Assembly: GCA_026415355.1 (NCBI GenBank) | Contig: JAOAHF010000002.1 | Span: 62,001 to 126,000 of the forward strand | Direction of reading: 5' to 3' | DNA: 64,000 bases | DNA from: Brevinematales bacterium | GTDB taxonomy: Bacteria > Spirochaetota > Brevinematia > DTOW01 | Shown here: one piece after another, positions 1 through 64,000 of the stretch | How positions within the stretch are numbered: position 1 is the stretch's first letter | How the letters are laid out: each line of letters starts with the position of its first letter | Translations under genes and position numbers: made by a program | The notes under the pieces: model-generated | Databases searched by the model: none | What the model was told of the DNA's origin: nothing | The model's input: only the letters and a program-made list of their open reading frames with translations

Positions 1-1
1 T

Positions 2-415
2 TATACTCCTATTAGAGACACAAATTCACAGGGAAATGTACATTACTATGTTATTTCGGAGTCTCTTGCTAACGCAGTAGCCTATGAGAGATTTAGGTCA
101 CAAGAGGAGATAGCGCAATTTTTGAAAGATGTTTCAGGGCAACCACCAGAGTATCGTGGATATGTTGTTTTTGTGAATTTTGGTAATTATCCAGAAGGAG
201 GATCTGGCAAAAAGTCTCTCACTAGAGATGTGGAGGTAGATCTTCAAAAAATAGAAGATCTCCAGAAAATACAGGCCTTCAAGGGTATAACTCCCACTAT
301 AGCACTGTATCCTGAAATGTTCAGACCAGTAATATTTAAAAGAATATGGAAAAGCAAATTTTTCAAGGATGAATTCTTTGACGAATTGGAAGAATTTATT
401 AAAAGCGAGGTATGA
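2..415 (+). CDS. Hypothetical protein, C-terminal part (5'-truncated by window edge)
   Basis: The reading frame is open from base 2 to a TGA at 413-415, so this is the last 137 residues of a gene that starts outside the window. The TTG at 122 is probably internal, because the frame upstream of it has no stop and no ribosome binding site lies before it. I recognise no family. The visible part is soluble-looking, has a charged C-terminus (ending EEFIKSEV) and no membrane segment. The next gene follows almost at once with a strong Shine-Dalgarno sequence, so the two are probably co-transcribed. Base use is G-rich on the coding strand, as in the next gene and unlike the + strand genes after 1.6 kb. 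Confidence 0.7.
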   Translation, partial: YTPIRDTNSQGNVHYYVISESLANAVAYERFRSQEEIAQFLKDVSGQPPEYRGYVVFVNFGNYPEGGSGKKSLTRDVEVDLQKIEDLQKIQAFKGITPTIALYPEMFRPVIFKRIWKSKFFKDEFFDELEEFIKSEV

Positions 416-432
416 TAATAAGGAGGAATGTT

Positions 433-1479
433 ATGAAAAGTGAAGAGTTTTATCTGGAAAATATTCTAGGTGCTACAAGGAATGACGAACTGAAAACTAT
501 TGAAGAGATACCTATCTCTACACTTTCTGAAATTCTCAAGAATGAACAATCTTCCAAAACATTAGCAACTCATTGTGCTTCCTACGGCAGGACTAGTATA
601 GCCAAGTTTTTGTATTCAAAAGGACTTAACTTTAAATTCAAGGACGATAAAAATGGTCAGACTCCTTTACATTATGCCGTTGGTTCAGGAGAATATTCTA
701 TGGTTGAGTTCCTTGTAGATATTGGACTAGATGTTAATGAAAAGACAAGTTATGGTCTTACACCACTGCACATAGCGGTGGATAGGGATAACAAGAAGAT
801 AGTAGATCTTCTTTTGAGAAGAGGAGCTAGGGTGGATGCCGTAGATTTTGAAGGAAAGACACCACTGCACATAGCATGTATTAATAATTTTAGAAGAATT
901 GCGGAAATTCTATTAAAAAGAGGGGCAGATATAAATGCTAGAGATTTTCAGGGGTGGACACCACTTCACTATGCGTTCTACTACAACAGTTCTGATGTTG
1001 CTCTTCCCCTTATAAGCAAGGGGGCAGACAGCAAGAATAGAGACAATAGTGGTATGACTCCACTGCATCTGGCTTGTATGAGAGATAACGTAGATGTTAT
1101 CATGGCAACTATAAAAGACGTAAAGGATCTTGGGGTCATGGATGGTAAAGGGACGCCTGCTATAGTTCTGGCAGATATCTATCGTAGCACTAAAGTTCTT
1201 GATTTTGTAAAGAGTTTTGAAGGAGGAGAAAGTTTGTTAAGTGATGCAAAGATTTTTTACCACATGGTAAGAGTGTTTTCCGGAATTCAAGGAACGGTTA
1301 GGAAAATTACTAATCCTTTGGGTATCTATGATTCAGGATCGGAAAGCACAAAATCAGGCATAGAAAACTCTAATATAGTTGATCATCTCAAGGAAACCTT
1401 TACAATATCAGAGAGCATAAAATTGGATAATGGTTTTAGACTGACTAGAATTTCAAGAAGACCAAATTATATATTGTAG
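433..1479 (+). CDS. Ankyrin-repeat protein
   Basis: A 348-residue protein with a run of about five to six ankyrin repeats in its central part. The repeated signature is G-x-TPLHxA, seen as GQTPLHYAV, GLTPLHIAV, GKTPLHIAC, GWTPLHYAF and GMTPLHLAC. Ankyrin repeats bind protein partners; no catalytic domain, signal peptide or membrane segment is visible, so it is probably cytosolic. The start is ATG 433, preceded by AGGAGG at 421-426; an in-frame ATG at 412 overlaps the previous stop and has no binding site. The last 100 or so residues match nothing I know. Third codon positions favour G over C (many AAG, AGG, TTG, GTG), opposite to most + strand genes further right. Confidence 0.85.
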   Translation: MKSEEFYLENILGATRNDELKTIEEIPISTLSEILKNEQSSKTLATHCASYGRTSIAKFLYSKGLNFKFKDDKNGQTPLHYAVGSGEYSMVEFLVDIGLDVNEKTSYGLTPLHIAVDRDNKKIVDLLLRRGARVDAVDFEGKTPLHIACINNFRRIAEILLKRGADINARDFQGWTPLHYAFYYNSSDVALPLISKGADSKNRDNSGMTPLHLACMRDNVDVIMATIKDVKDLGVMDGKGTPAIVLADIYRSTKVLDFVKSFEGGESLLSDAKIFYHMVRVFSGIQGTVRKITNPLGIYDSGSESTKSGIENSNIVDHLKETFTISESIKLDNGFRLTRISRRPNYIL

Positions 1480-1610
1480 ATTGATATTCTAGTGGTAACA
1501 ATATTGGTCAGTTAGTATCGCTTTTGAGGATCGGATCTATTCGAGTACCTTCTCTTTCTTATTAACTCAATTAAAAGGACTTTCTATAGATACCATTACT
1601 TTTTAAATTT

Positions 1611-1626
1611 AATTGAAATTTCAATT
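1611..1626. repeat. 16-bp perfect palindrome over the -35 box
   Basis: AATTGAAATTTCAATT is a perfect palindrome that contains the -35 hexamer TTGAAA of the diguanylate cyclase promoter. The position suits a repressor operator. The composition is all but AT, so chance is possible. Confidence 0.4.
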
Positions 1627-1641
1627 GTTATTTGATAAAAT
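1613..1641 (+). promoter_or_regulatory. Sigma70-type promoter of the GGDEF-PilZ gene
   Basis: TTGAAA at 1613-1618 and TAAAAT at 1636-1641 are separated by 17 bp. The ATG of the next gene is at 1650, only 8 nt after the -10 box, and no Shine-Dalgarno sequence is present, so the mRNA is probably leaderless. Confidence 0.65.
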
Positions 1642-1649
1642 GAAAGTAT

Positions 1650-2789
1650 ATGTTAGAAGTAAAAGAATTTTTTCTTTATACTTCAAAAGAAAAGTTTTTA
1701 TCAAATGAGTACGTAAAAGATATCGAAAAAGTATATCATGAGTTTATTAAAGGCAATAAAAATGCAATAAAGGATAAAATTAACCTTTTCAGAGATACTA
1801 CCAGACTTGTATTCGGTATTGAAATGAGTGACAAAGAAGTAGTCTATCACTGGGAAAACATATTTGACATAAGAAAGGGATTTCCAAACTATGACATAAG
1901 AATAATAAGTTTTGATTATTTTCTCAACAATCACAAAATTTATAATCCAAAGATAATAGAAATGGAAAAATTTATAGGACTACTTGAAACAATGCTACAA
2001 GATAGTAAAACTCTTGCATACAACTACAACATGATGAAAATACTAATAAACTACGAGATAGAAAGAATTAAACGCTATAGTGGATACTTCTCAGTAATAT
2101 TAATTGACTTAGATAACTTCAAATATTACAATGATACCCATGGACACAGATTTGGAGACGAAATACTATCAGAATTTTCAAAAATAGTTATCTCAAATAT
2201 GAGAAAATCAGATTTGCTATTTAGATACGGTGGAGATGAATTTGTGGTCTTCTGTCCAGAAACTAAAAGAATAGGTGCAAGAATAGTAGCAGAACGAATA
2301 AGAGAAGGTGTTGAAACGTATTTTAAACAGAAAAATATACAAATAACAACTAGCATTGGTATATCTTCTTTTCCTTTTGATGGTGAAAACTTCGATGAAA
2401 TAATGAACACCGCAGATAAAATGCTATACTTTTCAAAATCAAGAGGAAAAAACAGAATAACAGACAGATTTGACTATGTAGACCAAGAAGACAGAAGAAC
2501 GTCACCAAGACTAACTTTAGAAAAACCTTCAAAAGTATTCCTAAGAATAAATAACCAAATAGTAGAAGGAGCATTAATGGATATTAGTAAATCAGGTATG
2601 TTAATAAAAACTAATAATACTAATTACAAAGACATTAGCATAATAACACTAGATAAGATAATGCTTGGTGATAGTGAATTTGTACTTGAGGTACCAGTGA
2701 AAGTAGAAAGATGCGAAGGACTTTTCTTAGCAATTAACTTCAAAGATAACAAGATATTGGAAACATTAGTTTACCTTTTTGACAAATAA
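1650..2789 (+). CDS. Diguanylate cyclase (GGDEF) fused to a C-terminal PilZ domain
   Basis: 379 residues that should make and bind the second messenger c-di-GMP in the cytoplasm. The first 125 or so residues are unrecognised and have no membrane segment. The GGDEF domain covers about 130-275, with the intact signature RYGGDEF and, five residues before the GGDEF, an RKSD that fits the RxxD inhibitory I-site. A PilZ domain follows at about 285-379, with the RRTSPR box and DISKSG, the two c-di-GMP-binding motifs. GGDEF and PilZ on one chain suggests product sensing by the enzyme itself. The start ATG 1650 has no Shine-Dalgarno sequence and lies 8 nt after a good -10 box. The gene is convergent with moxR. 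Confidence 0.9.
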   Translation: MLEVKEFFLYTSKEKFLSNEYVKDIEKVYHEFIKGNKNAIKDKINLFRDTTRLVFGIEMSDKEVVYHWENIFDIRKGFPNYDIRIISFDYFLNNHKIYNPKIIEMEKFIGLLETMLQDSKTLAYNYNMMKILINYEIERIKRYSGYFSVILIDLDNFKYYNDTHGHRFGDEILSEFSKIVISNMRKSDLLFRYGGDEFVVFCPETKRIGARIVAERIREGVETYFKQKNIQITTSIGISSFPFDGENFDEIMNTADKMLYFSKSRGKNRITDRFDYVDQEDRRTSPRLTLEKPSKVFLRINNQIVEGALMDISKSGMLIKTNNTNYKDISIITLDKIMLGDSEFVLEVPVKVERCEGLFLAINFKDNKILETLVYLFDK

Positions 2790-2860
2790 ACCCTAAAAAG
2801 GCTATTCCAAAATCAACAACATAATCAGAAGAACTATTAGAATGTACAAACAAAATTATC

Positions 2861-3811
2861 TTAAATGCTTGAAGAAACTCTTTGGATAACAGATAGAATA
2901 ACATCCTCTGGAGATACATTTTCTATTTTTGCAGAATAATTCAATATAACTCTATGCCTCAAAACATCAAACACAATCTCATCAACATATTCTTTGATAA
3001 CTTTTTTGTCTCCTCTTAAGAATGCTAAAGATTTTGAAATACGGAGTAGATGTTGAGAAGCTCTAGGGCCTGCTCCCCAATCAACAAATTCCTTAACTTT
3101 GGGAATATCACTATCTGAAGGCCTAGTATTTCTAACAATCCTAACTATGTATTCCACAATCTTATCAGATACAAACACCTTATCAATTTCTCTCTGATAC
3201 TCAAAGAATGATTTCAAGTCAACAATAGGTGTAATCCTTGAAATATCAGGAGTTATTTTACATATCTCCAACTCTTCTTCAAAAGAAGGATATCGCATAT
3301 TTATTTGAATCATAAACCTATCAAGCTGTGCTTCTGGCAATGGGTAGGTACCTTCCTGTTCTAGTGGATTTTGAGTTGCTATAACGAAAAATGGATCATC
3401 AAGTATGTAAGTTTTTCCAAAGGTTGTAACTTTTTTTTCTTGCATACTCTCAAGAAGAGCTGATTGAGTTTTAGGGGATGCTCTATTTATTTCATCAGCA
3501 AGCAAAATATTTGTAAATATAGGTCCTTTATGGAATTTAATAACTTTTTTCCCAGTTTCAGGATCTTCTTCAATTATGTCAAAACCGATAATGTCCGCAG
3601 GCATAAGATCAGGAGTAAATTGAACCCTCCTAAATTCAAGATCAAACATCTTAGCAACAGTATTTGCCAAAAGCGTTTTAGCCAATCCTGGTACACCAAC
3701 CATCAAAACATGTCCACCAGCAAAAAGAGAAGCAACTATTTTAGTAAAAACATCATCTTGACCTACAATTATTTTGGATTTTTCTTTCTTCAACTCATTA
3801 AGTATCACCAT
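2861..3811 (-). CDS. MoxR-family AAA+ ATPase
   Basis: 316 residues, the usual length for MoxR ATPases, chaperone-like enzymes that often help assemble metal-containing or cell-envelope complexes. The Walker A motif is GVPGLAKT near residue 40, the Walker B is LLADEINRA, and the sensor-1 region reads VIATQNPLEQEGTYPLPEAQ; a C-terminal lid domain follows. The usual partners (DUF58 and von Willebrand A proteins) are absent, which makes this an orphan copy. It lies downstream of the hyp operon on the same strand, separated by 236 bp, so a shared role is possible but unproven. A GATACT -10 box lies 8 nt before the ATG with no Shine-Dalgarno sequence, suggesting a leaderless transcript. Confidence 0.9.
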   Translation of the reverse strand: MVILNELKKEKSKIIVGQDDVFTKIVASLFAGGHVLMVGVPGLAKTLLANTVAKMFDLEFRRVQFTPDLMPADIIGFDIIEEDPETGKKVIKFHKGPIFTNILLADEINRASPKTQSALLESMQEKKVTTFGKTYILDDPFFVIATQNPLEQEGTYPLPEAQLDRFMIQINMRYPSFEEELEICKITPDISRITPIVDLKSFFEYQREIDKVFVSDKIVEYIVRIVRNTRPSDSDIPKVKEFVDWGAGPRASQHLLRISKSLAFLRGDKKVIKEYVDEIVFDVLRHRVILNYSAKIENVSPEDVILSVIQRVSSSI

Positions 3812-3967
3812 AAAGTAAAAGTATCCTAAACATATAATTTACCTCTTTTCAACAAAACAGCACCGAACTAACTAAAGCTCTCAAACAAGGAAGTTAAAAA
3901 ACATTCGTATCTTTTTTCTCTAAACAAATACGATTTATTTTAAATCACACTTTCTACATTCAGCTTG

Positions 3968-4020
3968 ATTATAGTAGATTCCTCTAAAGGAGGATTATGT
4001 AAGATTACTCAAACTATAAT
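3968..4020. repeat. Nested inverted repeat in the hypA-moxR gap
   Basis: Outer arms ATTATAGT (3968-3975) and ACTATAAT (4013-4020) are perfectly complementary, and an inner TCCTC/GAGGA stem lies between them. No U-tract follows on the - strand, so it is not a standard intrinsic terminator. It may be an end-of-transcript structure for the hyp operon. Confidence 0.35.
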
Positions 4021-4047
4021 ACAAAAAGAACTCAGCAAATAATATAC

Positions 4048-4407
4048 CTACAATCTCGCCTCTTCAATATCAACATCAAGGTACTTTACCATTATACACT
4101 CTTCGGCAGATATGTAGGTATTCTGACTACCACATTTTTCACAAATGTAGTTATGCTCATCAGCGTAAAATATATTGCCACAATCGTTACAAACTATAGG
4201 AACTTGTATAAATTCAATATCAATCTCCATATCTTCCGCAATAGTATTTTGTGCATAATTTTTAAGATGAAACTTAAACGATTCTATACTTATGTCTTCT
4301 GCATCATGTATAACTATACTAGCTTTTAAAACTTTCGATGAATTATGTTTCTTAGCCTCATTCAGTATTAGATCCAAAGTATCTTTAGCAAGCAAAGACT
4401 CGTGCAT
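4048..4407 (-). CDS. hypA: HypA, nickel metallochaperone for [NiFe] hydrogenase
   Basis: 119 residues from the conserved start MHESL, whose His2 binds nickel. The reading frame extends 14 codons further upstream, but HypA proteins begin at MHE and a GGGGAGGT binding site lies just before ATG 4407. The structural zinc site is visible as two CxxC pairs, CNDCG and CEKCG, about 18 residues apart. HypA delivers nickel to the hydrogenase large subunit together with HypB, which is not in this window. It is the last gene of a hypC-hypD-hypE-hypA operon, 13 nt after hypE. Confidence 0.93.
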   Translation of the reverse strand: MHESLLAKDTLDLILNEAKKHNSSKVLKASIVIHDAEDISIESFKFHLKNYAQNTIAEDMEIDIEFIQVPIVCNDCGNIFYADEHNYICEKCGSQNTYISAEECIMVKYLDVDIEEARL

Positions 4408-4420
4408 ACAATACCTCCCC

Positions 4421-5455
4421 CTAACATATTCTAGGTAGCTGCTCGCCACTCATCATATCAAGTAGGCGATTACTACCTATTATAGACTTCATAACAACCA
4501 GACCTTTGTTGTCTTCGGTTATTTTACCTATTATCCTTGCATTTGTTCCAAGAGTATTCGAAATAATAGAAGTAGCTCTCTCCCCATCACTTTCAGGAAC
4601 AATACATATAAATCTACCTTCATTAGCCATATGAAGAGGATCAAGCCCCAAGACTTCACATACAGCTTTGACTTCATCTATAATCTCTATATCTTTTTCG
4701 TAAATATAAACTCCCAAATTACTGGCTTTGGCAATTTCGTTTAACGCACTAACAAGTCCTCCTCTAGTAAGATCTCTCATACAGTGTATTTCTATAGAAC
4801 TATATAATAAGTTTTCAACAGGTGTCCACAATTCTCTACAATCACTCTCAATTGATGTTTCAAAATCTATACCCTCTCTTAAGGCCATTATAGCAGCCCC
4901 ATGTCTACCTATATCTCCACTTAAAATCACAACATCTCCAGGTTTAACACTTGTAGGAGAGATTTCAAGATTATGTTCAATAATACCTATACCAGAGGTA
5001 TTTACGTAAATTCCGTCTCCTTTTCCTCTACCTACTACCTTTGTATCACCACATACAACTTTCACTCCAATCTTATCAGCACTTTCCCTTATTGAACAGA
5101 GTATTTTCCTGAGATTATCTATCTCAAATCCTTCCTCAATTATCAACCCCAAAGACAAAAACATAGGTCTAGAACCACACATCGCTAAATCATTAATAGT
5201 GCCATTTACAGCAAGCTTACCAATATCTCCTCCTGGAAAGAATATAGGTGTTATAACATAAGAATCAGTCGTAAACGCTATTCTTCTAGACTGTAAATCA
5301 ATTACTGCTCCATCATGAAGTTTATCGAGATACTCATTAGAAAGTATAGGCTTGAATAAATTCTCTATAAGGTTATTTGTTAATCTTCCACCTCCACCAT
5401 GTCCCATCCTTATTCTTTCGTTTGCATTTATAGGAACTGGGCAATCAAAATTCAT
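4421..5455 (-). CDS. hypE: HypE, carbamoyl dehydratase making the hydrogenase cyanide ligand
   Basis: 344 residues. HypE receives a carbamoyl group on its C-terminal cysteine from HypF and dehydrates it with ATP to a thiocyanate, the source of the CN ligands of the NiFe active site. The diagnostic C-terminus PRIC is intact, and the N-terminal GHGGGGRLTNNLI and the central ATP-binding repeats of the PurM-like fold are present. AGGAGG lies just before ATG 5455. It sits 8 nt after hypD and 13 nt before hypA. No hypF is visible in the window. Confidence 0.95.
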   Translation of the reverse strand: MNFDCPVPINANERIRMGHGGGGRLTNNLIENLFKPILSNEYLDKLHDGAVIDLQSRRIAFTTDSYVITPIFFPGGDIGKLAVNGTINDLAMCGSRPMFLSLGLIIEEGFEIDNLRKILCSIRESADKIGVKVVCGDTKVVGRGKGDGIYVNTSGIGIIEHNLEISPTSVKPGDVVILSGDIGRHGAAIMALREGIDFETSIESDCRELWTPVENLLYSSIEIHCMRDLTRGGLVSALNEIAKASNLGVYIYEKDIEIIDEVKAVCEVLGLDPLHMANEGRFICIVPESDGERATSIISNTLGTNARIIGKITEDNKGLVVMKSIIGSNRLLDMMSGEQLPRIC

Positions 5456-5463
5456 ATTACCTC

Positions 5464-6555
5464 CTAAACCTTGTGTAGCTTATACTTGTAATAAGCAGCA
5501 CATGCACCTTCAGAAGATACCATAGGTGCCCCTAAAGGATACTCTGGAGTACATTTAGTACCAAATGCACTACACTCATAAGGTTTTTTAACTCCTTGGA
5601 GTATTAATCCACTTATACAATCCTCAGGTTCAGAAACAGATTTGAATGTCAACCCAAATTTCTTCTCAGCATCGTAATCTTCATAATCTTTCCTAAGACC
5701 AAGACCACTACCCGATATTGTACCTATACCTCTCCAATTTCTATTGACAATCTCGAAAACTTCCTTTATCAAACTCTGTGCTTCTATATTTCCCTCCCTC
5801 CTAACAGACCTTGTGTATTGATTCTCAACCTCATACCTACCTTCTTCAAGTTGTTTTACCAACATTAAAACTCCTTGAAGTATATCCAAAGGTTCAAATC
5901 CCGTAACAACTATCGGTACCTTATATTTCTTGGCTATAGGTTCGTACTCTGTATACCCCATAACAGAGCATACATGCCCAGCAGCAAGAAAACCGTTAAC
6001 CTTATTTTTCGGAGACTTAAGAATAGTCTCAATAGCAGGTGGTACTAAAACATGAGAAACTAAAACTGAAAAATTCTTAATACCCATCTTCTTAGCTTGA
6101 TAAACAGCCATAGCATTAGCAGGTGCAGTCGTCTCAAAACCAACAGCAAAAAACACAATCTCTTTATCTGGATTTTTGATAGCAATTTTCAGAGCATCCA
6201 TCGGAGAATAAACAATTCTAACATCACCACCTTCTTCTCTAACAGCAAAAAGATCCTTATGAGATCCAGGAACCCTAAGCATATCACCGAATGAACAAAA
6301 TATAACATTAGATAAAGACGCAATCTCTATAGCCTTGTCAATTATTTCAATCGGTGTAACACATACAGGACACCCCGGACCATGTATAAAAGATATACTC
6401 GGGGGTAAAACTTCATCTATGTTGAACCTAACAATAGTGTGTGTCTGACCCCCACAAACCTCCATTATTGTCCAACTACCCTTAGTGACCTTCCATATCT
6501 CATCTATGTACTTCTTGGCAATTTCAGAATTCCTGTACTCATCTACATATCTCAT
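5464..6555 (-). CDS. hypD: HypD, iron-sulfur scaffold for Fe(CN)2CO assembly
   Basis: 363 residues, the normal family length. HypD, with HypC, holds the iron on which cyanide and carbonyl ligands are assembled before insertion into the hydrogenase. Conserved motifs are [11 protein letters not shown] near residue 35, [10 protein letters not shown] near 65 and [10 protein letters not shown] near 150, with the 4Fe-4S cysteine region at the C-terminus ([16 protein letters not shown] onward to several Cys). It overlaps hypC by 4 nt (ATGA), which indicates translational coupling, and has GGGGG before its ATG. Confidence 0.95.
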
Positions 6556-6803
6556 TCTTGTCCCCCTATCTGCTCCGAAACTTTGTCCATTTCCTCAAGA
6601 TACCTAAATACACTTTGAGCCTCCTCTTCATCTAATTTGCTTATCGCAAAACCAACATGTACTATTACATAATCACCTACCTTTACATCAGGTATATACT
6701 CCAAACAAACCTCCCTCTTAACTCCACTAAAATCAACCTTACCCATTAAAGGTTCAGAACCATAATCAATCTCAACAACTCTACCCGGAATACCCAAACA
6801 CAT
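6552..6803 (-). CDS. hypC: HypC, hydrogenase assembly chaperone
   Basis: 83 residues beginning MCLGIPG. Cys2 is the essential iron-ligating residue of the HypC/HybG family, so ATG 6803 is the functional start even though the frame extends five codons upstream to a GTG. AGGT lies 3 nt before the ATG. HypC forms a complex with HypD and the hydrogenase large-subunit precursor. It is the first gene of the hypCDEA operon; hypB and hypF, as well as hydrogenase structural genes, must be elsewhere. Confidence 0.93.
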
Positions 6804-6988
6804 ATTACCTAACCTCACCTCTCTATTAAGAGTAATTAATTCGTTTACCTAGAAACAACCAACATATAAAAGTCTATTTTTCTTGTAGGATTTCAAATTC
6901 AGTCTTACCATTTAACAAAAAACAAATATTTATCTAAAACAAGCGTTCAACAAGGCTTAGAAAAATTCCTATTTGGTAATCAAGTTAG

Positions 6989-7018
6989 TTGTTAATACAA
7001 ATTAACATACTTCATAAT
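6989..7018 (+). promoter_or_regulatory. Promoter of the envelope protein gene at 7027
   Basis: TTGTTA (6989-6994) and CATAAT (7013-7018) with an 18-bp spacer. The ATG is 8 nt after the -10 box and has no Shine-Dalgarno sequence, suggesting leaderless translation. Confidence 0.5.
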
Positions 7019-7026
7019 TGCATGCT

Positions 7027-7671
7027 ATGAAAAAGATAGCAACATTATTCACTTTAGTAACGGTACTACTCTGGATAAGTCTGATAACAGTCAGCTGTTC
7101 TCCTTCTGCAGGAAGAAAGATAATAGATAACGGGAAATTCGATACTGAGTTGTCTATAGGTGGTGCATTTTTTTATTACACTTCAATACCTTTACCATTA
7201 CCTAATGTAGGTATAGGAGCAAGACATGGTGTATACCAAGACTTGAACATAGGTATAAAAATATACCCCTTATCTCTTCTATTCAATTCACTTCTAAGCG
7301 ATGTATTTGTAGTAGGTAATATTTTTAAAAGTGATATCTCTTATGTACCAAGTATTAACATCTATGGGCAAATTAATATTTTAACTTACTTTGGGTACTT
7401 CGATATGGTATTTTATCCTCTAGTCGGTAGCACAGGTGTTTGGAGGTTTGAAACATGGGATATATATCTACCTTTTGAAATTTCAATTGATCCATACAAC
7501 CCAAGAATATCTCTTAAGTTTAACCTAGGAATCGGACTTAATTTCAGAATATTCGATAAATTAACAATATCGCCTGAATTGAGGTTAAACAGCATAGCTA
7601 ATATATATCTACCACTAGGTAGTATGGTAGGGATACCAGTATTATTTGTATCCGCAACCTACACTTTCTAA
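7027..7671 (+). CDS. Small outer-envelope protein, possible lipoprotein
   Basis: 214 residues from ATG 7027; a TTG three codons upstream is in frame but less likely. An N-terminal hydrophobic signal (MKKIATLFTLVTVLLW) ends in LITVSC, a loose spirochaete-style lipobox with Cys at about residue 24. The rest is rich in aromatic residues and glycine, has alternating polar and hydrophobic stretches, and ends in a C-terminal aromatic (ATYTF), as outer-membrane beta-barrels do. I recognise no family. It diverges from the hyp operon and converges on the aminotransferase gene. Confidence 0.75.
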   Translation: MKKIATLFTLVTVLLWISLITVSCSPSAGRKIIDNGKFDTELSIGGAFFYYTSIPLPLPNVGIGARHGVYQDLNIGIKIYPLSLLFNSLLSDVFVVGNIFKSDISYVPSINIYGQINILTYFGYFDMVFYPLVGSTGVWRFETWDIYLPFEISIDPYNPRISLKFNLGIGLNFRIFDKLTISPELRLNSIANIYLPLGSMVGIPVLFVSATYTF

Positions 7672-7728
7672 AGTCTCCTAATATTAGCAAATACCCTATG
7701 AAAAAGTTGTTAAAATACTCTAAAGAAT

Positions 7729-7754
7729 CTTAGAAAGTTATTTCATTTTCTAAG
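7729..7754. terminator. Inverted repeat between convergent genes, possible bidirectional terminator
   Basis: CTTAGAAA and TTTCTAAG form perfect 8-bp arms around a 10-nt loop, midway between two convergent genes. A clear U-tract is missing, so the terminator role is inferred from position. Confidence 0.4.
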
Positions 7755-7838
7755 CTTATGCATAAATCTTACACTACATAGAATTCAAGTAAGCAAGAAT
7801 TTTACCTCTAAAAGTTTCGATTACAATTTCTTTCAATG

Positions 7839-8960
7839 CTAAATGGACCTAAAGAAATCCATAATAGTTTGTACAACATAATCTATTTCCTCATCCGTAA
7901 GCCCTGGAAAGATAGGTAAAGAAAGTACCTCTTTTGAAGCCTTCTCTGTATTCGGTAAATCTCCTTCTTTATATCCCAATTCTGAAAAACACTTCTGAAG
8001 ATGTAGCGGTAAAGGATAATAAATTTCCGTTCCAATCCCCTTACCTGTTAAATACTCCCGCAACTTATCTCTGTAATTTGGAATTCTTATAGTGTATTGG
8101 TGGTATATATGCTTTGAAGAATCTGTTGATCTAGGGGTAAAAAGTAATTCCTTTTCTTCAAGCGTTTTTAGTAAAGAGTTATATTTACTTGCTATACTTA
8201 TCCTCTCTTGATTATTTTGCTCTATCCTGTCTAATCTGTTGTTAATATAAGATGCTTGTATTTCATCAAGTCTTCCATTTACACCTATGTAGTCATGGTA
8301 GTATCTTTTCTCTGAGCCGTGCACCCTAAGCATTCTAACCTTTTTAGCAAGCTGTATATCATTAGTTGATATTGCTCCACCATCTCCTGCACCACCTAGA
8401 TTTTTTGTAGGATAGAAAGATATACATCCAAATAAACCAAATGTACCTGTCTTCTTACCATCATATTCTGCACCAAGAGATTGAGCATTATCTTCTATTA
8501 CTGCTATATTCCTAGAGTTGGCTATATTAATTATAGTATCAATCTTAGCAGGATTACCATAAAGGTGAACTGGAATTATAGCTTTTGTTTTAGATGATAT
8601 TTTTTTTTCTATTTCATCAGGCATTATATTATATGTTTCAAGATCAATATCAGCAAAAACAGGTTTAGCACCCAACCTAGAAACACTACTTGCAGTAGCA
8701 TAGAACGTAAATGATGGTACTATAACTTCATCACCTAACTTTATATCAATAGCCATCAAAGATATCAAAAGTGCATCAGTTCCCGAAGAAACTCCAATTA
8801 CATCCTCAACACCCAAATATGATTTTAGCCTATTTTCAAGAAGATTAACATACTTGCCAAGTATAAACGCTTGGTTTTCAAATATCTCTTCTATATCTCT
8901 TAAAACTTTTTCTCTAATAAGCTTATATTCCCTCTTTAGATCAAGTAAAGGTACATTCAT
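7839..8960 (-). CDS. DegT/DnrJ/EryC1-family sugar aminotransferase
   Basis: 373 residues, the usual length of PLP-dependent aminotransferases acting on nucleotide-activated keto-sugars for surface polysaccharides or glycans. The start VPLLDLKREY is typical of the WbpE/WlbC branch. The PLP-binding lysine is in SFYPTKNLGG near residue 190, the SGTDALL motif is near 60, and EDNAQSLGAEYDGKKTG is conserved. It lies 14 nt downstream of rpmG with no good Shine-Dalgarno sequence of its own, so it is probably translated from the tRNA-Thr-rpmG transcript. The exact sugar substrate cannot be told from sequence; no partner sugar-modifying enzymes are nearby. Confidence 0.88.
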   Translation of the reverse strand: MNVPLLDLKREYKLIREKVLRDIEEIFENQAFILGKYVNLLENRLKSYLGVEDVIGVSSGTDALLISLMAIDIKLGDEVIVPSFTFYATASSVSRLGAKPVFADIDLETYNIMPDEIEKKISSKTKAIIPVHLYGNPAKIDTIINIANSRNIAVIEDNAQSLGAEYDGKKTGTFGLFGCISFYPTKNLGGAGDGGAISTNDIQLAKKVRMLRVHGSEKRYYHDYIGVNGRLDEIQASYINNRLDRIEQNNQERISIASKYNSLLKTLEEKELLFTPRSTDSSKHIYHQYTIRIPNYRDKLREYLTGKGIGTEIYYPLPLHLQKCFSELGYKEGDLPNTEKASKEVLSLPIFPGLTDEEIDYVVQTIMDFFRSI

Positions 8961-8974
8961 AGCAAAAATAGCTT

Positions 8975-9130
8975 TTAAGCTTTGCCTTCTTTATGAATTG
9001 TTCTTTTGTTACATCTAGGACAATATTTCTTTAGTTCAAGCTTCTCTCTCTGGAGTTTCTTTGACTTTTTAGTGTAGTAGTTTTTATTTTTACATTCTTG
9101 ACAAACCATCGATATAACATCGGTAGCCAT
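8975..9130 (-). CDS. rpmG: 50S ribosomal protein L33
   Basis: 51 residues with the zinc-ribbon version of L33: two CxxC pairs, CQEC near residue 10 and CPRC near 37, followed by [12 protein letters not shown]-like ending. AGGAG lies before ATG 9130. It directly follows tRNA-Thr, reminiscent of the tRNA-rpmG-secE-nusG arrangement of many bacteria, but here secE and nusG are missing and an aminotransferase gene takes their place. Confidence 0.93.
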
Positions 9131-9146
9131 AATATAACTCCTAATG

Positions 9147-9220
9147 AGCCCAGGATCGGACTCGAACCGACGACCTCTTCCTTACCAAGGAAGTGCTCTA
9201 ACCTACTGAGCTACCTGGGC
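9147..9220 (-). tRNA. tRNA-Thr(GGT)
   Basis: A 74-nt cloverleaf on the - strand: acceptor stem GCCCAGG/CCTGGGC, D-arm with AGCTCAGTAGG, anticodon loop with GGT, and a T-arm with GGTTCGAGTCC. The 3' CCA is not encoded. It is preceded by a good promoter and followed 16 nt later by rpmG. Confidence 0.96.
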
Positions 9221-9234
9221 AATTAGTATCTAGA

Positions 9235-9264
9235 ATTATAAACATAAAAACAAACCTATTTCAA
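9235..9264 (-). promoter_or_regulatory. Promoter of tRNA-Thr-rpmG-aminotransferase
   Basis: On the - strand TTGAAA (9259-9264) and TATAAT (9235-9240) with an 18-bp spacer, 14 nt before the tRNA. The -35 box lies inside the terminator stem-loop of the upstream operon. Confidence 0.7.
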
Positions 9265-9278
9265 ACTTGATAGGTTTG
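9246..9278 (-). terminator. Intrinsic terminator of the rplW-rplB-DnaE-like operon
   Basis: On the - strand CAAACCTAT and ATAGGTTTG form perfect 9-bp arms around a 10-nt loop, followed by TTTTT. It begins 2 nt after the stop codon of the DnaE-like gene. Confidence 0.75.
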
Positions 9279-9280
9279 AA

Positions 9281-11725
9281 TTAAACAACGATCATTTTCA
9301 AAAAGAAATTCTTACCCAAAAACCCATCCCTACTCGATACTTCAAAAACCTTGTAATCTCCGATTTTCAAGTTCGTGTACGTTCTATTTCTAACAAATAT
9401 AGTGTTTTCCTCATCTTGAATAAAAAAATTACCATATTTGTCAACATAAGGAATAAAACCAAATATTCTTGCTTCATCTTGAACAAAAGCATCTTTCACA
9501 CTACCAACCTTGATTCTTTCACGATATCCTCTAAAATTACTTCTCAGCAGATAAAGAGAAAAACCAAGTATCTTAAACTCATCCCTTATGAGAATAGACT
9601 TTCTATCATAGTAGGATAAACTACCACCTATCCTCAATAGATTCTCTCTAGTATCAATACTATCAAAACAACCTATCTTAATGAGTTTGTTACTCTCTCT
9701 AGGAAAATCTTTTCCAACTCTTGCGTAAAATTCAGAAAAGTTCTTAAAATTACCGTTTTGTCTTTCTTTAACTATTCTTTCAAGAACACCCATCTCTACA
9801 CCAGAAACAGACAAAGGCAAAATATATCTACCATTATCGTATTTTATCTTACTAATGGAAGATAAGTTTATATCAATTTCAACGGAAATTCCCAAGTTTT
9901 TCAAAAATTGAAAAAGTACAAAACTATTTCTTCGAGATTTCAAAACACCTTTTATCAGAGTAATTATAAACTTAACCTCATCTTCTTGTTTTAACCTTAT
10001 GTAGGATAGAAAATTATAAAAGTTTGGAACTTCATATGACTTTATACCTACTATATTCTTATACTTTGCTACAAATCTGATGATCTTTTCTGAAGTCTGT
10101 TTATCAATGTTATTATCAACAAGAAGTTTAAAAAGCTCAACTTCACCTACTCCAGTATACTTTTTATCTCTGGACCAAAGAATATTAAGTAATACTTCTA
10201 TATCCTCATCTTTAACATCTCTAAAAAGACTATCCACAAAAATAGGTAACTTTTGAGATATCAACTCATCAACCATTGGCTTGTAATATGGCTTTAATGC
10301 TAACACTTTTCCTAGGTAAAAAAGTTTTAAAAGACTATTGATTCCCGATACCTCATATTCATTTCTAAGTTTATTCCAAAAAACTGATATCGTATCTGGA
10401 GTCACAAACAATTTATCATTCTTGATAACACTTGAAATATTCCCCAAATTCCTACTACTAGGGAAATACTCTAATTTCTTAACATCTAGAACAACATCAT
10501 AGTACTTACCACAAAACTCTACAGGGACATTATCCTTGAATCTTATTCTCTTCCTCAAATAGCTACTAGAATAAAAAAGTCTATTACTCACTCTAAAACC
10601 ATAAACAGAATTTTTCAGCAAACTTTCAAGAACATCTCTATCCTCTTTAGGTAAACCCCTAATTTCATCACTAATAAAACTATATCTATAGTGCACAGGA
10701 TAAACTCTATGAAACAACTTATCTTCAAAGTTTCTATTGAGTATTTCAAGAAACTTTTCCTTAGACGAGACCACAACATCAACATGAAGTGGTTTTTCAA
10801 ACAAAATATGGCTTAGCGAAATAACTTTTGATTTATTTATCTTAATTAATCCCAACTTCTCAAATATAAACGACATTGACAACAAATTCGACGTTATAAC
10901 TCCATTACCCGAGAATTCTTCAAATGAATTTAATAACCTATAGAAAAACTCAGACAACCCCAGACTTGTAATTTTGTTAAATTCTTTTTTTATCTTTTCA
11001 TCAGGAGTAGCTTTTGACACTATTTTCTTCCACAAAAGTGAAGCAAAATATTCATCATTCTCTTGATATTTTGGATATTCATAATCCCTTATATCCTTCA
11101 ATACTTCAACAGTGTACAATATTTTACTCACTATCTGATTAGGTAGAAGTTCAACTTCTCTAAGCATTGAGAGAGCATTAGGAAACGAAGAAAAATTACG
11201 AATAAACTTCCTAACTATATTTTCATACTTTTCAAGATAACTAGGTGCTGTGGAGTACTTAAACGGAATTATATAATCAACCTTTGAAGAAGCAGTCTCA
11301 ACAAACTTAATATTATGATTGGTTATACCTAGGCCAACTTTTCCCAATAAAGATTCATAAAGATACTTGAAGTGTTCTAAATTACTCCCCGTGTAGAAAG
11401 CTACTATATTCAAGGATCTTAGATCTCTGATAGATATCTGCTCTTTTCTACCTATTATCTCAAGAGAAGAGAAATCCCTAGGAAGGATATATACTTTTAT
11501 TTTCTCATTTTGTCCACTTATATAATTCCTAATAGCAGGAAAAAATATAACAGAAGACTTCGGAAGATGTAGTATTTTCTCCATCCATAAGAAATTAGGA
11601 TCGGCTATTCCTATAGCTTTAAAACCGTTTTGTATTGCAAGCTTTTCAATAAGAGGTATTGTTAATATAGACTCTTTCGAGAAAGATGTATATACTCCTA
11701 TTAAACCTAAGGGTATTAATAACAT
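9281..11725 (-). CDS. Divergent DnaE-family protein, probably inactive as a polymerase
   Basis: 814 residues with the domain order of bacterial DNA polymerase III alpha but shorter than the usual 1,100-1,200. The N-terminal PHP region (about 1-60) aligns as VYTSFSKES and GIADPNF, so the metal-binding His residues of HTDYS and TDHGN are missing. Around 245-320 the palm reads GLSEFFYRLL then GNGVITSNLL where GPGRGSAAGS is expected, and LHVDVVV where PDIDIDF is expected, leaving one of the two paired catalytic Asp residues. The helix-hairpin-helix region (about 610-690, ending IKIGCFDSID) and an OB-like end (about 735-814) match DnaE well. The start is 3 nt after rplB, so translation is probably coupled. 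I infer a DNA-binding or structural paralogue; a fast-evolving active enzyme is less likely. Confidence 0.75.
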   Translation of the reverse strand: MLLIPLGLIGVYTSFSKESILTIPLIEKLAIQNGFKAIGIADPNFLWMEKILHLPKSSVIFFPAIRNYISGQNEKIKVYILPRDFSSLEIIGRKEQISIRDLRSLNIVAFYTGSNLEHFKYLYESLLGKVGLGITNHNIKFVETASSKVDYIIPFKYSTAPSYLEKYENIVRKFIRNFSSFPNALSMLREVELLPNQIVSKILYTVEVLKDIRDYEYPKYQENDEYFASLLWKKIVSKATPDEKIKKEFNKITSLGLSEFFYRLLNSFEEFSGNGVITSNLLSMSFIFEKLGLIKINKSKVISLSHILFEKPLHVDVVVSSKEKFLEILNRNFEDKLFHRVYPVHYRYSFISDEIRGLPKEDRDVLESLLKNSVYGFRVSNRLFYSSSYLRKRIRFKDNVPVEFCGKYYDVVLDVKKLEYFPSSRNLGNISSVIKNDKLFVTPDTISVFWNKLRNEYEVSGINSLLKLFYLGKVLALKPYYKPMVDELISQKLPIFVDSLFRDVKDEDIEVLLNILWSRDKKYTGVGEVELFKLLVDNNIDKQTSEKIIRFVAKYKNIVGIKSYEVPNFYNFLSYIRLKQEDEVKFIITLIKGVLKSRRNSFVLFQFLKNLGISVEIDINLSSISKIKYDNGRYILPLSVSGVEMGVLERIVKERQNGNFKNFSEFYARVGKDFPRESNKLIKIGCFDSIDTRENLLRIGGSLSYYDRKSILIRDEFKILGFSLYLLRSNFRGYRERIKVGSVKDAFVQDEARIFGFIPYVDKYGNFFIQDEENTIFVRNRTYTNLKIGDYKVFEVSSRDGFLGKNFFLKMIVV

Positions 11726-11728
11726 TAA

Positions 11729-12556
11729 CTATTTTCTTCTTTGGAGTATATACTTGTCAGTTGACTTATTTTTCTTCCTTGTTTTGTACCCTAAAGTTGG
11801 TTTAGCCCAAGGTGTCATTGGATATGGATATCCTTTTTGCTTACCACCTTCACCACCACCATGCGGATGATCAATTGGGTTCATTGCAACTCCTCTAACT
11901 TTTGGCTTTATACCTAACCACCTACTTCTACCTGCTTTACCTATTCTTATATTCACAACATCAGGGTTACTAACCTGTCCTATAGTAGCATAGCAATTCA
12001 ACAAAACCATTCTAATTTCACCCGAAGGCATTCTCAATATTGCATATTTACCTTCCTTAGCATCAAGTCTAGCAAACGTACCACCACCTCTAGCAATTTG
12101 TCCACCTCTACCTGGATACAACTCAACATTGTGTACCATAGTTCCAACAGGTATGTTCTTAAGAGGTAAAGCACAACCAAGTTCAATTGGTGCATTCTCG
12201 CCAGCCATTATTTTATCACCAACTTTTATACCAAGCGGTGCTAAAATATATCTTCTTTCACCATCTTCATAAACAACTCTACATATCCTAGCAGTTCTAT
12301 TAGGATCATACTCTATTGTTTCAACTCTAGCCCACATGTTTCTTTTATCTCTCTTAAAATCTATTATTCTGTAAAGCTTTTTGTGTCCACCACTTTTGGT
12401 GAAAACCGTCATTCTACCCAAATTGTTTCTTCCACCTTTTTTTCTTAACCCTACAGTTAACCCTTTATATGGTTCTTCAGCAGTTATCTCAGAAAAATCG
12501 TAACCCGTTCTATTTCTAGAACCATTTGTGACAGGTTTGTAAGTCTTGATACCCAT
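11729..12556 (-). CDS. rplB: 50S ribosomal protein L2
   Basis: 275 residues, full family length. L2 organises the peptidyl-transferase centre. The conserved C-terminal loop [12 protein letters not shown], with the His near the catalytic centre, is intact, as are GRNNLGRMT and [16 protein letters not shown] 12556 has GGAGGAG directly upstream; an in-frame TTG four codons earlier is part of that site. It follows rplW by 58 nt, but the rest of the S10 cluster (rpsJ, rplC, rplD before; rpsS, rplV, rpsC after) is absent, and a DnaE-like gene follows after 3 nt. Confidence 0.97.
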
Positions 12557-12614
12557 AAACTCCTCCAAACAAAATTTAGATTAAATCCAACAAAAACTAA
12601 TCTTTAACTAAAAC

Positions 12615-13010
12615 CTACTTCTTCTTTTCTTTTTCTTTCTGTTTATCTTTTTGCTTATCTTCCTTCTTAAAATCTCTTGCTTTAGATTGATCCTCTACTG
12701 GCTGTAATTCTTCAAATATAGGGATAATACCCCTAGAAAGTTTAATGTAAGCTTTCTTCCACCCTGATTTCCATCCTTCACTATATCTCACCCTACTTCT
12801 GAATATTTTTCTCTTTCTCGGAACAACTATAGTATTAACGGTTTCAACTTCAACCCCATAAAGCTTCTCAATTTCTTGCTTTATTGCCATTTTCGTAGCA
12901 TCTTTTCTCACTTTAAAAACATAATACCCCGTAGGGTTATTCTGTTTATCAAACATCATCAACTGCGCTTTCTCCGAAAGCAGCGGCGATATGATTATGG
13001 ATTTAGGCAT
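12615..13010 (-). CDS. rplW: 50S ribosomal protein L23
   Basis: 131 residues starting MPKSIIISPLLSEK, a normal L23 N-terminus that docks the signal-recognition and trigger-factor machinery at the exit tunnel. ATG 13010 has GGAGG upstream. The frame is open further back through the tRNA-Arg gene, but that extension is only a translation of the tRNA. The last 30 or so residues are an unusual Lys/Glu/Asp-rich tail beyond the common family end. Confidence 0.95.
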   Translation of the reverse strand: MPKSIIISPLLSEKAQLMMFDKQNNPTGYYVFKVRKDATKMAIKQEIEKLYGVEVETVNTIVVPRKRKIFRSRVRYSEGWKSGWKKAYIKLSRGIIPIFEELQPVEDQSKARDFKKEDKQKDKQKEKEKKK

Positions 13011-13030
13011 CGTATCCTCCAGTAGGAATG

Positions 13031-13103
13031 TGCGCCCAGCGGGACTCGAACCCACAACCCTCTGCTTAGAAGGCAGATGCTCTATCCTTTGAGCTATGGG
13101 CGC
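13031..13103 (-). tRNA. tRNA-Arg(TCT)
   Basis: A 73-nt cloverleaf on the - strand: acceptor stem GCGCCCA/TGGGCGC, anticodon stem TCTGC/GCAGA with anticodon TCT, and a T-loop GGTTCGAGTCC. CCA is not encoded. It reads AGA codons, which are very common in this genome. It leads directly into rplW. Confidence 0.96.
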
Positions 13104-13124
13104 CAAACCTATAATGCTTTAGTA

Positions 13125-13154
13125 ATTATAATAAACTAAACCATCTTTTATCAA
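13125..13154 (-). promoter_or_regulatory. Promoter of tRNA-Arg-rplW-rplB-DnaE-like operon
   Basis: On the - strand TTGATA (13149-13154) and TATAAT (13125-13130) with an 18-bp spacer, 21 nt before the tRNA 5' end. Confidence 0.65.
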
Positions 13155-13256
13155 ATTACTTTTCGCAAAATATACCTACACTCAGTATTCATTACTCTAT
13201 AAGTATACCTGTGAATTTTCTTAACATTTTATCTAACAAACTCTCTTATTACCTTG

Positions 13257-13305
13257 TTAATAACTATAACAAAACTGAATTTTTAATTCAACTAATAGTT
13301 ATTAA
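13257..13305 (+). promoter_or_regulatory. Nested stem-loop in the dapB leader
   Basis: Perfect 11-bp arms TTAATAACTAT (13257-13267) and ATAGTTATTAA (13295-13305) enclose a second perfect stem TGAATT/AATTCA (13276-13281, 13285-13290) with a TTT loop. It ends 15 nt before the dapB Shine-Dalgarno sequence. It could be a cis-acting RNA element or a DNA operator. It is too small for a lysine riboswitch. Confidence 0.45.
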
Positions 13306-13333
13306 AAAATTATCTTCATCAAGGAGGTGTAAT

Positions 13334-14125
13334 ATGATAAATGTTTTAATAAATGGAGCCAGTGGTAGAATGGGTACTACAAATGTTAGGGTATTTAGCG
13401 AAGATAAAGAAATAAAAATAGTAGGTGGTATTGTAGAAAAAGGCAATCCATCAGTAGGTAGAGACATAGGAGAAGTAGCAGGCATTGGAAACATAGGAGT
13501 AAAGATTTCAGATAACGTCGAAGATTACATCGAAAAAAGTGATGTTATCGTAGATTTCTCAGTGCCCTCCTCAACAAGTACCCTAATAGATTTAGCCCTA
13601 AAATACAACAAAAAACTAGTTATAGGAACAACAGGACTTGACAAATCCATTATGGATAAGGTAGTATTCGCTTCAGAAAAAATAGCAATAGTCCAAAGTC
13701 CTAACTTTAGCATCGGTGTAAATCTTATGTTTGAACTAGTAAAGAAAGCATCATTAGTACTAGGCGAAAACTTTGATGTTGAAATTATTGAAATACATCA
13801 CAACAAGAAAAAAGACTCTCCTTCAGGAACAGCACTCAAATTACTAGAGAGTATAAAAGAACATAGAAAAGATTATAATACCATCTACGGTAGAGAAGGT
13901 ATCATTGGAGAAAGACCAAGTAAAGAAATAGGAGTATTTGCTATAAGAGGTGGTGACGTTATCGGAGAACATAATGTTATGTTTCTGGGATATGGAGAAA
14001 GAATCGAAATAATACACAAAGCTTCTTCAAGAGAAACATTTTCAAGAGGAGCCCTAAGAGCTACAAAATTTTTGTACACCCAAAACAAAGGCTTGTTTTC
14101 TATGAAAGATGTTCTAGGATTGTAA
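13334..14125 (+). CDS. dapB: 4-Hydroxy-tetrahydrodipicolinate reductase
   Basis: 263 residues. DapB reduces the DapA product with NAD(P)H in the diaminopimelate/lysine pathway, which also feeds peptidoglycan. The nucleotide-binding NGASGRMG is at the N-terminus and the substrate and catalytic motif EIHHNKKKDSPSGTA is near residue 155. The start is ATG 13334 with AAGGAGGTG at 13321-13329; the frame extends 41 codons further up without a binding site, through the leader stem-loop. fabI follows after about 100 nt on the same strand. Confidence 0.95.
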   Translation: MINVLINGASGRMGTTNVRVFSEDKEIKIVGGIVEKGNPSVGRDIGEVAGIGNIGVKISDNVEDYIEKSDVIVDFSVPSSTSTLIDLALKYNKKLVIGTTGLDKSIMDKVVFASEKIAIVQSPNFSIGVNLMFELVKKASLVLGENFDVEIIEIHHNKKKDSPSGTALKLLESIKEHRKDYNTIYGREGIIGERPSKEIGVFAIRGGDVIGEHNVMFLGYGERIEIIHKASSRETFSRGALRATKFLYTQNKGLFSMKDVLGL

Positions 14126-14230
14126 AAACACTATAAACTAAGTACAATACCTACTAGAATCTCAAATTACAAACTTGAATTGAAAGTAGAAACTTATCTA
14201 TTATTCTGTAAGAATTTTAGGAGGTAGATT

Positions 14231-14989
14231 ATGGGATTAATGGATGGTAAAAAAGGAGTAGTTTTTGGTGTTGCTAATAAGTGGAGTATTGCATGGAGTA
14301 TATCAAAAGTACTTCATAGAGAAGGAGCACAAATACTTCTTTCTTACCTTGGAGATGAAGATAAAATAAAAGAACTAGCAAGCGAAATAAACGCAAGAAT
14401 TTTTTCCTGTGATGTATCAAAGGATGATGACATCACAAAATTATTCGATTTTGTAGGCAAAGAATACGGGAAAATAGACTTTATCGTTCACTCAATAGCT
14501 TTTGCTCCTAGAGAAGCATTACAAGGTAGATATATTGATACATCTAGAGAAGCATTTAAAATTGCTCTTGATGTAAGTGCATATTCCTTAGTCAAGATCG
14601 TTAAAGAAGCCGAAAACTATCTAAACGACAATGCATCGATAATCACCATGACATATTTAGGATCTGTAAGAGCAGTGCCCAACTATAATGTTATGGGAGT
14701 TGCAAAAGCAGCGTTAGAATCAAGCGTAAGATATATTGCTTACGATCTAGGATCAAGAGGAATAAGATGTAACGCAATATCAGCAGGCCCTATTAAAACA
14801 CTCGCAGCAAGAGGTATAAGTGGATTTATGAACATGTACGAAGAATATCCAAAAAGAGCAGCATTAAAAAGAAATGTGGAAGCAGAAGAAGTTGCCAATA
14901 CTGCCCTATTCTTACTAAGCAGTATGTCTTCAGGAATAACCGGTGAAGTTATATATGTTGATGCCGGATACGAAATAATGGGTATGTAA
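14231..14989 (+). CDS. fabI: Enoyl-[acyl-carrier-protein] reductase (NADH), FabI type
   Basis: 252 residues. FabI performs the last reduction of each fatty-acid elongation cycle. The atypical SDR nucleotide motif GVANKWSIAWSI is at the N-terminus, and the active-site Tyr and Lys (Y-x6-K) are in PNYNVMGVAKAAL near 155-163; SAGPIKTLAARGI is typical of FabI. AGGAGGT precedes ATG 14231. It is convergent with fmt, with a single base between the stops. Confidence 0.95.
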   Translation: MGLMDGKKGVVFGVANKWSIAWSISKVLHREGAQILLSYLGDEDKIKELASEINARIFSCDVSKDDDITKLFDFVGKEYGKIDFIVHSIAFAPREALQGRYIDTSREAFKIALDVSAYSLVKIVKEAENYLNDNASIITMTYLGSVRAVPNYNVMGVAKAALESSVRYIAYDLGSRGIRCNAISAGPIKTLAARGISGFMNMYEEYPKRAALKRNVEAEEVANTALFLLSSMSSGITGEVIYVDAGYEIMGM

Positions 14990-14990
14990 G

Positions 14991-15914
14991 CTACTCAAAT
15001 TTATCGCCAATCTTAACTCTATATCCATTTATAAACGATTTCGCGTCCATCGCTTTCGAACTCTCTGGAAGTAGTTTTTCTACTTCCAGTATTCCTTTAC
15101 CTGTCTTTACACCAAGAGTATCTCCTAATCTAACAATTTGACCAACTTCACCTTCTAAATCTTCCCCTACATACCTCGCTTTGAGTACTTTTATAAGCAT
15201 TCCTTTATAGAAACAATATGCTTTAGGCCACTCTATAAAAGCCCTGACTTTGCAATGAATTTTTTCTGCGCTTTCATTCCAGTCTATCTTACCATCTTTC
15301 TTTTCTATCATTCTCGTATAAGAAGCCATACTCTCATTCTGTGGAATAGCATTAATATTCTCCATAGACAGGAAATCCAAAACTAATTCCACCGAAAGAT
15401 CAGAAAGTTTTTTAGAAAGTGAAGTGTAATCATCATTATCATCTATAGTTATTTCTTTCTGCAATATTATATCACCAGCATCCATGATTTCATTTATGTA
15501 AAAGAGAGTAGTACCTGTTTTTTTATCACCATTCAGTATAGCATAATGTATAGGAGATGGCCCCCTATAGCTAGGCAATAAAGATGGATGTATTCCAACA
15601 CTACCTCTAACAGGAATTTCAAAAACACTCCTCGGTATTATTTTCCCATAATCACATACCAGAAATACATCAAAATCTCCGCTTTTCAGAAATTCAACAA
15701 ACTCTCGAGATTTAATATCATAGTTATCTACGTAGTCTATACCCCTAGATAAAGCCAAATCTTTGACAGGTGTAGGCAATAAAATTTTACCTCTACCTTT
15801 ATGCTTATCTTGCTTCGTTATGATAAGCTTCACACTATCTCCATAGCTACTACTCAATATTCCTTCCAAAACATACCTAGAGAAAACTCCTGAACCAAAA
15901 TAAGCTATTCTCAT
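14991..15914 (-). CDS. fmt: Methionyl-tRNA formyltransferase
   Basis: 307 residues. Fmt formylates initiator Met-tRNA using 10-formyl-tetrahydrofolate. The folate and active-site loop GIHPSLLPSYRGPSPIHYAI near residue 105 is conserved, as is the catalytic Asp of EIMDAGDIILQ; a C-terminal OB-like tRNA-binding domain follows. ATG 15914 is preceded by AGGAG; an in-frame TTG just upstream is less likely. The usual partner def is not adjacent. Confidence 0.95.
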   Translation of the reverse strand: MRIAYFGSGVFSRYVLEGILSSSYGDSVKLIITKQDKHKGRGKILLPTPVKDLALSRGIDYVDNYDIKSREFVEFLKSGDFDVFLVCDYGKIIPRSVFEIPVRGSVGIHPSLLPSYRGPSPIHYAILNGDKKTGTTLFYINEIMDAGDIILQKEITIDDNDDYTSLSKKLSDLSVELVLDFLSMENINAIPQNESMASYTRMIEKKDGKIDWNESAEKIHCKVRAFIEWPKAYCFYKGMLIKVLKARYVGEDLEGEVGQIVRLGDTLGVKTGKGILEVEKLLPESSKAMDAKSFINGYRVKIGDKFE

Positions 15915-16016
15915 CAAAATCTCCTAAAACATATATATTCTTAAGTTGTTAGCTATCTCAAATCAAAGAAAATAATCTAACTAAAACTTCTTAGCATTCA
16001 AGAAATAGTAAATCCT

Positions 16017-16037
16017 AAAAAGGGGCCAATAACCCCT
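16017..16037 (-). terminator. Intrinsic terminator after the outer-membrane protein gene
   Basis: On the - strand AGGGG and CCCCT form 5-bp arms around a 7-nt loop, followed by TTTT. It lies 10 nt after the stop codon of the gene at 16048. Confidence 0.65.
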
Positions 16038-16047
16038 ACAAAAAATA

Positions 16048-17382
16048 CTATGGTATTCTATATTCAATACTCCAAAGTGATGTAATATTGTTAAATCCAC
16101 TATCCCCACTTAATATCCAAGGTAGAGTTCCATTAACTAATACTCCATCCAAAAAATTGTAACTAACTACCCAATCTAGAGATAAATCCTTCAAAGGCTT
16201 GATCGAAAACCCCAATGATAATGATGATAAAGGCGTTGCCAACGATAAATCAGATATCACACCACTAGTCTGCTTTGAATCACTCCCATAGTAAGTTACT
16301 CGATATATGCTCTTTGAAACTCCACTCCTAATTACAAACCAATCAACAAAAGGAACTTCAAAAGATACAAAAACTGGTACAAACGTAGAACCATTCAATT
16401 CTGTTTGGTCATTGAGTTTTAAGTAAAGATTACGAATTCCAAAAGAAGCTCCAAAAGAAATAAATAGATTGTTTATATATAAGTTATAAGACGCTCCAGC
16501 GTTAATCACAACATTTTGTAAGCCTTTTGATATATTAGTTTGTGACTCTGGAGTACCATTACCATCAATATCAACTATTACTGTTTCCTTAGCAGGTAAT
16601 GCATAACTAAAGTACCTTGCAAAACCCATAAGATATGAATTAGCTGAAAACTTCAACTTAGGCTGTAGGGATATGTCAAACCCAAAAGCACCTTCCGTTT
16701 TATTCTCACGGAAGTTTTGATAATTGTTTATAGTAGGATTGTTTGTTTTAAATGATACCTCAGCATAAGGAAGATACAACTTTACACCAGCATCAACTGA
16801 AATAAAAGACAAATCAACTACACTACCAAGTATGAGTTTAATCTGTTGTATCGAACGATTCTGAGAAATTTTGTTAGTTATAGTATCTCCTTGATAATAG
16901 GATATATTCACATTAGTAAAGTCACTAGCATACCCAAATCCTATGTATGGTTTTAGCATCTTTATACCCAAAATACCACTTATGCCCACTATTACATCAA
17001 TCCTATTTCTTAAATGATCTAGCAGATCAAAAGGATCAGAAATAGCAATATTAGTTATTAAACTTAATTCCGGATACGAATAATTGAATATCACAGAAAA
17101 GTTAAGCCTTTCAATCGGCGTTACCAAAGCATATTTCAACAATCCATAAGAGTTATTGAATATTCCCAAAGCCCCTTGCCTAGGTTCAAGTATAATAAAA
17201 TTCGTATCATAGTTAACGTAACCTGAAACGTAAGTAATGTTAAAAGGATCTTCAACTAAAAACAATGTACCTACTTCCGGGTAAGAATTGAAGTAATTCA
17301 ATCCTATTAGCCTCGATTCAGAAGCAAATAATATACTCGTACATAAAAATACCAAAATCGAAGGTACTATAATACGATTCAT
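16048..17382 (-). CDS. Predicted outer-membrane beta-barrel protein
   Basis: 444 residues. A signal peptide is visible (MNRIIVPSILVFLCTSILFA, then SES). The mature part is a long series of amphipathic strands with many Tyr, Phe, Asn and Ser residues and no hydrophobic helix, as in outer-membrane barrels; it ends in the strand WSIEYRIP. AAGGAGGT precedes the ATG, so translation depends on a Shine-Dalgarno sequence, and an intrinsic terminator follows. I recognise no family, and the ligand is unknown. It lies downstream of the RND exporter gene (180-bp gap), so a shared envelope function is possible. Confidence 0.75.
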   Translation of the reverse strand: MNRIIVPSILVFLCTSILFASESRLIGLNYFNSYPEVGTLFLVEDPFNITYVSGYVNYDTNFIILEPRQGALGIFNNSYGLLKYALVTPIERLNFSVIFNYSYPELSLITNIAISDPFDLLDHLRNRIDVIVGISGILGIKMLKPYIGFGYASDFTNVNISYYQGDTITNKISQNRSIQQIKLILGSVVDLSFISVDAGVKLYLPYAEVSFKTNNPTINNYQNFRENKTEGAFGFDISLQPKLKFSANSYLMGFARYFSYALPAKETVIVDIDGNGTPESQTNISKGLQNVVINAGASYNLYINNLFISFGASFGIRNLYLKLNDQTELNGSTFVPVFVSFEVPFVDWFVIRSGVSKSIYRVTYYGSDSKQTSGVISDLSLATPLSSLSLGFSIKPLKDLSLDWVVSYNFLDGVLVNGTLPWILSGDSGFNNITSLWSIEYRIP

Positions 17383-17561
17383 ACAAGACCTCCTTAAAAT
17401 TCTACTAGAATTATGTACTATTTATAACTACTAATTCAAGTGATGCTTTACCTGAATTAAGCTTCTGTAACAACACTTTTTTTACCACTTAAAACCAAAA
17501 TTATGCTTTTTAAATATCTACACTAAGCCGTTTACTAAACTTTAGCTTAAAGAATACACAG

Positions 17562-20162
17562 CTAAACTAGCCTAAGTCTCTTCTTTAACGCTATTATGAA
17601 TATAGGTAATAGTGTCAAAGCTGAAATACTACTTACTAACATTGTAAGAAACATCATAAGGCCAAAATTTCTCAAAGGTACTATATCTGAGATTAGTAGA
17701 GTAGCAAATCCTAACCCTACTGCCAAAGCATTAGCAATTATACCCTTACCAGTTGTAGAAAATGTAGTATAGAATGCTCTTTCATAGTCTAAACCATTCT
17801 TAACCTCGTATACATATCTTGATATGAAATGTATAGTATAATCAATACCAACACCAACAGCTATTGATGCTATTGTAACCGTTACAAAATCTAGGTATAT
17901 ACCAAACAGTCCCATAACACCAAAATTGACAAGCAAGGTAAATATTATAGGAACTATGGATATAAGAGCCTCAAGAAAAGATCTAAACGCAAAGAAATTC
18001 ATTATCAAAACAGCTAATATTATAATAACAAGGCTTGTTAACTGATTTTGTAGTAGCTTATTCTCTATATTCGTAAATAGCCTAGCAATCCCAATAACTT
18101 CAGATTCTTTAATTACATTAAAAGAGTTCTTATTTGTTTTAGAAGGTATAGGTATTTTATTCCAAACACTAGGAGATAAAGCATACATCATATCCTCAGC
18201 AGAAACTAACTTTTCATCTATTTTCAAAGTATCGTAAATATACTTTGAGAATTTATTAATAAATACCCTCCTCCCCTCATAATCTGTAGAAAGTAGCATA
18301 TTCTGAGACAGATAATTTTTAACAACTGATTTTATTTGGTTTTTGAAATCTTCTTTTGAAAGAGTGTTTGTAATACCTACTCTGAGAATTCTGTTATATA
18401 TAGCTTTTGATATTATTTCTGAAGTATATTCTATATCATCCATAGGACTTATGAGTATAGAATTTGAATACTCTGAAAGAAGTCTTTTAGTCATCTCGAT
18501 GAGCTCATATCTTTTGGTAGATGACATACCACCTATAAGCATATTTATTACTACCTCATCTTTATCTTCAGACACAACTCTCGAAACATTTTTACTTCCT
18601 TCTATGAAAAACCAAAGATTTTGAACTTCATACCTAGTATCTGGTATTGATTTAAGGCCAACCATTCCTTCGTTTAACTTTGCTATTATCTCTGATATTG
18701 ATTGGGGTTTACTCTTACCATTCAGGTAATACCTCTGTTCTTCTTCTATTATGTACATAATTTTCAACAATACTGGATCTTGAATGTCCCCCTTTATATA
18801 TGTCTTAAACTCAAAAAATCCATCAAAGTTTTTGTTTATCACTTCAGCAACCTTTCTTGGTTCCGTATCTTTATCAAAATATCTCAGATAGTCAACCTCT
18901 ACATGTATTTTTGAAATAAAATATATCGACAACAAAGCAACAATAATAAAAACAAACAGTATAGGTATCCTAGCACTAAAGACTAATCTAGATATGTACA
19001 TCATTAATTTACTTGTATTCTCATGGTGATGTTTTATATGAATTAGGTTCAATTTCGTTAGAATTGCTGGGACAAAAATTAACGTCAGCACTGTAGCAAT
19101 ACCTATACCTAAAGAAGAAACTGTAGCAAAGTTTTTGGAAGATATCATTTCATTTGCAAGCCCTATTGATACAAAACTAGCAATAGTAGTCAGTCCACTC
19201 ATAAGTACAGGTATGAAAATTCTAACCATGGTTCTTACTATAGCTTCATCTTTATCTCCTATCTGACTTAATTTTTCGTAGTATTCGTTTATAACGTGTA
19301 TAGAGTAAGCATTACCTACTGCTATAAGTATAACAGGTATTGCAACACCAAAAGTTGTTAAGGGATACTCTAAATATCCCATAATACCCATACCCATAGC
19401 TAAAGCAATCAAAACAGTAGCAAGCGGTAGAAAAGTACCTACTAGTGTCCTCATGGATAAAGATAAAGTTACAAGCACTATAATTGATACAACTGGAATA
19501 AGTTTCAATATATTATCCGATACCAATTTAGACATAGAATTAATTTGCATCGGAGAACCACCATAATACACATCACATCTTACGTTGCTATTCTTTATGA
19601 ATCCATCAACCTCAGATCTCACTTTACGAGCAACGATATCAGACTTCAAATCTGCCTCTGGTATCACTACAATATTTACCGACTTACTATCTAGAGAAAC
19701 TAAAGACCCCTTATAACTCTCTCTTGACATCACATAAGTTCTAAGTATATCAAGTTCTCTACCACTGGGTATCTCTTCCTGAAATAACTTTTCTACAACT
19801 ATACCCTCTCTCGTAGTTCTTATATCCTCAACCTCTGTAATAGAGATAACTCCAGAAACTCCTTCAATACCCTCTATAAACCTCGATAGTTCTCTTACAA
19901 AAATCAAATTACTCTTACTAAACACATCATCTTCAAACTCTACCATAATAAGTATAGGATTGTTGTTCTTAAATTTTTCATTCACATAACGAGTCAAACT
20001 CGCTATTCTATCCTCACTTGAAAACCAGTTTAGCAAATCATTGTCTATATATAATTTAAATATTCCAAAAGATAAAACAACTAAAAAAGCAAAAACCAAT
20101 ACTATAACCCAATCACTCTTCTTAACAACCCAACTAAAAAATCTCTCAATATATCCCTTCAT
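17562..20162 (-). CDS. RND/MMPL-type exporter (HAE3-like)
   Basis: 866 residues in two homologous halves, each with one leading membrane helix, a large extracytoplasmic loop and five further helices, as in the RND superfamily. The first half carries VGNAYSIHVINEYYE and the second VGVGIDYTIHFISRY, the paired helix-4 motifs of the predicted exporters related to hopanoid and MmpL transporters; the proton-relay Asp is present only in the second. The cargo is probably hydrophobic (lipid or drug). It overlaps the upstream TetR gene by 4 nt, so the exporter is almost certainly under that regulator. No membrane-fusion protein is adjacent. Confidence 0.88.
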   Translation of the reverse strand: MKGYIERFFSWVVKKSDWVIVLVFAFLVVLSFGIFKLYIDNDLLNWFSSEDRIASLTRYVNEKFKNNNPILIMVEFEDDVFSKSNLIFVRELSRFIEGIEGVSGVISITEVEDIRTTREGIVVEKLFQEEIPSGRELDILRTYVMSRESYKGSLVSLDSKSVNIVVIPEADLKSDIVARKVRSEVDGFIKNSNVRCDVYYGGSPMQINSMSKLVSDNILKLIPVVSIIVLVTLSLSMRTLVGTFLPLATVLIALAMGMGIMGYLEYPLTTFGVAIPVILIAVGNAYSIHVINEYYEKLSQIGDKDEAIVRTMVRIFIPVLMSGLTTIASFVSIGLANEMISSKNFATVSSLGIGIATVLTLIFVPAILTKLNLIHIKHHHENTSKLMMYISRLVFSARIPILFVFIIVALLSIYFISKIHVEVDYLRYFDKDTEPRKVAEVINKNFDGFFEFKTYIKGDIQDPVLLKIMYIIEEEQRYYLNGKSKPQSISEIIAKLNEGMVGLKSIPDTRYEVQNLWFFIEGSKNVSRVVSEDKDEVVINMLIGGMSSTKRYELIEMTKRLLSEYSNSILISPMDDIEYTSEIISKAIYNRILRVGITNTLSKEDFKNQIKSVVKNYLSQNMLLSTDYEGRRVFINKFSKYIYDTLKIDEKLVSAEDMMYALSPSVWNKIPIPSKTNKNSFNVIKESEVIGIARLFTNIENKLLQNQLTSLVIIILAVLIMNFFAFRSFLEALISIVPIIFTLLVNFGVMGLFGIYLDFVTVTIASIAVGVGIDYTIHFISRYVYEVKNGLDYERAFYTTFSTTGKGIIANALAVGLGFATLLISDIVPLRNFGLMMFLTMLVSSISALTLLPIFIIALKKRLRLV

Positions 20163-20752
20163 AAAGCCTCCCTAGGCATCAAAAGAAAATAAATTATCTC
20201 GGAAACTTTATCACAATATTGTTCCTCAGAAGCTTCGAATTCCTCTTGATTTTGCTCTGAAATCCTTGTCCGTAGATCAATAACCCCCACAACTAAATTT
20301 GTTATAATAACTTGATCCACAAAAGAAATATAATCTGGTATGTTAAACTTCTCTCTCATTTTTGATATAAACTTATCGAGTACTAAAGAAATAGTTTCTG
20401 TTATCGTAGTACCAATAACATCTTTGTATATAAGTCCTTCTCTAAAAAACACTTTAGCCATACTTATATGCCTGTTTAAATGCTTTATAGCAGTTCTAAC
20501 TATTTCGCTTACAAACTCCTTTGGAGAAGAAAAATTCGATATATCTATTTTCTCAAATAACTCATTAAATTCGTTAACTCCTTTCCTTATGATACTATTA
20601 AGAAGCCCCTCTTTACTAGAAAAATAGTAATAAATCATAGCCTTATTAACACCAGATTCCTTAGCAATCTCATCAACTGAAGTAGCATCAAAACCTTTGG
20701 TCGAAAATAAACTTATAGCACAATTCATTATTTTATCCTTAGGAGATTCCAT
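20159..20752 (-). CDS. TetR-family repressor of the exporter operon
   Basis: 197 residues. The N-terminal helix-turn-helix has the TetR signature: ATSVDEIAKESGVNKAMIYYYF then SSKEGLL, at about 22-55. The C-terminal ligand-binding part is variable. It is first in a two-gene operon with the RND exporter (4-nt overlap), and an 18-bp inverted repeat lies just downstream of its -10 box, consistent with self-repression relieved by a ligand, perhaps the exporter substrate. Confidence 0.92.
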   Translation of the reverse strand: MESPKDKIMNCAISLFSTKGFDATSVDEIAKESGVNKAMIYYYFSSKEGLLNSIIRKGVNEFNELFEKIDISNFSSPKEFVSEIVRTAIKHLNRHISMAKVFFREGLIYKDVIGTTITETISLVLDKFISKMREKFNIPDYISFVDQVIITNLVVGVIDLRTRISEQNQEEFEASEEQYCDKVSEIIYFLLMPREAL

Positions 20753-20764
20753 AAACTACCCTAT

Positions 20765-20782
20765 TAACTTACTAGTTAGTTA
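20765..20782. promoter_or_regulatory. Probable TetR operator
   Basis: An 18-bp inverted repeat with TAACT/AGTTA arms around ACTAGT (one mismatched pair) lies between the -10 box and the start codon of the TetR gene, covering the transcription start. Binding here would block transcription. Confidence 0.55.
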
Positions 20783-20785
20783 GAT

Positions 20786-20814
20786 ATGATAAAAATAATA
20801 CTACCAAGTTTCAA
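20786..20814 (-). promoter_or_regulatory. Promoter of the TetR-RND operon
   Basis: On the - strand TTGAAA (20809-20814) and TATCAT (20786-20791) with a 17-bp spacer. Confidence 0.6.
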
Positions 20815-20878
20815 GTTCTCTCAATCTAAATCCGAGGAATAGAACTTCTTATAAAAATTTACCAAACAAACGCAGTAA

Positions 20879-21448
20879 TCAAAACACAAAAGCACCCGAA
20901 TACTCAAGAAGCACTATAATTCCTAATGCTATCAATATGAATGATACAATATACTTTAAAACCATTTTTATCCTTTCTTCTAGTAGTTGCCTTCTAAGAA
21001 ACAAAACTAAAAGATTAGGAATCAGGAATCCTATTGTTGCTCCAACAAAAGTAAAAAATGTTTCCTTTGAGTTTAGAATAACCCCAATTACAAGTATTTG
21101 GGTTTTTTCTCCAAGCTCTGATCCAACAAGATTTGTAATGACTCTAAACAAAGACGGTAGTTTTGAAAACCTTTCTTTAATCTCCTCATCTTTCTCAAAA
21201 ATCATAAATAAACCAACCATTAAAAAAATAAGCCCACTAGCAAGTACAAGAGATGCTTTTGGTACAAATTTGTTAAGTAAATATCCAATTAAAACTGGTA
21301 TCAAAATTATAACTAACGAACTTATGAATATACCTAAAACTAAAGTTGGCTTACTCTCAGTATCAAACATTTTACGAACTACCAGTAAGGATTTATCTAA
21401 AAGCTGTATTAAAAACACTATTGATAACGATAAAAATAAAATAATCAT
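20879..21448 (-). CDS. UPF0016/TMEM165-family cation (Mn2+/Ca2+) exporter
   Basis: 189 residues with about six membrane helices in two halves around a charged central loop (EKDEEIKERF). This family exports Mn2+ or Ca2+ using an E-x-G-D-K-(T/S) motif in each half. The second half has SELGEKTQ. The first half has QLLDKS, lacking both Glu and Gly, so one of the paired metal sites looks altered. The gene stands alone with a good promoter about 120 nt upstream and an inverted repeat at the expected transcription start. I looked for a yybP-ykoY manganese riboswitch in this leader and did not recognise one. Confidence 0.82.
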   Translation of the reverse strand: MIILFLSLSIVFLIQLLDKSLLVVRKMFDTESKPTLVLGIFISSLVIILIPVLIGYLLNKFVPKASLVLASGLIFLMVGLFMIFEKDEEIKERFSKLPSLFRVITNLVGSELGEKTQILVIGVILNSKETFFTFVGATIGFLIPNLLVLFLRRQLLEERIKMVLKYIVSFILIALGIIVLLEYSGAFVF

Positions 21449-21539
21449 ATGGATCTCCTACTAAAAACAACATATACCCAGATGAATAGTAAATCATTTT
21501 TCAATACATCATCAAGCTTAGTTATGTAACTATAGTAAA

Positions 21540-21556
21540 ACCTAGAATTTCTAGGT
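21540..21556. promoter_or_regulatory. Inverted repeat at the UPF0016 transcription start
   Basis: ACCTAGAA and TTCTAGGT are perfect 8-bp arms with a 1-nt centre, placed just downstream of the predicted - strand promoter. It is a candidate operator for a metal-responsive repressor. Confidence 0.5.
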
Positions 21557-21567
21557 GGTTATTTAGA

Positions 21568-21597
21568 ATGATAATATGTTTAGTTATCAAGAGTCAA
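21568..21597 (-). promoter_or_regulatory. Promoter of the UPF0016 gene
   Basis: On the - strand TTGACT (21592-21597) and TATCAT (21568-21573) with an 18-bp spacer. Confidence 0.55.
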
Positions 21598-21973
21598 GAG
21601 GTCTGCAAGATACTATGATAATGAAACACCCCCTATAAGACAATTATCCTCTTATCTAAAGATAAAACATTTGACTAAGAAGACAGTGTACTTGTGTATA
21701 TACTCTTAGAAAGTTTCATCCGAAAACTCCAAATTCTCCACCAATTTCTTCTGAAATGCACAAGAAACTTATAGATCCTACTACTCAAGAGATTGATTAC
21801 ATCCTTTCAAAATTTAAATTCCAAATATTTCCCAGAGCAAAAACTTTTATCTCACTAAAAACATCAACCACAACTCCTTTTCATCAAATTTTAGACTTCG
21901 TTGGCAAGAAAAAGTATTTTGATTACAAAATCAAACATTCATTACAATATTGCAAGATCTTTCAGAGGTTTGT
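21598..21973. other. Sparse intergenic stretch with one doubtful small ORF
   Basis: No recognisable gene. A 73-codon frame on + (21756-21977) ends in an ATGA overlap with the CPBP gene, which would fit translational coupling, but it has no Shine-Dalgarno sequence and no known relative, and the CPBP promoter (TTGATT 21919-21924, TACAAT 21943-21948) lies inside it. It is more likely non-coding. Confidence 0.4.
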
Positions 21974-22888
21974 ATGAGTAGAAGACTTATAATATTTTTA
22001 TTGATTTCATTTACATTTAGCTGGTCTATTGCTCTACTTTTATGGATTAGCGGAATATATTCACAAAGTGAATACAGGTTGTTAATTACACTATTATTAG
22101 TAGCATATATGTTAGGACCTGCTGTAGGTGCAATAATATCCCAAAGATTATCAGGAGGTAAGGTCTTTGATCTAGGAATAAGATTCAAATTCAATACCTG
22201 GTGGATATTAGGAATATTTAGCGTACTGTTAATAGTAATAATCAACATACTCATAGCAACACTTATGGGTTCAGGACTGAACACAAATTGGGAACAATTC
22301 AAAAACAGCATACTCGAATTTTACAAAAACATAAGAGATAACAATCAATTGTCAGAAATCATGAGCCAATTCGATAAAATTGGTAAATATCTTAACTATA
22401 ACATCTGGATACTGTATTTAATAATACTGCTATCAGGTACCATAGCAGGTATAAGCATCAACGCAATAGCAGCATTTGGTGAAGAACTAGGATGGAGAGG
22501 ACTCTTATTCGAAGAGTTTAAAAGGTTTGGATTCATAAAATCTTCTCTAATTACTGGTCTTATATGGGGAGTATGGCACGCACCTATAATAGTAATGGGA
22601 CACAACTTTCCTAATCATCCCTTTGAAGGTATATTCCTTATGATAGGTTTCTGCATAGTATTCTCATTCGTAATGAACTATTTTAGAGAAAAATCTGGCT
22701 CCGTTGTACTCTCTTCAATGATGCATGGAGTACTTAATGGTACAGCAGGAATATCAATATATGCTAACACATTAAAAAACGATATACTCTACAACACCGC
22801 AGGAATATCAGGAATAATATCAGTGCTACTTATAATATTCGTAATATCTATCTCATCAAGATTATATTCCAAAACAAGTGCAACATAA
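21974..22888 (+). CDS. CPBP-family intramembrane metalloprotease
   Basis: 304 residues, about eight membrane helices. The three catalytic motifs of the CAAX-processing/bacteriocin-immunity family (CPBP, Abi) are present: EELGWRG (EExxxR) near residue 174, WGVWH near 202 and MHGVLN (HxxxN) near 253. ATG 21974 has AGAGG upstream; the frame extends eight codons further to a TTG without support. No bacteriocin genes are nearby, so the substrate is unknown. A stand-alone gene. Confidence 0.9.
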   Translation: MSRRLIIFLLISFTFSWSIALLLWISGIYSQSEYRLLITLLLVAYMLGPAVGAIISQRLSGGKVFDLGIRFKFNTWWILGIFSVLLIVIINILIATLMGSGLNTNWEQFKNSILEFYKNIRDNNQLSEIMSQFDKIGKYLNYNIWILYLIILLSGTIAGISINAIAAFGEELGWRGLLFEEFKRFGFIKSSLITGLIWGVWHAPIIVMGHNFPNHPFEGIFLMIGFCIVFSFVMNYFREKSGSVVLSSMMHGVLNGTAGISIYANTLKNDILYNTAGISGIISVLLIIFVISISSRLYSKTSAT

Positions 22889-23081
22889 AATCTCAAAAGA
22901 TACTTAAATACCTCTACTAAACTAAAACAACATTTGAACTAATGAAAGTCCTGTTACTTAAGTCAAACAAAGTCTAAAAACAATTAGGTAAGTATAATTT
23001 TCCTGCTAAAGCACATCAAGTACACAACTTTATACATTATTTCTAACAAATAAAAATTGTGTTAGTTTTAAAGTTATACTT

Positions 23082-23107
23082 TATAATTTCATATCAGAGG
23101 AGATTTT
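23082..23107 (+). promoter_or_regulatory. -10 box and Shine-Dalgarno of the LysM-like gene
   Basis: TATAAT at 23082-23087, with a weaker TTGTGT 19 bp upstream (23057-23062), and AGAGGAG at about 23096-23102 before ATG 23108. Confidence 0.5.
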
Positions 23108-25018
23108 ATGGAAAATACTATTAAAAAATTCGTTGATTTGGTGAGAATGTATAATAACAACCCCAGCCAAAGAGTTTTTAGAGTTGATAGGGATTGTTAT
23201 GTAGTTTTTACAGGTTTCTCAGCACTCGATGAAAAACCATTCATAAGAATAGGATACTCCACGTATATTGAAAAAATCAAAAACCACATAAGTAATGTTA
23301 TTATAGCATCCGGATACCTATCATCCCTAAAAGAGGAAATAAAACAGATAGAAAGTGATGAATTTGAAACCAACTTTATAGTACCCAGTAGCATAAACAA
23401 TGTCATCATAAAATTCATATCTCCCAACCTACATCATAAAGTCAATGTAAATGTTATCGACAAATATCAAGAAGCACTAGAAAGTAGCAAAGTTTTAAAA
23501 GAGATAACACAAAAGTATAAAACCTATGTACTATTATACGATAATGGAAACTTCACCATCACTTTCAGTGGAAAGAAAATATTTGATATGTTTTCATCAA
23601 TAACAAACGATCTAACAACATCCAAAATACTAAATCTCCTATCCTCAAAACTCTACCATCTGCTACCTCAAAACGCTATAATAAGAGTTGGTGGTAACTA
23701 CATAATACGAAGTAGATCTGGTGAAATACTTATAGCAACAGAAGAATTCGATGAAAAAGAATTTCTCAGAAGCCCAATACCACTAACTACCGTTAAAAGT
23801 ATAATAGGAAATGACGTAATATCCTTAATAGATACCATCAGGCTTATCTACAATAGAAATAATTTAAGAGTCTATACAAATAGAGATACTTACGAAGATT
23901 TTAAGAAATTCACACTAGGTATAAAGTTTGTTGAGATAAGCGACAGAATAAACTTAATAAACAACGTCAATATAACATCAAAAGACAATAAATACAGTAT
24001 CCCTCTTGTTGATAATGATGGAAAGGAAAAGAATATAGTATTTGGTAAAAGTAATGACAAAAACTCCATAAGACTAAATAACCTGGATTATGTACTACTT
24101 AAAGACTTTTCAATAAAAACAACACCCTATATCTCAACAAACATATTACTCAAATCACCTGACGAGAAAGATTACGAAAATGTTTTTAACTCACTAAAAA
24201 TCCAGATAAAGCAAATCTTCAACAAAAATGTTACACTATCAGATATCCTAAAGGAGTTTGAAAAAGACAACAATAGGATAATAAATGATAGGAAAAGACT
24301 TGAAGAATTAGTATCACTATATGAGCTAGTATCCTCATTACCATATTCTGAAAAACTGAAATTGATAGTAAAAAGTGAAAAACTAGAAGGAACGAAAGGA
24401 GAAGAAGAAATACAAAAATTGGCGAAACAAATATCAGAAACAAGCCAAAAACAAGAACACCAAAACATACAAATAGAAATACATTCAGTCAAAAATGGCA
24501 AAGAAACAAAAAAACAGTTTAAGGAACACCTGTTCAGGAAGTTAGGATTCAGGTACTTAATCATTGGTGTAGTTACCTTTTTACTTCTAGTTAGTGGGAT
24601 ATTATTACTGAATGAAGTAGGAATTTTCGAAAGACCTCTAACAGAAGAAGAATCAAGGATAACAGATATAATAAGTAAACTAGAAGATACTTATGAACCA
24701 GAACTAACAAAAATACAAGAATCTCTAGGTATAATCATAACTGACTACGACATATGGGTTTATGTAAACAAAGTAGCAGTAATAAACGGATATAAACCTT
24801 TGACGTACCGAAATCCTAAAAAGTGGGAAGATCCTGACTGGGTATATCCTGGCAATAAACTCAAAATGGTTGACGGAACGGAAGTTATGGTAAGAAGAAA
24901 TGACAATATGTGGAATATAAGCAAAAGAAAAATAATAGAAGGCTACATAAAAAAGAACTATAACGTAACAGTTAAATCGAGAGCAGGTACAAATTATTAC
25001 AGAGTCAAGAAAAAATAA
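23108..25018 (+). CDS. Single-pass membrane protein with a LysM-like C-terminus
   Basis: 636 residues. Residues 1-480 form a large soluble part I do not recognise, with a charged and probably helical stretch at about 380-470. One clear membrane helix follows at about 482-502 (IIGVVTFLLLVSGILLL). The last 130 residues would lie outside the inner membrane and hold two LysM-like pieces: DIWVYVNKVAVINGY then WVYPGNKLKMVDG, and VMVRRNDNMWNISKRKI, which resembles the LysM start (V-x-x-G-D-x-L-W-x-I). I infer a link between a cytoplasmic domain and the cell wall. It converges on the ApbE-like gene with 2 nt between the stops. Confidence 0.7.
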   Translation: MENTIKKFVDLVRMYNNNPSQRVFRVDRDCYVVFTGFSALDEKPFIRIGYSTYIEKIKNHISNVIIASGYLSSLKEEIKQIESDEFETNFIVPSSINNVIIKFISPNLHHKVNVNVIDKYQEALESSKVLKEITQKYKTYVLLYDNGNFTITFSGKKIFDMFSSITNDLTTSKILNLLSSKLYHLLPQNAIIRVGGNYIIRSRSGEILIATEEFDEKEFLRSPIPLTTVKSIIGNDVISLIDTIRLIYNRNNLRVYTNRDTYEDFKKFTLGIKFVEISDRINLINNVNITSKDNKYSIPLVDNDGKEKNIVFGKSNDKNSIRLNNLDYVLLKDFSIKTTPYISTNILLKSPDEKDYENVFNSLKIQIKQIFNKNVTLSDILKEFEKDNNRIINDRKRLEELVSLYELVSSLPYSEKLKLIVKSEKLEGTKGEEEIQKLAKQISETSQKQEHQNIQIEIHSVKNGKETKKQFKEHLFRKLGFRYLIIGVVTFLLLVSGILLLNEVGIFERPLTEEESRITDIISKLEDTYEPELTKIQESLGIIITDYDIWVYVNKVAVINGYKPLTYRNPKKWEDPDWVYPGNKLKMVDGTEVMVRRNDNMWNISKRKIIEGYIKKNYNVTVKSRAGTNYYRVKKK

Positions 25019-25020
25019 AA

Positions 25021-26037
25021 TCACTTAGCCTTTTTGGTAGTCTCTCTATCAAAAATTTTCATCCAATGAGAAGTTTTGTACACTCTTGTTTTACCATCTT
25101 CTAAAGTTATAAATAATGCTTTTATCCTATTCTTCTCAGCAAATAACATTCCAGCATCCTTTCCCATAACAAAAAGTGACCTTGCAAGTACAGTAGCATC
25201 TAAAAGTGAATCATCAACAACTGATACTGATAAAAGATTATGTTGAGGTGGATAACCATCCCTAGGGTTTATTATAGAATGATAATTTTTGAAACCTTCA
25301 ACAAAAGCATTTTCAGAAATATCAGCAGTATATATTCCTAAGTTAGATATATTTATAGTTACAAATATTTCGTTTTCCAATCTGTTTTGGGGATTCATTA
25401 TACCTACAGTCCAACCATAATTTTCTTTACTCCCCAAAGCTAATGAAAAACTATTACCAACAGAAACAAAAGCATTACTAATACCATTCTTCCTTAGGAT
25501 AACTTTGACTTTATCTAGACCTAAACCTATAGCAAAAGGTACTAGGTAGAATTTTGTCTGTTTATTCTTTAGTATTATAAAGTCGTTTGAGAATATCAAA
25601 TTCCTAGGCGAAGATATCTTTAAAGCATTAGAAATCTCACTAGGAGTTGGAACATAAAAAGAATTTTTTTCAAATCCCCATATATCTATTATGTAACCAA
25701 TAGTAGGACTTATTGATTTAGTTAAATAATGATAATACATTATTTTTCCTAGCATTAATCTCAAATCATCATTTATCATAACAGCTCTTCTGTATCCTTT
25801 TTTTGTGATTTGAGATATATAACTACCATTCTCATACGAATAGTTGTAAATGTGATTTGTCAAAGTTTCAAAAATTTCTTTTGGCAGCTTCTTAACTATT
25901 TCAGAATTCGTAGAAAATATCTTAACAACAATAGGAACACCATTGTATGTAAAAAACTCAGTAGCCAGATTAGAAAAACCAAACTTATTAAAAAAAAGCA
26001 CAAGTAATAATATTAACAAAAACCTAATTAATTTCAT
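25021..26037 (-). CDS. Divergent ApbE-family (FAD:protein FMN transferase-like) protein
   Basis: 338 residues with an N-terminal signal sequence (MKLIRFLLILLLVLFF). ApbE enzymes attach FMN to periplasmic domains of RNF/NQR-type electron carriers. Matching regions are ISPTIGYIIDIWGF, YGWTVGIMNPQ, HSIINPRDGYPP and LLDATVLARSLFVMG, which keeps an Asp at the Mg2+ position. The central motif normally D-x-GGIAKGYAVD reads VPFAIGLGLDKV, and NAGGD reads VSVGNSFS, so FAD binding may be changed. No RNF or NQR genes are near. The identification is good; activity is uncertain. Confidence 0.75.
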   Translation of the reverse strand: MKLIRFLLILLLVLFFNKFGFSNLATEFFTYNGVPIVVKIFSTNSEIVKKLPKEIFETLTNHIYNYSYENGSYISQITKKGYRRAVMINDDLRLMLGKIMYYHYLTKSISPTIGYIIDIWGFEKNSFYVPTPSEISNALKISSPRNLIFSNDFIILKNKQTKFYLVPFAIGLGLDKVKVILRKNGISNAFVSVGNSFSLALGSKENYGWTVGIMNPQNRLENEIFVTINISNLGIYTADISENAFVEGFKNYHSIINPRDGYPPQHNLLSVSVVDDSLLDATVLARSLFVMGKDAGMLFAEKNRIKALFITLEDGKTRVYKTSHWMKIFDRETTKKAK

Positions 26038-26039
26038 TA

Positions 26040-26053
26040 ATAATAATTATTAT
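26040..26053. repeat. 14-bp AT palindrome at the ApbE-like promoter
   Basis: ATAATAATTATTAT is a perfect palindrome directly upstream of the - strand start codon (26037) and includes most of a possible -10 box (CATAAT on the - strand). It looks somewhat like a Fur-type box but could be chance in an AT-rich region. Confidence 0.3.
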
Positions 26054-26112
26054 GGTTTGCCAAGTCGTTTTTCTATCTTCATAACCACTTCAAAAACATA
26101 TCCGTTTCGAGT

Positions 26113-26142
26113 TTGAGTTGACAGTTGAAGAAATACGATAAT
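26113..26142 (+). promoter_or_regulatory. Promoter of the gene at 26149
   Basis: TTGAGT (26113-26118) and GATAAT (26137-26142) with an 18-bp spacer. The ATG is 6 nt after the -10 box; no Shine-Dalgarno sequence. Confidence 0.5.
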
Positions 26143-26148
26143 TATCTC

Positions 26149-27348
26149 ATGAGATTATACTCTATCATGATACTAGTAATCATACTTATCACTATAAATA
26201 GCATTGGCTTTTCACAGATATCTCTAATTAGTTATGGAATAGTCGATGGAGATGTGTTAGTCAGTTGGAAAACTTCAGACACTAACATATCATTTTCTAT
26301 CTACAGAAGCCCGGTACTAATATCCAACGTAACCTCTTTTTCAAATAATATAACTAATATCAAGATGATAGGCAGATTTTCGTACAATAATGTTGCCAAA
26401 AAAGGCGAACTCCTTTACATAACAGATCCTACACCTAACATAGGGACAAACTATTATTTCATACTTCCAAACAGAGAAGGAAAAGATATCATAAGCTTCT
26501 TTCCTGAACAAAACTATTCTACAGCAAATCTAATATTCATTCCAATTCCTAAAGTCGAAGTTGAATACGACAAAGATTTGAGAAATACAATAATAAAGTG
26601 GAATAAGGTAAGTAATATTGATGGATACCTAATATACAAAATCTTCGGAACTCAAGTAGATGATATATCTAGATATACTCCCATAGCTAAGCTATCTCCA
26701 GAAGAAACAATATTTTTCGATGTTCTACCTTCAGATACAAATGTATTCTACGTCGTAATACCTTTTTCCGGAGCGATAACTAATTTCTACTTTTCAAAAA
26801 AGCACAATAGTATTATAGTATCACCTACTAGAGATAGTATCGAGCTTATTCAAAACACAAATAATCGCGAAAATATCAAAAGAGATGAGATCTTAATGTC
26901 AGATATCAAAAATGTCCTCGTAACTAATTACATTACAAACACAATTATTCAAACAAATACTTTGACTATAACTAACTTAATCAACATAACTAATTTTCAA
27001 ACAGTAGAAACTAGAAACAAACAGAAAAAAGAATCTACAACTGAATATATAAGCAACAGTGAAACTATCATATTCTTAGACGAAAATGAGATAGAAGAAT
27101 ACTTAAAAGAAATAGTCAGAAAGTACTTTAATACTAAAAGGTATTATGATGCTAAGATAAGACTTAAGGATCTACTATCAAATACAAGTGGTACGCCAAA
27201 AATTAGAGGTCTAGCTATGGTTTATCTAGCCAGAGCGGAATATGCATTAGGTAACAAAAATGAAGCTATAGATATACTATTCAAAGCCAGAGCAATTATA
27301 CCAGAAGAAGCAGACTTCTGGCTAAACAGGTTTTTAGTTAATAGATAA
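26149..27348 (+). CDS. Secreted protein with fibronectin III-like and TPR-like regions
   Basis: 399 residues. A signal peptide MRLYSIMILVIILITINSIG is followed by FSQ. Two stretches look like fibronectin type III strands: DGDVLVSWKTSDTNISFSIYR near residue 35 and TIIKWNKVSNIDGYLIYKI near 150. A Thr/Asn-rich linker at about 250-300 leads to a helical C-terminus (YFNTKRYYDAKIRLKDLL, then RGLAMVYLARAEYALGNK) that resembles tetratricopeptide repeats. No enzyme motif is visible. The ATG at 26149 fits the signal peptide better than the TTG at 26125. It is convergent with the ATPase gene, one base apart. Confidence 0.7.
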   Translation: MRLYSIMILVIILITINSIGFSQISLISYGIVDGDVLVSWKTSDTNISFSIYRSPVLISNVTSFSNNITNIKMIGRFSYNNVAKKGELLYITDPTPNIGTNYYFILPNREGKDIISFFPEQNYSTANLIFIPIPKVEVEYDKDLRNTIIKWNKVSNIDGYLIYKIFGTQVDDISRYTPIAKLSPEETIFFDVLPSDTNVFYVVIPFSGAITNFYFSKKHNSIIVSPTRDSIELIQNTNNRENIKRDEILMSDIKNVLVTNYITNTIIQTNTLTITNLINITNFQTVETRNKQKKESTTEYISNSETIIFLDENEIEEYLKEIVRKYFNTKRYYDAKIRLKDLLSNTSGTPKIRGLAMVYLARAEYALGNKNEAIDILFKARAIIPEEADFWLNRFLVNR

Positions 27349-27349
27349 A

Positions 27350-28108
27350 TTACTTTCTCCTAACACTTACATAGCTTTCAGTAAGAGGGACTTCTATTCT
27401 CGCTAAAACATAACTATTGTTAGGACCTGAAATCCTGAAGAGAGACGGATCAATTCCTACTCCTTTAAGTAGCATAACTATCAACGCTATACCAAGACCA
27501 GCACCTTCAAGTTCGTCTCCTTGCTCTAAATAAAACTGAGATATGTCGTCATATCCCATAGCTTTCTTAAGTTTTTCCCTTATTCTTCTATTTTCAAATT
27601 CACTCATACTTACATTATTAACTACTTCTATTCTAACACCATCCTTTGAGTGATAAAATGCAACACTAATATATAAATCTTTTTCTGCTAGCTTAGACAT
27701 ATACTTTGGAAGATTGATTTCCGATAACTCCTCCTTAAACTTTATCATACCCAACAAAAAACTCTTCTCATCATTTATATTAACATTATTCTCCTCAAAT
27801 ACAACACGTTTTATATTTGCTTTACTTGCATTCAATATAAGCTCCTTTACACAAGTATATATAATGTCTGATAAATCCTGTCTACAGTAATTTTCGAATA
27901 TTTTCGATATAACAATATTAACTCTCCTTTCTATCTCATGAGATATCCCGTAAAACTTTAAATAGAAATATTTACCCCCCTTTATCAATTCAGAAACCAG
28001 CTTAATAAATTCTTCATCTGACTTCACATTTATATCAATTCTATCATACATATTTTCATCCTCCTCAGAATAGAGAAGACTATAACCGATACCTATAAAA
28101 TTTTCCAT
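27350..28108 (-). CDS. GHKL-type ATPase-domain protein
   Basis: 252 residues. The C-terminal half looks like a histidine-kinase/anti-sigma ATPase fold: an N-box helix CVKELILNASKAN near residue 100 and a G-box GAGLGIALIVMLLKG near 210. No phospho-acceptor His domain, sensor or membrane segment is seen, so it is a stand-alone ATP-binding regulator. ATG 28108 is preceded by GGGGGT; the frame reaches five codons further up to a TTG that overlaps this site. It follows the GlmU-like gene on the same strand after about 80 nt. Confidence 0.65.
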   Translation of the reverse strand: MENFIGIGYSLLYSEEDENMYDRIDINVKSDEEFIKLVSELIKGGKYFYLKFYGISHEIERRVNIVISKIFENYCRQDLSDIIYTCVKELILNASKANIKRVVFEENNVNINDEKSFLLGMIKFKEELSEINLPKYMSKLAEKDLYISVAFYHSKDGVRIEVVNNVSMSEFENRRIREKLKKAMGYDDISQFYLEQGDELEGAGLGIALIVMLLKGVGIDPSLFRISGPNNSYVLARIEVPLTESYVSVRRK

Positions 28109-28186
28109 GGAATTTACCCCCAAGATAACTATTCAAATTACAAACTCTACCAGTAATTACTAACTCAACATAAGGTTTGGGAATAG

Positions 28187-29422
28187 CTATTCTCTTGCTG
28201 AATTATACAAGTTTCTTATCAAATCTTCAATAAATTTATCAAACACTTTATCTCTTCTCGAAAACATAACCCTGGTCATGTTTATAAATCTATCAAGCGG
28301 AAACCTCTTGTAAGGTTCCCTACCACCCCAAGCAAAATGTGGTACATATTTTCTAACTAATTCACCCTCAAAGAAAACATTAGCACCTACTCCTATAATA
28401 GTTCCTGTATTTATCAAAACCCCTATACCTATCTTAGAAAAATCACCAATAAAACATCCAACCTTAAGTAAGCCTGTGTTAACAATCTTGTTAGGTTTAA
28501 TAAAAACTTTAACCTCATCATAAGTATTCTTCAAATCACTATTTGTCGCCATAGCTCCTATATTTACCCACTGACCTACATAAGAATGCCCTATAAATCC
28601 TTCGTGATTTTTGTTCGAGTAGGAATCAATTATAGTCTCTTCAACTTCACCAGACACTTTACAAACATTTCTAATATTACTTCCCTCTCTTATCCTTGCT
28701 TGACTTACCACAGATCTCTTGCCTATATAGGCAGGACCAGTTATAACTGTAAGAGAGTTTATTCTAGCTTCAGTATCAATATAAACAGGCCCGCTAGATA
28801 CATCAATAAAAACTCCTTTTGAAATATTAGCTTTAGGAGAAATTATTATCATGTCCTTGCTACCTTCTAACTCGATATTAGTAGCATACAAGCTACGAGA
28901 AATCCTAGATAATATCTCAAAATCCTTCTCAATAAGAAAAGTATTAAGATAAACTAAATCCCAAGGATAAAAACAAAAATTATTGATAGTATAAATCTTT
29001 ACTTCATCAATGTTTACGGTTAAAGCATCTCTTACCATCTGAACATCGTTTTTGTATAGCCCATCAAACAATAATTCTGGCTCTGATATGTCGGAAGAGT
29101 TTATATGTAAGTACACTATAATACCGTTATAAAGGCCGATTGTATTAAGAGTATCCTTAAAATTTTGGGACGGATACAAATACATCGTGTTAAGAAAGAT
29201 AATTTCATTTTTTCTAGATATATCTTGAACTGATAGTATCTTACTGTCTGGAAAATAAAAAGAAACTTCCTTACGTGAAATAACCTTAACCTCTGAGTCA
29301 TACAAATTTGCTATTCTCTCATACACAGTCATTATACCACTTTTCAGGTCATGTAAAGGTCTAACGAGCGAAAATGGTTCTAATCTCTCTACAGAACTAG
29401 TTTCTTCAAAGAGGACTATCAT
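28187..29422 (-). CDS. GlmU-like sugar nucleotidyltransferase/acetyltransferase
   Basis: 411 residues. The start IVLFEETSSVERLEPFSLVRPLHDL matches the alternative GlmU-like family, where the first Asp-rich stretch differs from classical GlmU. The second half has a left-handed beta-helix of hexapeptide repeats (about 200-360, with ISKGVFIDVSSGPVYID, IGKRSVVSQ and IGVGANVFFEGE). GlmU makes UDP-GlcNAc for the cell wall; this protein may do so or process another sugar-1-phosphate. It begins directly after the stop codon of the lipoprotein gene. Confidence 0.8.
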   Translation of the reverse strand: MIVLFEETSSVERLEPFSLVRPLHDLKSGIMTVYERIANLYDSEVKVISRKEVSFYFPDSKILSVQDISRKNEIIFLNTMYLYPSQNFKDTLNTIGLYNGIIVYLHINSSDISEPELLFDGLYKNDVQMVRDALTVNIDEVKIYTINNFCFYPWDLVYLNTFLIEKDFEILSRISRSLYATNIELEGSKDMIIISPKANISKGVFIDVSSGPVYIDTEARINSLTVITGPAYIGKRSVVSQARIREGSNIRNVCKVSGEVEETIIDSYSNKNHEGFIGHSYVGQWVNIGAMATNSDLKNTYDEVKVFIKPNKIVNTGLLKVGCFIGDFSKIGIGVLINTGTIIGVGANVFFEGELVRKYVPHFAWGGREPYKRFPLDRFINMTRVMFSRRDKVFDKFIEDLIRNLYNSARE

Positions 29423-29821
29423 TTAAAACCCTCTCTTCATCTTTGAATACAATCTACGACCTAACACAACCTGGGGAATTCTATCCCCAAAACTACCAGA
29501 TTTCTCAAACAATAACTCTAAATAATACTTTGACTTATCATAGTTGTTATTTAAATAGTTTATAAAACCTAATTCATATATCGACCATAGATAAACTCTA
29601 GTCAGAGCATCAGATGGCTCTTTAATATCAGAATATTTTCTAATAACTTCTTCGTATAGAAACTCTGCTTCCCTAACATAACCTTCTGAATAATACTTTA
29701 TAGCAAGCCTGTATACATCATCAATATCCATCTTATCTATTTGTTCTTTGCTCTCTCTTACAGCAATCCCACACCCAGACATTAAAACCACCATCAAAAA
29801 AAACACAATTATGTTCTTCAT
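29423..29821 (-). CDS. Small lipoprotein with TPR-like helices
   Basis: 132 residues from ATG 29821. The signal MKNIIVFFLMVVLMSGC ends in a lipobox with Cys17. The mature part is helical: DVYRLAIKYYSEGYVREAEFLYEEVIRKY and YELGFINYLNNNYDKSKYYLE-like stretches resemble tetratricopeptide repeats, as in BamD/YfiO-like or YbgF-like envelope proteins. The frame reaches eight codons further to a TTG, which is less likely. A promoter TTGATA-18-TAGAAT on the - strand leaves a very short leader. It is operonic with the GlmU-like gene (stop and start adjoin). Confidence 0.7.
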   Translation of the reverse strand: MKNIIVFFLMVVLMSGCGIAVRESKEQIDKMDIDDVYRLAIKYYSEGYVREAEFLYEEVIRKYSDIKEPSDALTRVYLWSIYELGFINYLNNNYDKSKYYLELLFEKSGSFGDRIPQVVLGRRLYSKMKRGF

Positions 29822-29920
29822 AATACTTACTCTAATTCTAATCAATAAATCTAAACTCTATCAAACTTATACATCCCCAAACATATATAACACAAAGCAA
29901 GTAAAAAATCTATTTACTTC

Positions 29921-29950
29921 TTGAAGTAATATAGTAAATTTATCTATACT
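29921..29950 (+). promoter_or_regulatory. Promoter of the 990-residue membrane protein gene
   Basis: TTGAAG (29921-29926) and TATACT (29945-29950), 18-bp spacer. ATG 29958 is 7 nt after the -10 box with no Shine-Dalgarno sequence. Confidence 0.6.
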
Positions 29951-29957
29951 TCTGTAT

Positions 29958-32930
29958 ATGTATATAACCAAACTTGTAAAATCAGCTAAAACAATAAGCA
30001 TACTCAACTACATACTCATCTCCTTATTAGGAGTACTATTAATTTCTTTGAGTTTCTCTATATTGCTCACTATTTTAGACTTTAACTTTATCATTCCACC
30101 AATTATTTTCATAATCTTAATAACTATAACCTTAGCAGTAATTATAACATTAGTACTAAAACAAATACTTAAACTATTACCAACAACAAATGCTAACATC
30201 GAAAGATTAATTCTTTCTAAAAGACAATTTCTCATAGACTCTTTAATAGAGGCTGATAGAAAAAATATTAATATCCTAACACAAAAAGACGAAGAAACAA
30301 TAAGTAAATCCCTAAAAAAGCTACTAAAAACCCAAATTGGCATTTTATTAATAACCATATTATTACTAGTAGGAATACTGGGAATCGTTATCAAAAACAA
30401 GAATGGAATAGAAGAATTATACAACTTTCTATTCTCAAGTCCTCACATAGAGTATAATGACTACATATCTTCCTCAATACCAATATCTATCAAACTAATA
30501 CCTACCTACAAAGCAGAATTCTTTGCATCTGCCGAAAACATTTACTATCTAACAAATTCAAACAACATTCTGAATACATCTTTCTATACATCTTCTACAA
30601 ATATAACTATTTTCGCACGAAAGTACGGAATAATAAAAGAAATTCAAAAACTAACTCCAAAATTCATATCTGAACTAGCATTACTAAACCAAATTGTCGA
30701 AATATACTTCAACAACATAAAATTGTCTTCTTATGATTACATACCAACAATCGAAGCAGTCAAAGGAAGTAAAATAATACTCAACTTAGAGTTCTCCCAC
30801 AACATAAAAGATGCAATAACACAACCTAATTTAAGAGAAGTCAGCATAAATCTAAACAGAAACAAAGTTACCTTGACGATTAAACCTACTAAAAAATTTG
30901 AATTTGATATAAAAGTTTCAGATATATTCAGCAGAAACTTAAATCTCGAAGGTATACAAATTCTCATTAGAACAAATGACATTCCTATTGTAAACATAAA
31001 ATATCCAGAAAAAGATCTCATACTCATTTCAAAATTCATTCTTGAAGGATACGGGGAAATAGTAGATAACGATAGAATAATAAATAGTTGGATGGAAATT
31101 GAAATCAGTAATTCGTTAATAGGAATAACTAAAAAAATAAAAACACCTACAAATATAAACGGTATATCCTTCAAATACGAGGAAAACTTTAGTTTTGTAC
31201 TAGATTCAACCATATATAACTTCTTACCTGGAGACTATGTAAAAGTTACCATTTTCGCGAAAGATATATACGGAGACATAGGTTTCGATAAGAGAACTAT
31301 TTATCTTCCAACATTTTCTCAAATAGCAAAAATGCTTGATAAGGGATTACAAGAAACAAAAGAAAAAATATCAAAACAAAAAGAAAACATCATAGAATCA
31401 AGATACGAAATTAACAAAAGAAAAATAGACACATCAAAACTAATTGAAAGAATACAAAGTCTAAAAGAACTATCAACAAATCTAACAGAACTTACAGAAG
31501 CAATCAAAAATATATATGAACAGATAGATAAAACAAAAAGCATAAAAGAAGAATTTGAAAAACTTGACAAAATATCAGAAAAATTACTCAACATACTAAA
31601 CGATAAGGAATTCAAAGAAATAGTAGAAAAACTATCAAAAAGAGAATACTCCCCCCAACAACTCTCAACAAAATTAGAAGATATAACCAAAGCCTTAACA
31701 GAACTTGAAATGCAAGTCAATAAAATAATGGAATTCAAAGATATTCTAAAATCTATTTCAAGTATAAGAGAAATTGAAAATAAATTAGAAGAACTATCAC
31801 ACAAAGAAAACAATAATCAAATAGATGACAAAATAAAAGAATTTACAAAAAGCGAAGAATTCTCAAGAATGAGCCAAGAATTCAAAAGCAGTTTTCTAGA
31901 TAAAGTAAAACAAATTGAAAATGCTATTAAGCAAAAAGAAAATCTTAGTAAAGAAATATCAAAAATCCTAAAAGATATGGACTTCGAAATTTACAAAGAA
32001 ATAATGAGAAAACTATCAGAAATAAACAAAAAACAAAAGAGTAAACTCTGGGAGGTTTATTTTAATATACTTTCATCTCAATACTTAATACAAAAATCCA
32101 AAAAGGAAATAGACAAAGTAGCACTACGATACCCTAAGATAGCAGTAGAAATACTTAAAGATAAATTTAGAGACGTATCAACTGCAATCAAACACTTTAG
32201 ACTTACCTTAAATGAATTCCTAAATGATTTTTCACTAAATCCAGAGTTATCACAAGTTTATTCTGAAATAGAGTATGTCACAAGAGAGTTAGAAAAAGAA
32301 TTTAACTTCTTTACAGAAGCAATATCATCTGGAATAAGCTTTTCAATATCATCAAGCACCCAAAACATAATTGACAAAATATCATTCATTCTGTCTAAAC
32401 TATTAGACTTATACGAAAAAATGAACGAAGGAATGAATATACAACAAGCAGGTGTAAATATTAATGACATAATGGAAACGTATAGGCAAATATCAAAAGC
32501 ACTAAAAGAAATGCTAGAAAATGGTATAAACGAAAAAGAGCTTTCAGAAATAGAAAAACTACTAGAAGAAGCAATCAAACAAGCAAAATCACTAGAAGGC
32601 AAAGATAACATAAGCGGTAATGCCAAAAGAATAAGAGAAGAACTTGAAGAAATACTAAACAAAATCAAAGAACGAAAACTTGAACTTGCATATGAAAAAG
32701 CAAAAAACACTGAACTTAACTTACTCGAATACCAAAGAGGTATGTTTGAAAGAGGTATATCCGAAAAAAGAGAAGCAGAAAAACCTAAACACTACAACCC
32801 ACCTAAACTAGCTATAATACCAAATATATCAGATAAAAAAATCAGTATAAAAGATCCATTCATAAGAAAAAAGTACCTAGAAATAGTAAATAAGTACAGA
32901 AAAATAATCAACAACACCAACCCTTTCTAA
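29958..32930 (+). CDS. Large coiled-coil membrane protein (DUF4175-like layout)
   Basis: 990 residues. Three membrane helices lie near the N-terminus, two at about 17-68 and one at about 125-147 (IGILLITILLLVGILGIVI). An extracytoplasmic region rich in beta strands follows (about 150-455), then a very long Lys/Glu-rich coiled coil (about 460-960). The layout, three helices followed by Ig-like strands and coiled coil, resembles DUF4175 proteins of other Gram-negative bacteria; this is by architecture only. No catalytic motif is visible. It is divergent from the lipoprotein-GlmU-like operon and is followed by a gene-free 245-bp stretch before cysK. Confidence 0.7.
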   Translation: MYITKLVKSAKTISILNYILISLLGVLLISLSFSILLTILDFNFIIPPIIFIILITITLAVIITLVLKQILKLLPTTNANIERLILSKRQFLIDSLIEADRKNINILTQKDEETISKSLKKLLKTQIGILLITILLLVGILGIVIKNKNGIEELYNFLFSSPHIEYNDYISSSIPISIKLIPTYKAEFFASAENIYYLTNSNNILNTSFYTSSTNITIFARKYGIIKEIQKLTPKFISELALLNQIVEIYFNNIKLSSYDYIPTIEAVKGSKIILNLEFSHNIKDAITQPNLREVSINLNRNKVTLTIKPTKKFEFDIKVSDIFSRNLNLEGIQILIRTNDIPIVNIKYPEKDLILISKFILEGYGEIVDNDRIINSWMEIEISNSLIGITKKIKTPTNINGISFKYEENFSFVLDSTIYNFLPGDYVKVTIFAKDIYGDIGFDKRTIYLPTFSQIAKMLDKGLQETKEKISKQKENIIESRYEINKRKIDTSKLIERIQSLKELSTNLTELTEAIKNIYEQIDKTKSIKEEFEKLDKISEKLLNILNDKEFKEIVEKLSKREYSPQQLSTKLEDITKALTELEMQVNKIMEFKDILKSISSIREIENKLEELSHKENNNQIDDKIKEFTKSEEFSRMSQEFKSSFLDKVKQIENAIKQKENLSKEISKILKDMDFEIYKEIMRKLSEINKKQKSKLWEVYFNILSSQYLIQKSKKEIDKVALRYPKIAVEILKDKFRDVSTAIKHFRLTLNEFLNDFSLNPELSQVYSEIEYVTRELEKEFNFFTEAISSGISFSISSSTQNIIDKISFILSKLLDLYEKMNEGMNIQQAGVNINDIMETYRQISKALKEMLENGINEKELSEIEKLLEEAIKQAKSLEGKDNISGNAKRIREELEEILNKIKERKLELAYEKAKNTELNLLEYQRGMFERGISEKREAEKPKHYNPPKLAIIPNISDKKISIKDPFIRKKYLEIVNKYRKIINNTNPF

Positions 32931-33138
32931 AAAAAAATCAATAAACCATTCAAAAGATAAAACCAATCAACTCCTTTCAGGAAATAAGGAAACAACTCTA
33001 ACAAAAAATTATTTCAAAACTAGTAAAACCAAATTAACTAACAATCCAGTATATGCCACCTAAAACTCTCCTACTTACCAATCGTAAATTTTATACGAAA
33101 CTACAATTTACTTAATCAAAAATAAATAATTAAAAAAG

Positions 33139-33168
33139 TTGAAAAATTCAAATATATAAAATCATAAT
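33139..33168 (+). promoter_or_regulatory. Promoter of cysK
   Basis: TTGAAA (33139-33144) and CATAAT (33163-33168), 18-bp spacer; ATG 33176 is 7 nt downstream with no Shine-Dalgarno sequence. Confidence 0.6.
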
Positions 33169-33175
33169 TAATCAT

Positions 33176-34141
33176 ATGAAAAGCAATATAAGTAACAGAA
33201 CAAGCATAAAATCTGGGACAGAGGTAGGTAATAGCATACTTGATTTATTTTTTAATACACCAATTGTCAAATTGAACAAGTTAGTAGACGAAAATATGGC
33301 CGATGTCTATGTTAAACTAGAGTTTATGTCCCCAGGCGGATCCATAAAGGACAGAGTAGCTTTTGGGATGATTAGAGATGCAGAAAACAAGGGATTACTA
33401 AGAGAAGACAGTGTTATAATAGAACCAACCAGTGGTAACACAGGTATTGCTATAGCCTTAATAGCTAGTGCTAAGGGATACAAATCTATAATCGTCATAC
33501 CTGAAACTCTATGTTTGGAGAGAGTTTACATAATTGAGAACTATGGAGCTGAGGTAGTAGTTACACCTGGAGAACTTGGTATGAATGGAGCAATACAAAA
33601 AGCAAAAGATTTATTGATAAAAATTCCTAACTCTATAATGCTAGACCAGTTTTCTAATCCTTCAAACCCAAAGATACACGAAGAAACTACTGCTTCCGAA
33701 ATAATAGAGAGTATGGGATGCAACATAGATGCTTTTGTTGCTGGAGTTGGAACAGGAGGCACTATAACAGGAGTCGGTAAGGTACTAAAAAGGAACTGTC
33801 TAAATACCCTAGTAGTTGCTGTCGAACCAGAAGGATCTCCAGTAATAAGTGGAGGTAAACCAGGCTTTCATAGAATCCAAGGTATAGGAGCAGGATTTAT
33901 TCCATCAATACTTGACTTAAATGTAATAGACGAAATAATAAAAGTATCAGACATGGATGCATACAAAACAACACAAGCACTTGCAGTTGGTGAAGGCATA
34001 TTTGCAGGTATATCTTCGGGTGCTAATGTATTCGCTTCATTGAAAATTGCAAAGAGACTTGGCAAAGGCAAAAAAGTACTAACCATACTTCCAGATTCAG
34101 GTGATAGATATTTCTCACTAAAACAATATTTTGACTTCTAA
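33176..34141 (+). CDS. cysK: Cysteine synthase (O-acetylserine sulfhydrylase)
   Basis: 321 residues, the usual length. CysK joins O-acetylserine and sulfide with PLP. The PLP lysine is in PGGSIKDRVA near residue 60, the substrate loop is PTSGNTGIAIA near 88, and the phosphate-binding GVGTGGTITGVGK near 195 is complete, as is the C-terminal PDSGDRY. A stand-alone gene with its own leaderless-type promoter and a hairpin after the stop. A leader of 15 or so residues precedes the usual N-terminus and is polar, not a signal peptide. Confidence 0.94.
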   Translation: MKSNISNRTSIKSGTEVGNSILDLFFNTPIVKLNKLVDENMADVYVKLEFMSPGGSIKDRVAFGMIRDAENKGLLREDSVIIEPTSGNTGIAIALIASAKGYKSIIVIPETLCLERVYIIENYGAEVVVTPGELGMNGAIQKAKDLLIKIPNSIMLDQFSNPSNPKIHEETTASEIIESMGCNIDAFVAGVGTGGTITGVGKVLKRNCLNTLVVAVEPEGSPVISGGKPGFHRIQGIGAGFIPSILDLNVIDEIIKVSDMDAYKTTQALAVGEGIFAGISSGANVFASLKIAKRLGKGKKVLTILPDSGDRYFSLKQYFDF

Positions 34142-34164
34142 ATCTTATTCTAAGAAGTAAGATT
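34141..34164 (+). terminator. Hairpin after cysK
   Basis: AATCTTA and TAAGATT are perfect 7-bp outer arms extended inward by TTCT/AGAA with a bulge. It starts on the last base of the cysK stop codon. No strong U-tract follows. Confidence 0.45.
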
Positions 34165-34669
34165 TAACCTCGCTTTTCAAAGAAAATAGGATTATACAAC
34201 AATATCACACTATATAACATAATCTCCCAAAAATATAGTAGTAACTTGAAACATGAAAAATACGACCCCATATCAATTTTTTAGATAAACACTTACTCAC
34301 TGAAAGAACCATTTCTACGCTCAAAAAGCCGTAGGTAAAACACTAACTTTACACGAATTTGCCAAAATATAAATTTGAACTCAAACACAATAACATCAGA
34401 AAATCTTGGTACAACCATTCTAAGTGAAAATCCTATCTATGAAATACTATGTTATTATAGTACGCTTAAAACACTGATTTAAGGCATCAGGAAAGATATT
34501 TTTGCAAATAATATACATGGCATCCAGTTGTGTACTAAACAGAATCAGTTGTTTACTTAAACAAACTAACACTACCTTGAGACAAAGTTAGAATAATACT
34601 CTAACCCAAGAAGATATAACAACAGTATATTTAGAAAAAGCAAATGTAATGAGTTTATAATTAGTATGT
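34165..34669. other. 505-bp gene-free region
   Basis: No frame with coding character, tRNA or known RNA family is visible on either strand. Its 3' end holds TATAAT (34656-34661), 8 nt before the next ATG. The remainder is AT-rich and unexplained. Confidence 0.5.
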
Positions 34670-35287
34670 ATGATAAGGGAAAAAATAATAATCGTATTTC
34701 TAATGCTATCGGTGAACGTCTTTGGTTTTTTGATTGACATGTCAGAAACTAATAGGGAATACTTCGAAAAAATCATAAATTCAACCTATATAAACTTATC
34801 ACTACCAAACCTTGAAGTTTACTCAACATACATACAAGAGTTTTCAAAAGAGTATATAGGGATTGATAAAGTATCATCCTTTTTGATATTATCGAATAAT
34901 TCATTAATACTTAACATCACAAATGAAAAAACAAATATCAATCTATCAAGACTAACTATTCCTTTCATGGAAGGAATGGAAGTATTATACTTATTACCAA
35001 CTAAGGAATATCAGAAGAGATTTGTAAAGTTTCAAGTAGCAAATTACGGAGATACAAAAATATTATCCCTATGGCAAAACGAGAAAACTTATATAGTGCT
35101 ATATATAGCAGAAAACTTAATCCAAAGAGTTGACTACTGGCTTAAAGAAAACAACGATAACATAATGTTATGGTCGTATTTATGTGCCTACCGAGATAAT
35201 AAAAAAGATAGGAAAACTATAAGCGGGATATTATTTAATATACAAGCAAAAGAGTTCTACAAATTCGACTTTAGGCCGCTACCCTAA
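34670..35287 (+). CDS. Hypothetical secreted protein
   Basis: 205 residues with an N-terminal signal (MIREKIIIVFLMLSVNVFG). The rest is a mix of charged and aromatic residues with no motif I recognise and no further membrane helix; probably periplasmic. The -10 box TATAAT ends 8 nt before ATG 34670 and no Shine-Dalgarno sequence is present, so it fits the leaderless class. It converges on the polysaccharide deacetylase gene, with a nested hairpin in the gap. Confidence 0.6.
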   Translation: MIREKIIIVFLMLSVNVFGFLIDMSETNREYFEKIINSTYINLSLPNLEVYSTYIQEFSKEYIGIDKVSSFLILSNNSLILNITNEKTNINLSRLTIPFMEGMEVLYLLPTKEYQKRFVKFQVANYGDTKILSLWQNEKTYIVLYIAENLIQRVDYWLKENNDNIMLWSYLCAYRDNKKDRKTISGILFNIQAKEFYKFDFRPLP

Positions 35288-35336
35288 AAACTCCAACTAG
35301 CATACCTAAAATATGTAATTACACAAGTAACATGTA

Positions 35337-35381
35337 AAGTTTGATAAAAGGTTTTATTCTAAAACAATTATCATCAAACTT
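35337..35381. terminator. Nested inverted repeat between convergent genes
   Basis: Perfect 9-bp arms AAGTTTGAT (35337-35345) and ATCAAACTT (35373-35381) enclose GTTTTA/TAAAAC (35351-35356, 35360-35365). Position suggests a bidirectional terminator, though no U-tract is present. Confidence 0.5.
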
Positions 35382-35498
35382 AAGTATACAAAAAATCTTA
35401 ACTTTTACCAAAAAACACTACCAACAAAAGTTCTAAAATTAATTACTCTAACCATGATCAGAGGAAAAACAATTATATCTTAGTACTAATAGTCACCT

Positions 35499-37190
35499 CT
35501 AATTCTTGATGAAATCTAGTATCTTCAAAAAAACATCACCTGACAAAAACATTTCAACAGTTGATAGATTAAACTTCTCTACTATGGATGGAACTACGTT
35601 AGTAATAACTCTTACATTGTATTCAAAGTTATCATTGTACATAACCAAAATCTTCTGATCGTAGTTAATTCTACGGCCTTCTTTCAAAATAGACTTCCAA
35701 AACTGGTTTAACCCTAAAAAATAGGATATAGGCTGTATGAATGAGAAGACCAGAAAAGGCGACCATTGAATCTTATAAATAATATCTCTAACTTTCTCTT
35801 CTTCCAAGTGAGAAAACTTCAAGTTTATATTTGCACCAACATAATCAATAAATACTTTAATATTAACTTTGTCTCCAAACTCTTTACTGAAAGGTGTTTT
35901 TGAATAAGGACTAATGTAAGCTAAGTTTAGAAGAACTGATACTTTAACTCCTTCAGAAACATTATTAAAATCGTATTTGCCACGTGAAATAAGAGAATTA
36001 TAAAGCTTTATATTAGATTCCAAATCCATCAACGTTTTACTTTCCAAAATTGATGGATTAATTGCCAGGATCTTCAGGATTTTTTTCAAAGGCATACGAT
36101 TAAAGCAATAAAAAAGAAGGTCAAACCCATCACCCCAAGTTATAATAATTACATTTCTGCTAGGTAAAATATTCAGTACACTTTCGAGAGACTTACTCAC
36201 ACCTTGCAATGTAATATCCTTAATCAAATCATAATAGACTTCATACTTGTAAAAAGGAAAACTATATACTTCACTATAAAAAACCCACACATCAACATTA
36301 TACTCTCTTAATCTATCAATCATAGGTTTAAACCAAGAAGGACCAACATACATTGAAGGAACAACTAGAACAGAAAATTCTGGATACTCCACAGGAAAGT
36401 GATACAATTTTGCCTTCAGACCTTTTACTTCACTTTTCACATGATAAACCCTATAGTCAAGATTGGAATTTCCATAAACACTATCTAAAAACTCTCTAAA
36501 CTGACCCAAAGTAGTATGGTTGAATATAATATATCTTGGTAACTTATAATACTTTGATTTACTACCCACAATAGGACTATCATCAACTGTAAAAGAAACT
36601 TTATATGTTTTTGAAGCAAGTTTATACGCAGAACTATCTCCAACACCGAATGGATAAGCAAAAGCAAACACTTCGATACCTACCTTATCTTCTATATATT
36701 TTTTGGAATACACAACTTCTTGGTAGAGTATATCACTCGGTAAATCCTTTAGAAAAAGATGAGAATAACTATGAGAGCCAATTATAAAACCACTAGAAGA
36801 TAAGCCTTTTATCTCATCCCAAGAAAAAAAATCCTTACCCCCAATAACTTTTGGATATATGAAAAATGTTGTCCTCGTATTTTTAGATTTTAGAAATTCA
36901 ATAGTTCTTTGAGGTAACTTCCATCCATCATCAAATGTTATTGAAATAGTGTATTCTGAAGTAGCCATAGTATTCGTAAAGTAATCCAAGCCAACTAGTT
37001 TAAAATTCATTTTATTTGCTTCATGAATTTGAAGCTCTAACATCTCTGGTAAAACAGAGTATATATCTTTCATAGAGTAACCAATCTTATGATAACATAA
37101 CACGATGCTATTAGCATAAGATGAACTAAACGCAAAAACAACCAAACTAACTTTCAAAATAAGATTTATCACAATTAACTCGATTCTCAT
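35499..37190 (-). CDS. Secreted polysaccharide deacetylase fused to a hydrolase-like domain
   Basis: 563 residues with a signal peptide (about 1-27). A NodB domain occupies about 60-250: the catalytic and metal motif TFDDGW is at 85-90 and SHSYSH, with both metal His residues, is at 139-144, so it should remove acetyl groups from a polysaccharide such as peptidoglycan or an exopolysaccharide. From about 275 the chain looks like an alpha/beta-hydrolase core (VLVVPSMYVGPSWFKPM, later NVIIITWGDGFDLLF), where the nucleophile elbow has GDG in place of GxSxG. The second domain call is tentative. A single gene. Confidence 0.8.
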   Translation of the reverse strand: MRIELIVINLILKVSLVVFAFSSSYANSIVLCYHKIGYSMKDIYSVLPEMLELQIHEANKMNFKLVGLDYFTNTMATSEYTISITFDDGWKLPQRTIEFLKSKNTRTTFFIYPKVIGGKDFFSWDEIKGLSSSGFIIGSHSYSHLFLKDLPSDILYQEVVYSKKYIEDKVGIEVFAFAYPFGVGDSSAYKLASKTYKVSFTVDDSPIVGSKSKYYKLPRYIIFNHTTLGQFREFLDSVYGNSNLDYRVYHVKSEVKGLKAKLYHFPVEYPEFSVLVVPSMYVGPSWFKPMIDRLREYNVDVWVFYSEVYSFPFYKYEVYYDLIKDITLQGVSKSLESVLNILPSRNVIIITWGDGFDLLFYCFNRMPLKKILKILAINPSILESKTLMDLESNIKLYNSLISRGKYDFNNVSEGVKVSVLLNLAYISPYSKTPFSKEFGDKVNIKVFIDYVGANINLKFSHLEEEKVRDIIYKIQWSPFLVFSFIQPISYFLGLNQFWKSILKEGRRINYDQKILVMYNDNFEYNVRVITNVVPSIVEKFNLSTVEMFLSGDVFLKILDFIKN

Positions 37191-37382
37191 AAAACCATAC
37201 TACCCATTTTCAACTTTCAGTATAATACTTCGGAAATAGACATGCTAAATTTATTTTTAACACCTTATCTAAAAATCAAAGCGAATTTTTTATTAAAACA
37301 AGTCATACTTACAACTCAGCTTTATTTTTAAAAGACAAATGGTTATATTTAGAATACATAAAAAGTACTTAAGGAGGTGTAT

Positions 37383-40106
37383 ATGAAAAAAATAGTAGCA
37401 TCAATCCTATTTTTGAGTGTCATCAGTTACAATCTTTTCGCCGACTTAGTAAAAGGTAGTGAATTTCTAAATGCCAACATATCTGCAAACGATCAAGCTG
37501 TAGGAGGAAGTAGTTTAGCAAACACAGAAACTTCCTCTTCAATACTCATAAACCCCTCTTCAGGCGCTTACCTAAAGCAATTTTCGATAACAACTTCATT
37601 AGGTGGATTTACTTCAACTGGTACTTATGGAATACTAGGAATATCATACCCTACTCTAATAGGTACATTTTCAGGACAATTACTCTACTATGGATTACCA
37701 TCAGGACCTAATATCTTTGGTGGTACACTAGCATTCTCAAAGGATGTTGCCGATGAACTTGGCATAGGCTTTGGAATTACTGCAACTAGTGGAGTAAGCA
37801 TAGGTATAAACTTAGGTTTCACTTACAAACCTATAAGAGATTTCACCCCAGGTCTTGGATTAAAGGATCTTTCTTGGGGAACTTCCCTTTTGAATCTAGG
37901 ATTACCTGTTATCATATCAAACTATGACCCTTTTCCATCATTACCTACTCTCAAAAGTGGTATTGACTTAATGTTTTTGAGAACCGATCCTGTCAAGTTT
38001 TCAGTTGACGCAGGAGTTACTTTAGGTGCATGGGGACTTAACGCTGAAGTAAACAGCGGACTCAAAATAAATATACTAGATACTATAATAATAAAAGGAG
38101 GTGGACTAGCAGGTAACAACAGACTTGGATGGGGAGTAGGAACAACACTGAGATATGCTATAGAAAGACAATGGGGTATAGAAAGACTTGACATTAGGTT
38201 TCATTATTCATTACTCAACATAGTAAATTCATCCTCAGGAATAAGAGACATAGGACATTGGTTTGGATTTGATTTTGCATTGGGAACTATAGATTCCACT
38301 CCACCCAAAATTGAAATAAACCTAGATACAGCAAAAGAAAACACTCAAAATACAATCAATGTAAACCTATCAAAAAATCTAAAATTCTTAAACTTTGGAA
38401 CAGCAACCGAACAAAAAACAATTTATATCTCTCCCAACTATGATGGTAGAAAAGATAAAGTGAAAATAAATCTAAACATTCAGGAAAGTGGTATTCTAAG
38501 AGAGTGGAAAATAATAATCAAAGACAACAAAGGTAATGTTGTAAAAACAATTGAATCTAAAATCAGAAGAGATTTCTCCTTGGACTTTGAAGAGTTGTTT
38601 AGAAGATTATTCATACCAAAAGAATCTGTAAACGTACCAAACTTTGTACACTGGGATGGAACAGACACAAAAGGTAAAGTTGTACCAGACGGCGAATATA
38701 CATTACAAGTATTTGCTAAGGATATAGAAGGAAATGAATCAGCATCAAAGATATTCAGAGTTATAGTTGACAATACACCACCAATAGGTAGTGTATCAGT
38801 ACCATACCTAATATTTTCACCAAATGGAGATGGAAATAAAGATGATATAACATTTTTTCTAAGAAATCTTACAACAGGAGATGAATGGGAGTGTTGGATA
38901 GAAGATCAAAAAGATAACAAACTAAAAACTTGGAAATTAGGAATCACTCCACAGGATAAGATAGTGTGGACAGGATTAGGAGATAATGGGAAATTATTAC
39001 CAGACGGAAACTACACTTTCTATCTCAAAGGTGAAGACTTAGCAGGAAATATCTTCATAACAAACATAAAAGGTATATTAATATCAACTAAACTCAGAAA
39101 TATCCTTATATCTTCAGATATATACGAAATATCACCAAACAACGATGGAATATTTGACAAAGCAAACATAAATATATTTATCGACGATTTCAACGGCCTT
39201 CAAAAGCTTAATATATATGTCAAAGATCCAAGAACTGGAAAAGTCCTAAGAAGCTGGAACATGGAAGGCGGAAGGTTTATAACAAACATAATATGGGATG
39301 GAACAGATAACACAGGAAACATAGTACAAGATGATGTGTATATAATATATGCTGATGCAGAATATATAGACGGTAATAAACCAGTATCACCTGAAATATC
39401 AGTAAAATTAGATATAACTCCACCTCAAACAAAAATATCTTTTGAGCCATCGATATTTTCACCAGACAATGACGGAGTTGATGATGAGGTCACTTTCAAA
39501 ATAAACGTTTCAGACGATTCCGAGATAGAAAACTGGGTATTTAAAATATGGTATCCTAATGGTAAAAAAGTCTTCAAAGAATTTAAAGGTAGCGGAATTC
39601 CACCAACAGAAATAATATGGGATGGTACAGGAGATAACGGAGATTTAGTTGACAGTGCAGAAGAATATCCCTTAAGTTTCGAAATTTCAGACAAGTTAGG
39701 CAATAAAACATCCGTTAGACCTGCTGTTTTACCAACTGATATACTAATTGAAGTAACACCATATGGATATAAAATAAGAGTACATAGCATTGAATTCGCA
39801 TTTAACAGTGCAGAACTAACTCCCAAAGGAGCTCAAATAGTAAGAAGGGTAGCAGATAAACTCAAAAAATTTGGAGGATATAGAATAAGAGTAGAAGGAC
39901 ACACAGATAACATAGGATCTTATGACTACAACCTAAAACTATCAAAAGCAAGAGCAGAATCAGTCAAAAGAGAACTCGTAAGGAACGGATTGCGAGAAGA
40001 TAGAATAACAACAGAAGGATACTCATTCGATAGACCTATAGCACCAAATGATACAGAAGAAGGTAGAGCAAGAAACAGAAGAGTTGAATTTATACTCATA
40101 AAGTAA
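37383..40106 (+). CDS. Outer-membrane OmpA-family protein with four FlgD/Ig-like repeats
   Basis: 907 residues from ATG 37383, with AAGGAGG at 37371-37377. After a signal peptide, about 25-310 looks like a porin-type barrel similar to spirochaetal UPF0164 proteins. Four repeats follow at about 330-800, each starting with a Ca2+-loop-like motif (SPNYDGRKD, SPNGDGNKDD, SPNNDGIFD, SPDNDGVDDE) and ending with a W-(D/T)-G turn (HWDGTDTKG, VWTGLGDNG, IWDGTDNTG, IWDGTGDNG). The last 110 residues are an OmpA peptidoglycan-binding domain (VEGHTDNIGSYDYNLKLSKAR, GRARNRRVEF). It should link the outer membrane to peptidoglycan. A GC-rich hairpin follows. Confidence 0.85.
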   Translation: MKKIVASILFLSVISYNLFADLVKGSEFLNANISANDQAVGGSSLANTETSSSILINPSSGAYLKQFSITTSLGGFTSTGTYGILGISYPTLIGTFSGQLLYYGLPSGPNIFGGTLAFSKDVADELGIGFGITATSGVSIGINLGFTYKPIRDFTPGLGLKDLSWGTSLLNLGLPVIISNYDPFPSLPTLKSGIDLMFLRTDPVKFSVDAGVTLGAWGLNAEVNSGLKINILDTIIIKGGGLAGNNRLGWGVGTTLRYAIERQWGIERLDIRFHYSLLNIVNSSSGIRDIGHWFGFDFALGTIDSTPPKIEINLDTAKENTQNTINVNLSKNLKFLNFGTATEQKTIYISPNYDGRKDKVKINLNIQESGILREWKIIIKDNKGNVVKTIESKIRRDFSLDFEELFRRLFIPKESVNVPNFVHWDGTDTKGKVVPDGEYTLQVFAKDIEGNESASKIFRVIVDNTPPIGSVSVPYLIFSPNGDGNKDDITFFLRNLTTGDEWECWIEDQKDNKLKTWKLGITPQDKIVWTGLGDNGKLLPDGNYTFYLKGEDLAGNIFITNIKGILISTKLRNILISSDIYEISPNNDGIFDKANINIFIDDFNGLQKLNIYVKDPRTGKVLRSWNMEGGRFITNIIWDGTDNTGNIVQDDVYIIYADAEYIDGNKPVSPEISVKLDITPPQTKISFEPSIFSPDNDGVDDEVTFKINVSDDSEIENWVFKIWYPNGKKVFKEFKGSGIPPTEIIWDGTGDNGDLVDSAEEYPLSFEISDKLGNKTSVRPAVLPTDILIEVTPYGYKIRVHSIEFAFNSAELTPKGAQIVRRVADKLKKFGGYRIRVEGHTDNIGSYDYNLKLSKARAESVKRELVRNGLREDRITTEGYSFDRPIAPNDTEEGRARNRRVEFILIK

Positions 40107-40117
40107 GTAATCTTAAA

Positions 40118-40132
40118 AGGGGGATACCCCCT
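40118..40132 (+). terminator. Strong GC hairpin after the OmpA-like gene
   Basis: AGGGGG and CCCCCT form perfect 6-bp arms around ATA, 11 nt after the stop codon. This is very GC-rich for the genome. No U-tract follows, so termination efficiency is uncertain. Confidence 0.5.
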
Positions 40133-40274
40133 CAAGCTTATCAAATCAGCAACCATAAGTACTCTAAACTTACAAAGAATTCCATACCAAAATCGGTTAG
40201 TATCTGTTAAATAACTCAAGAACATCACTACCAAATATGTAATTCGTGGTCTTCATAGTTCTAGAAAAATTCTA

Positions 40275-40303
40275 TTGAATTTAAAAAGTGTTTTTAATAT
40301 TAT
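40275..40303 (+). promoter_or_regulatory. Promoter of the cytochrome oxidase operon
   Basis: TTGAAT (40275-40280) and TATTAT (40298-40303), 17-bp spacer. The ATG at 40311 is 7 nt downstream; no Shine-Dalgarno sequence. Confidence 0.55.
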
Positions 40304-40310
40304 TTATACC

Positions 40311-41093
40311 ATGAAAAACACTATAAAAAATGTAGGATTTCAAATTGAATCTCAAGAACACCTAAGTATATGGCCTTTTATTTCTGCTATTTCGGTATTT
40401 CTAATATTTATTGGTATATTATTTTACTTTGTTTATAACTCTCAATTAGTTGGAACAATAATAATAGGAGCTAGTCTAGCGATAATAGTATTCAGTTCAG
40501 CAGGTTGGACTAGAGAAATATTTTATATAGGCCGAGATGAAAAACTTGGTGCTAGAGGTACAATATGGTTTATATGTGCTGAAACTATAATATTTGGAGT
40601 AATAATAGTATCTTTCATATCTGCTAGAGTACAATACTTTGATCAATGGATATTATCAATACCTAAGTTTAACTACTATTTAGTTGGACTTTTAACACTT
40701 ATATTGTGGACATCTAGTTACACAATATGGAAAGCAAAAAAGTCCCTTGAAAATAATAATCTCAAAGGATACCAGTTAGGCCTTATACTAACCATACTAT
40801 TAGGTAGTACATTTTTAGCTATCCATGCTTACGAATGGACACACTTATGGGAAGAAGGATTCACAATATCATCGAGTATATTCGGAACAATATTTTATTC
40901 ACTAACAGGTATTCATGCATCTCATGTCTTAGTAGGTATTTTGATACAAATAATCCTACTTATAAACTCAAATAAAGCATTAGGATACATTACACCAATA
41001 AAGGCAGGTAGCTTGTATTGGCATTTTGTTGACATTGCTTGGCTTCTAGTAGCATCAACTGCATACCTACTAGGTGGATATGGGAGGTTTTAG
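40311..41093 (+). CDS. Cytochrome c oxidase subunit III
   Basis: 260 residues, seven membrane helices, as in the COX3 family. Conserved pieces are LGARGTIWFICAETIIFG, IHAYEWTHLW, GTIFYSLTGIHASHVLVG and LYWHFVDIAWLL. COX3 is a structural subunit that stabilises the oxidase and its proton uptake. The start is ATG 40311, supported by the promoter spacing; a TTG twelve codons upstream overlaps the -35 box and cannot be used. It is the first gene of a five-gene operon. COX3 first is unusual, since most operons begin with COX2 and COX1. Confidence 0.93.
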   Translation: MKNTIKNVGFQIESQEHLSIWPFISAISVFLIFIGILFYFVYNSQLVGTIIIGASLAIIVFSSAGWTREIFYIGRDEKLGARGTIWFICAETIIFGVIIVSFISARVQYFDQWILSIPKFNYYLVGLLTLILWTSSYTIWKAKKSLENNNLKGYQLGLILTILLGSTFLAIHAYEWTHLWEEGFTISSSIFGTIFYSLTGIHASHVLVGILIQIILLINSNKALGYITPIKAGSLYWHFVDIAWLLVASTAYLLGGYGRF

Positions 41094-41094
41094 A

Positions 41095-41877
41095 ATGAAA
41101 TGGCATTTAGCTATAGTATTGATATTATTCATAGAAAATATTTTATATTCAACACCATCTATGAAACATACTACATCATTCCTAGATCCAAATGTGATGG
41201 TAATAGATGAAAAAAACTATATTGGAAAGATAACAAAAGATTTTAATTTCATAACTGAAGATGGTTCAACAAATTCAATAAAAAATTTTACGAAAGGTAA
41301 ACCAACAATAATACTACCTATCTTTTTTAACTGTACAACAGGATGTCCATTAACATTACACAGTACTTTGAACAGTATACAAAATATAAAAAGAGATTTT
41401 AGTCTTCTAGTTCTATCATTTGATTACAATGATACACTTCAAACCATGAAAGAATTTAAAGAATTACATTCAAGAAATTATAAAGACCCTAGAGTAAAAT
41501 ATGCTATACTAACCAAAGATAGCCTAAATAATTTTACAAATTCAACTGGTTTCAAGTTTTTCTTCTCAGTTAGGGATAATACTTTTGTACATACTCTAGT
41601 CTTGATATTCTTATCACCTGAAGGCAAAATAACCAGATACCTTTTAGGGTCTAATCCCAAAGAAGGTAATATTTCCCTAGCACTCGCAGAAGCAAGCATA
41701 AGTAAGTTTTCTATAAACTCAATAATAGACTTAGCATTCTTAGTATGTTACTCCTATGACATCAAAACGAGACAATACCTAATTAATCCTACCATAATTT
41801 TTGGTAGTATAGGAATTATCCTAGTTGGAATCACTGTCACAATTTCAATAATACTATCTAGGAGGAGAACAGAATGA
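41095..41877 (+). CDS. SCO1/SenC-family copper chaperone
   Basis: 260 residues. SCO proteins insert copper into the CuA site of COX2 or act as thiol reductants for it. After a signal helix the thioredoxin-like domain has the copper-binding CTTGC (CxxxC) near residue 84 and the distal His in TFVHTLVLIF near 162. A C-terminal membrane helix (IIFGSIGIILVGITVTISII) anchors it. ATG 41095 has GGGAGG at 41082-41087. It follows COX3 by 1 nt and overlaps COX2 by 4 nt, so it is part of the oxidase operon. Confidence 0.93.
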   Translation: MKWHLAIVLILFIENILYSTPSMKHTTSFLDPNVMVIDEKNYIGKITKDFNFITEDGSTNSIKNFTKGKPTIILPIFFNCTTGCPLTLHSTLNSIQNIKRDFSLLVLSFDYNDTLQTMKEFKELHSRNYKDPRVKYAILTKDSLNNFTNSTGFKFFFSVRDNTFVHTLVLIFLSPEGKITRYLLGSNPKEGNISLALAEASISKFSINSIIDLAFLVCYSYDIKTRQYLINPTIIFGSIGIILVGITVTISIILSRRRTE

Positions 41878-42572
41878 TATTGGATTTACTTTCAAAAATG
41901 ATTTTCCCTTTTCTAAATACTGCTGAAAACATAGCCCAACCTAGAGCATATTGGGAAAATTCTTACTTAGTTTGGCTTATTACATCAATAATATTCTTTG
42001 TTTCTATATTAGTAATAGGAATATACATAGTTATAAGATACAGGTATATAAAGGGTAAAAACGAGGAAGGAGCTCATATTGAAGGTAACACTACACTTGA
42101 GATAGTTTGGATTGTAATTCCAACTATACTCGCAATATTTCTAGCAACCTACTCATTTGCAAATTTCATGTACCAAAGGACATTACCTGCAGATGGTATT
42201 GAAGTAAAAATAACTGCTTTTATGTGGGGATGGGAAATAGAATACGAAAACGGCAAAACCGTAGTCACATCATTCAATCCAGAAAAACCATTCGAAAAAT
42301 CTGAAGAGGAAAAATTTTATTTACCAGTAGGCAGAAAAATAAGAGTACTTCTTTCTTCAAGAGATGTAGTACACTCATTTTATGTTCAACCAGCAATGAT
42401 AACAGAAGATGTAGTTCCAGGTAGAATAACTTACATGTGGTTTCAGATAAATAAAGAAGGAGAGTATTATGCTTTTTGTCGAGAATACTGTGGTAGTTGG
42501 CATTCCTATATGATTGCTGTACTAAAAGTAGTAAACGAGGAAGAGTTTAATAAATGGCTTTCTCAAAAGTAA
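41874..42572 (+). CDS. Cytochrome c oxidase subunit II (CuA)
   Basis: 232 residues with two N-terminal membrane helices (about 30-55 and 78-100) and a periplasmic cupredoxin domain. All CuA ligands are visible: His in DVVHSFYVQ and the C-R-E-Y-C-G-S-W-H-S-Y-M run near residue 203. The conserved WGWEIEY aromatic region for electron entry is present. No fused cytochrome c domain follows, unlike many caa3 oxidases, so a separate donor is needed; none is in this window. Confidence 0.95.
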   Translation: MILDLLSKMIFPFLNTAENIAQPRAYWENSYLVWLITSIIFFVSILVIGIYIVIRYRYIKGKNEEGAHIEGNTTLEIVWIVIPTILAIFLATYSFANFMYQRTLPADGIEVKITAFMWGWEIEYENGKTVVTSFNPEKPFEKSEEEKFYLPVGRKIRVLLSSRDVVHSFYVQPAMITEDVVPGRITYMWFQINKEGEYYAFCREYCGSWHSYMIAVLKVVNEEEFNKWLSQK

Positions 42573-42587
42573 TGATTGGAGGTATAT

Positions 42588-44270
42588 ATGGAGAATATCA
42601 AAAAAGAAATACTCAGTGAAGAAAAAGATACGAAAAAACATGATGATAAACCTTGGTATTCAGGAAGTCTTAAAGAGTGGATATTTACTACAGATCACAA
42701 GAAGATAGGAATATTATATTTTTTCACATCCTTTGCTTTTTTTCTCATAGCAGGAATAATGGGAATGCTTATAAGGTATGAACTCACAAATCCTGGTATA
42801 CAGTTGCCTAGTATAGCAGGTCAAGAAGGAGCAGATCTTTATAACTTCCTACTTACCGGACATGGTGTATTAATGCTTTTGTGGTGGGCAGTAGCAGTAT
42901 GGACTGGAGCATTCGGTAATTTTCTTGTACCACTTATGATAGGAGCAAAGGATGTAGCATTTCCAAGGTTAAATGCTTTTAGCTATTGGGTATTCCTTGG
43001 AGCAAGTGTCATGGTATTACTTACCATGATACCTGGAAACTGGATAAAGACACTATGGACTGCATATCCACCATTTGCTAATAATCCTAATGCAGGTCCT
43101 GTAGCATTTTATACACTCATTATAAACCTATATGGAATAGCTGCAACTGCAGGATCTGTTAATTTTGTTGCTACAATACTATCTATGAGAGCAAAAGGAA
43201 TGAACCTAAGAAAAGTAAACCTATTTGTACATACTATACTAGGAGCAAATTTAATACAGTTATTTGGTGTTCCAGCATTCTTAGGAGCGGTAAATCTATT
43301 ATTTCTAGACAAGTATATAGGTACAAACTTTTTTAATCCTGAAGTAGGAGGAGATCCATTACTTTATCAAAACATATTCTGGTTTTATTCACATCCAGCA
43401 GTATACGTTATGATATTACCAGCATTTGGAATATATTCTGAAGTCATAGCAACTATGTCAAGAAAACCTATATTTGGATATATTTCAATGGTTATAGCAA
43501 TATATCTTATATCACTAATAGGCTTTACTGTGTGGATTCATCACATGTTTGCAGCAGGAATACCAGATTGGGCAAGAGTTGCATTTTCTTACACTACAAT
43601 ACTAGTAGGTGTACCAACAGGTATAAAGATATTCAACTGGCTTGCAACCATGTACAAGGGATCAATAAAACTTACAACACCGATGCTATTCGTCTTAGGT
43701 GGACTTTTCACATTTCTTATAGGAGGACTAACTGGAGTACTACTATCAATGGTTTCAGCTAACCTAGGATTAACTGACTCTATGTTTGTAGTAGGACATT
43801 TCCACTATGTTCTAGGAATGTCAGTTACATTCGCAGCTTTAGCAGGGATAATGTACTGGTTTCCAAAAGTCACAGGTAAAATGTACAATGAAAAACTAGG
43901 TATCTGGTCCTTTACTCTTTCTTTCATCGGAGCAAATATATTTTATTTCTTCCAAACTTTTTCAGGAGTATTAGGTATATCTAGAAGATACGCAGACTAC
44001 CCAAACATACCAGAATGGGTATTAGTAAATCAAATACAAACAGTAGGAGCAGTACTAATTTTCATTGGAATATTACTATTCGTAGTAAACATATTTATAT
44101 CTATTAGAAAAGATCAGAAAGCAACATTAAATCCCTGGCAATCACCATCACTTGAATGGAGTTCTACATACACCCCCGTTACAATAGGGAATTTCAAAAA
44201 AGAAAATATAGAAGTCTCAAAAGACTGGCATCCGTATTCTTTTTATAAAGGATATCATGAACATTTCTAA
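42588..44270 (+). CDS. Cytochrome c oxidase subunit I, A2-type
   Basis: 560 residues, about 12-14 membrane helices. Heme and CuB ligands are present: HGVLMLLWW (low-spin heme), YSHPAVY (CuB His cross-linked to Tyr), WIHHMFAAG (CuB) and GHFHYVLG (both hemes). YSHPAVY replaces GHPEVY; loss of this Glu with a Tyr-Ser pair is the mark of the A2 subclass of heme-copper oxidases. The K-channel Lys in VPTGIKIFNW is kept. ATG 42588 has GGAGG at 42578-42582. No heme A synthase genes (ctaA, ctaB) are adjacent. Confidence 0.95.
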   Translation: MENIKKEILSEEKDTKKHDDKPWYSGSLKEWIFTTDHKKIGILYFFTSFAFFLIAGIMGMLIRYELTNPGIQLPSIAGQEGADLYNFLLTGHGVLMLLWWAVAVWTGAFGNFLVPLMIGAKDVAFPRLNAFSYWVFLGASVMVLLTMIPGNWIKTLWTAYPPFANNPNAGPVAFYTLIINLYGIAATAGSVNFVATILSMRAKGMNLRKVNLFVHTILGANLIQLFGVPAFLGAVNLLFLDKYIGTNFFNPEVGGDPLLYQNIFWFYSHPAVYVMILPAFGIYSEVIATMSRKPIFGYISMVIAIYLISLIGFTVWIHHMFAAGIPDWARVAFSYTTILVGVPTGIKIFNWLATMYKGSIKLTTPMLFVLGGLFTFLIGGLTGVLLSMVSANLGLTDSMFVVGHFHYVLGMSVTFAALAGIMYWFPKVTGKMYNEKLGIWSFTLSFIGANIFYFFQTFSGVLGISRRYADYPNIPEWVLVNQIQTVGAVLIFIGILLFVVNIFISIRKDQKATLNPWQSPSLEWSSTYTPVTIGNFKKENIEVSKDWHPYSFYKGYHEHF

Positions 44271-44289
44271 TAGATTTTAGGAGGTAATT

Positions 44290-44865
44290 ATGAAAAAAAC
44301 ACTATTAATTTTGCTAACCATCTTACTAGTTACATTATCAACAACATCAATATTCGCACATGACAAAGGTAAAATACCAGCTTCTGAAGTTGAAAAAATA
44401 CAAGTATATCCTAGCATTACCAAACTACATCCACCAACAACTCATTTCGCTATAGGATTCCCAATATTCCTTTTACTAGCTGAAATACTATACCTTATAA
44501 CCAAAAGAAAACCAGACATAATAGAGCTTTTCATGGTTATAGTAGCAGTAGGAGGAGTATTATTAGGAACAATAAGTGGATTATACATCTACTATAACAT
44601 GCAAGAACCCGTTATAAAAGAAGCACATGAAGTATTCGAAGCTCATGAAATACTAGGAATAATACTCAGCATAATATACCTTGTAATACTAGGTATAAGA
44701 ATACTATACGAAGTAGTTAAAGATGAAAAAGCAAAAAGTCTAGTTAGGTGGATATATTTGTCTATTCTAGCATTCTCAGTACTATTACTATTATATCAAG
44801 GATGGTTAGGCGGAGTAATGGTATATGAATACGGTATAGGTGTTATATACCAGTACTTAATGTAA
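44290..44865 (+). CDS. DUF2231-family membrane protein of the oxidase operon
   Basis: 191 residues: an N-terminal signal or helix (MKKTLLILLTILLVTLSTTS), then about four membrane helices. The HPPTTHFAIGFPIFLLL motif and later conserved His residues (KEAHEVFEAHEILG) match the DUF2231 family, predicted membrane proteins sometimes found with respiratory genes. The His residues could bind heme or copper, but this is not shown. AGGAGGT precedes ATG 44290, 20 nt after COX1, so it is the last gene of the cox operon. Confidence 0.78.
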   Translation: MKKTLLILLTILLVTLSTTSIFAHDKGKIPASEVEKIQVYPSITKLHPPTTHFAIGFPIFLLLAEILYLITKRKPDIIELFMVIVAVGGVLLGTISGLYIYYNMQEPVIKEAHEVFEAHEILGIILSIIYLVILGIRILYEVVKDEKAKSLVRWIYLSILAFSVLLLLYQGWLGGVMVYEYGIGVIYQYLM

Positions 44866-44931
44866 AGATAGCCTTAACTCTTACTAACATTAAATAACTA
44901 ACAAATAGAAAAAGCTTTGACTTCTGAACAG

Positions 44932-44953
44932 TTATCTTACCAAACTAAGATAA
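44932..44953 (+). terminator. Possible hairpin after the cox operon
   Basis: TTATCTTA and TAAGATAA form perfect 8-bp arms with a 6-nt loop, 66 nt after the last cox gene. No U-tract; low certainty. Confidence 0.3.
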
Positions 44954-45083
44954 TAACTCTAACCATAAAGCTAGTAAAAATCAAGGAATTAAAAATACTC
45001 ATCAAATTCTAGTTTCTTTCAAATTGAGTAGAAACGATTGGATATTTTATAATTATAGCTATAAAACTTATCTGGAGAGAAAA

Positions 45084-47306
45084 ATGTCAACTGAAGTAAA
45101 ACCTATAGAAGAAAACGTTAAGAAGCAATTGGAAGTTCTAAACCTTTCTTTAGAAGAGTATGAAATGATTATTAATTACCTAGGTAGAAAACCTAATGAA
45201 GTTGAACTTGGGATGTTTGGTGCGTTATGGAGTGAACATTGCGGATACAAGCATACCAGGAAATTACTAAAAGAATTACCAACTGAAGGTAAATACATTT
45301 ACCAAGGACCTGGAGAAAATGCAGGTGTTATAAAAGTCGATGATATCGCAATAGTTTTCAAAATAGAAAGTCACAATCATCCTAGCGCAGTTGAACCATA
45401 CCAAGGAGCTGCAACAGGTGTTGGAGGTATAGTAAGAGATATACTCGCTATGGGAGCAAGGCCTATAGCACTTCTTGATTCTCTAAGATTTGGCAATCCT
45501 TCAAAACCAGAGGTAAGATATACTATCGAAGGAGTTGTAAAAGGTATATCAGATTACGGAAACTGTATAGGAGTACCAACAGTAGCAGGAGAAGTTTATT
45601 TCGAGGATGCTTATGAAAAAAATCCTTTAGTCAATGTAATGTGCGTCGGAATAACAAAAATTGATAACCTAGTCAAGTCAGTAGCTAAGGGAATTGGTAA
45701 CTTAGTTGTGTACTACGGAGCAAAAACAGGGAGAGATGGAGTACATGGGGCTACTTTTGCTTCAGCAGAACTTGATACATCCTCAAAAGAGGATAAATCC
45801 AGCATCCAAATAGCAGATCCTTTCGTTGAGAAAAAACTTATAGAAGCAACACTCGAATTAGCGGAAAAAAAACTTGTAGTAGCAATACAAGATATGGGAG
45901 CTGCTGGATTAACCAGCTCTTCTTGCGAAATGGCATCCAAAGGAGGGGTTGGAATCGAACTAAATCTTGAAAAAGTACCAGTTAGAGTTAGTGACATAAC
46001 TCCTTATGAAATAATGTTATCTGAATCTCAAGAAAGAATGCTAGCAATAGTGGAACCATCAAAGCTAGAAGAAGTATCAAAAATACTACAAAAGTGGGAA
46101 TTAGATTGGGCTGTAATAGGTAAAATAACAAATACAAAACACTGTGTGATAAAATATAAAGATAAAGTAATAGCAGATTTACCACTTAAATACCTCGTAG
46201 AAGAGGTACCATTCTACTTAAAACCATCAAAAGAGGATCCAGAAGTTAGAAGAATAAGAGATATAAAACCTACTGTAAACATAGAAGACTACAAATCAAC
46301 CATACTAAAGTTAATATCATCTCCGAATATCTCTTCAAAGAAATGGATATATGAGCAGTATGATTGGTCTGTTCAAACAAACACTGTTATACCACCTGGC
46401 AAAGCTGGTGCTTCCGTAATTAGGATAAAAGGAACGAATAAGGGAATAGCAATTAAAGTTGATGGCAACGGTAGATATATGTACTCACATCCTTACATAG
46501 GGGCTATGGTAGCAGTAGCTGAATCAGCAAGAAATGTATCATTCGTAGGAGCAGAACCTGCAGGAATAACAAACTGCTTGAACTTTGGATCACCTGATAA
46601 TGAAAACGTATCACATCAAATACAACAAGGCATAAAAGGCGTAGCTAAAGCTTGTAAAGAGCTTAATATACCCGTAACAGGCGGAAATGCATCACTCTAC
46701 AATGAATACGAAAATAAGCCAATTTATCCCACAATAACTATAGGATGCGTAGGTATAATAGACGATATAAGCAAAATAGTAGATAGCGAATTCAAAAAAC
46801 CCGGAGACCTTATAGCTTTAATTGGTAACGAAACAAAAGAAGATTTCGGTATGGCAGAAATACTTAAGGTCCTAGATAAAGAACTCTGCGGTAAACCCCC
46901 TATAATAGAGTTTGAAGTTGAAAAGAAACTACAAGAGTTTGCAAGGTTTGTTATAAAACATGGACTTATATCATCAGCAAACGATCTATCAGAAGGTGGA
47001 TTAATAGTATCAATCATCGAAAGCATGGTAGATACCGAATTAGGAGCAGCAATCGACTTATCTTCATTACCAGTATATCCAACAATAGCATTATTCTCAG
47101 AAACCCAAAGTAGAGGCATATTCTCATTCGATCCTGAATTCTTAGATACTATCAAAACAATATCTCACCATTATAACCTCAAGTTCAGAGTAATAGGAGA
47201 AGTAATAAAAGAAAATAAACTCATCATAAAAGGCTTTAAAAACCAAGAAAGCATAATCATCACAAAAGAAGAGCTAAAGAATGCATATTATAGCAATAAT
47301 TTTTAG
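45084..47306 (+). CDS. purL: Phosphoribosylformylglycinamidine synthase, small PurL type
   Basis: 740 residues, the size of the small PurL that works with PurS and PurQ in step 4 of purine synthesis. Conserved regions: MFGALWSEHCGYKHTRK near the N-terminus, the ATP site FKIESHNHPSAVEPYQGAATGVGGI, and a second half repeating the fold (PVTGGNASLYNE). ATG 45084 has GGAGAG upstream; the frame extends 20 codons to a TTG without support. PurS and PurQ are not adjacent. It overlaps the next gene by 26 nt. Confidence 0.95.
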   Translation: MSTEVKPIEENVKKQLEVLNLSLEEYEMIINYLGRKPNEVELGMFGALWSEHCGYKHTRKLLKELPTEGKYIYQGPGENAGVIKVDDIAIVFKIESHNHPSAVEPYQGAATGVGGIVRDILAMGARPIALLDSLRFGNPSKPEVRYTIEGVVKGISDYGNCIGVPTVAGEVYFEDAYEKNPLVNVMCVGITKIDNLVKSVAKGIGNLVVYYGAKTGRDGVHGATFASAELDTSSKEDKSSIQIADPFVEKKLIEATLELAEKKLVVAIQDMGAAGLTSSSCEMASKGGVGIELNLEKVPVRVSDITPYEIMLSESQERMLAIVEPSKLEEVSKILQKWELDWAVIGKITNTKHCVIKYKDKVIADLPLKYLVEEVPFYLKPSKEDPEVRRIRDIKPTVNIEDYKSTILKLISSPNISSKKWIYEQYDWSVQTNTVIPPGKAGASVIRIKGTNKGIAIKVDGNGRYMYSHPYIGAMVAVAESARNVSFVGAEPAGITNCLNFGSPDNENVSHQIQQGIKGVAKACKELNIPVTGGNASLYNEYENKPIYPTITIGCVGIIDDISKIVDSEFKKPGDLIALIGNETKEDFGMAEILKVLDKELCGKPPIIEFEVEKKLQEFARFVIKHGLISSANDLSEGGLIVSIIESMVDTELGAAIDLSSLPVYPTIALFSETQSRGIFSFDPEFLDTIKTISHHYNLKFRVIGEVIKENKLIIKGFKNQESIIITKEELKNAYYSNNF

Positions 47307-48036
47307 TCTAATAATATCAATCAACATCTATGCATTCAACAACTACAATACGGTTACACTATCTAGTGGGTTTTCGGATATAAGAAAATATATTCAACTA
47401 GAAGTAGGCATAGAGTATAACAACATATTAGTTAATGCTTTGTTCAATTTATCAGATTATGGATCCTTTAAAAACTACTATTTAGTAAACCCTAGTTACT
47501 ACATTTACGAAGGAGAAAACAACCTATATGACATCATAACGATACTAGATAGTGGCTTTAAATTCAACAAAATTTCAGTTTTAGGTAGAATTGAAATAAA
47601 TGGTGTAAGCTTTCAAACTCAAATAATTAAGCTGAGTTGCGGACTTAACACTAGTTTTGAAATCACTAAAAACCTAAAAGCTGGAATTGATATTAGCAAA
47701 CTAAATCTATTTTATCCAAACTTAGACTTGAAATGTTATCTTGAGTTCGTAAGCAGTGAATTCTTACAAAAGTTATGCATTTCAATGTTTAAAACTCAAC
47801 TAAGCTATCCAACAATACAGATATTTTCAGAAATCAGAATAGTAGACATTAATTACACTAAACTAAACGTAGGATTTGGATATAACGGAGTATTCGGTGG
47901 ATATCATCTTTATCCTTACATTACAAAAATAAAAATATTCATTCCACTGGATATAACACTAGGATTGGAAGTGAGGTTTTCACAAAACCTCTTTGAAAAT
48001 AAAATTTTCATATCCTATGAACCCTTAGATGAATAG
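47281..48036 (+). CDS. Hypothetical outer-membrane beta-barrel protein
   Basis: 251 residues. A short signal peptide (MHIIAIIFSLIISINIYAF) is followed by alternating strands rich in Tyr, Asn, Phe and Ile, with no helix, and the chain ends in strands such as NKIFISYEPL. It looks like a small outer-membrane barrel. The start lies within the last 26 nt of purL, so translation may be coupled; no relative is recognised. The 3' end overlaps the convergent CoA-disulfide reductase gene by 12 nt. Confidence 0.65.
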   Translation: MHIIAIIFSLIISINIYAFNNYNTVTLSSGFSDIRKYIQLEVGIEYNNILVNALFNLSDYGSFKNYYLVNPSYYIYEGENNLYDIITILDSGFKFNKISVLGRIEINGVSFQTQIIKLSCGLNTSFEITKNLKAGIDISKLNLFYPNLDLKCYLEFVSSEFLQKLCISMFKTQLSYPTIQIFSEIRIVDINYTKLNVGFGYNGVFGGYHLYPYITKIKIFIPLDITLGLEVRFSQNLFENKIFISYEPLDE

Positions 48037-50490
48037 GTTAAGATTCGAGTTCGAAGCATTTGCTATATATGTTGCAACACCTCCAACTTTTATGCCATCA
48101 ATCAACTCTTCTTTTTTTATACCCATAACATCCATAGACATCTGACAAGCAACTATTTCAACTCCACTTTTCATAGCATTCTGTATAAGTTCTTCGAGTG
48201 TAGCAATATTTTTTTTCTTCATGATCCATCTTATGATCTTAGGCCCAATACCAAACATATTCATTTTAGATAGCTTGAGATCTTTGGTACCCTTAGGTAA
48301 CATAATACCAAACATTCTTGATACAAGATCTTTCTCAACTTTTACTTTAGAATCTCTTTTGAGTGCGTTTAGCCCCCAGAAAGTGAAAAACATAGACACT
48401 TTCTTACCAGCAGACAAAGCACCATTAGCTATGATAAACGACGCTATTAATCTATCTAGATCATCATCAAAAACTATTATAGTAGCAGAATCGCTGTTTG
48501 AAACAACCCTTGTATCAGAGATAGTTTGTTGAGAAGATTTTTCTAAAATTGCCTCTATAACACCTTTTTCTTGCTTTATAGATAAGAGTTTATTACCTGT
48601 TACATCAGCCCAAGCCTTTACATCATTAGCAAAACCAGGATCAGTTGCTTTTATTACTAATCTCGCTCCTCTAGGAACTCTATCTACCGTCTCCCTTAGC
48701 TTAAGTATAGGACCTGGACACTGAAGCCCACAAGCATCAACTTCAACTACCATACCATTACCTTCTTTCAACGGTTCCTGAGTTACAAGATCAGATAAAT
48801 CAACTCTATAGCCAGCAAATATATCTTCATTACCCTGCTTTTGAGTCACAACTTCATAAGTTTTATAACCACCTGTAAAATTATAGACTTCTTCAAAACC
48901 GTGCTGATATAAAATTCTACACGCAACATAAGCTCTAAGTCCAACTCCACAATATACAACTATCTTTTTGTCTCTTGGTAATTTATCAATATTGTTTCTT
49001 ATTTCATCAACTGGTATATTAACAGCACCATCAATATGTCCCAAATCGTACTCATCCTTTGTCCTTACATCGAGAACAAAAATGTTTGATCTATCACTAC
49101 TTAAAAATTCATCCCACGTTATTATTTTCTGCTTACCAGTTAGAACATTTTCAGCAACATAACCTGCTATATTAACAGGATCCTTAGCCGACGAATATGG
49201 TGGAGCATAAGCATGATCAAGATCAACCAAATCATATACGGTCAATCCTGCCTGTATAGCAGTAGATAAAACGTCTATTCTCTTATCAACTCCCTCATAA
49301 CCAACTGCTTGAGCACCAAGTATCTTCCCATCATCAGGAGAAAATATAAGCTTAATAGACATAGGTAAAGCGCCAGGATAGTATCCAGCATGTGATGAAG
49401 GATGGATTATAATATACTTGTAAGGTATTCCTTCTCTTCTAAGTAGCTTCTCTGTTGCACCAGTAACAGCAACAGTTATGTCAAAAACTTTAGCAATTGC
49501 AGTACCTATTGAACCTTTGTACTTTCTCTTGTTGTTAAAAACAATGTTGTCCGCAACAATTCTACCCTGTAAATTAGCAGGCCATGCTAAAGGAATACCT
49601 ATTCTCTTCTTTATTACAGGGTGGTAAACTTCAATAGCATCACCTATAGCATATATATCAGGATCAGAAGTTTGTAAATAATCGTTAACAACTATGTGCC
49701 CCCTCTCCCCCAATTCAAGACCTGCTTCTTTCGCTAATTTACTTTCAGGCCTAACACCAATAGAAAGAATTACCATATCAACCGTTAATTTCCTACCACT
49801 GCTTAGATTAACAGATATTCTACCATCAATTTCTTTATCAAAACTAGCTACACTATCTTTTAGATAAAACTCAACGTTTTTAGTCTTGAGATGTTGATGA
49901 ACTAAAGCAGCCATTTCAAAATCAATAACCCCCATAACTTGTTCCATAGCCTCAACAATAGTAACCAAAATACCTCTGTGTGATAGGTTTTCAGCCATCT
50001 CAAGACCTATAAATCCCGCTCCAACTATAACGGCTCTACGAGGCTTATTTAAATCAATAAAATCCTTTATCTTATCAGTATCCTTTATATCCCTAAGGGT
50101 AAATATGTTAGATAAATCTATACCAGGTATAGGCGGTTTGACAGGTATAGCACCAGGCGATAAAACAAGTTTATCATACTTCTCAGTATATTCATTACCA
50201 GTCCTTAAGTCCTTAACCAAAACTTCTTTCTTATCTCTATCTATTTTTAAAACTTCACTCCTAGTCCTAATATCAACATTAAACCTCTTAACAAAACCTT
50301 CAACAGTCTGAACTAGCAAATTCTCTCTCTCTTTTATAACTCCTCCTATGTAATAAGGTAAACCGCAGTTTGCATAAGATATATAATCTCCTCTCTCAAA
50401 AACTACTATCTCAGCACTCTCATCAAGTCTCCTTAGTCTAGCAGCTACAGACATTCCACCTGCAACTCCACCAACTATAACACACTTCAT
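48025..50490 (-). CDS. Four-domain CoA-disulfide reductase/rhodanese/TusA/DsrE fusion
   Basis: 821 residues. Residues 1-440 are a flavin NAD(P)H-dependent CoA-disulfide (or persulfide) reductase with the FAD motif VIVGGVAGGMS and the redox Cys in SYANCGLPYYIGG. A rhodanese domain (about 460-555) has the active Cys in VVYCGVGLR. A TusA-like domain (about 590-660) has CGLQCPGPILKLRE. The end (about 675-821) is DsrE/DsrF-like, with a conserved Cys in EIVACQMSMDVMG. All four handle persulfide sulfur. ATG 50490 has GGAGGG upstream; a 43-codon upstream extension has no support. No siblings of a Dsr or Sox system are nearby. Confidence 0.92.
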   Translation of the reverse strand: MKCVIVGGVAGGMSVAARLRRLDESAEIVVFERGDYISYANCGLPYYIGGVIKERENLLVQTVEGFVKRFNVDIRTRSEVLKIDRDKKEVLVKDLRTGNEYTEKYDKLVLSPGAIPVKPPIPGIDLSNIFTLRDIKDTDKIKDFIDLNKPRRAVIVGAGFIGLEMAENLSHRGILVTIVEAMEQVMGVIDFEMAALVHQHLKTKNVEFYLKDSVASFDKEIDGRISVNLSSGRKLTVDMVILSIGVRPESKLAKEAGLELGERGHIVVNDYLQTSDPDIYAIGDAIEVYHPVIKKRIGIPLAWPANLQGRIVADNIVFNNKRKYKGSIGTAIAKVFDITVAVTGATEKLLRREGIPYKYIIIHPSSHAGYYPGALPMSIKLIFSPDDGKILGAQAVGYEGVDKRIDVLSTAIQAGLTVYDLVDLDHAYAPPYSSAKDPVNIAGYVAENVLTGKQKIITWDEFLSSDRSNIFVLDVRTKDEYDLGHIDGAVNIPVDEIRNNIDKLPRDKKIVVYCGVGLRAYVACRILYQHGFEEVYNFTGGYKTYEVVTQKQGNEDIFAGYRVDLSDLVTQEPLKEGNGMVVEVDACGLQCPGPILKLRETVDRVPRGARLVIKATDPGFANDVKAWADVTGNKLLSIKQEKGVIEAILEKSSQQTISDTRVVSNSDSATIIVFDDDLDRLIASFIIANGALSAGKKVSMFFTFWGLNALKRDSKVKVEKDLVSRMFGIMLPKGTKDLKLSKMNMFGIGPKIIRWIMKKKNIATLEELIQNAMKSGVEIVACQMSMDVMGIKKEELIDGIKVGGVATYIANASNSNLNLFI

Positions 50491-50727
50491 ACTATCCCTC
50501 CATAAACTCCTACCAGTATATAGTATATGATAATATAACTTAAAATAAAGTTTACAACAACAAATCACATTATTATTAAAAACATCACAGCTCAAAATTA
50601 AGAATTTTCTAAACTTCAACCAGCTTATGAATAAATTTTACATTTCATCACTAACATGAAGAATAACTTGAAAAAACTAAATCAGGATATAAAATCTTTA
50701 ATATAAAAATCACCCAGAGAAAAAGCT

Positions 50728-52008
50728 ATGTCAGAGACAAATTATCACAAAACGCTTGAATACATATATACCCTTACAGACTTCGAAAACTCCAGAAGGT
50801 TCAAAAATATTACAGGTTTTCAGAATGTTGAAAAAACCCTTGATTTACTCAGTATAAACTACAAATCCAAAAACATAATACATGTAGCAGGTACAAAAGG
50901 TAAAGGAACTGTCTCGTACTTTTGTAGTTATTTAATGTCAAAATTCCTCAAACAAGAAGTAGGTTTATATACATCTCCACATCTTTTGAGTGTAAATGAA
51001 AGGATATCTATTTTAGAAAACGGTATTAAAAGAGATATCTCTAATGAAGACTTCTCAGAAATAGCCACAATAGTAAGGGAAGTTATTGAGAAAAATAATA
51101 TAGAACTAACAACTTTTGACTTTCTGACTGTTATGGCTATGGTATATTTCGAGAATAAAGGAATCCACGACATAGTTTTAGAAGTAGGGCTTGGTGGCAG
51201 ACTTGACTCAACAAACTTTTGTACTCCGAAAGTATCAGTCATCACGCTTATAGACTACGATCATGCAAATGTACTAGGTAAAACACTAGATAAAATAGCA
51301 TATGAAAAAGCAGGTATAATAAAACCCAATATCCCAGTAGTATCATCTAGTCAGAGAAAAAGCGCTAGGAAAACAATAGAGGAAGTATCAAGAATTAAAA
51401 ACTGTGAACTAACATTCATAAATGATATTTACAAAATACTAAAAACGGAGGTAAACTCCGAAGGAACAATAGCAACTGTAAAACATATACCAAGTGAGAA
51501 TGTTTTCAACATTTCTACAACCATGATAGGTAAGCATTTCGTAGAGAATATATTAGTATCGTACGAGGCAGTAAGAAAAATTTTTGATATACCAGCACAT
51601 TACATACAATCATTACCTGTCAGAATAAAAGGTAGATTTGATATCCTAAAACTAAGACCACTAATAGTTTTTGACGTAGCTCACTCCCCAAAATCTGTAA
51701 ATGCCGTAATAGAAAACTACTTAAAAATACTTAACTATGATAAATTTAAACTAATCGCTTCATTTATGAATGACAAAGATATAAAAAGAATATCAAAAGT
51801 TATTGGTAAATACAGAAATTACATACAAAAAGTAGAAATAATAAAACAAACTAGCTCAGATGGAAGTAATACTCTAAAATCAGAACTTTCAGAAATAGGA
51901 TTTAGAAACATATCAGTCTCCGACCAAGTAAATTGTGAAAACATAAACACACTAATAATAGGTAGCTTCAGATTGTACGAAAATGTAATTAATGAACTTG
52001 GCATGTAA
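50728..52008 (+). CDS. folC: Folylpolyglutamate/dihydrofolate synthase
   Basis: 426 residues, Mur-ligase fold. FolC adds glutamates to folates and often also makes dihydrofolate. The P-loop VAGTKGKGTVSYF is near residue 55, TSPHLLSVNERI follows, and GLGGRLDSTN matches the folate site. The Shine-Dalgarno sequence is weak (GAGAAA). A possible promoter is TTGAAA (50668-50673) with TAAAAT (50690-50695), giving a short leader. A single gene, convergent with the DUF255 gene. Confidence 0.93.
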   Translation: MSETNYHKTLEYIYTLTDFENSRRFKNITGFQNVEKTLDLLSINYKSKNIIHVAGTKGKGTVSYFCSYLMSKFLKQEVGLYTSPHLLSVNERISILENGIKRDISNEDFSEIATIVREVIEKNNIELTTFDFLTVMAMVYFENKGIHDIVLEVGLGGRLDSTNFCTPKVSVITLIDYDHANVLGKTLDKIAYEKAGIIKPNIPVVSSSQRKSARKTIEEVSRIKNCELTFINDIYKILKTEVNSEGTIATVKHIPSENVFNISTTMIGKHFVENILVSYEAVRKIFDIPAHYIQSLPVRIKGRFDILKLRPLIVFDVAHSPKSVNAVIENYLKILNYDKFKLIASFMNDKDIKRISKVIGKYRNYIQKVEIIKQTSSDGSNTLKSELSEIGFRNISVSDQVNCENINTLIIGSFRLYENVINELGM

Positions 52009-52120
52009 ATACTTTAGCGCTTTTTGCAAAGCTAGCATTATAAACTAAATATATTCAAAAAAAATCAAAGAAAGATACAAATCTTCCATCTCTTGAAATA
52101 TCCAGCAACACTAGAAATCT

Positions 52121-54139
52121 TCAACAATTCCTAATTCTCGATATTACATCATCAACATCTTGAACTTCTGGTAAACAAGTTTTACCTCTACACACGAAAA
52201 ATCCTTTACCTTTAATGCTACTAAAAATTCCTGATACACTATTCAGGTAACCACTCTTTAAGAGTATTAGAGTATTTGTCGGAAAGCACTTTACTATCTT
52301 AATAGCATCCTTTACATCCTTATCAACGACAATTACTTTGTTTAGTTCTCTCATCCAAAGGTTTATCGAGTAAAGTAGAAATGTAAAACTCAAAAGTGAT
52401 GAAATAAAGTAAGAATATGAAATATCTACAGTTCTCTGAATAACATTCTCAAGTAAACTATCACAAATTATGTTATAAAGTATAACAACGTTTCTAAGCA
52501 TAACAGAATTTCCAGAAGGATACGAAGAATCAGAAAATTCTTTAGTTTTTATAGGTAATTCATAACTATTCGAGATAAAAAAACCACCGCTTTTACTATC
52601 AAAGAATTTTTCAATACCTTTTTTAGTAATTTCAATCGCATACTGAAGATATCTATCATCGAAAGTCGCTTGGTAAAGCTGAAAAAGTCCCATAGCCAAA
52701 AAGGCATAGTCATCAAGCATTCCTTCAACTGCCACCTCACCATCACAATATCTGTGATACAAGTTTCCATCTAAATAAAGTCTTGAAATTATGAACTCAG
52801 CAGCCTTTTTAGAAGTTTCTATCATATCTTCTCTGTCCAAAAGAATTCCTGCCAAAGCAAGAGCAAATATAACCATGCCATTCCAATCTGTTAGTACCTT
52901 ATTATCTTTTAATGGTTTAGATCTCTTATCTCTCTCCAACCTTAATCTACTAATTAAGGACTTAATCCTAAGATATTCATCATATCTCAAACTATCTACA
53001 TAACGCTTCTTAAAAACCAAAACATTTTTACCAGTTTTCTTTTTGGTTGCTTCTTCAAGAAAATTACCATCATCCTCAAGATAAAAGTAATCATAAAAAA
53101 ACAAATAGCTATCCTCAAGCAAAAACTTTATCTCATCAGTACTCCAAGTGTAGTATTCACCTTCAAAACCATTACTCTCAGCATCTTCAGATGATAAAAA
53201 TCCACCTTCCCTATCTAAAAGATTAGAAATCAGATATTCAAAAATCTCAATGACAGTCTGTTTCAATAATTCATCATGCGTAAGATCATAAAATAACGAA
53301 TATGCAACAATTCCAAACGCTTGATCATATAACATTTTTTCAAAGTGTGGCAATATCCAATACACATCCGTTGAATATCTATGAAATCCTCCTCCAACCT
53401 GATCATAAATACCACCTAACCTAATCTCTCTTAGCACCCTTAACGATTTTCTCATCAATTTTTCATCCTTATTTGCCTTAAGATAATCATATATCAAAAT
53501 AAAGTTGTGGAAAGTAGGAAATTTACGAGAATTAGGATTTTCAACCGTTAGATAATATTCTAACAACTCTTCAATAGTCTTGCTTGAGACAGAGTATATA
53601 TTTGTATCGATAGTCACCATCTCATGATTGTTGAAGTATTTATCCAAAAGATAAATTATGTTATTAGAGGAATTTAATATTTCATCTCTTCTTGATATCC
53701 AAACATTATAGATTGTTTTTAGAAGATCCACTATGCCCATTACTCCGTATTTTGTATATCTTGGGATATAAGTCGTTGCAAAAAATGGTTTTCTATCAGA
53801 CGTCAAAAACACATTAAGAGGCCATCCTCCACTACCATTAATCATCAGGCACACATTCATGCACAGATTGTCAATATCAGGTCTCTCTTCCCTATCAACT
53901 TTGACAGGGATATAATACTCATTCAATACTTTAGCAACCTCTTCATCTTCAAATGACTCTCGTTCCATAACATGACACCAATGACAAGAAGAATAACCTA
54001 TTGACAAAAATATTGGTTTATCTTCTTTTTTAGCCTTTTCAAAAGCTTCCTCTCCCCACGGATACCAGTCAACAGGATTATAAGCGTGCTGTAGAAGGTA
54101 TGGACTTTTCTCATTTATCAACCTATTAGGATTCTTCAT
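52121..54139 (-). CDS. DUF255 thioredoxin-domain protein (YyaL/spermatogenesis-associated protein 20-like)
   Basis: 672 residues. The N-terminal thioredoxin-like domain has [17 protein letters not shown] and the CHWC motif in [14 protein letters not shown] near residue 50; a six-hairpin (alpha/alpha)6 barrel-like part follows. The family occurs from bacteria to mammals; its biochemical role is not established. Its likely promoter, TTGTGT-18-TAGTAT, puts the -10 box 9 nt before the ATG, so the mRNA is near-leaderless. tRNA-Lys lies 195 nt upstream on the same strand. Confidence 0.9.
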
Positions 54140-54333
54140 TCTTAAAATATACTAAATTAGTGGGAATAATCAACACAAAAGGCATTTTAAATACTATAAT
54201 CACCTACTACTGGATAATAAAGTAAAACAAACTAATCGCACATATACTACTTTTTAGCAAAAAACCGATAAGAAAAACATCCTAAATTCAGATAAGTTTG
54301 ATAAAACATCTGACATTACAATTAAATGCTATA

Positions 54334-54406
54334 TGAGCCGTGCTGGACTCGAACCAGCGACACCCGGCTTAAAAGGCCGGTGCTCTACCACCTGAGCTAA
54401 CGGCTC
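54334..54406 (-). tRNA. tRNA-Lys(TTT)
   Basis: A 73-nt cloverleaf on the - strand: acceptor stem GAGCCGT/ACGGCTC, anticodon stem CCGGC/GCCGG with anticodon TTT, and a T-loop GGTTCGAGTCC. CCA is not encoded. Confidence 0.96.
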
Positions 54407-54420
54407 AACTTTTCTATATA

Positions 54421-54450
54421 AATATATTAAACTATCACCCTTTCTTTCAA
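54421..54450 (-). promoter_or_regulatory. Promoter of tRNA-Lys
   Basis: On the - strand TTGAAA (54445-54450) and TATATT (54421-54426), 18-bp spacer, 14 nt before the tRNA, the same layout as tRNA-Thr. Confidence 0.65.
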
Positions 54451-54508
54451 CTTGAGTCAAAAAAACTATTAAAAAATTCCCTAAAGTAAATTTTTTAGAT
54501 TAAGTTAG

Positions 54509-54538
54509 TAGAAAAAATAATTTCTAAAATAGTATAAT
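54509..54538 (+). promoter_or_regulatory. Promoter of the gene at 54546
   Basis: TAGAAA (54509-54514) and a consensus TATAAT (54533-54538), 18-bp spacer; ATG 54546 is 7 nt downstream and has no Shine-Dalgarno sequence. Confidence 0.55.
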
Positions 54539-54545
54539 TTTCCTG

Positions 54546-56219
54546 ATGTCCGACCTTGATAAAACAAGATCAAACATAGGAGCAGATAACTTAGATAGAG
54601 AAACTAGAGAAAAGTTATTCAAAGAATTTGTAAAAAGTGGCGGCAAAGTTTTAACTGAAAGAGAAATACTAAGACAAAAGGCAAAAGAACAAATACGAAA
54701 AGAAAAAGAAGGAAAAAGAGAAGAAGTACTTCAACAATATTCAAAGCAACAAAAAATCCAAATACTTCAAAAAACAACTATATCTCAAAATAGAACTACA
54801 TCACATAAACAATTACCAAAACCATCTTTTATCGACAGAATAAAAGTATTCTTAAACGCGTATTTACAGAGTACAATTAAATTAAATGGTTACATCAAGA
54901 GAAAATTTTTCGAAACACTCGTCAAAGAAATACCGACATCATTCTTCGATTTAAGAATAATAAGCTACTTACTAACACAAAAAGATGAAAAGTTAACTCT
55001 AGCTGTTAAAAAAAGTTTGAACGCACTAAACCCTATAGGCTTTGAATTAATATATAGACTTTCTGAGTTTCCAAATAATGAAATATTTGAAAAAATCGAA
55101 CGGATATACAAACTATACGCTCAAACGAAGGAAACAACAAAACCAGAAGAGTTAAAAGACTTCATAAGATATGTATTCAAAAAACTATACCTTATGTATC
55201 CTTATAAAGATCAAGTAAAAGTACTAATTTCAACAGGACTTAGAGCAATTCACAACTATATACCCAAAAATGATTTCCAAAAAACTGAAAAACTATTTTA
55301 CAGAAACTGGGAATTTCTGTACGTAGATTTTTTCCCAAAGATCAAATGTATTGTCGAATTGATGCTCGGAAGAGAACAAACTTTTAACTCAGAAGAACTT
55401 CTAAAGTTCATAGACATAAAGGAAGAAGAAACCATAGGATACTTAACAGAAAAAGTTGGTATTTCAAAAATAGAAGAAAAACCACCTGATGATAAAAAAC
55501 AAGAAATACAACCACAAAAAGACAAAGCATCTCCTATTGACGAAGGAATAGAGTTTATAAACTCAATAAATATAAAGAAAATTCAAGATAAACTTAAGAG
55601 AAAAAATATATATGTTGAATACAACGATAAGATTTCTATAACAGAAGCCTTAATTGAATTTTACGAAACTAACATATACCCTATCTTAGTACTAAAAGCT
55701 AAGTATAACGTTATATTCGATGTAGTCAAAACAATTGATATAAAAAAAGAGCTTGATGACAGCTATATCAACATAACAAGCATAAAAAGCAGAATAAATG
55801 AGTATTACAAAATTATTGAGGATTACAAAAACATAGAATCAGATATAATGATACCAATTACCAGGAAATCAGGTCTTCTAAACACAAGAAGTATAGAGAA
55901 AGCAAAATTATCGTATGAAATACGAAAGGATATATCTGAATTCTTTATCAGGATAGAAAATATACTAAATACGGTTATAAAAGATTATGAAAATAACAAG
56001 ACAATACTATCAAACCCTGACGAAATAATAGAATTCAAAGTTGACAAAATAAAGGATATAGAAGTTGAAAAGAATGTTTTTGATGGAGAAAAAGTTATTG
56101 ATGCATTATATAGAATACATAGAATCATTTCAGGCATCATATTTTTGCTAAAAGACGGTGACCTAGGTGGATCAAATGTAAAGCTGGAAAAACCCGTCTA
56201 TTTGAGAATTGAATCATAA
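54546..56219 (+). CDS. Hypothetical cytosolic protein, 557 residues
   Basis: No signal peptide, membrane helix or enzyme motif. A highly charged N-terminus (about 1-85: REILRQKAKEQIRKEKEGKR and Gln-rich stretches) precedes a helical body (about 90-300) and, after a Lys/Pro/Gln linker near 320, a second helical region. It may be a scaffold or a lineage-specific protein; I cannot name the family. It fits the leaderless class. Its last 22 bp overlap the convergent SDR gene. Confidence 0.65.
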   Translation: MSDLDKTRSNIGADNLDRETREKLFKEFVKSGGKVLTEREILRQKAKEQIRKEKEGKREEVLQQYSKQQKIQILQKTTISQNRTTSHKQLPKPSFIDRIKVFLNAYLQSTIKLNGYIKRKFFETLVKEIPTSFFDLRIISYLLTQKDEKLTLAVKKSLNALNPIGFELIYRLSEFPNNEIFEKIERIYKLYAQTKETTKPEELKDFIRYVFKKLYLMYPYKDQVKVLISTGLRAIHNYIPKNDFQKTEKLFYRNWEFLYVDFFPKIKCIVELMLGREQTFNSEELLKFIDIKEEETIGYLTEKVGISKIEEKPPDDKKQEIQPQKDKASPIDEGIEFINSINIKKIQDKLKRKNIYVEYNDKISITEALIEFYETNIYPILVLKAKYNVIFDVVKTIDIKKELDDSYINITSIKSRINEYYKIIEDYKNIESDIMIPITRKSGLLNTRSIEKAKLSYEIRKDISEFFIRIENILNTVIKDYENNKTILSNPDEIIEFKVDKIKDIEVEKNVFDGEKVIDALYRIHRIISGIIFLLKDGDLGGSNVKLEKPVYLRIES

Positions 56220-57013
56220 AACTTATCAATTGATCCTCTAGGAGTTAGCCTCAAAACAAAATCCAAGATATAACCATAGGAAGGTACAAAATACCTCGGC
56301 TTAGTTTTTCTTTTATTTATTATTTTATATATCTTTTTAGCTACTATCTCTGGAATAGGAGATACCTTCATACTATTCTCTAAAAACTTAAACATTTTTC
56401 TCGATATTCCAGAGTATACAGACACTTCTGAAAATCTTTCCAAATAACCCATAGCAATATTAGGCCAATTCGTATTAATACCACCAGGTGCTAACTCTAC
56501 AACATCAACACCAAATTGTTTGACCTCATTTCTCAAAGCCAAAGACATAAAAGCAAAAGCAGATTTAGAAGCAGAATACCAACTAAGTATAGGAGAAGGT
56601 ATCAGTGAAGCAACAGATGTTATGTTTATTATTTTCCCTCCACCGTTTTGTCTCATAACAGGTAACACAAACTGAATTAATCTAATTTGTGAAAAAAGAT
56701 TGACTTCAAACTGTCTTCTGGCTTCCTCAATAGGTATGTCCTCAATCGCACCAGCAACACCATAACCAGCATTATTAACAAGAACATCTATTCTCTTCTG
56801 CTCATTAACTATTCTATCCACAACTCTCTTCATACTATTCTCATCTTCTAAATCCATATAATCAATTATAACACCAATTTCTCTTAAGTCTTGAGATTTT
56901 GATAAATCTCTACCAACACCATAGACAATAAATCCTTTTTTAGACAGAAACTTAGCAGTTTCTCTACCTATACCAGAAGTAGCACCTGTAATTAAAACAA
57001 CTTTCTTTTCCAT
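56198..57013 (-). CDS. Short-chain dehydrogenase/reductase
   Basis: 271 residues, classical SDR. The cofactor motif TGATSGIGRE is near residue 8, NNAGYG near 85, and the catalytic Ser, Tyr and Lys are in ITSVASL and WYSASKSA (Y-x3-K) near 140-155. The Asp-poor region after the second strand (GVGRDLSKS) suggests NADP(H). The substrate is unknown. GGAGTG lies before ATG 57013. It is followed on the same strand by no gene, and preceded 220 nt upstream by rpmH. Confidence 0.88.
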   Translation of the reverse strand: MEKKVVLITGATSGIGRETAKFLSKKGFIVYGVGRDLSKSQDLREIGVIIDYMDLEDENSMKRVVDRIVNEQKRIDVLVNNAGYGVAGAIEDIPIEEARRQFEVNLFSQIRLIQFVLPVMRQNGGGKIINITSVASLIPSPILSWYSASKSAFAFMSLALRNEVKQFGVDVVELAPGGINTNWPNIAMGYLERFSEVSVYSGISRKMFKFLENSMKVSPIPEIVAKKIYKIINKRKTKPRYFVPSYGYILDFVLRLTPRGSIDKFYDSILK

Positions 57014-57232
57014 ATATCACTCCAGATTATAAAAAATTAATCTTCGAAAACAACATTGTCAAAATCTTCTAAAAATAGAAATCAATCTGTCTTGTCTTCT
57101 ACCAGAAAAGATTATAAAACTCAATTTATACTTAATAATTTCATAAAAAACTCTACTTTTTATAGAAAAACAACCTAAACAACTATGTTCAGGTAAATAG
57201 GAAGTTTATTGGAATCCTAAGATAAAAGAAGA

Positions 57233-57400
57233 TTATTTCTTATACTTTTCGTCTGAAACCGTAAGCTTCCATCTACCCTTTTGTCTTCTTCTTTTAAGTA
57301 CTTTAAGACCACCTTTAGTTGAAATTCTAGCTAAGAAACCATGGGTTCTATATCTTTTAAGATTACTAGGCTGATATGTTCTTTTAGTCTTAGAAGACAT
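57233..57400 (-). CDS. rpmH: 50S ribosomal protein L34
   Basis: 55 residues. [17 protein letters not shown] near the N-terminus and [14 protein letters not shown] in the middle are the L34 signature. GGAGGT precedes ATG 57400. It lies 15 nt after yebC and is probably co-transcribed with it. In most bacteria rpmH is followed by rnpA near dnaA; here no rnpA frame is present in the next 220 bp. Confidence 0.95.
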
Positions 57401-57415
57401 AGTAACCTCCAAATA

Positions 57416-58174
57416 CTATGCTGCTTCTTTTGAAAATTTTTCAAACGCGGAATCACTTGCATCTAGATTTGATGAAACACTTTGGACATCATCGCTATTC
57501 TCGAGTTCTTCTAACAATCTAAGTACTTTTATAGCAGTATCATCATCAACAGTAGCAGTTGATTTAGGTATCATGGAAATTTCTGAAACTTTTATTTCTA
57601 TGTTTTTATTCCTTAAGGCATTCAAAACATTTGAAAACTCTTCAACGGGGGTATATATACTAACTACATCACCTTCCTTCTTTACATCTTCAGCACCATT
57701 TTCTATTGCTATTTCAAGAATTTGATCTTCTGAATACTTATTAGCATCAACTGATATGTAACCCTTTTTTTCGAAAATCCAAGCAACACTTCCTGTTGAT
57801 CCCAGACTACCACCAAACTTTGAGAATATTTTTCTCATTTCTGCGGCAGTTCTATTTTTGTTATCTGTAAGTACATTTACTAATATAGCAACACCACCAG
57901 GGCCATATCCTTCATAAACAACCTCTTCATAAGAAACTCCTTCAAGCTCTCCTGTACCTCTTTTTATAGCTCTCTCTATGTTATCTGCAGGCATGTTTGC
58001 TTCTCTTGCTCTTTCAATAGCAACCCTTAGTCTAACATTATTCTCAGGATTGCCTCCACCCATTTTTGCAGCAACTGTTATCTCTCTAGCAAGCTTCGAA
58101 AATAACTGTCCTCTCTTCGCATCTTGAGCTCCTTTTCTGTGTTTTATATTAGCCCATTTCGAATGCCCTGACAT
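57416..58174 (-). CDS. yebC: YebC/PmpR-family protein
   Basis: 252 residues beginning MSGHSKWANIKHRKGAQDAKRG, the standard N-terminus of the family. YebC proteins help ribosomes translate proline-rich stretches or act as DNA-binding regulators, depending on the lineage. Conserved pieces are NMPADNIERAIKRGTG and YEGYGPGGVAI. ATG 58174 has GGAGGT upstream; the frame runs seven codons further without support. It leads a two-gene operon with rpmH, which fits a translation role. Confidence 0.93.
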   Translation of the reverse strand: MSGHSKWANIKHRKGAQDAKRGQLFSKLAREITVAAKMGGGNPENNVRLRVAIERAREANMPADNIERAIKRGTGELEGVSYEEVVYEGYGPGGVAILVNVLTDNKNRTAAEMRKIFSKFGGSLGSTGSVAWIFEKKGYISVDANKYSEDQILEIAIENGAEDVKKEGDVVSIYTPVEEFSNVLNALRNKNIEIKVSEISMIPKSTATVDDDTAIKVLRLLEELENSDDVQSVSSNLDASDSAFEKFSKEAA

Positions 58175-58287
58175 ACCTACCTCCAAAACTGGCATAATTA
58201 TAAATAAAACATCTTAAACTATACAACTTATAGCCCCCGATCACAAAACAATATATTCACTTTTACTTCAATTTCTTTCAAATTTAT

Positions 58288-58316
58288 TTGAATCAAAATT
58301 CAACAATTCTTATAAT
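58288..58316 (+). promoter_or_regulatory. Promoter of the FlgM-like gene
   Basis: TTGAAT (58288-58293) and consensus TATAAT (58311-58316) with a 17-bp spacer, 40 nt before the start codon. Confidence 0.65.
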
Positions 58317-58355
58317 ATTACCGATAATAGAAGTGAAGCTAATGAGGTGGTTTTT

Positions 58356-58697
58356 ATGTATATAAGAGGAGTAGGTGGTCCGGAACCAATAAAACCTAAC
58401 AAGATCGTAGGTAATAAAGGAGAAAGCTCAATAAATGCCAATAACCAGATAAATAAAGATGAAGTATCAATATCTGACGACGCTAGACAAATACTCCAAA
58501 GAAAACAAGCAGAGGAAGTTGCTTTATCTTCAATAAAGAATACTCCAGATATAAGGCCTGAAGCAGTAGAAAGAGGGAAAAAGTTTATAGAATCCGGTGA
58601 ATACAAAAGCGACAAAGCAATAGAAAAAGTTTCCAATAAAATAGGAGAAGAGATACTAGCATCAATTATCGTGAAAAACGAGAATAGTTCTGTTTAA
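58356..58697 (+). CDS. FlgM-like anti-sigma factor
   Basis: 113 residues. FlgM binds and inhibits the flagellar sigma-28 until hook completion. The C-terminal half fits the family: DEVSISDDARQIL, then RPEAVERGKKFIESGEYKSD and IGEEILASI. The N-terminal half is disordered (Gly, Pro, Asn, Lys), as expected. ATG 58356 has GAGGTGG upstream. No flagellar genes are nearby. The stop overlaps the convergent rtcB end by 4 nt. Confidence 0.75.
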   Translation: MYIRGVGGPEPIKPNKIVGNKGESSINANNQINKDEVSISDDARQILQRKQAEEVALSSIKNTPDIRPEAVERGKKFIESGEYKSDKAIEKVSNKIGEEILASIIVKNENSSV

Positions 58698-60121
58698 CCT
58701 TTAACACTTATAATAGGCTTTAGCCTAGCTATCTTGCTTGATATACCTGATAAATGGATGGTTTCTATAACTTTATCTATGTCCTTATAAGCTTGGGGAG
58801 CTTCCTCGGATACTCCAGCTTTTGAAGACGCCATAACTGTTATTCCTTTATTTTCGAGTTGCTTTAAAATTTTCTCATATGAAAAATTTTTCTTTGCTTG
58901 ATTTCTAGATAACGATCTACCAGCACCATGAACTGTTGAGCCGAATGTTTTTATCATTGACAAATCAGTACCAGCAAGTATGTAAGAAAATGTACCCATG
59001 GATCCCCCAACTATAACTGGTTGCCCTGCATTATGATACTTATCTGGCAATCCTATCGCATTAGGACCAAACCCTCGCGTACTACCTTTTCTGTGAACAT
59101 ACAACCTCACCTTCTCACCATTTATTGTATGAATCTCTTCCTTTACTGTATTATGTCCTACATCAAACAAAACATCCAAATGTACGTTCCTAAAAATCTT
59201 CTTAAAGACTTTTCTAACTTTGTAAGTAATAACCTGCCTATTCACAAAAGCGTAATTAATCGCACATTTTACAGCCCCAAGGTATCTTTTTCCTTCCTCA
59301 GACATTATAGGAGCACAAACTAACTCTCTCTCCCTTATCTGAATTTTATACCTCTCTATTGCCTTTGAAAAAATTCTTATGAAATCTGTATTGATCTGAT
59401 GTCCAAACCCTCTAGATCCAGTGTGTAAGGTAACAACAATTTGGTTCCTAAAAAGGCCAAACTCATCGGCAATTTTTTTATTGTATATCTCATCAACTAC
59501 TTGAACCTCTAGATAATGATTACCTGATCCCAAAGTACCTAGTTGTCCTTTTTCTCTCTCAATAGCATCTTCGCTAACATAATCTGGAATAGCAAAATCT
59601 ATAGTTCCATTCTCTTCTATACTATCAATGTCTTCTTTTTCAGCATAACCTTTATCAAGAGCCCATTTAACCCCCTCAGTCAACACTTTAAATAGTTCTC
59701 TTCTTGATAACTTTATATCTCCTTCTCTACCCAACCCTGCAGGTACTTGCTCAAATAGCTTCTTTGCCAACTCCTCCAAATCTCGTTTTGATACTCCACT
59801 GTACTCAATATTTGTTTTAATAGTTCTTACACCACAGTTTATATCAAAACCAACACCTCCAACAGTAAAAACACCTTCTTCACCAAATGCCGCAACAGAA
59901 CCTATCGGGAAACCATAACCCCAATGAGCATCAGGTAATATTATCACATCACCTACTATACCCGGAAGATAAGAAACATTAATAGCCTGTGTTAAAACTG
60001 CATCATCCATACTTTGAATAATGTCAATAGATGAAAAAAATCTTATATCAGAATTCATTCCTTCTCTTTTTCTATAAACCCATTCAAAATCGTTAACTCT
60101 TTCCAATCCCCCAATATTCAT
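58694..60121 (-). CDS. rtcB: RNA-splicing ligase RtcB
   Basis: 475 residues. RtcB joins RNA 2',3'-cyclic phosphate (or 3'-phosphate) and 5'-OH ends with GTP and Mn2+, repairing tRNA and other RNAs. Metal and guanylate motifs are intact: DAHWGYGFPIGSVAAF, GGVGFDINCGVRT (metal Cys), GSGNHYLEVQ, HTGSRGFGHQ and STVHGAGRSLSR (guanylated-His region). ATG 60121 has GGAGG upstream; the frame extends 12 codons further without support. No RtcA or archease is adjacent. Confidence 0.95.
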   Translation of the reverse strand: MNIGGLERVNDFEWVYRKREGMNSDIRFFSSIDIIQSMDDAVLTQAINVSYLPGIVGDVIILPDAHWGYGFPIGSVAAFGEEGVFTVGGVGFDINCGVRTIKTNIEYSGVSKRDLEELAKKLFEQVPAGLGREGDIKLSRRELFKVLTEGVKWALDKGYAEKEDIDSIEENGTIDFAIPDYVSEDAIEREKGQLGTLGSGNHYLEVQVVDEIYNKKIADEFGLFRNQIVVTLHTGSRGFGHQINTDFIRIFSKAIERYKIQIRERELVCAPIMSEEGKRYLGAVKCAINYAFVNRQVITYKVRKVFKKIFRNVHLDVLFDVGHNTVKEEIHTINGEKVRLYVHRKGSTRGFGPNAIGLPDKYHNAGQPVIVGGSMGTFSYILAGTDLSMIKTFGSTVHGAGRSLSRNQAKKNFSYEKILKQLENKGITVMASSKAGVSEEAPQAYKDIDKVIETIHLSGISSKIARLKPIISVKG

Positions 60122-60263
60122 AAAACCTCCAAATACCAACAGAAAGTCAACTTTCAAAAAAACGTCTTTAATAATTTCTCAAACATACTAAAAATCTTGA
60201 TCAACTCCCTGTAAAAAGTATAGTCAACAATTCTAAATCAAGTCAAGTTGGACTTATCAACAA

Positions 60264-61178
60264 CTACTTTCTGTTTACAACATCATAAGAATATATGAGC
60301 CATCTGTTATCATAAGTTCTAAAAAGTTCGTAAGAGTATCTCAATCTATAGGAGGTATTTCTCAATCTATAATCAACATCCGCAACAACTACAGCCTTAT
60401 CTCCCTCTATCTCAGTTCTAACAATTGCAAAGCTCAATATTTGATCCTCCCAATAAGTCGTAAGATAATCTTTAAATTTCTCAATAACTTTTGCCTTTTC
60501 TGAAGCAGTTTTACTCTCATTGTATCGTTTTGAGAAACTTGGAAATATGTTTATAAGTTTATCAAAATCAAAGTATATAACAAACTCTCTAGCATCTCTT
60601 CTATACTTAGCATCAAGCATACGTCTCACGACTTCATAAGGAGGTAAATTATAAAGCTCTTGCTGTAAACTTAAATATTCAGCATCGACCTTTGAAACAA
60701 TTTCTTCTACCTTCTTAGGCGGTTTTACTATTAACTTGTAAAAATCAGTTGATTTACCATCTTTTTTATCAGCAGTACCATCAGGTGAAAATATACCCCT
60801 TATGTAATACACTCCTTGCTTGGAAATATCAAATATCTTCGAAATATCTATTCTAACAGAAAATGACTGATTCCTTTTAAGCAGTATAGATCTCTTCGAA
60901 ACATTAAGATTAAAAAAATCATGCTTTATTAGAAAGTCATAAGAATATTCTACAACATCATTTTTATCGGTCCTAACTTCGATAAAAAACGTTTTCAAAA
61001 TATCATCATACACAAAAAACTCTTCATCAGAAAACCCAACATTCCTAACGGTAAAAATAACTGGCATTTCTTCCAAAAGTCTATAAGTTTCATACTCAAA
61101 AGAAAGCTCAGGTTGTATTTGAGAATACCCAATACTACAAATTAAAAGTAAAAAAACAGTAAACCCCACTCTAACCAT
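60264..61178 (-). CDS. Hypothetical secreted protein
   Basis: 304 residues with a signal peptide (MVRVGFTVFLLLICSIGYSQ). Residues about 25-150 look like beta-sandwich strands (PELSFEYETYRLLEEMPVIF, then QGVYYIRGIFSPDG). The last 120 residues (YDFDKLINIFPSF..., ending YELFRTYDNRWLIYSYDVV) resemble an NTF2-like fold. No family name can be given. It probably works in the periplasm. Confidence 0.65.
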   Translation of the reverse strand: MVRVGFTVFLLLICSIGYSQIQPELSFEYETYRLLEEMPVIFTVRNVGFSDEEFFVYDDILKTFFIEVRTDKNDVVEYSYDFLIKHDFFNLNVSKRSILLKRNQSFSVRIDISKIFDISKQGVYYIRGIFSPDGTADKKDGKSTDFYKLIVKPPKKVEEIVSKVDAEYLSLQQELYNLPPYEVVRRMLDAKYRRDAREFVIYFDFDKLINIFPSFSKRYNESKTASEKAKVIEKFKDYLTTYWEDQILSFAIVRTEIEGDKAVVVADVDYRLRNTSYRLRYSYELFRTYDNRWLIYSYDVVNRK

Positions 61179-61347
61179 AACAATATTAATTTATCGGAAA
61201 AAAGAGAGAGTTTCAAACTTTATAGCTCAATTTCTGAAGCAAAAATCAAATTAAACACTTTGCAGCCTAAACAAAGCTTATAAAACTTTCAAAAAAATCA
61301 ATTCCAAATTAAATTCACACTAACTTAAAAAAGATCAGACTCAATAC

Positions 61348-62313
61348 TTACAATGAGAATTTTTCATCTATTGCTCTCAAGCCAAAATGTACCAAATTTA
61401 CATAACCTTGATCGTAAGGTTCTATCGCGGGATCTCTCAACAGATTGCTCTGTACAAAGAAAAATAACCTAATTCCACTACCCTTTATGTAAAATGAAAA
61501 TTCAAAGAAATATTCCGCAACTAAACTTCTTATACTATTCCAACTCCATATTTCTCGGTTAGCAAGTAAATCATACCACAGATAAAATTTTCCATAAAAA
61601 CCAAAATTCTGAGTTATCTCAAAATCCAAAACATTACCAAGAGAAAAAGACCCCACAATTCTGTTAACCTTATACTCAGAGTTATCCACATATAATTTAA
61701 AAGGATAGATCCTATACCAAACACTCTCATCAACAGCTAAAACATAAAAATCACCTCTTAAAAATGGAACTATTGTAAGTCTGAAATGATTATTTTTAAA
61801 CAATTCTAAAGGATTTGTAAGAAATCTAAGCCATATACTATCCCATATAATAACTCTTGCTCTCACCTCATCATATAAAGAAACAAAATCTGCATTATCT
61901 ACATCATGTTTACACCTATGAGTAAAACCAAACTGAAAGTTGTATAAGCTATATCTATATGACAATAAAAAACCTTCTTGCCAATAAAATGCTCTTGGAT
62001 CAAACAATATTATACTATTTGAAGATGCAATCAGCTCTATGTCAGAAAATAAAACAACACTAAATATATTACCATACCTGCAAAACTCTCCAAAAACACC
62101 AGCCTTAGCTATCCAAAAGTGGTTGAAATCTGTAAATGGTTCAGGCAGATATTTACCAAACTCAGCAGTAGCAGAAGTAAATGTAAGAAAATCAACTTCA
62201 TTAGATGCCGAAAAAGACTTAAGAGGATGTATAATGTAGCTCCTATCCATATTAACAACACCAAAACCATAGGTAAACAAAAATAAAAATGTAAAACTAA
62301 AAATCAACCTCAT
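61348..62313 (-). CDS. Hypothetical outer-membrane protein
   Basis: 321 residues with a signal peptide (MRLIFSFTFLFLFTYGFG). The chain is strongly aromatic (many Phe, Tyr, Trp) with alternating strands, as in outer-membrane barrels: LSYRYSLYNFQFGFTHR, IWDSIWLRFL, FYGKFYLWYDL. No family recognised. A TTGAAT-17-TAAAAT promoter leaves a leader of only a few nucleotides. It diverges from the TetR-TolC operon. Confidence 0.65.
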   Translation of the reverse strand: MRLIFSFTFLFLFTYGFGVVNMDRSYIIHPLKSFSASNEVDFLTFTSATAEFGKYLPEPFTDFNHFWIAKAGVFGEFCRYGNIFSVVLFSDIELIASSNSIILFDPRAFYWQEGFLLSYRYSLYNFQFGFTHRCKHDVDNADFVSLYDEVRARVIIWDSIWLRFLTNPLELFKNNHFRLTIVPFLRGDFYVLAVDESVWYRIYPFKLYVDNSEYKVNRIVGSFSLGNVLDFEITQNFGFYGKFYLWYDLLANREIWSWNSIRSLVAEYFFEFSFYIKGSGIRLFFFVQSNLLRDPAIEPYDQGYVNLVHFGLRAIDEKFSL

Positions 62314-62451
62314 ACAATAAAAACCATTTTAAAAAATCAATTATAACTATTCAAAATTTCGAATCAGTAAAATACAACTATTTCCCAAAATGCTTATTAC
62401 ATCACAATCTTTTCCATGATACTAAACTATTTTAACAAAAATTTGAAAAAC

Positions 62452-62479
62452 TTGACTAATTCCGTTTTGGAAGTATATT
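62452..62479 (+). promoter_or_regulatory. Promoter of the TetR-TolC operon
   Basis: TTGACT (62452-62457) with TATATT (62474-62479), 16-bp spacer. A further TATACT at 62483-62488 is an alternative -10 box. Confidence 0.55.
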
Positions 62480-62484
62480 TATTA

Positions 62485-62500
62485 TACTGACCAGTCAGTA
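62485..62500. promoter_or_regulatory. TetR-type operator
   Basis: TACTGAC and GTCAGTA are perfect 7-bp arms around CA, resembling the GACCxGTC-centred sites of TetR-family repressors. It overlaps the alternative -10 box and sits 11 nt before the TetR start codon. Confidence 0.7.
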
Positions 62501-62510
62501 CGAGGTAAGA

Positions 62511-63104
62511 ATGTCAGAAAACATAAAAGAAAGGATAATATTTTCGGCAATAAACTTATTTGCTGATAAAGGTTTTCATGAAACGAAGGTAGACGAGATA
62601 GCCAAAAAAAGTCAAGTTGCAAAAGGTACAATATACCTATATTTTAAGAACAAGGAAGATATACTCAAAAAATCACTTGAATATATACTACAAAAAGCAA
62701 TAGAAAATTACTACATCGACAACAATAAAAGTTTTTGCGAAAATCTCAAAGAGATACTCGAAAGAAACTCAAATTTTGCATTAGATAACATAAATTTCTA
62801 CAAGGTCATGTTATCCAGTGTGTATAAAGTTAACAAAAGTGAAGAATACAAGAAAAGAAGTCAAGATTTTAATCAAATAGTATCAAAGGTTAAGATTTTG
62901 CTTGAGAAAGGGTTAGAAGAAGGAATAGTAAGGAAAGATATAGACATTGATAACCTTTCTATACTACTTACTAATCTTATATTAAGTTCCATGATGAACA
63001 TAGTAGTGATGATAGTTTTTGGTAATGATAGTTATAGAAACAAAGTAGAAGATTTCATTGAAGATGTATATAAGTTTGCTCTATCTTCAGTCAAAGGAGG
63101 ATAA
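62511..63104 (+). CDS. TetR-family repressor of the efflux operon
   Basis: 197 residues. The N-terminal helix-turn-helix is clear: INLFADKGFHETKVDEIAKKS then QVAKGTIYLYFKNKEDIL, at about 14-55. The C-terminal ligand-binding part has hydrophobic helices. It is followed after 1 nt by a TolC-like gene, and an operator lies in its own promoter, so it likely controls an efflux operon that continues past the window. A Shine-Dalgarno-like GAGGTAAG precedes ATG 62511. Confidence 0.92.
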   Translation: MSENIKERIIFSAINLFADKGFHETKVDEIAKKSQVAKGTIYLYFKNKEDILKKSLEYILQKAIENYYIDNNKSFCENLKEILERNSNFALDNINFYKVMLSSVYKVNKSEEYKKRSQDFNQIVSKVKILLEKGLEEGIVRKDIDIDNLSILLTNLILSSMMNIVVMIVFGNDSYRNKVEDFIEDVYKFALSSVKGG

Positions 63105-63105
63105 A

Positions 63106-64000
63106 ATGAAAAGATTTACTTTAGCATTTATCTTTATAATGTTTCTATGGAATACTTTTGGGAATAATATCACAATAAATAATCTATACGACGCTATAAA
63201 AATAGGATTAGACAATAACAAAGAGATAAAGACAAAACTTCATGATGTCATGTCTGCTAATACCTCTATTAAATCATCACTTGCAGATCTGATACTACCT
63301 AGCATCAATGCTAACTTTAGATTTACAACACTAGACCCAACAACACTTGAGAGATCCGTTAGCAAAGCAGTTACCCGATTTAACGTAGTTACTAACGTAT
63401 CTGGTATATTAACAAATTTAGTTCTTGTACCTGAAGAAAAAACTATTACAAATGCTTTTTGGGATAACTACTCTGCCGGTGCTACAATATCATACAGGGT
63501 ACCATATCTCATACCTCTAGGACTTGATCTAGGATATAACAGCTATATTTTACAAATCAAAAACAAAGAACTATCCGAACTACAGTATCAAAAGGCTCTA
63601 AATGACTACGTATATAATATAACCATTGCTTATTACAATTACTTATTTGCTAAAGAATTCGCCAAAATATCAGTAGAAACTGATAGGAGACTCGAAGAAA
63701 ATGTAAGGGTAGCAGAAGCAAACTTCAGAGCAGGTATATTTTCAGATCTAGAACTTATAAGAGCAAGAGTACAGCTTGTCAACAACAAACCTAACGTATT
63801 CTCCGCAAGCAACAATTTAAGAATACAAAAAATGAACCTAATTACATTATTAGGACTAGATGTATCAAAAGTTGATGAAATTGAAATCAAAGGAGATATC
63901 GAAGATATAAAAAAGGTATTTTCTAACTACAACATTGATTTTGACAAAGAAAAGAGTAAACTTATCGATAACAACATCGATCTAAAGATATTAAGGAAAA
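63106..64000 (+). CDS. TolC-family outer-membrane efflux protein (3'-truncated by window edge)
   Basis: The first 298 residues are present; the gene runs off the window. A signal peptide (MKRFTLAFIFIMFLWNTFG) is followed by ITINNLYDAIKIGLDNNKEI, a typical TolC start, and long amphipathic helices with AEANFRAGIFSDLELIRARVQLV, the family's repeated helix motif near residue 210. TolC trimers form the outer-membrane exit duct of tripartite pumps; periplasmic adaptor and RND genes probably follow. AAAGGAGG precedes ATG 63106. Confidence 0.9.
   Translation, partial: MKRFTLAFIFIMFLWNTFGNNITINNLYDAIKIGLDNNKEIKTKLHDVMSANTSIKSSLADLILPSINANFRFTTLDPTTLERSVSKAVTRFNVVTNVSGILTNLVLVPEEKTITNAFWDNYSAGATISYRVPYLIPLGLDLGYNSYILQIKNKELSELQYQKALNDYVYNITIAYYNYLFAKEFAKISVETDRRLEENVRVAEANFRAGIFSDLELIRARVQLVNNKPNVFSASNNLRIQKMNLITLLGLDVSKVDEIEIKGDIEDIKKVFSNYNIDFDKEKSKLIDNNIDLKILRK

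Follow-up and report, generated by a model that had tools for sequence, protein, structure and literature searches.

Polymerase relatives that are catalytically dead and kept under selection are known from the B family (PMC2527604, PMC2669801), the Y family (ImuB) and the X family (PMC12926913). ImuB, an inactive Y-family protein, is retained alongside an active polymerase (PMC12926913). Conserved polymerase derivatives with disrupted catalytic residues, for which a non-catalytic role has been proposed, also include the inactivated B-family polymerases of archaea and the C-terminal half of Pol epsilon (PMC2527604, PMC2669801). In the C family, that of the bacterial replicative polymerase DnaE (Pol III alpha), DnaE2/ImuC and the unassigned DnaEX class are additional, non-replicative DnaEs with no CTD and an inactive PHP domain (PMC3919608). 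A survey of the C family in 2014 left out fragments whose active site was not intact and made an intact site a condition of annotation (PMC3919608), and a survey in 2026 removed strongly diverged or truncated sequences ahead of its trees (PMC12926913), so dead C-family proteins would have escaped both by their very design. The open-access full texts searched describe no dead family of C-family (bacterial replicative) polymerases, and the dead DnaE family considered here looks to be undescribed.

The window, a stretch of 64,000 nucleotides from a Brevinematales bacterium, is part of a 1.76 Mb genome in 80 contigs (G000). On its minus strand lies a gene for a protein of 814 aa with an ATG start (9281..11725). 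The original prediction of an intact 814-residue frame holds for this strand, where the frame runs from 11725 to 9281; the plus-strand reading of the same segment is full of stops. To judge from sequence comparison, the protein is a very divergent DnaE relative. The only Pfam match obtained with the single sequence is HHH_6 (E 1.2e-9, above the Pfam cut-off) at residues 617-693 (9647..9877, minus strand). NCBIfam, its error-prone polymerase model included, and phmmer against the PDB returned nothing relevant, and such single-sequence searches were judged too weak for this protein. The organism belongs to a family (f1) that forms one deep spirochaete-related lineage, and a profile built from the five members of f1 has a weak match to Thermus Pol III alpha (E 0.004). 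Against a 37-sequence DnaE profile, the same five-member profile aligns over residues 6-809 with 98% probability (E 1.3e-12), colinear through PHP, palm, fingers and HHH.

The main signal in this profile comparison is carried by residues 450-700, which are strong on their own (E 4e-14). Residues 1-250 score 28.7 against 22.2 for the best of 30 column shuffles, and residues 200-460 score 27.2 against 22.0; both segments fall in the correct DnaE register (that of the PHP domain for the first) and neither is significant alone, while residues 700-814 score no better than 30 column shuffles. The alignment along most of the length that was claimed from the sequence is thus strong in residues 450-700, weak in the N-terminal and palm parts and not above shuffles at the C-terminal end. 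An alignment with DnaE over most of the protein is likely, firm only from the end of the fingers to the HHH part. An AlphaFold model built on three sequences is of poor quality (pLDDT 43 over the whole chain and 53 for residues 1-275). With the poor whole-chain model, Foldseek gave hits below 1e-3 to eight Pol III alpha chains and to nothing else; these are quoted as support only, and a fold search with the model of residues 1-275 gave no hits.

The substitutions at the catalytic motifs are as the original prediction quoted them, all on the minus strand. The PHP-like N-terminal region (residues 1-200; 11126..11725), aligned weakly and in register, lacks the metal-site His residues (VYTSFS, ADPNF); across f1, HxH has become VYTSFS or VETSYS, and D-H has become DPNF and similar. 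GNGVIT (residues 273-278; 10892..10909) stands in place of GPGRGS, and only one Gly is kept in f1, where the GRGS motif is replaced by GNGVIT and its equivalents and the YRPGP segment of the fingers is missing or unrecognisable. PLHVDVVV (residues 312-319; 10769..10792) replaces PDIDVD: by profile alignment and family columns, the position of E. coli D401 is H or Y, and that of D403 is an Asp (D316) that is invariant in the five members of f1. One of the paired catalytic Asp residues is accordingly kept, as had been claimed from the sequence, in the profile alignment; MAFFT differs and sets D316 at the following Asp, which leaves the conclusion of a dead site unchanged. By the same profile alignment and family columns, FVTPDTISVFW (residues 440-450; 10376..10408) stands where DnaE has its D555 motif (KMDILG), and the D555 position varies between D, Y, H, N and S across the five members. 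An alignment with all three catalytic Asp residues (D401, D403 and D555) in place was not found for any of the five. On the evidence of these motifs, the protein is catalytically dead.

The original prediction held that the helix-hairpin-helix and OB-like ends are well kept and proposed binding to DNA or the clamp, and neither statement is borne out. Mean pairwise identity in f1 is 43.5% for the HHH region and 48% for the OB-like region (residues 741-814; 9284..9505, minus strand; assigned by position and not significant alone), against 54.6% for residues 201-330, the N-terminal part of the palm, which is the best-kept block. The hairpin glycines are not conserved: the DnaE1 of the same genome reads IKGFGE, and the five members of f1 read SGVEMG, KVSTK, RVNRV, RFNFK and RVKGS. 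A clamp motif of the QxxLF type (regular expression Q..[LMI][FLY]) is present as QNNLF in the organism's own DnaE1 and was found in none of the five. With the hairpin glycines and the clamp motif gone, it is doubtful that the protein acts directly on DNA.

A normal dnaE, whose absence would have spoken against a dead paralogue, is present elsewhere in the genome and complete (1161 aa; GPGRGS, PDIDVD, KMDILG, HLHTEYS), and it is the one match of a PF07733 search of that genome. This DnaE1 looks active; its activity is assumed from the intact motifs. The claim of a catalytically dead DnaE paralogue therefore stands, with the motifs lost in all members of f1 and a normal dnaE elsewhere. A conserved, intact homologue with disrupted catalytic residues, accompanied in the same genome by a paralogue with intact motifs, has the features of a pseudoenzyme. 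Compared with DnaE, the paralogue is shorter (about 814 aa against 1161) and is without the catalytic triad, GRGS, YRPGP, the PHP metal site, the hairpin glycines, the clamp motif and the CTD. Since these defining features were looked for and are missing, the protein is best filed, as far as its motifs tell, as a DnaE derivative and not as a DnaE polymerase.

The paralogue differs from DnaE2/ImuC in having no catalytic site, no match to the NCBIfam error-prone model and no Y-family or ImuB partner in the genome. Y-family genes (PF00817) are absent from all five f1 genomes and were found only in f4, one of the sister families f2 to f5; a mutasome of the ImuB/ImuC type is disfavoured for this reason. 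ImuB itself belongs to a different polymerase family, and the paralogue has neither a clamp motif nor a Y-family or ImuC partner that could be found. A role in the SOS response or a mutasome was rejected for lack of Y-family genes, despite a LexA DNA-binding domain in four of the five f1 genomes (G000:C7:22148-22333 and G002-G004); none was found in f2-f4. Replacement of a missing delta subunit was rejected as well, delta being found in four of the five. An RNase_T (DnaQ-fold) exonuclease was not found in the five f1 genomes (G000-G004), and every genome of f2-f5 has one; proofreading in f1 may depend on the DnaE1 PHP domain.

The reading preferred here, held with about even confidence, is that the protein is a pseudoenzyme that arose from an ancient second DnaE and most likely works in replication or repair without catalysis, as an accessory or scaffold produced together with L23 and L2. 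An ancient second C-family polymerase would have lost both DNA synthesis and the nuclease chemistry of its PHP domain, and a degenerate version of the same chain would have been retained. Such a chain would act by binding protein, as an accessory or scaffold in DNA replication or repair with a presumed partner, and would be produced constitutively with the two ribosomal proteins from one tRNA-led transcript.

The gene order on the minus strand is tRNA-Arg(tct)–rplW–rplB–DnaE paralogue, which agrees with the coupling to rplB in a tRNA-Arg-led operon that had been proposed. The tRNA-Arg(tct) gene heads the operon (13030..13103), followed by rplW (L23; 12615..13010, likely ATG start at 13010) and rplB (L2; 11729..12556, likely ATG start at 12556), which ends 3 nt ahead of the paralogue. 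Immediately 5' of the tRNA gene is a promoter-like TTGATA-18-TATAAT (13125..13154, minus strand), a consensus match of 11/12; the promoter-like site directly before the paralogue scores only 9/12. The S10 ribosomal operon is split in f1, with rplW-rplB alone behind the tRNA-Arg (window 11729-13103); in the genome of the window, rpsS-rplV-rpsC lie on a different contig (G000:C10; L109 8076-9801). In f2, f3, f4 and f5, where readable, the order is the standard rplW-rplB-rpsS-rplV-rpsC.

The search for the same gene beside rplB in relatives found it in all five sampled f1 genomes (G000-G004), always behind rplW-rplB and with tRNA-Arg ahead of rplW in each; the gap between rplB and the gene measures 3 nt in four species and 16 nt in the remaining one. 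The constancy of this setting, and the loss of the HHH hairpin glycines and the clamp motif, favour the main rival to a scaffold in replication or repair: that the DnaE-derived protein no longer takes part in DNA metabolism and works instead in translation or in the assembly of ribosomes. The case for it is otherwise one of gene adjacency, however, and because the S10 operon is broken only in f1, the gene may have landed beside rplB by rearrangement. No RNA-binding family is recognised in the protein either, and a function in translation is considered rather unlikely.

The orthologues in the five genomes, which represent two genera, all have intact frames, with 36-52% identity between the paralogue and those of G001-G004. 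Pairwise dN is 0.32-0.70 and dS is at or near saturation, so that omega can be given only where computable, where it is at most about 0.4. Codon positions one and two differ far less than position three, and invariant residues are spread across all regions of the protein. The dN/dS comparison thus indicates purifying selection, and the statement that the gene is not a decaying pseudogene is upheld by this selection and by intact frames in five species. It is nevertheless conceivable, if unlikely, that the gene is a leftover second polymerase under relaxed selection, of no important function and carried along by rplB. Fast evolution points this way (36-52% identity within f1, against 67-76% for DnaE1), as does the complete loss of the second DnaE in f5. 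Against it, a stop codon would result from about 5% of random single-base changes, and neither a stop nor a frameshift has appeared in five species despite near-saturated dS; second codon positions are conserved, and the invariant residues are not confined to any one region.

The distribution of the family is narrow. When 247 sampled genomes from the phylum were searched with a profile, full-length matches occurred only in the five f1 genomes, and a scan by pattern across about 85,000 species genomes found two loci, both with the f1 type of dead DnaE. A search of viral contigs found no homologues, and PADLOC gave no link to a defence system. Among other matches, one of 657 aa in G027, from another family, comes from a normal-looking dnaE that is cut off where the stretch stops, leaving its end part, and matches of 900-1013 aa in G032, G041 and G173 were rejected as dead forms, the catalytic Asp motifs being kept.

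A second HHH_6 protein is encoded in every sampled family of the class except f5. In f3 and f4 it is a DnaE of 1014-1033 aa with intact motifs of the PDIDxD type and KxDxLG, which scores below the cut-off of the NCBIfam error-prone model and adjoins a gene for an LPP20-like lipoprotein. In f2 it is a dead form of 781-787 aa, known from three species and under purifying selection, in which the palm is largely gone and, by reading of the alignment, the hairpin glycines are lost too. The dead form of f2 also adjoins an LPP20-like lipoprotein gene (L044 8185-10548; L045 5772-8117; L046 7805-10168); it lies at the same place as the second DnaE of f3 and f4 and is colinear with it (E 5e-27). The lipoprotein gene, which encodes about 470-490 aa, is a constant neighbour of the second dnaE in f2, f3 and f4 (L013 3666-8121, L047 6838-11423, L048 6982-11517). 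In f1 it is found elsewhere in the genome and not beside the paralogue, and f5 is without both genes.

The f1 gene appears to descend from this second dnaE of the class and not from DnaE1. In a tree of the conserved C-terminal part, all 17 DnaE1 sequences fall in a single clade (99/100), with f1, f2 and the second DnaEs outside it. A duplication of the family's own DnaE1, an alternative concerning the ancestry of the gene and not its present function, is thereby made improbable; moreover, the f1 protein stops at the OB-like part and has no CTD, like the second DnaEs of f3 and f4 and unlike DnaE1. What speaks for such a duplication is that profile scores to DnaE1 and to the second DnaE are similar, and that the AU test only borderline rejects a grouping of f1 with its own DnaE1 (p 0.05); the same test does not settle where f1 belongs with respect to the second DnaEs (p 0.11).

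The same C-part tree joins the dead forms of f1 and f2 at 93/88, which is not decisive, as long branches may pull. In the DnaE1 tree, a long branch divides f1 from f2-f5, and f2 clusters with f3 and f4 (86, not starred), from which it follows that catalysis was, on this tree, most likely lost separately in f1 and f2; a single inactivation, or long-branch attraction behind the grouping of the two, is possible. A broader proposal, tentative and less probable than its opposite, is that in this class a dead relative of Pol III alpha has become a structural part of the replication or repair machinery, an ancestral second DnaE having been inactivated separately in two families. It would be a bacterial C-family counterpart of the dead Pol epsilon module and the inactive archaeal PolB, which are B-family proteins of eukaryotes and archaea; the distribution of the paralogue is much narrower.

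That the protein is still an active nuclease or polymerase, remodelled with shifted catalytic residues, is very improbable: D316 and several neighbouring His/Tyr positions are conserved ([HY]x-D-[IV]), but there is no conserved carboxylate at D555, no GRGS and no YRPGP, and the PHP histidines are gone.

With a second DnaE that is active in some families, dead in others and missing from one, the class offers a natural comparison for the uses to which a polymerase chain can be put without synthesis. In f1, a C-family polymerase seems to have been turned to non-catalytic use, with a similar dead relative in a sister lineage.
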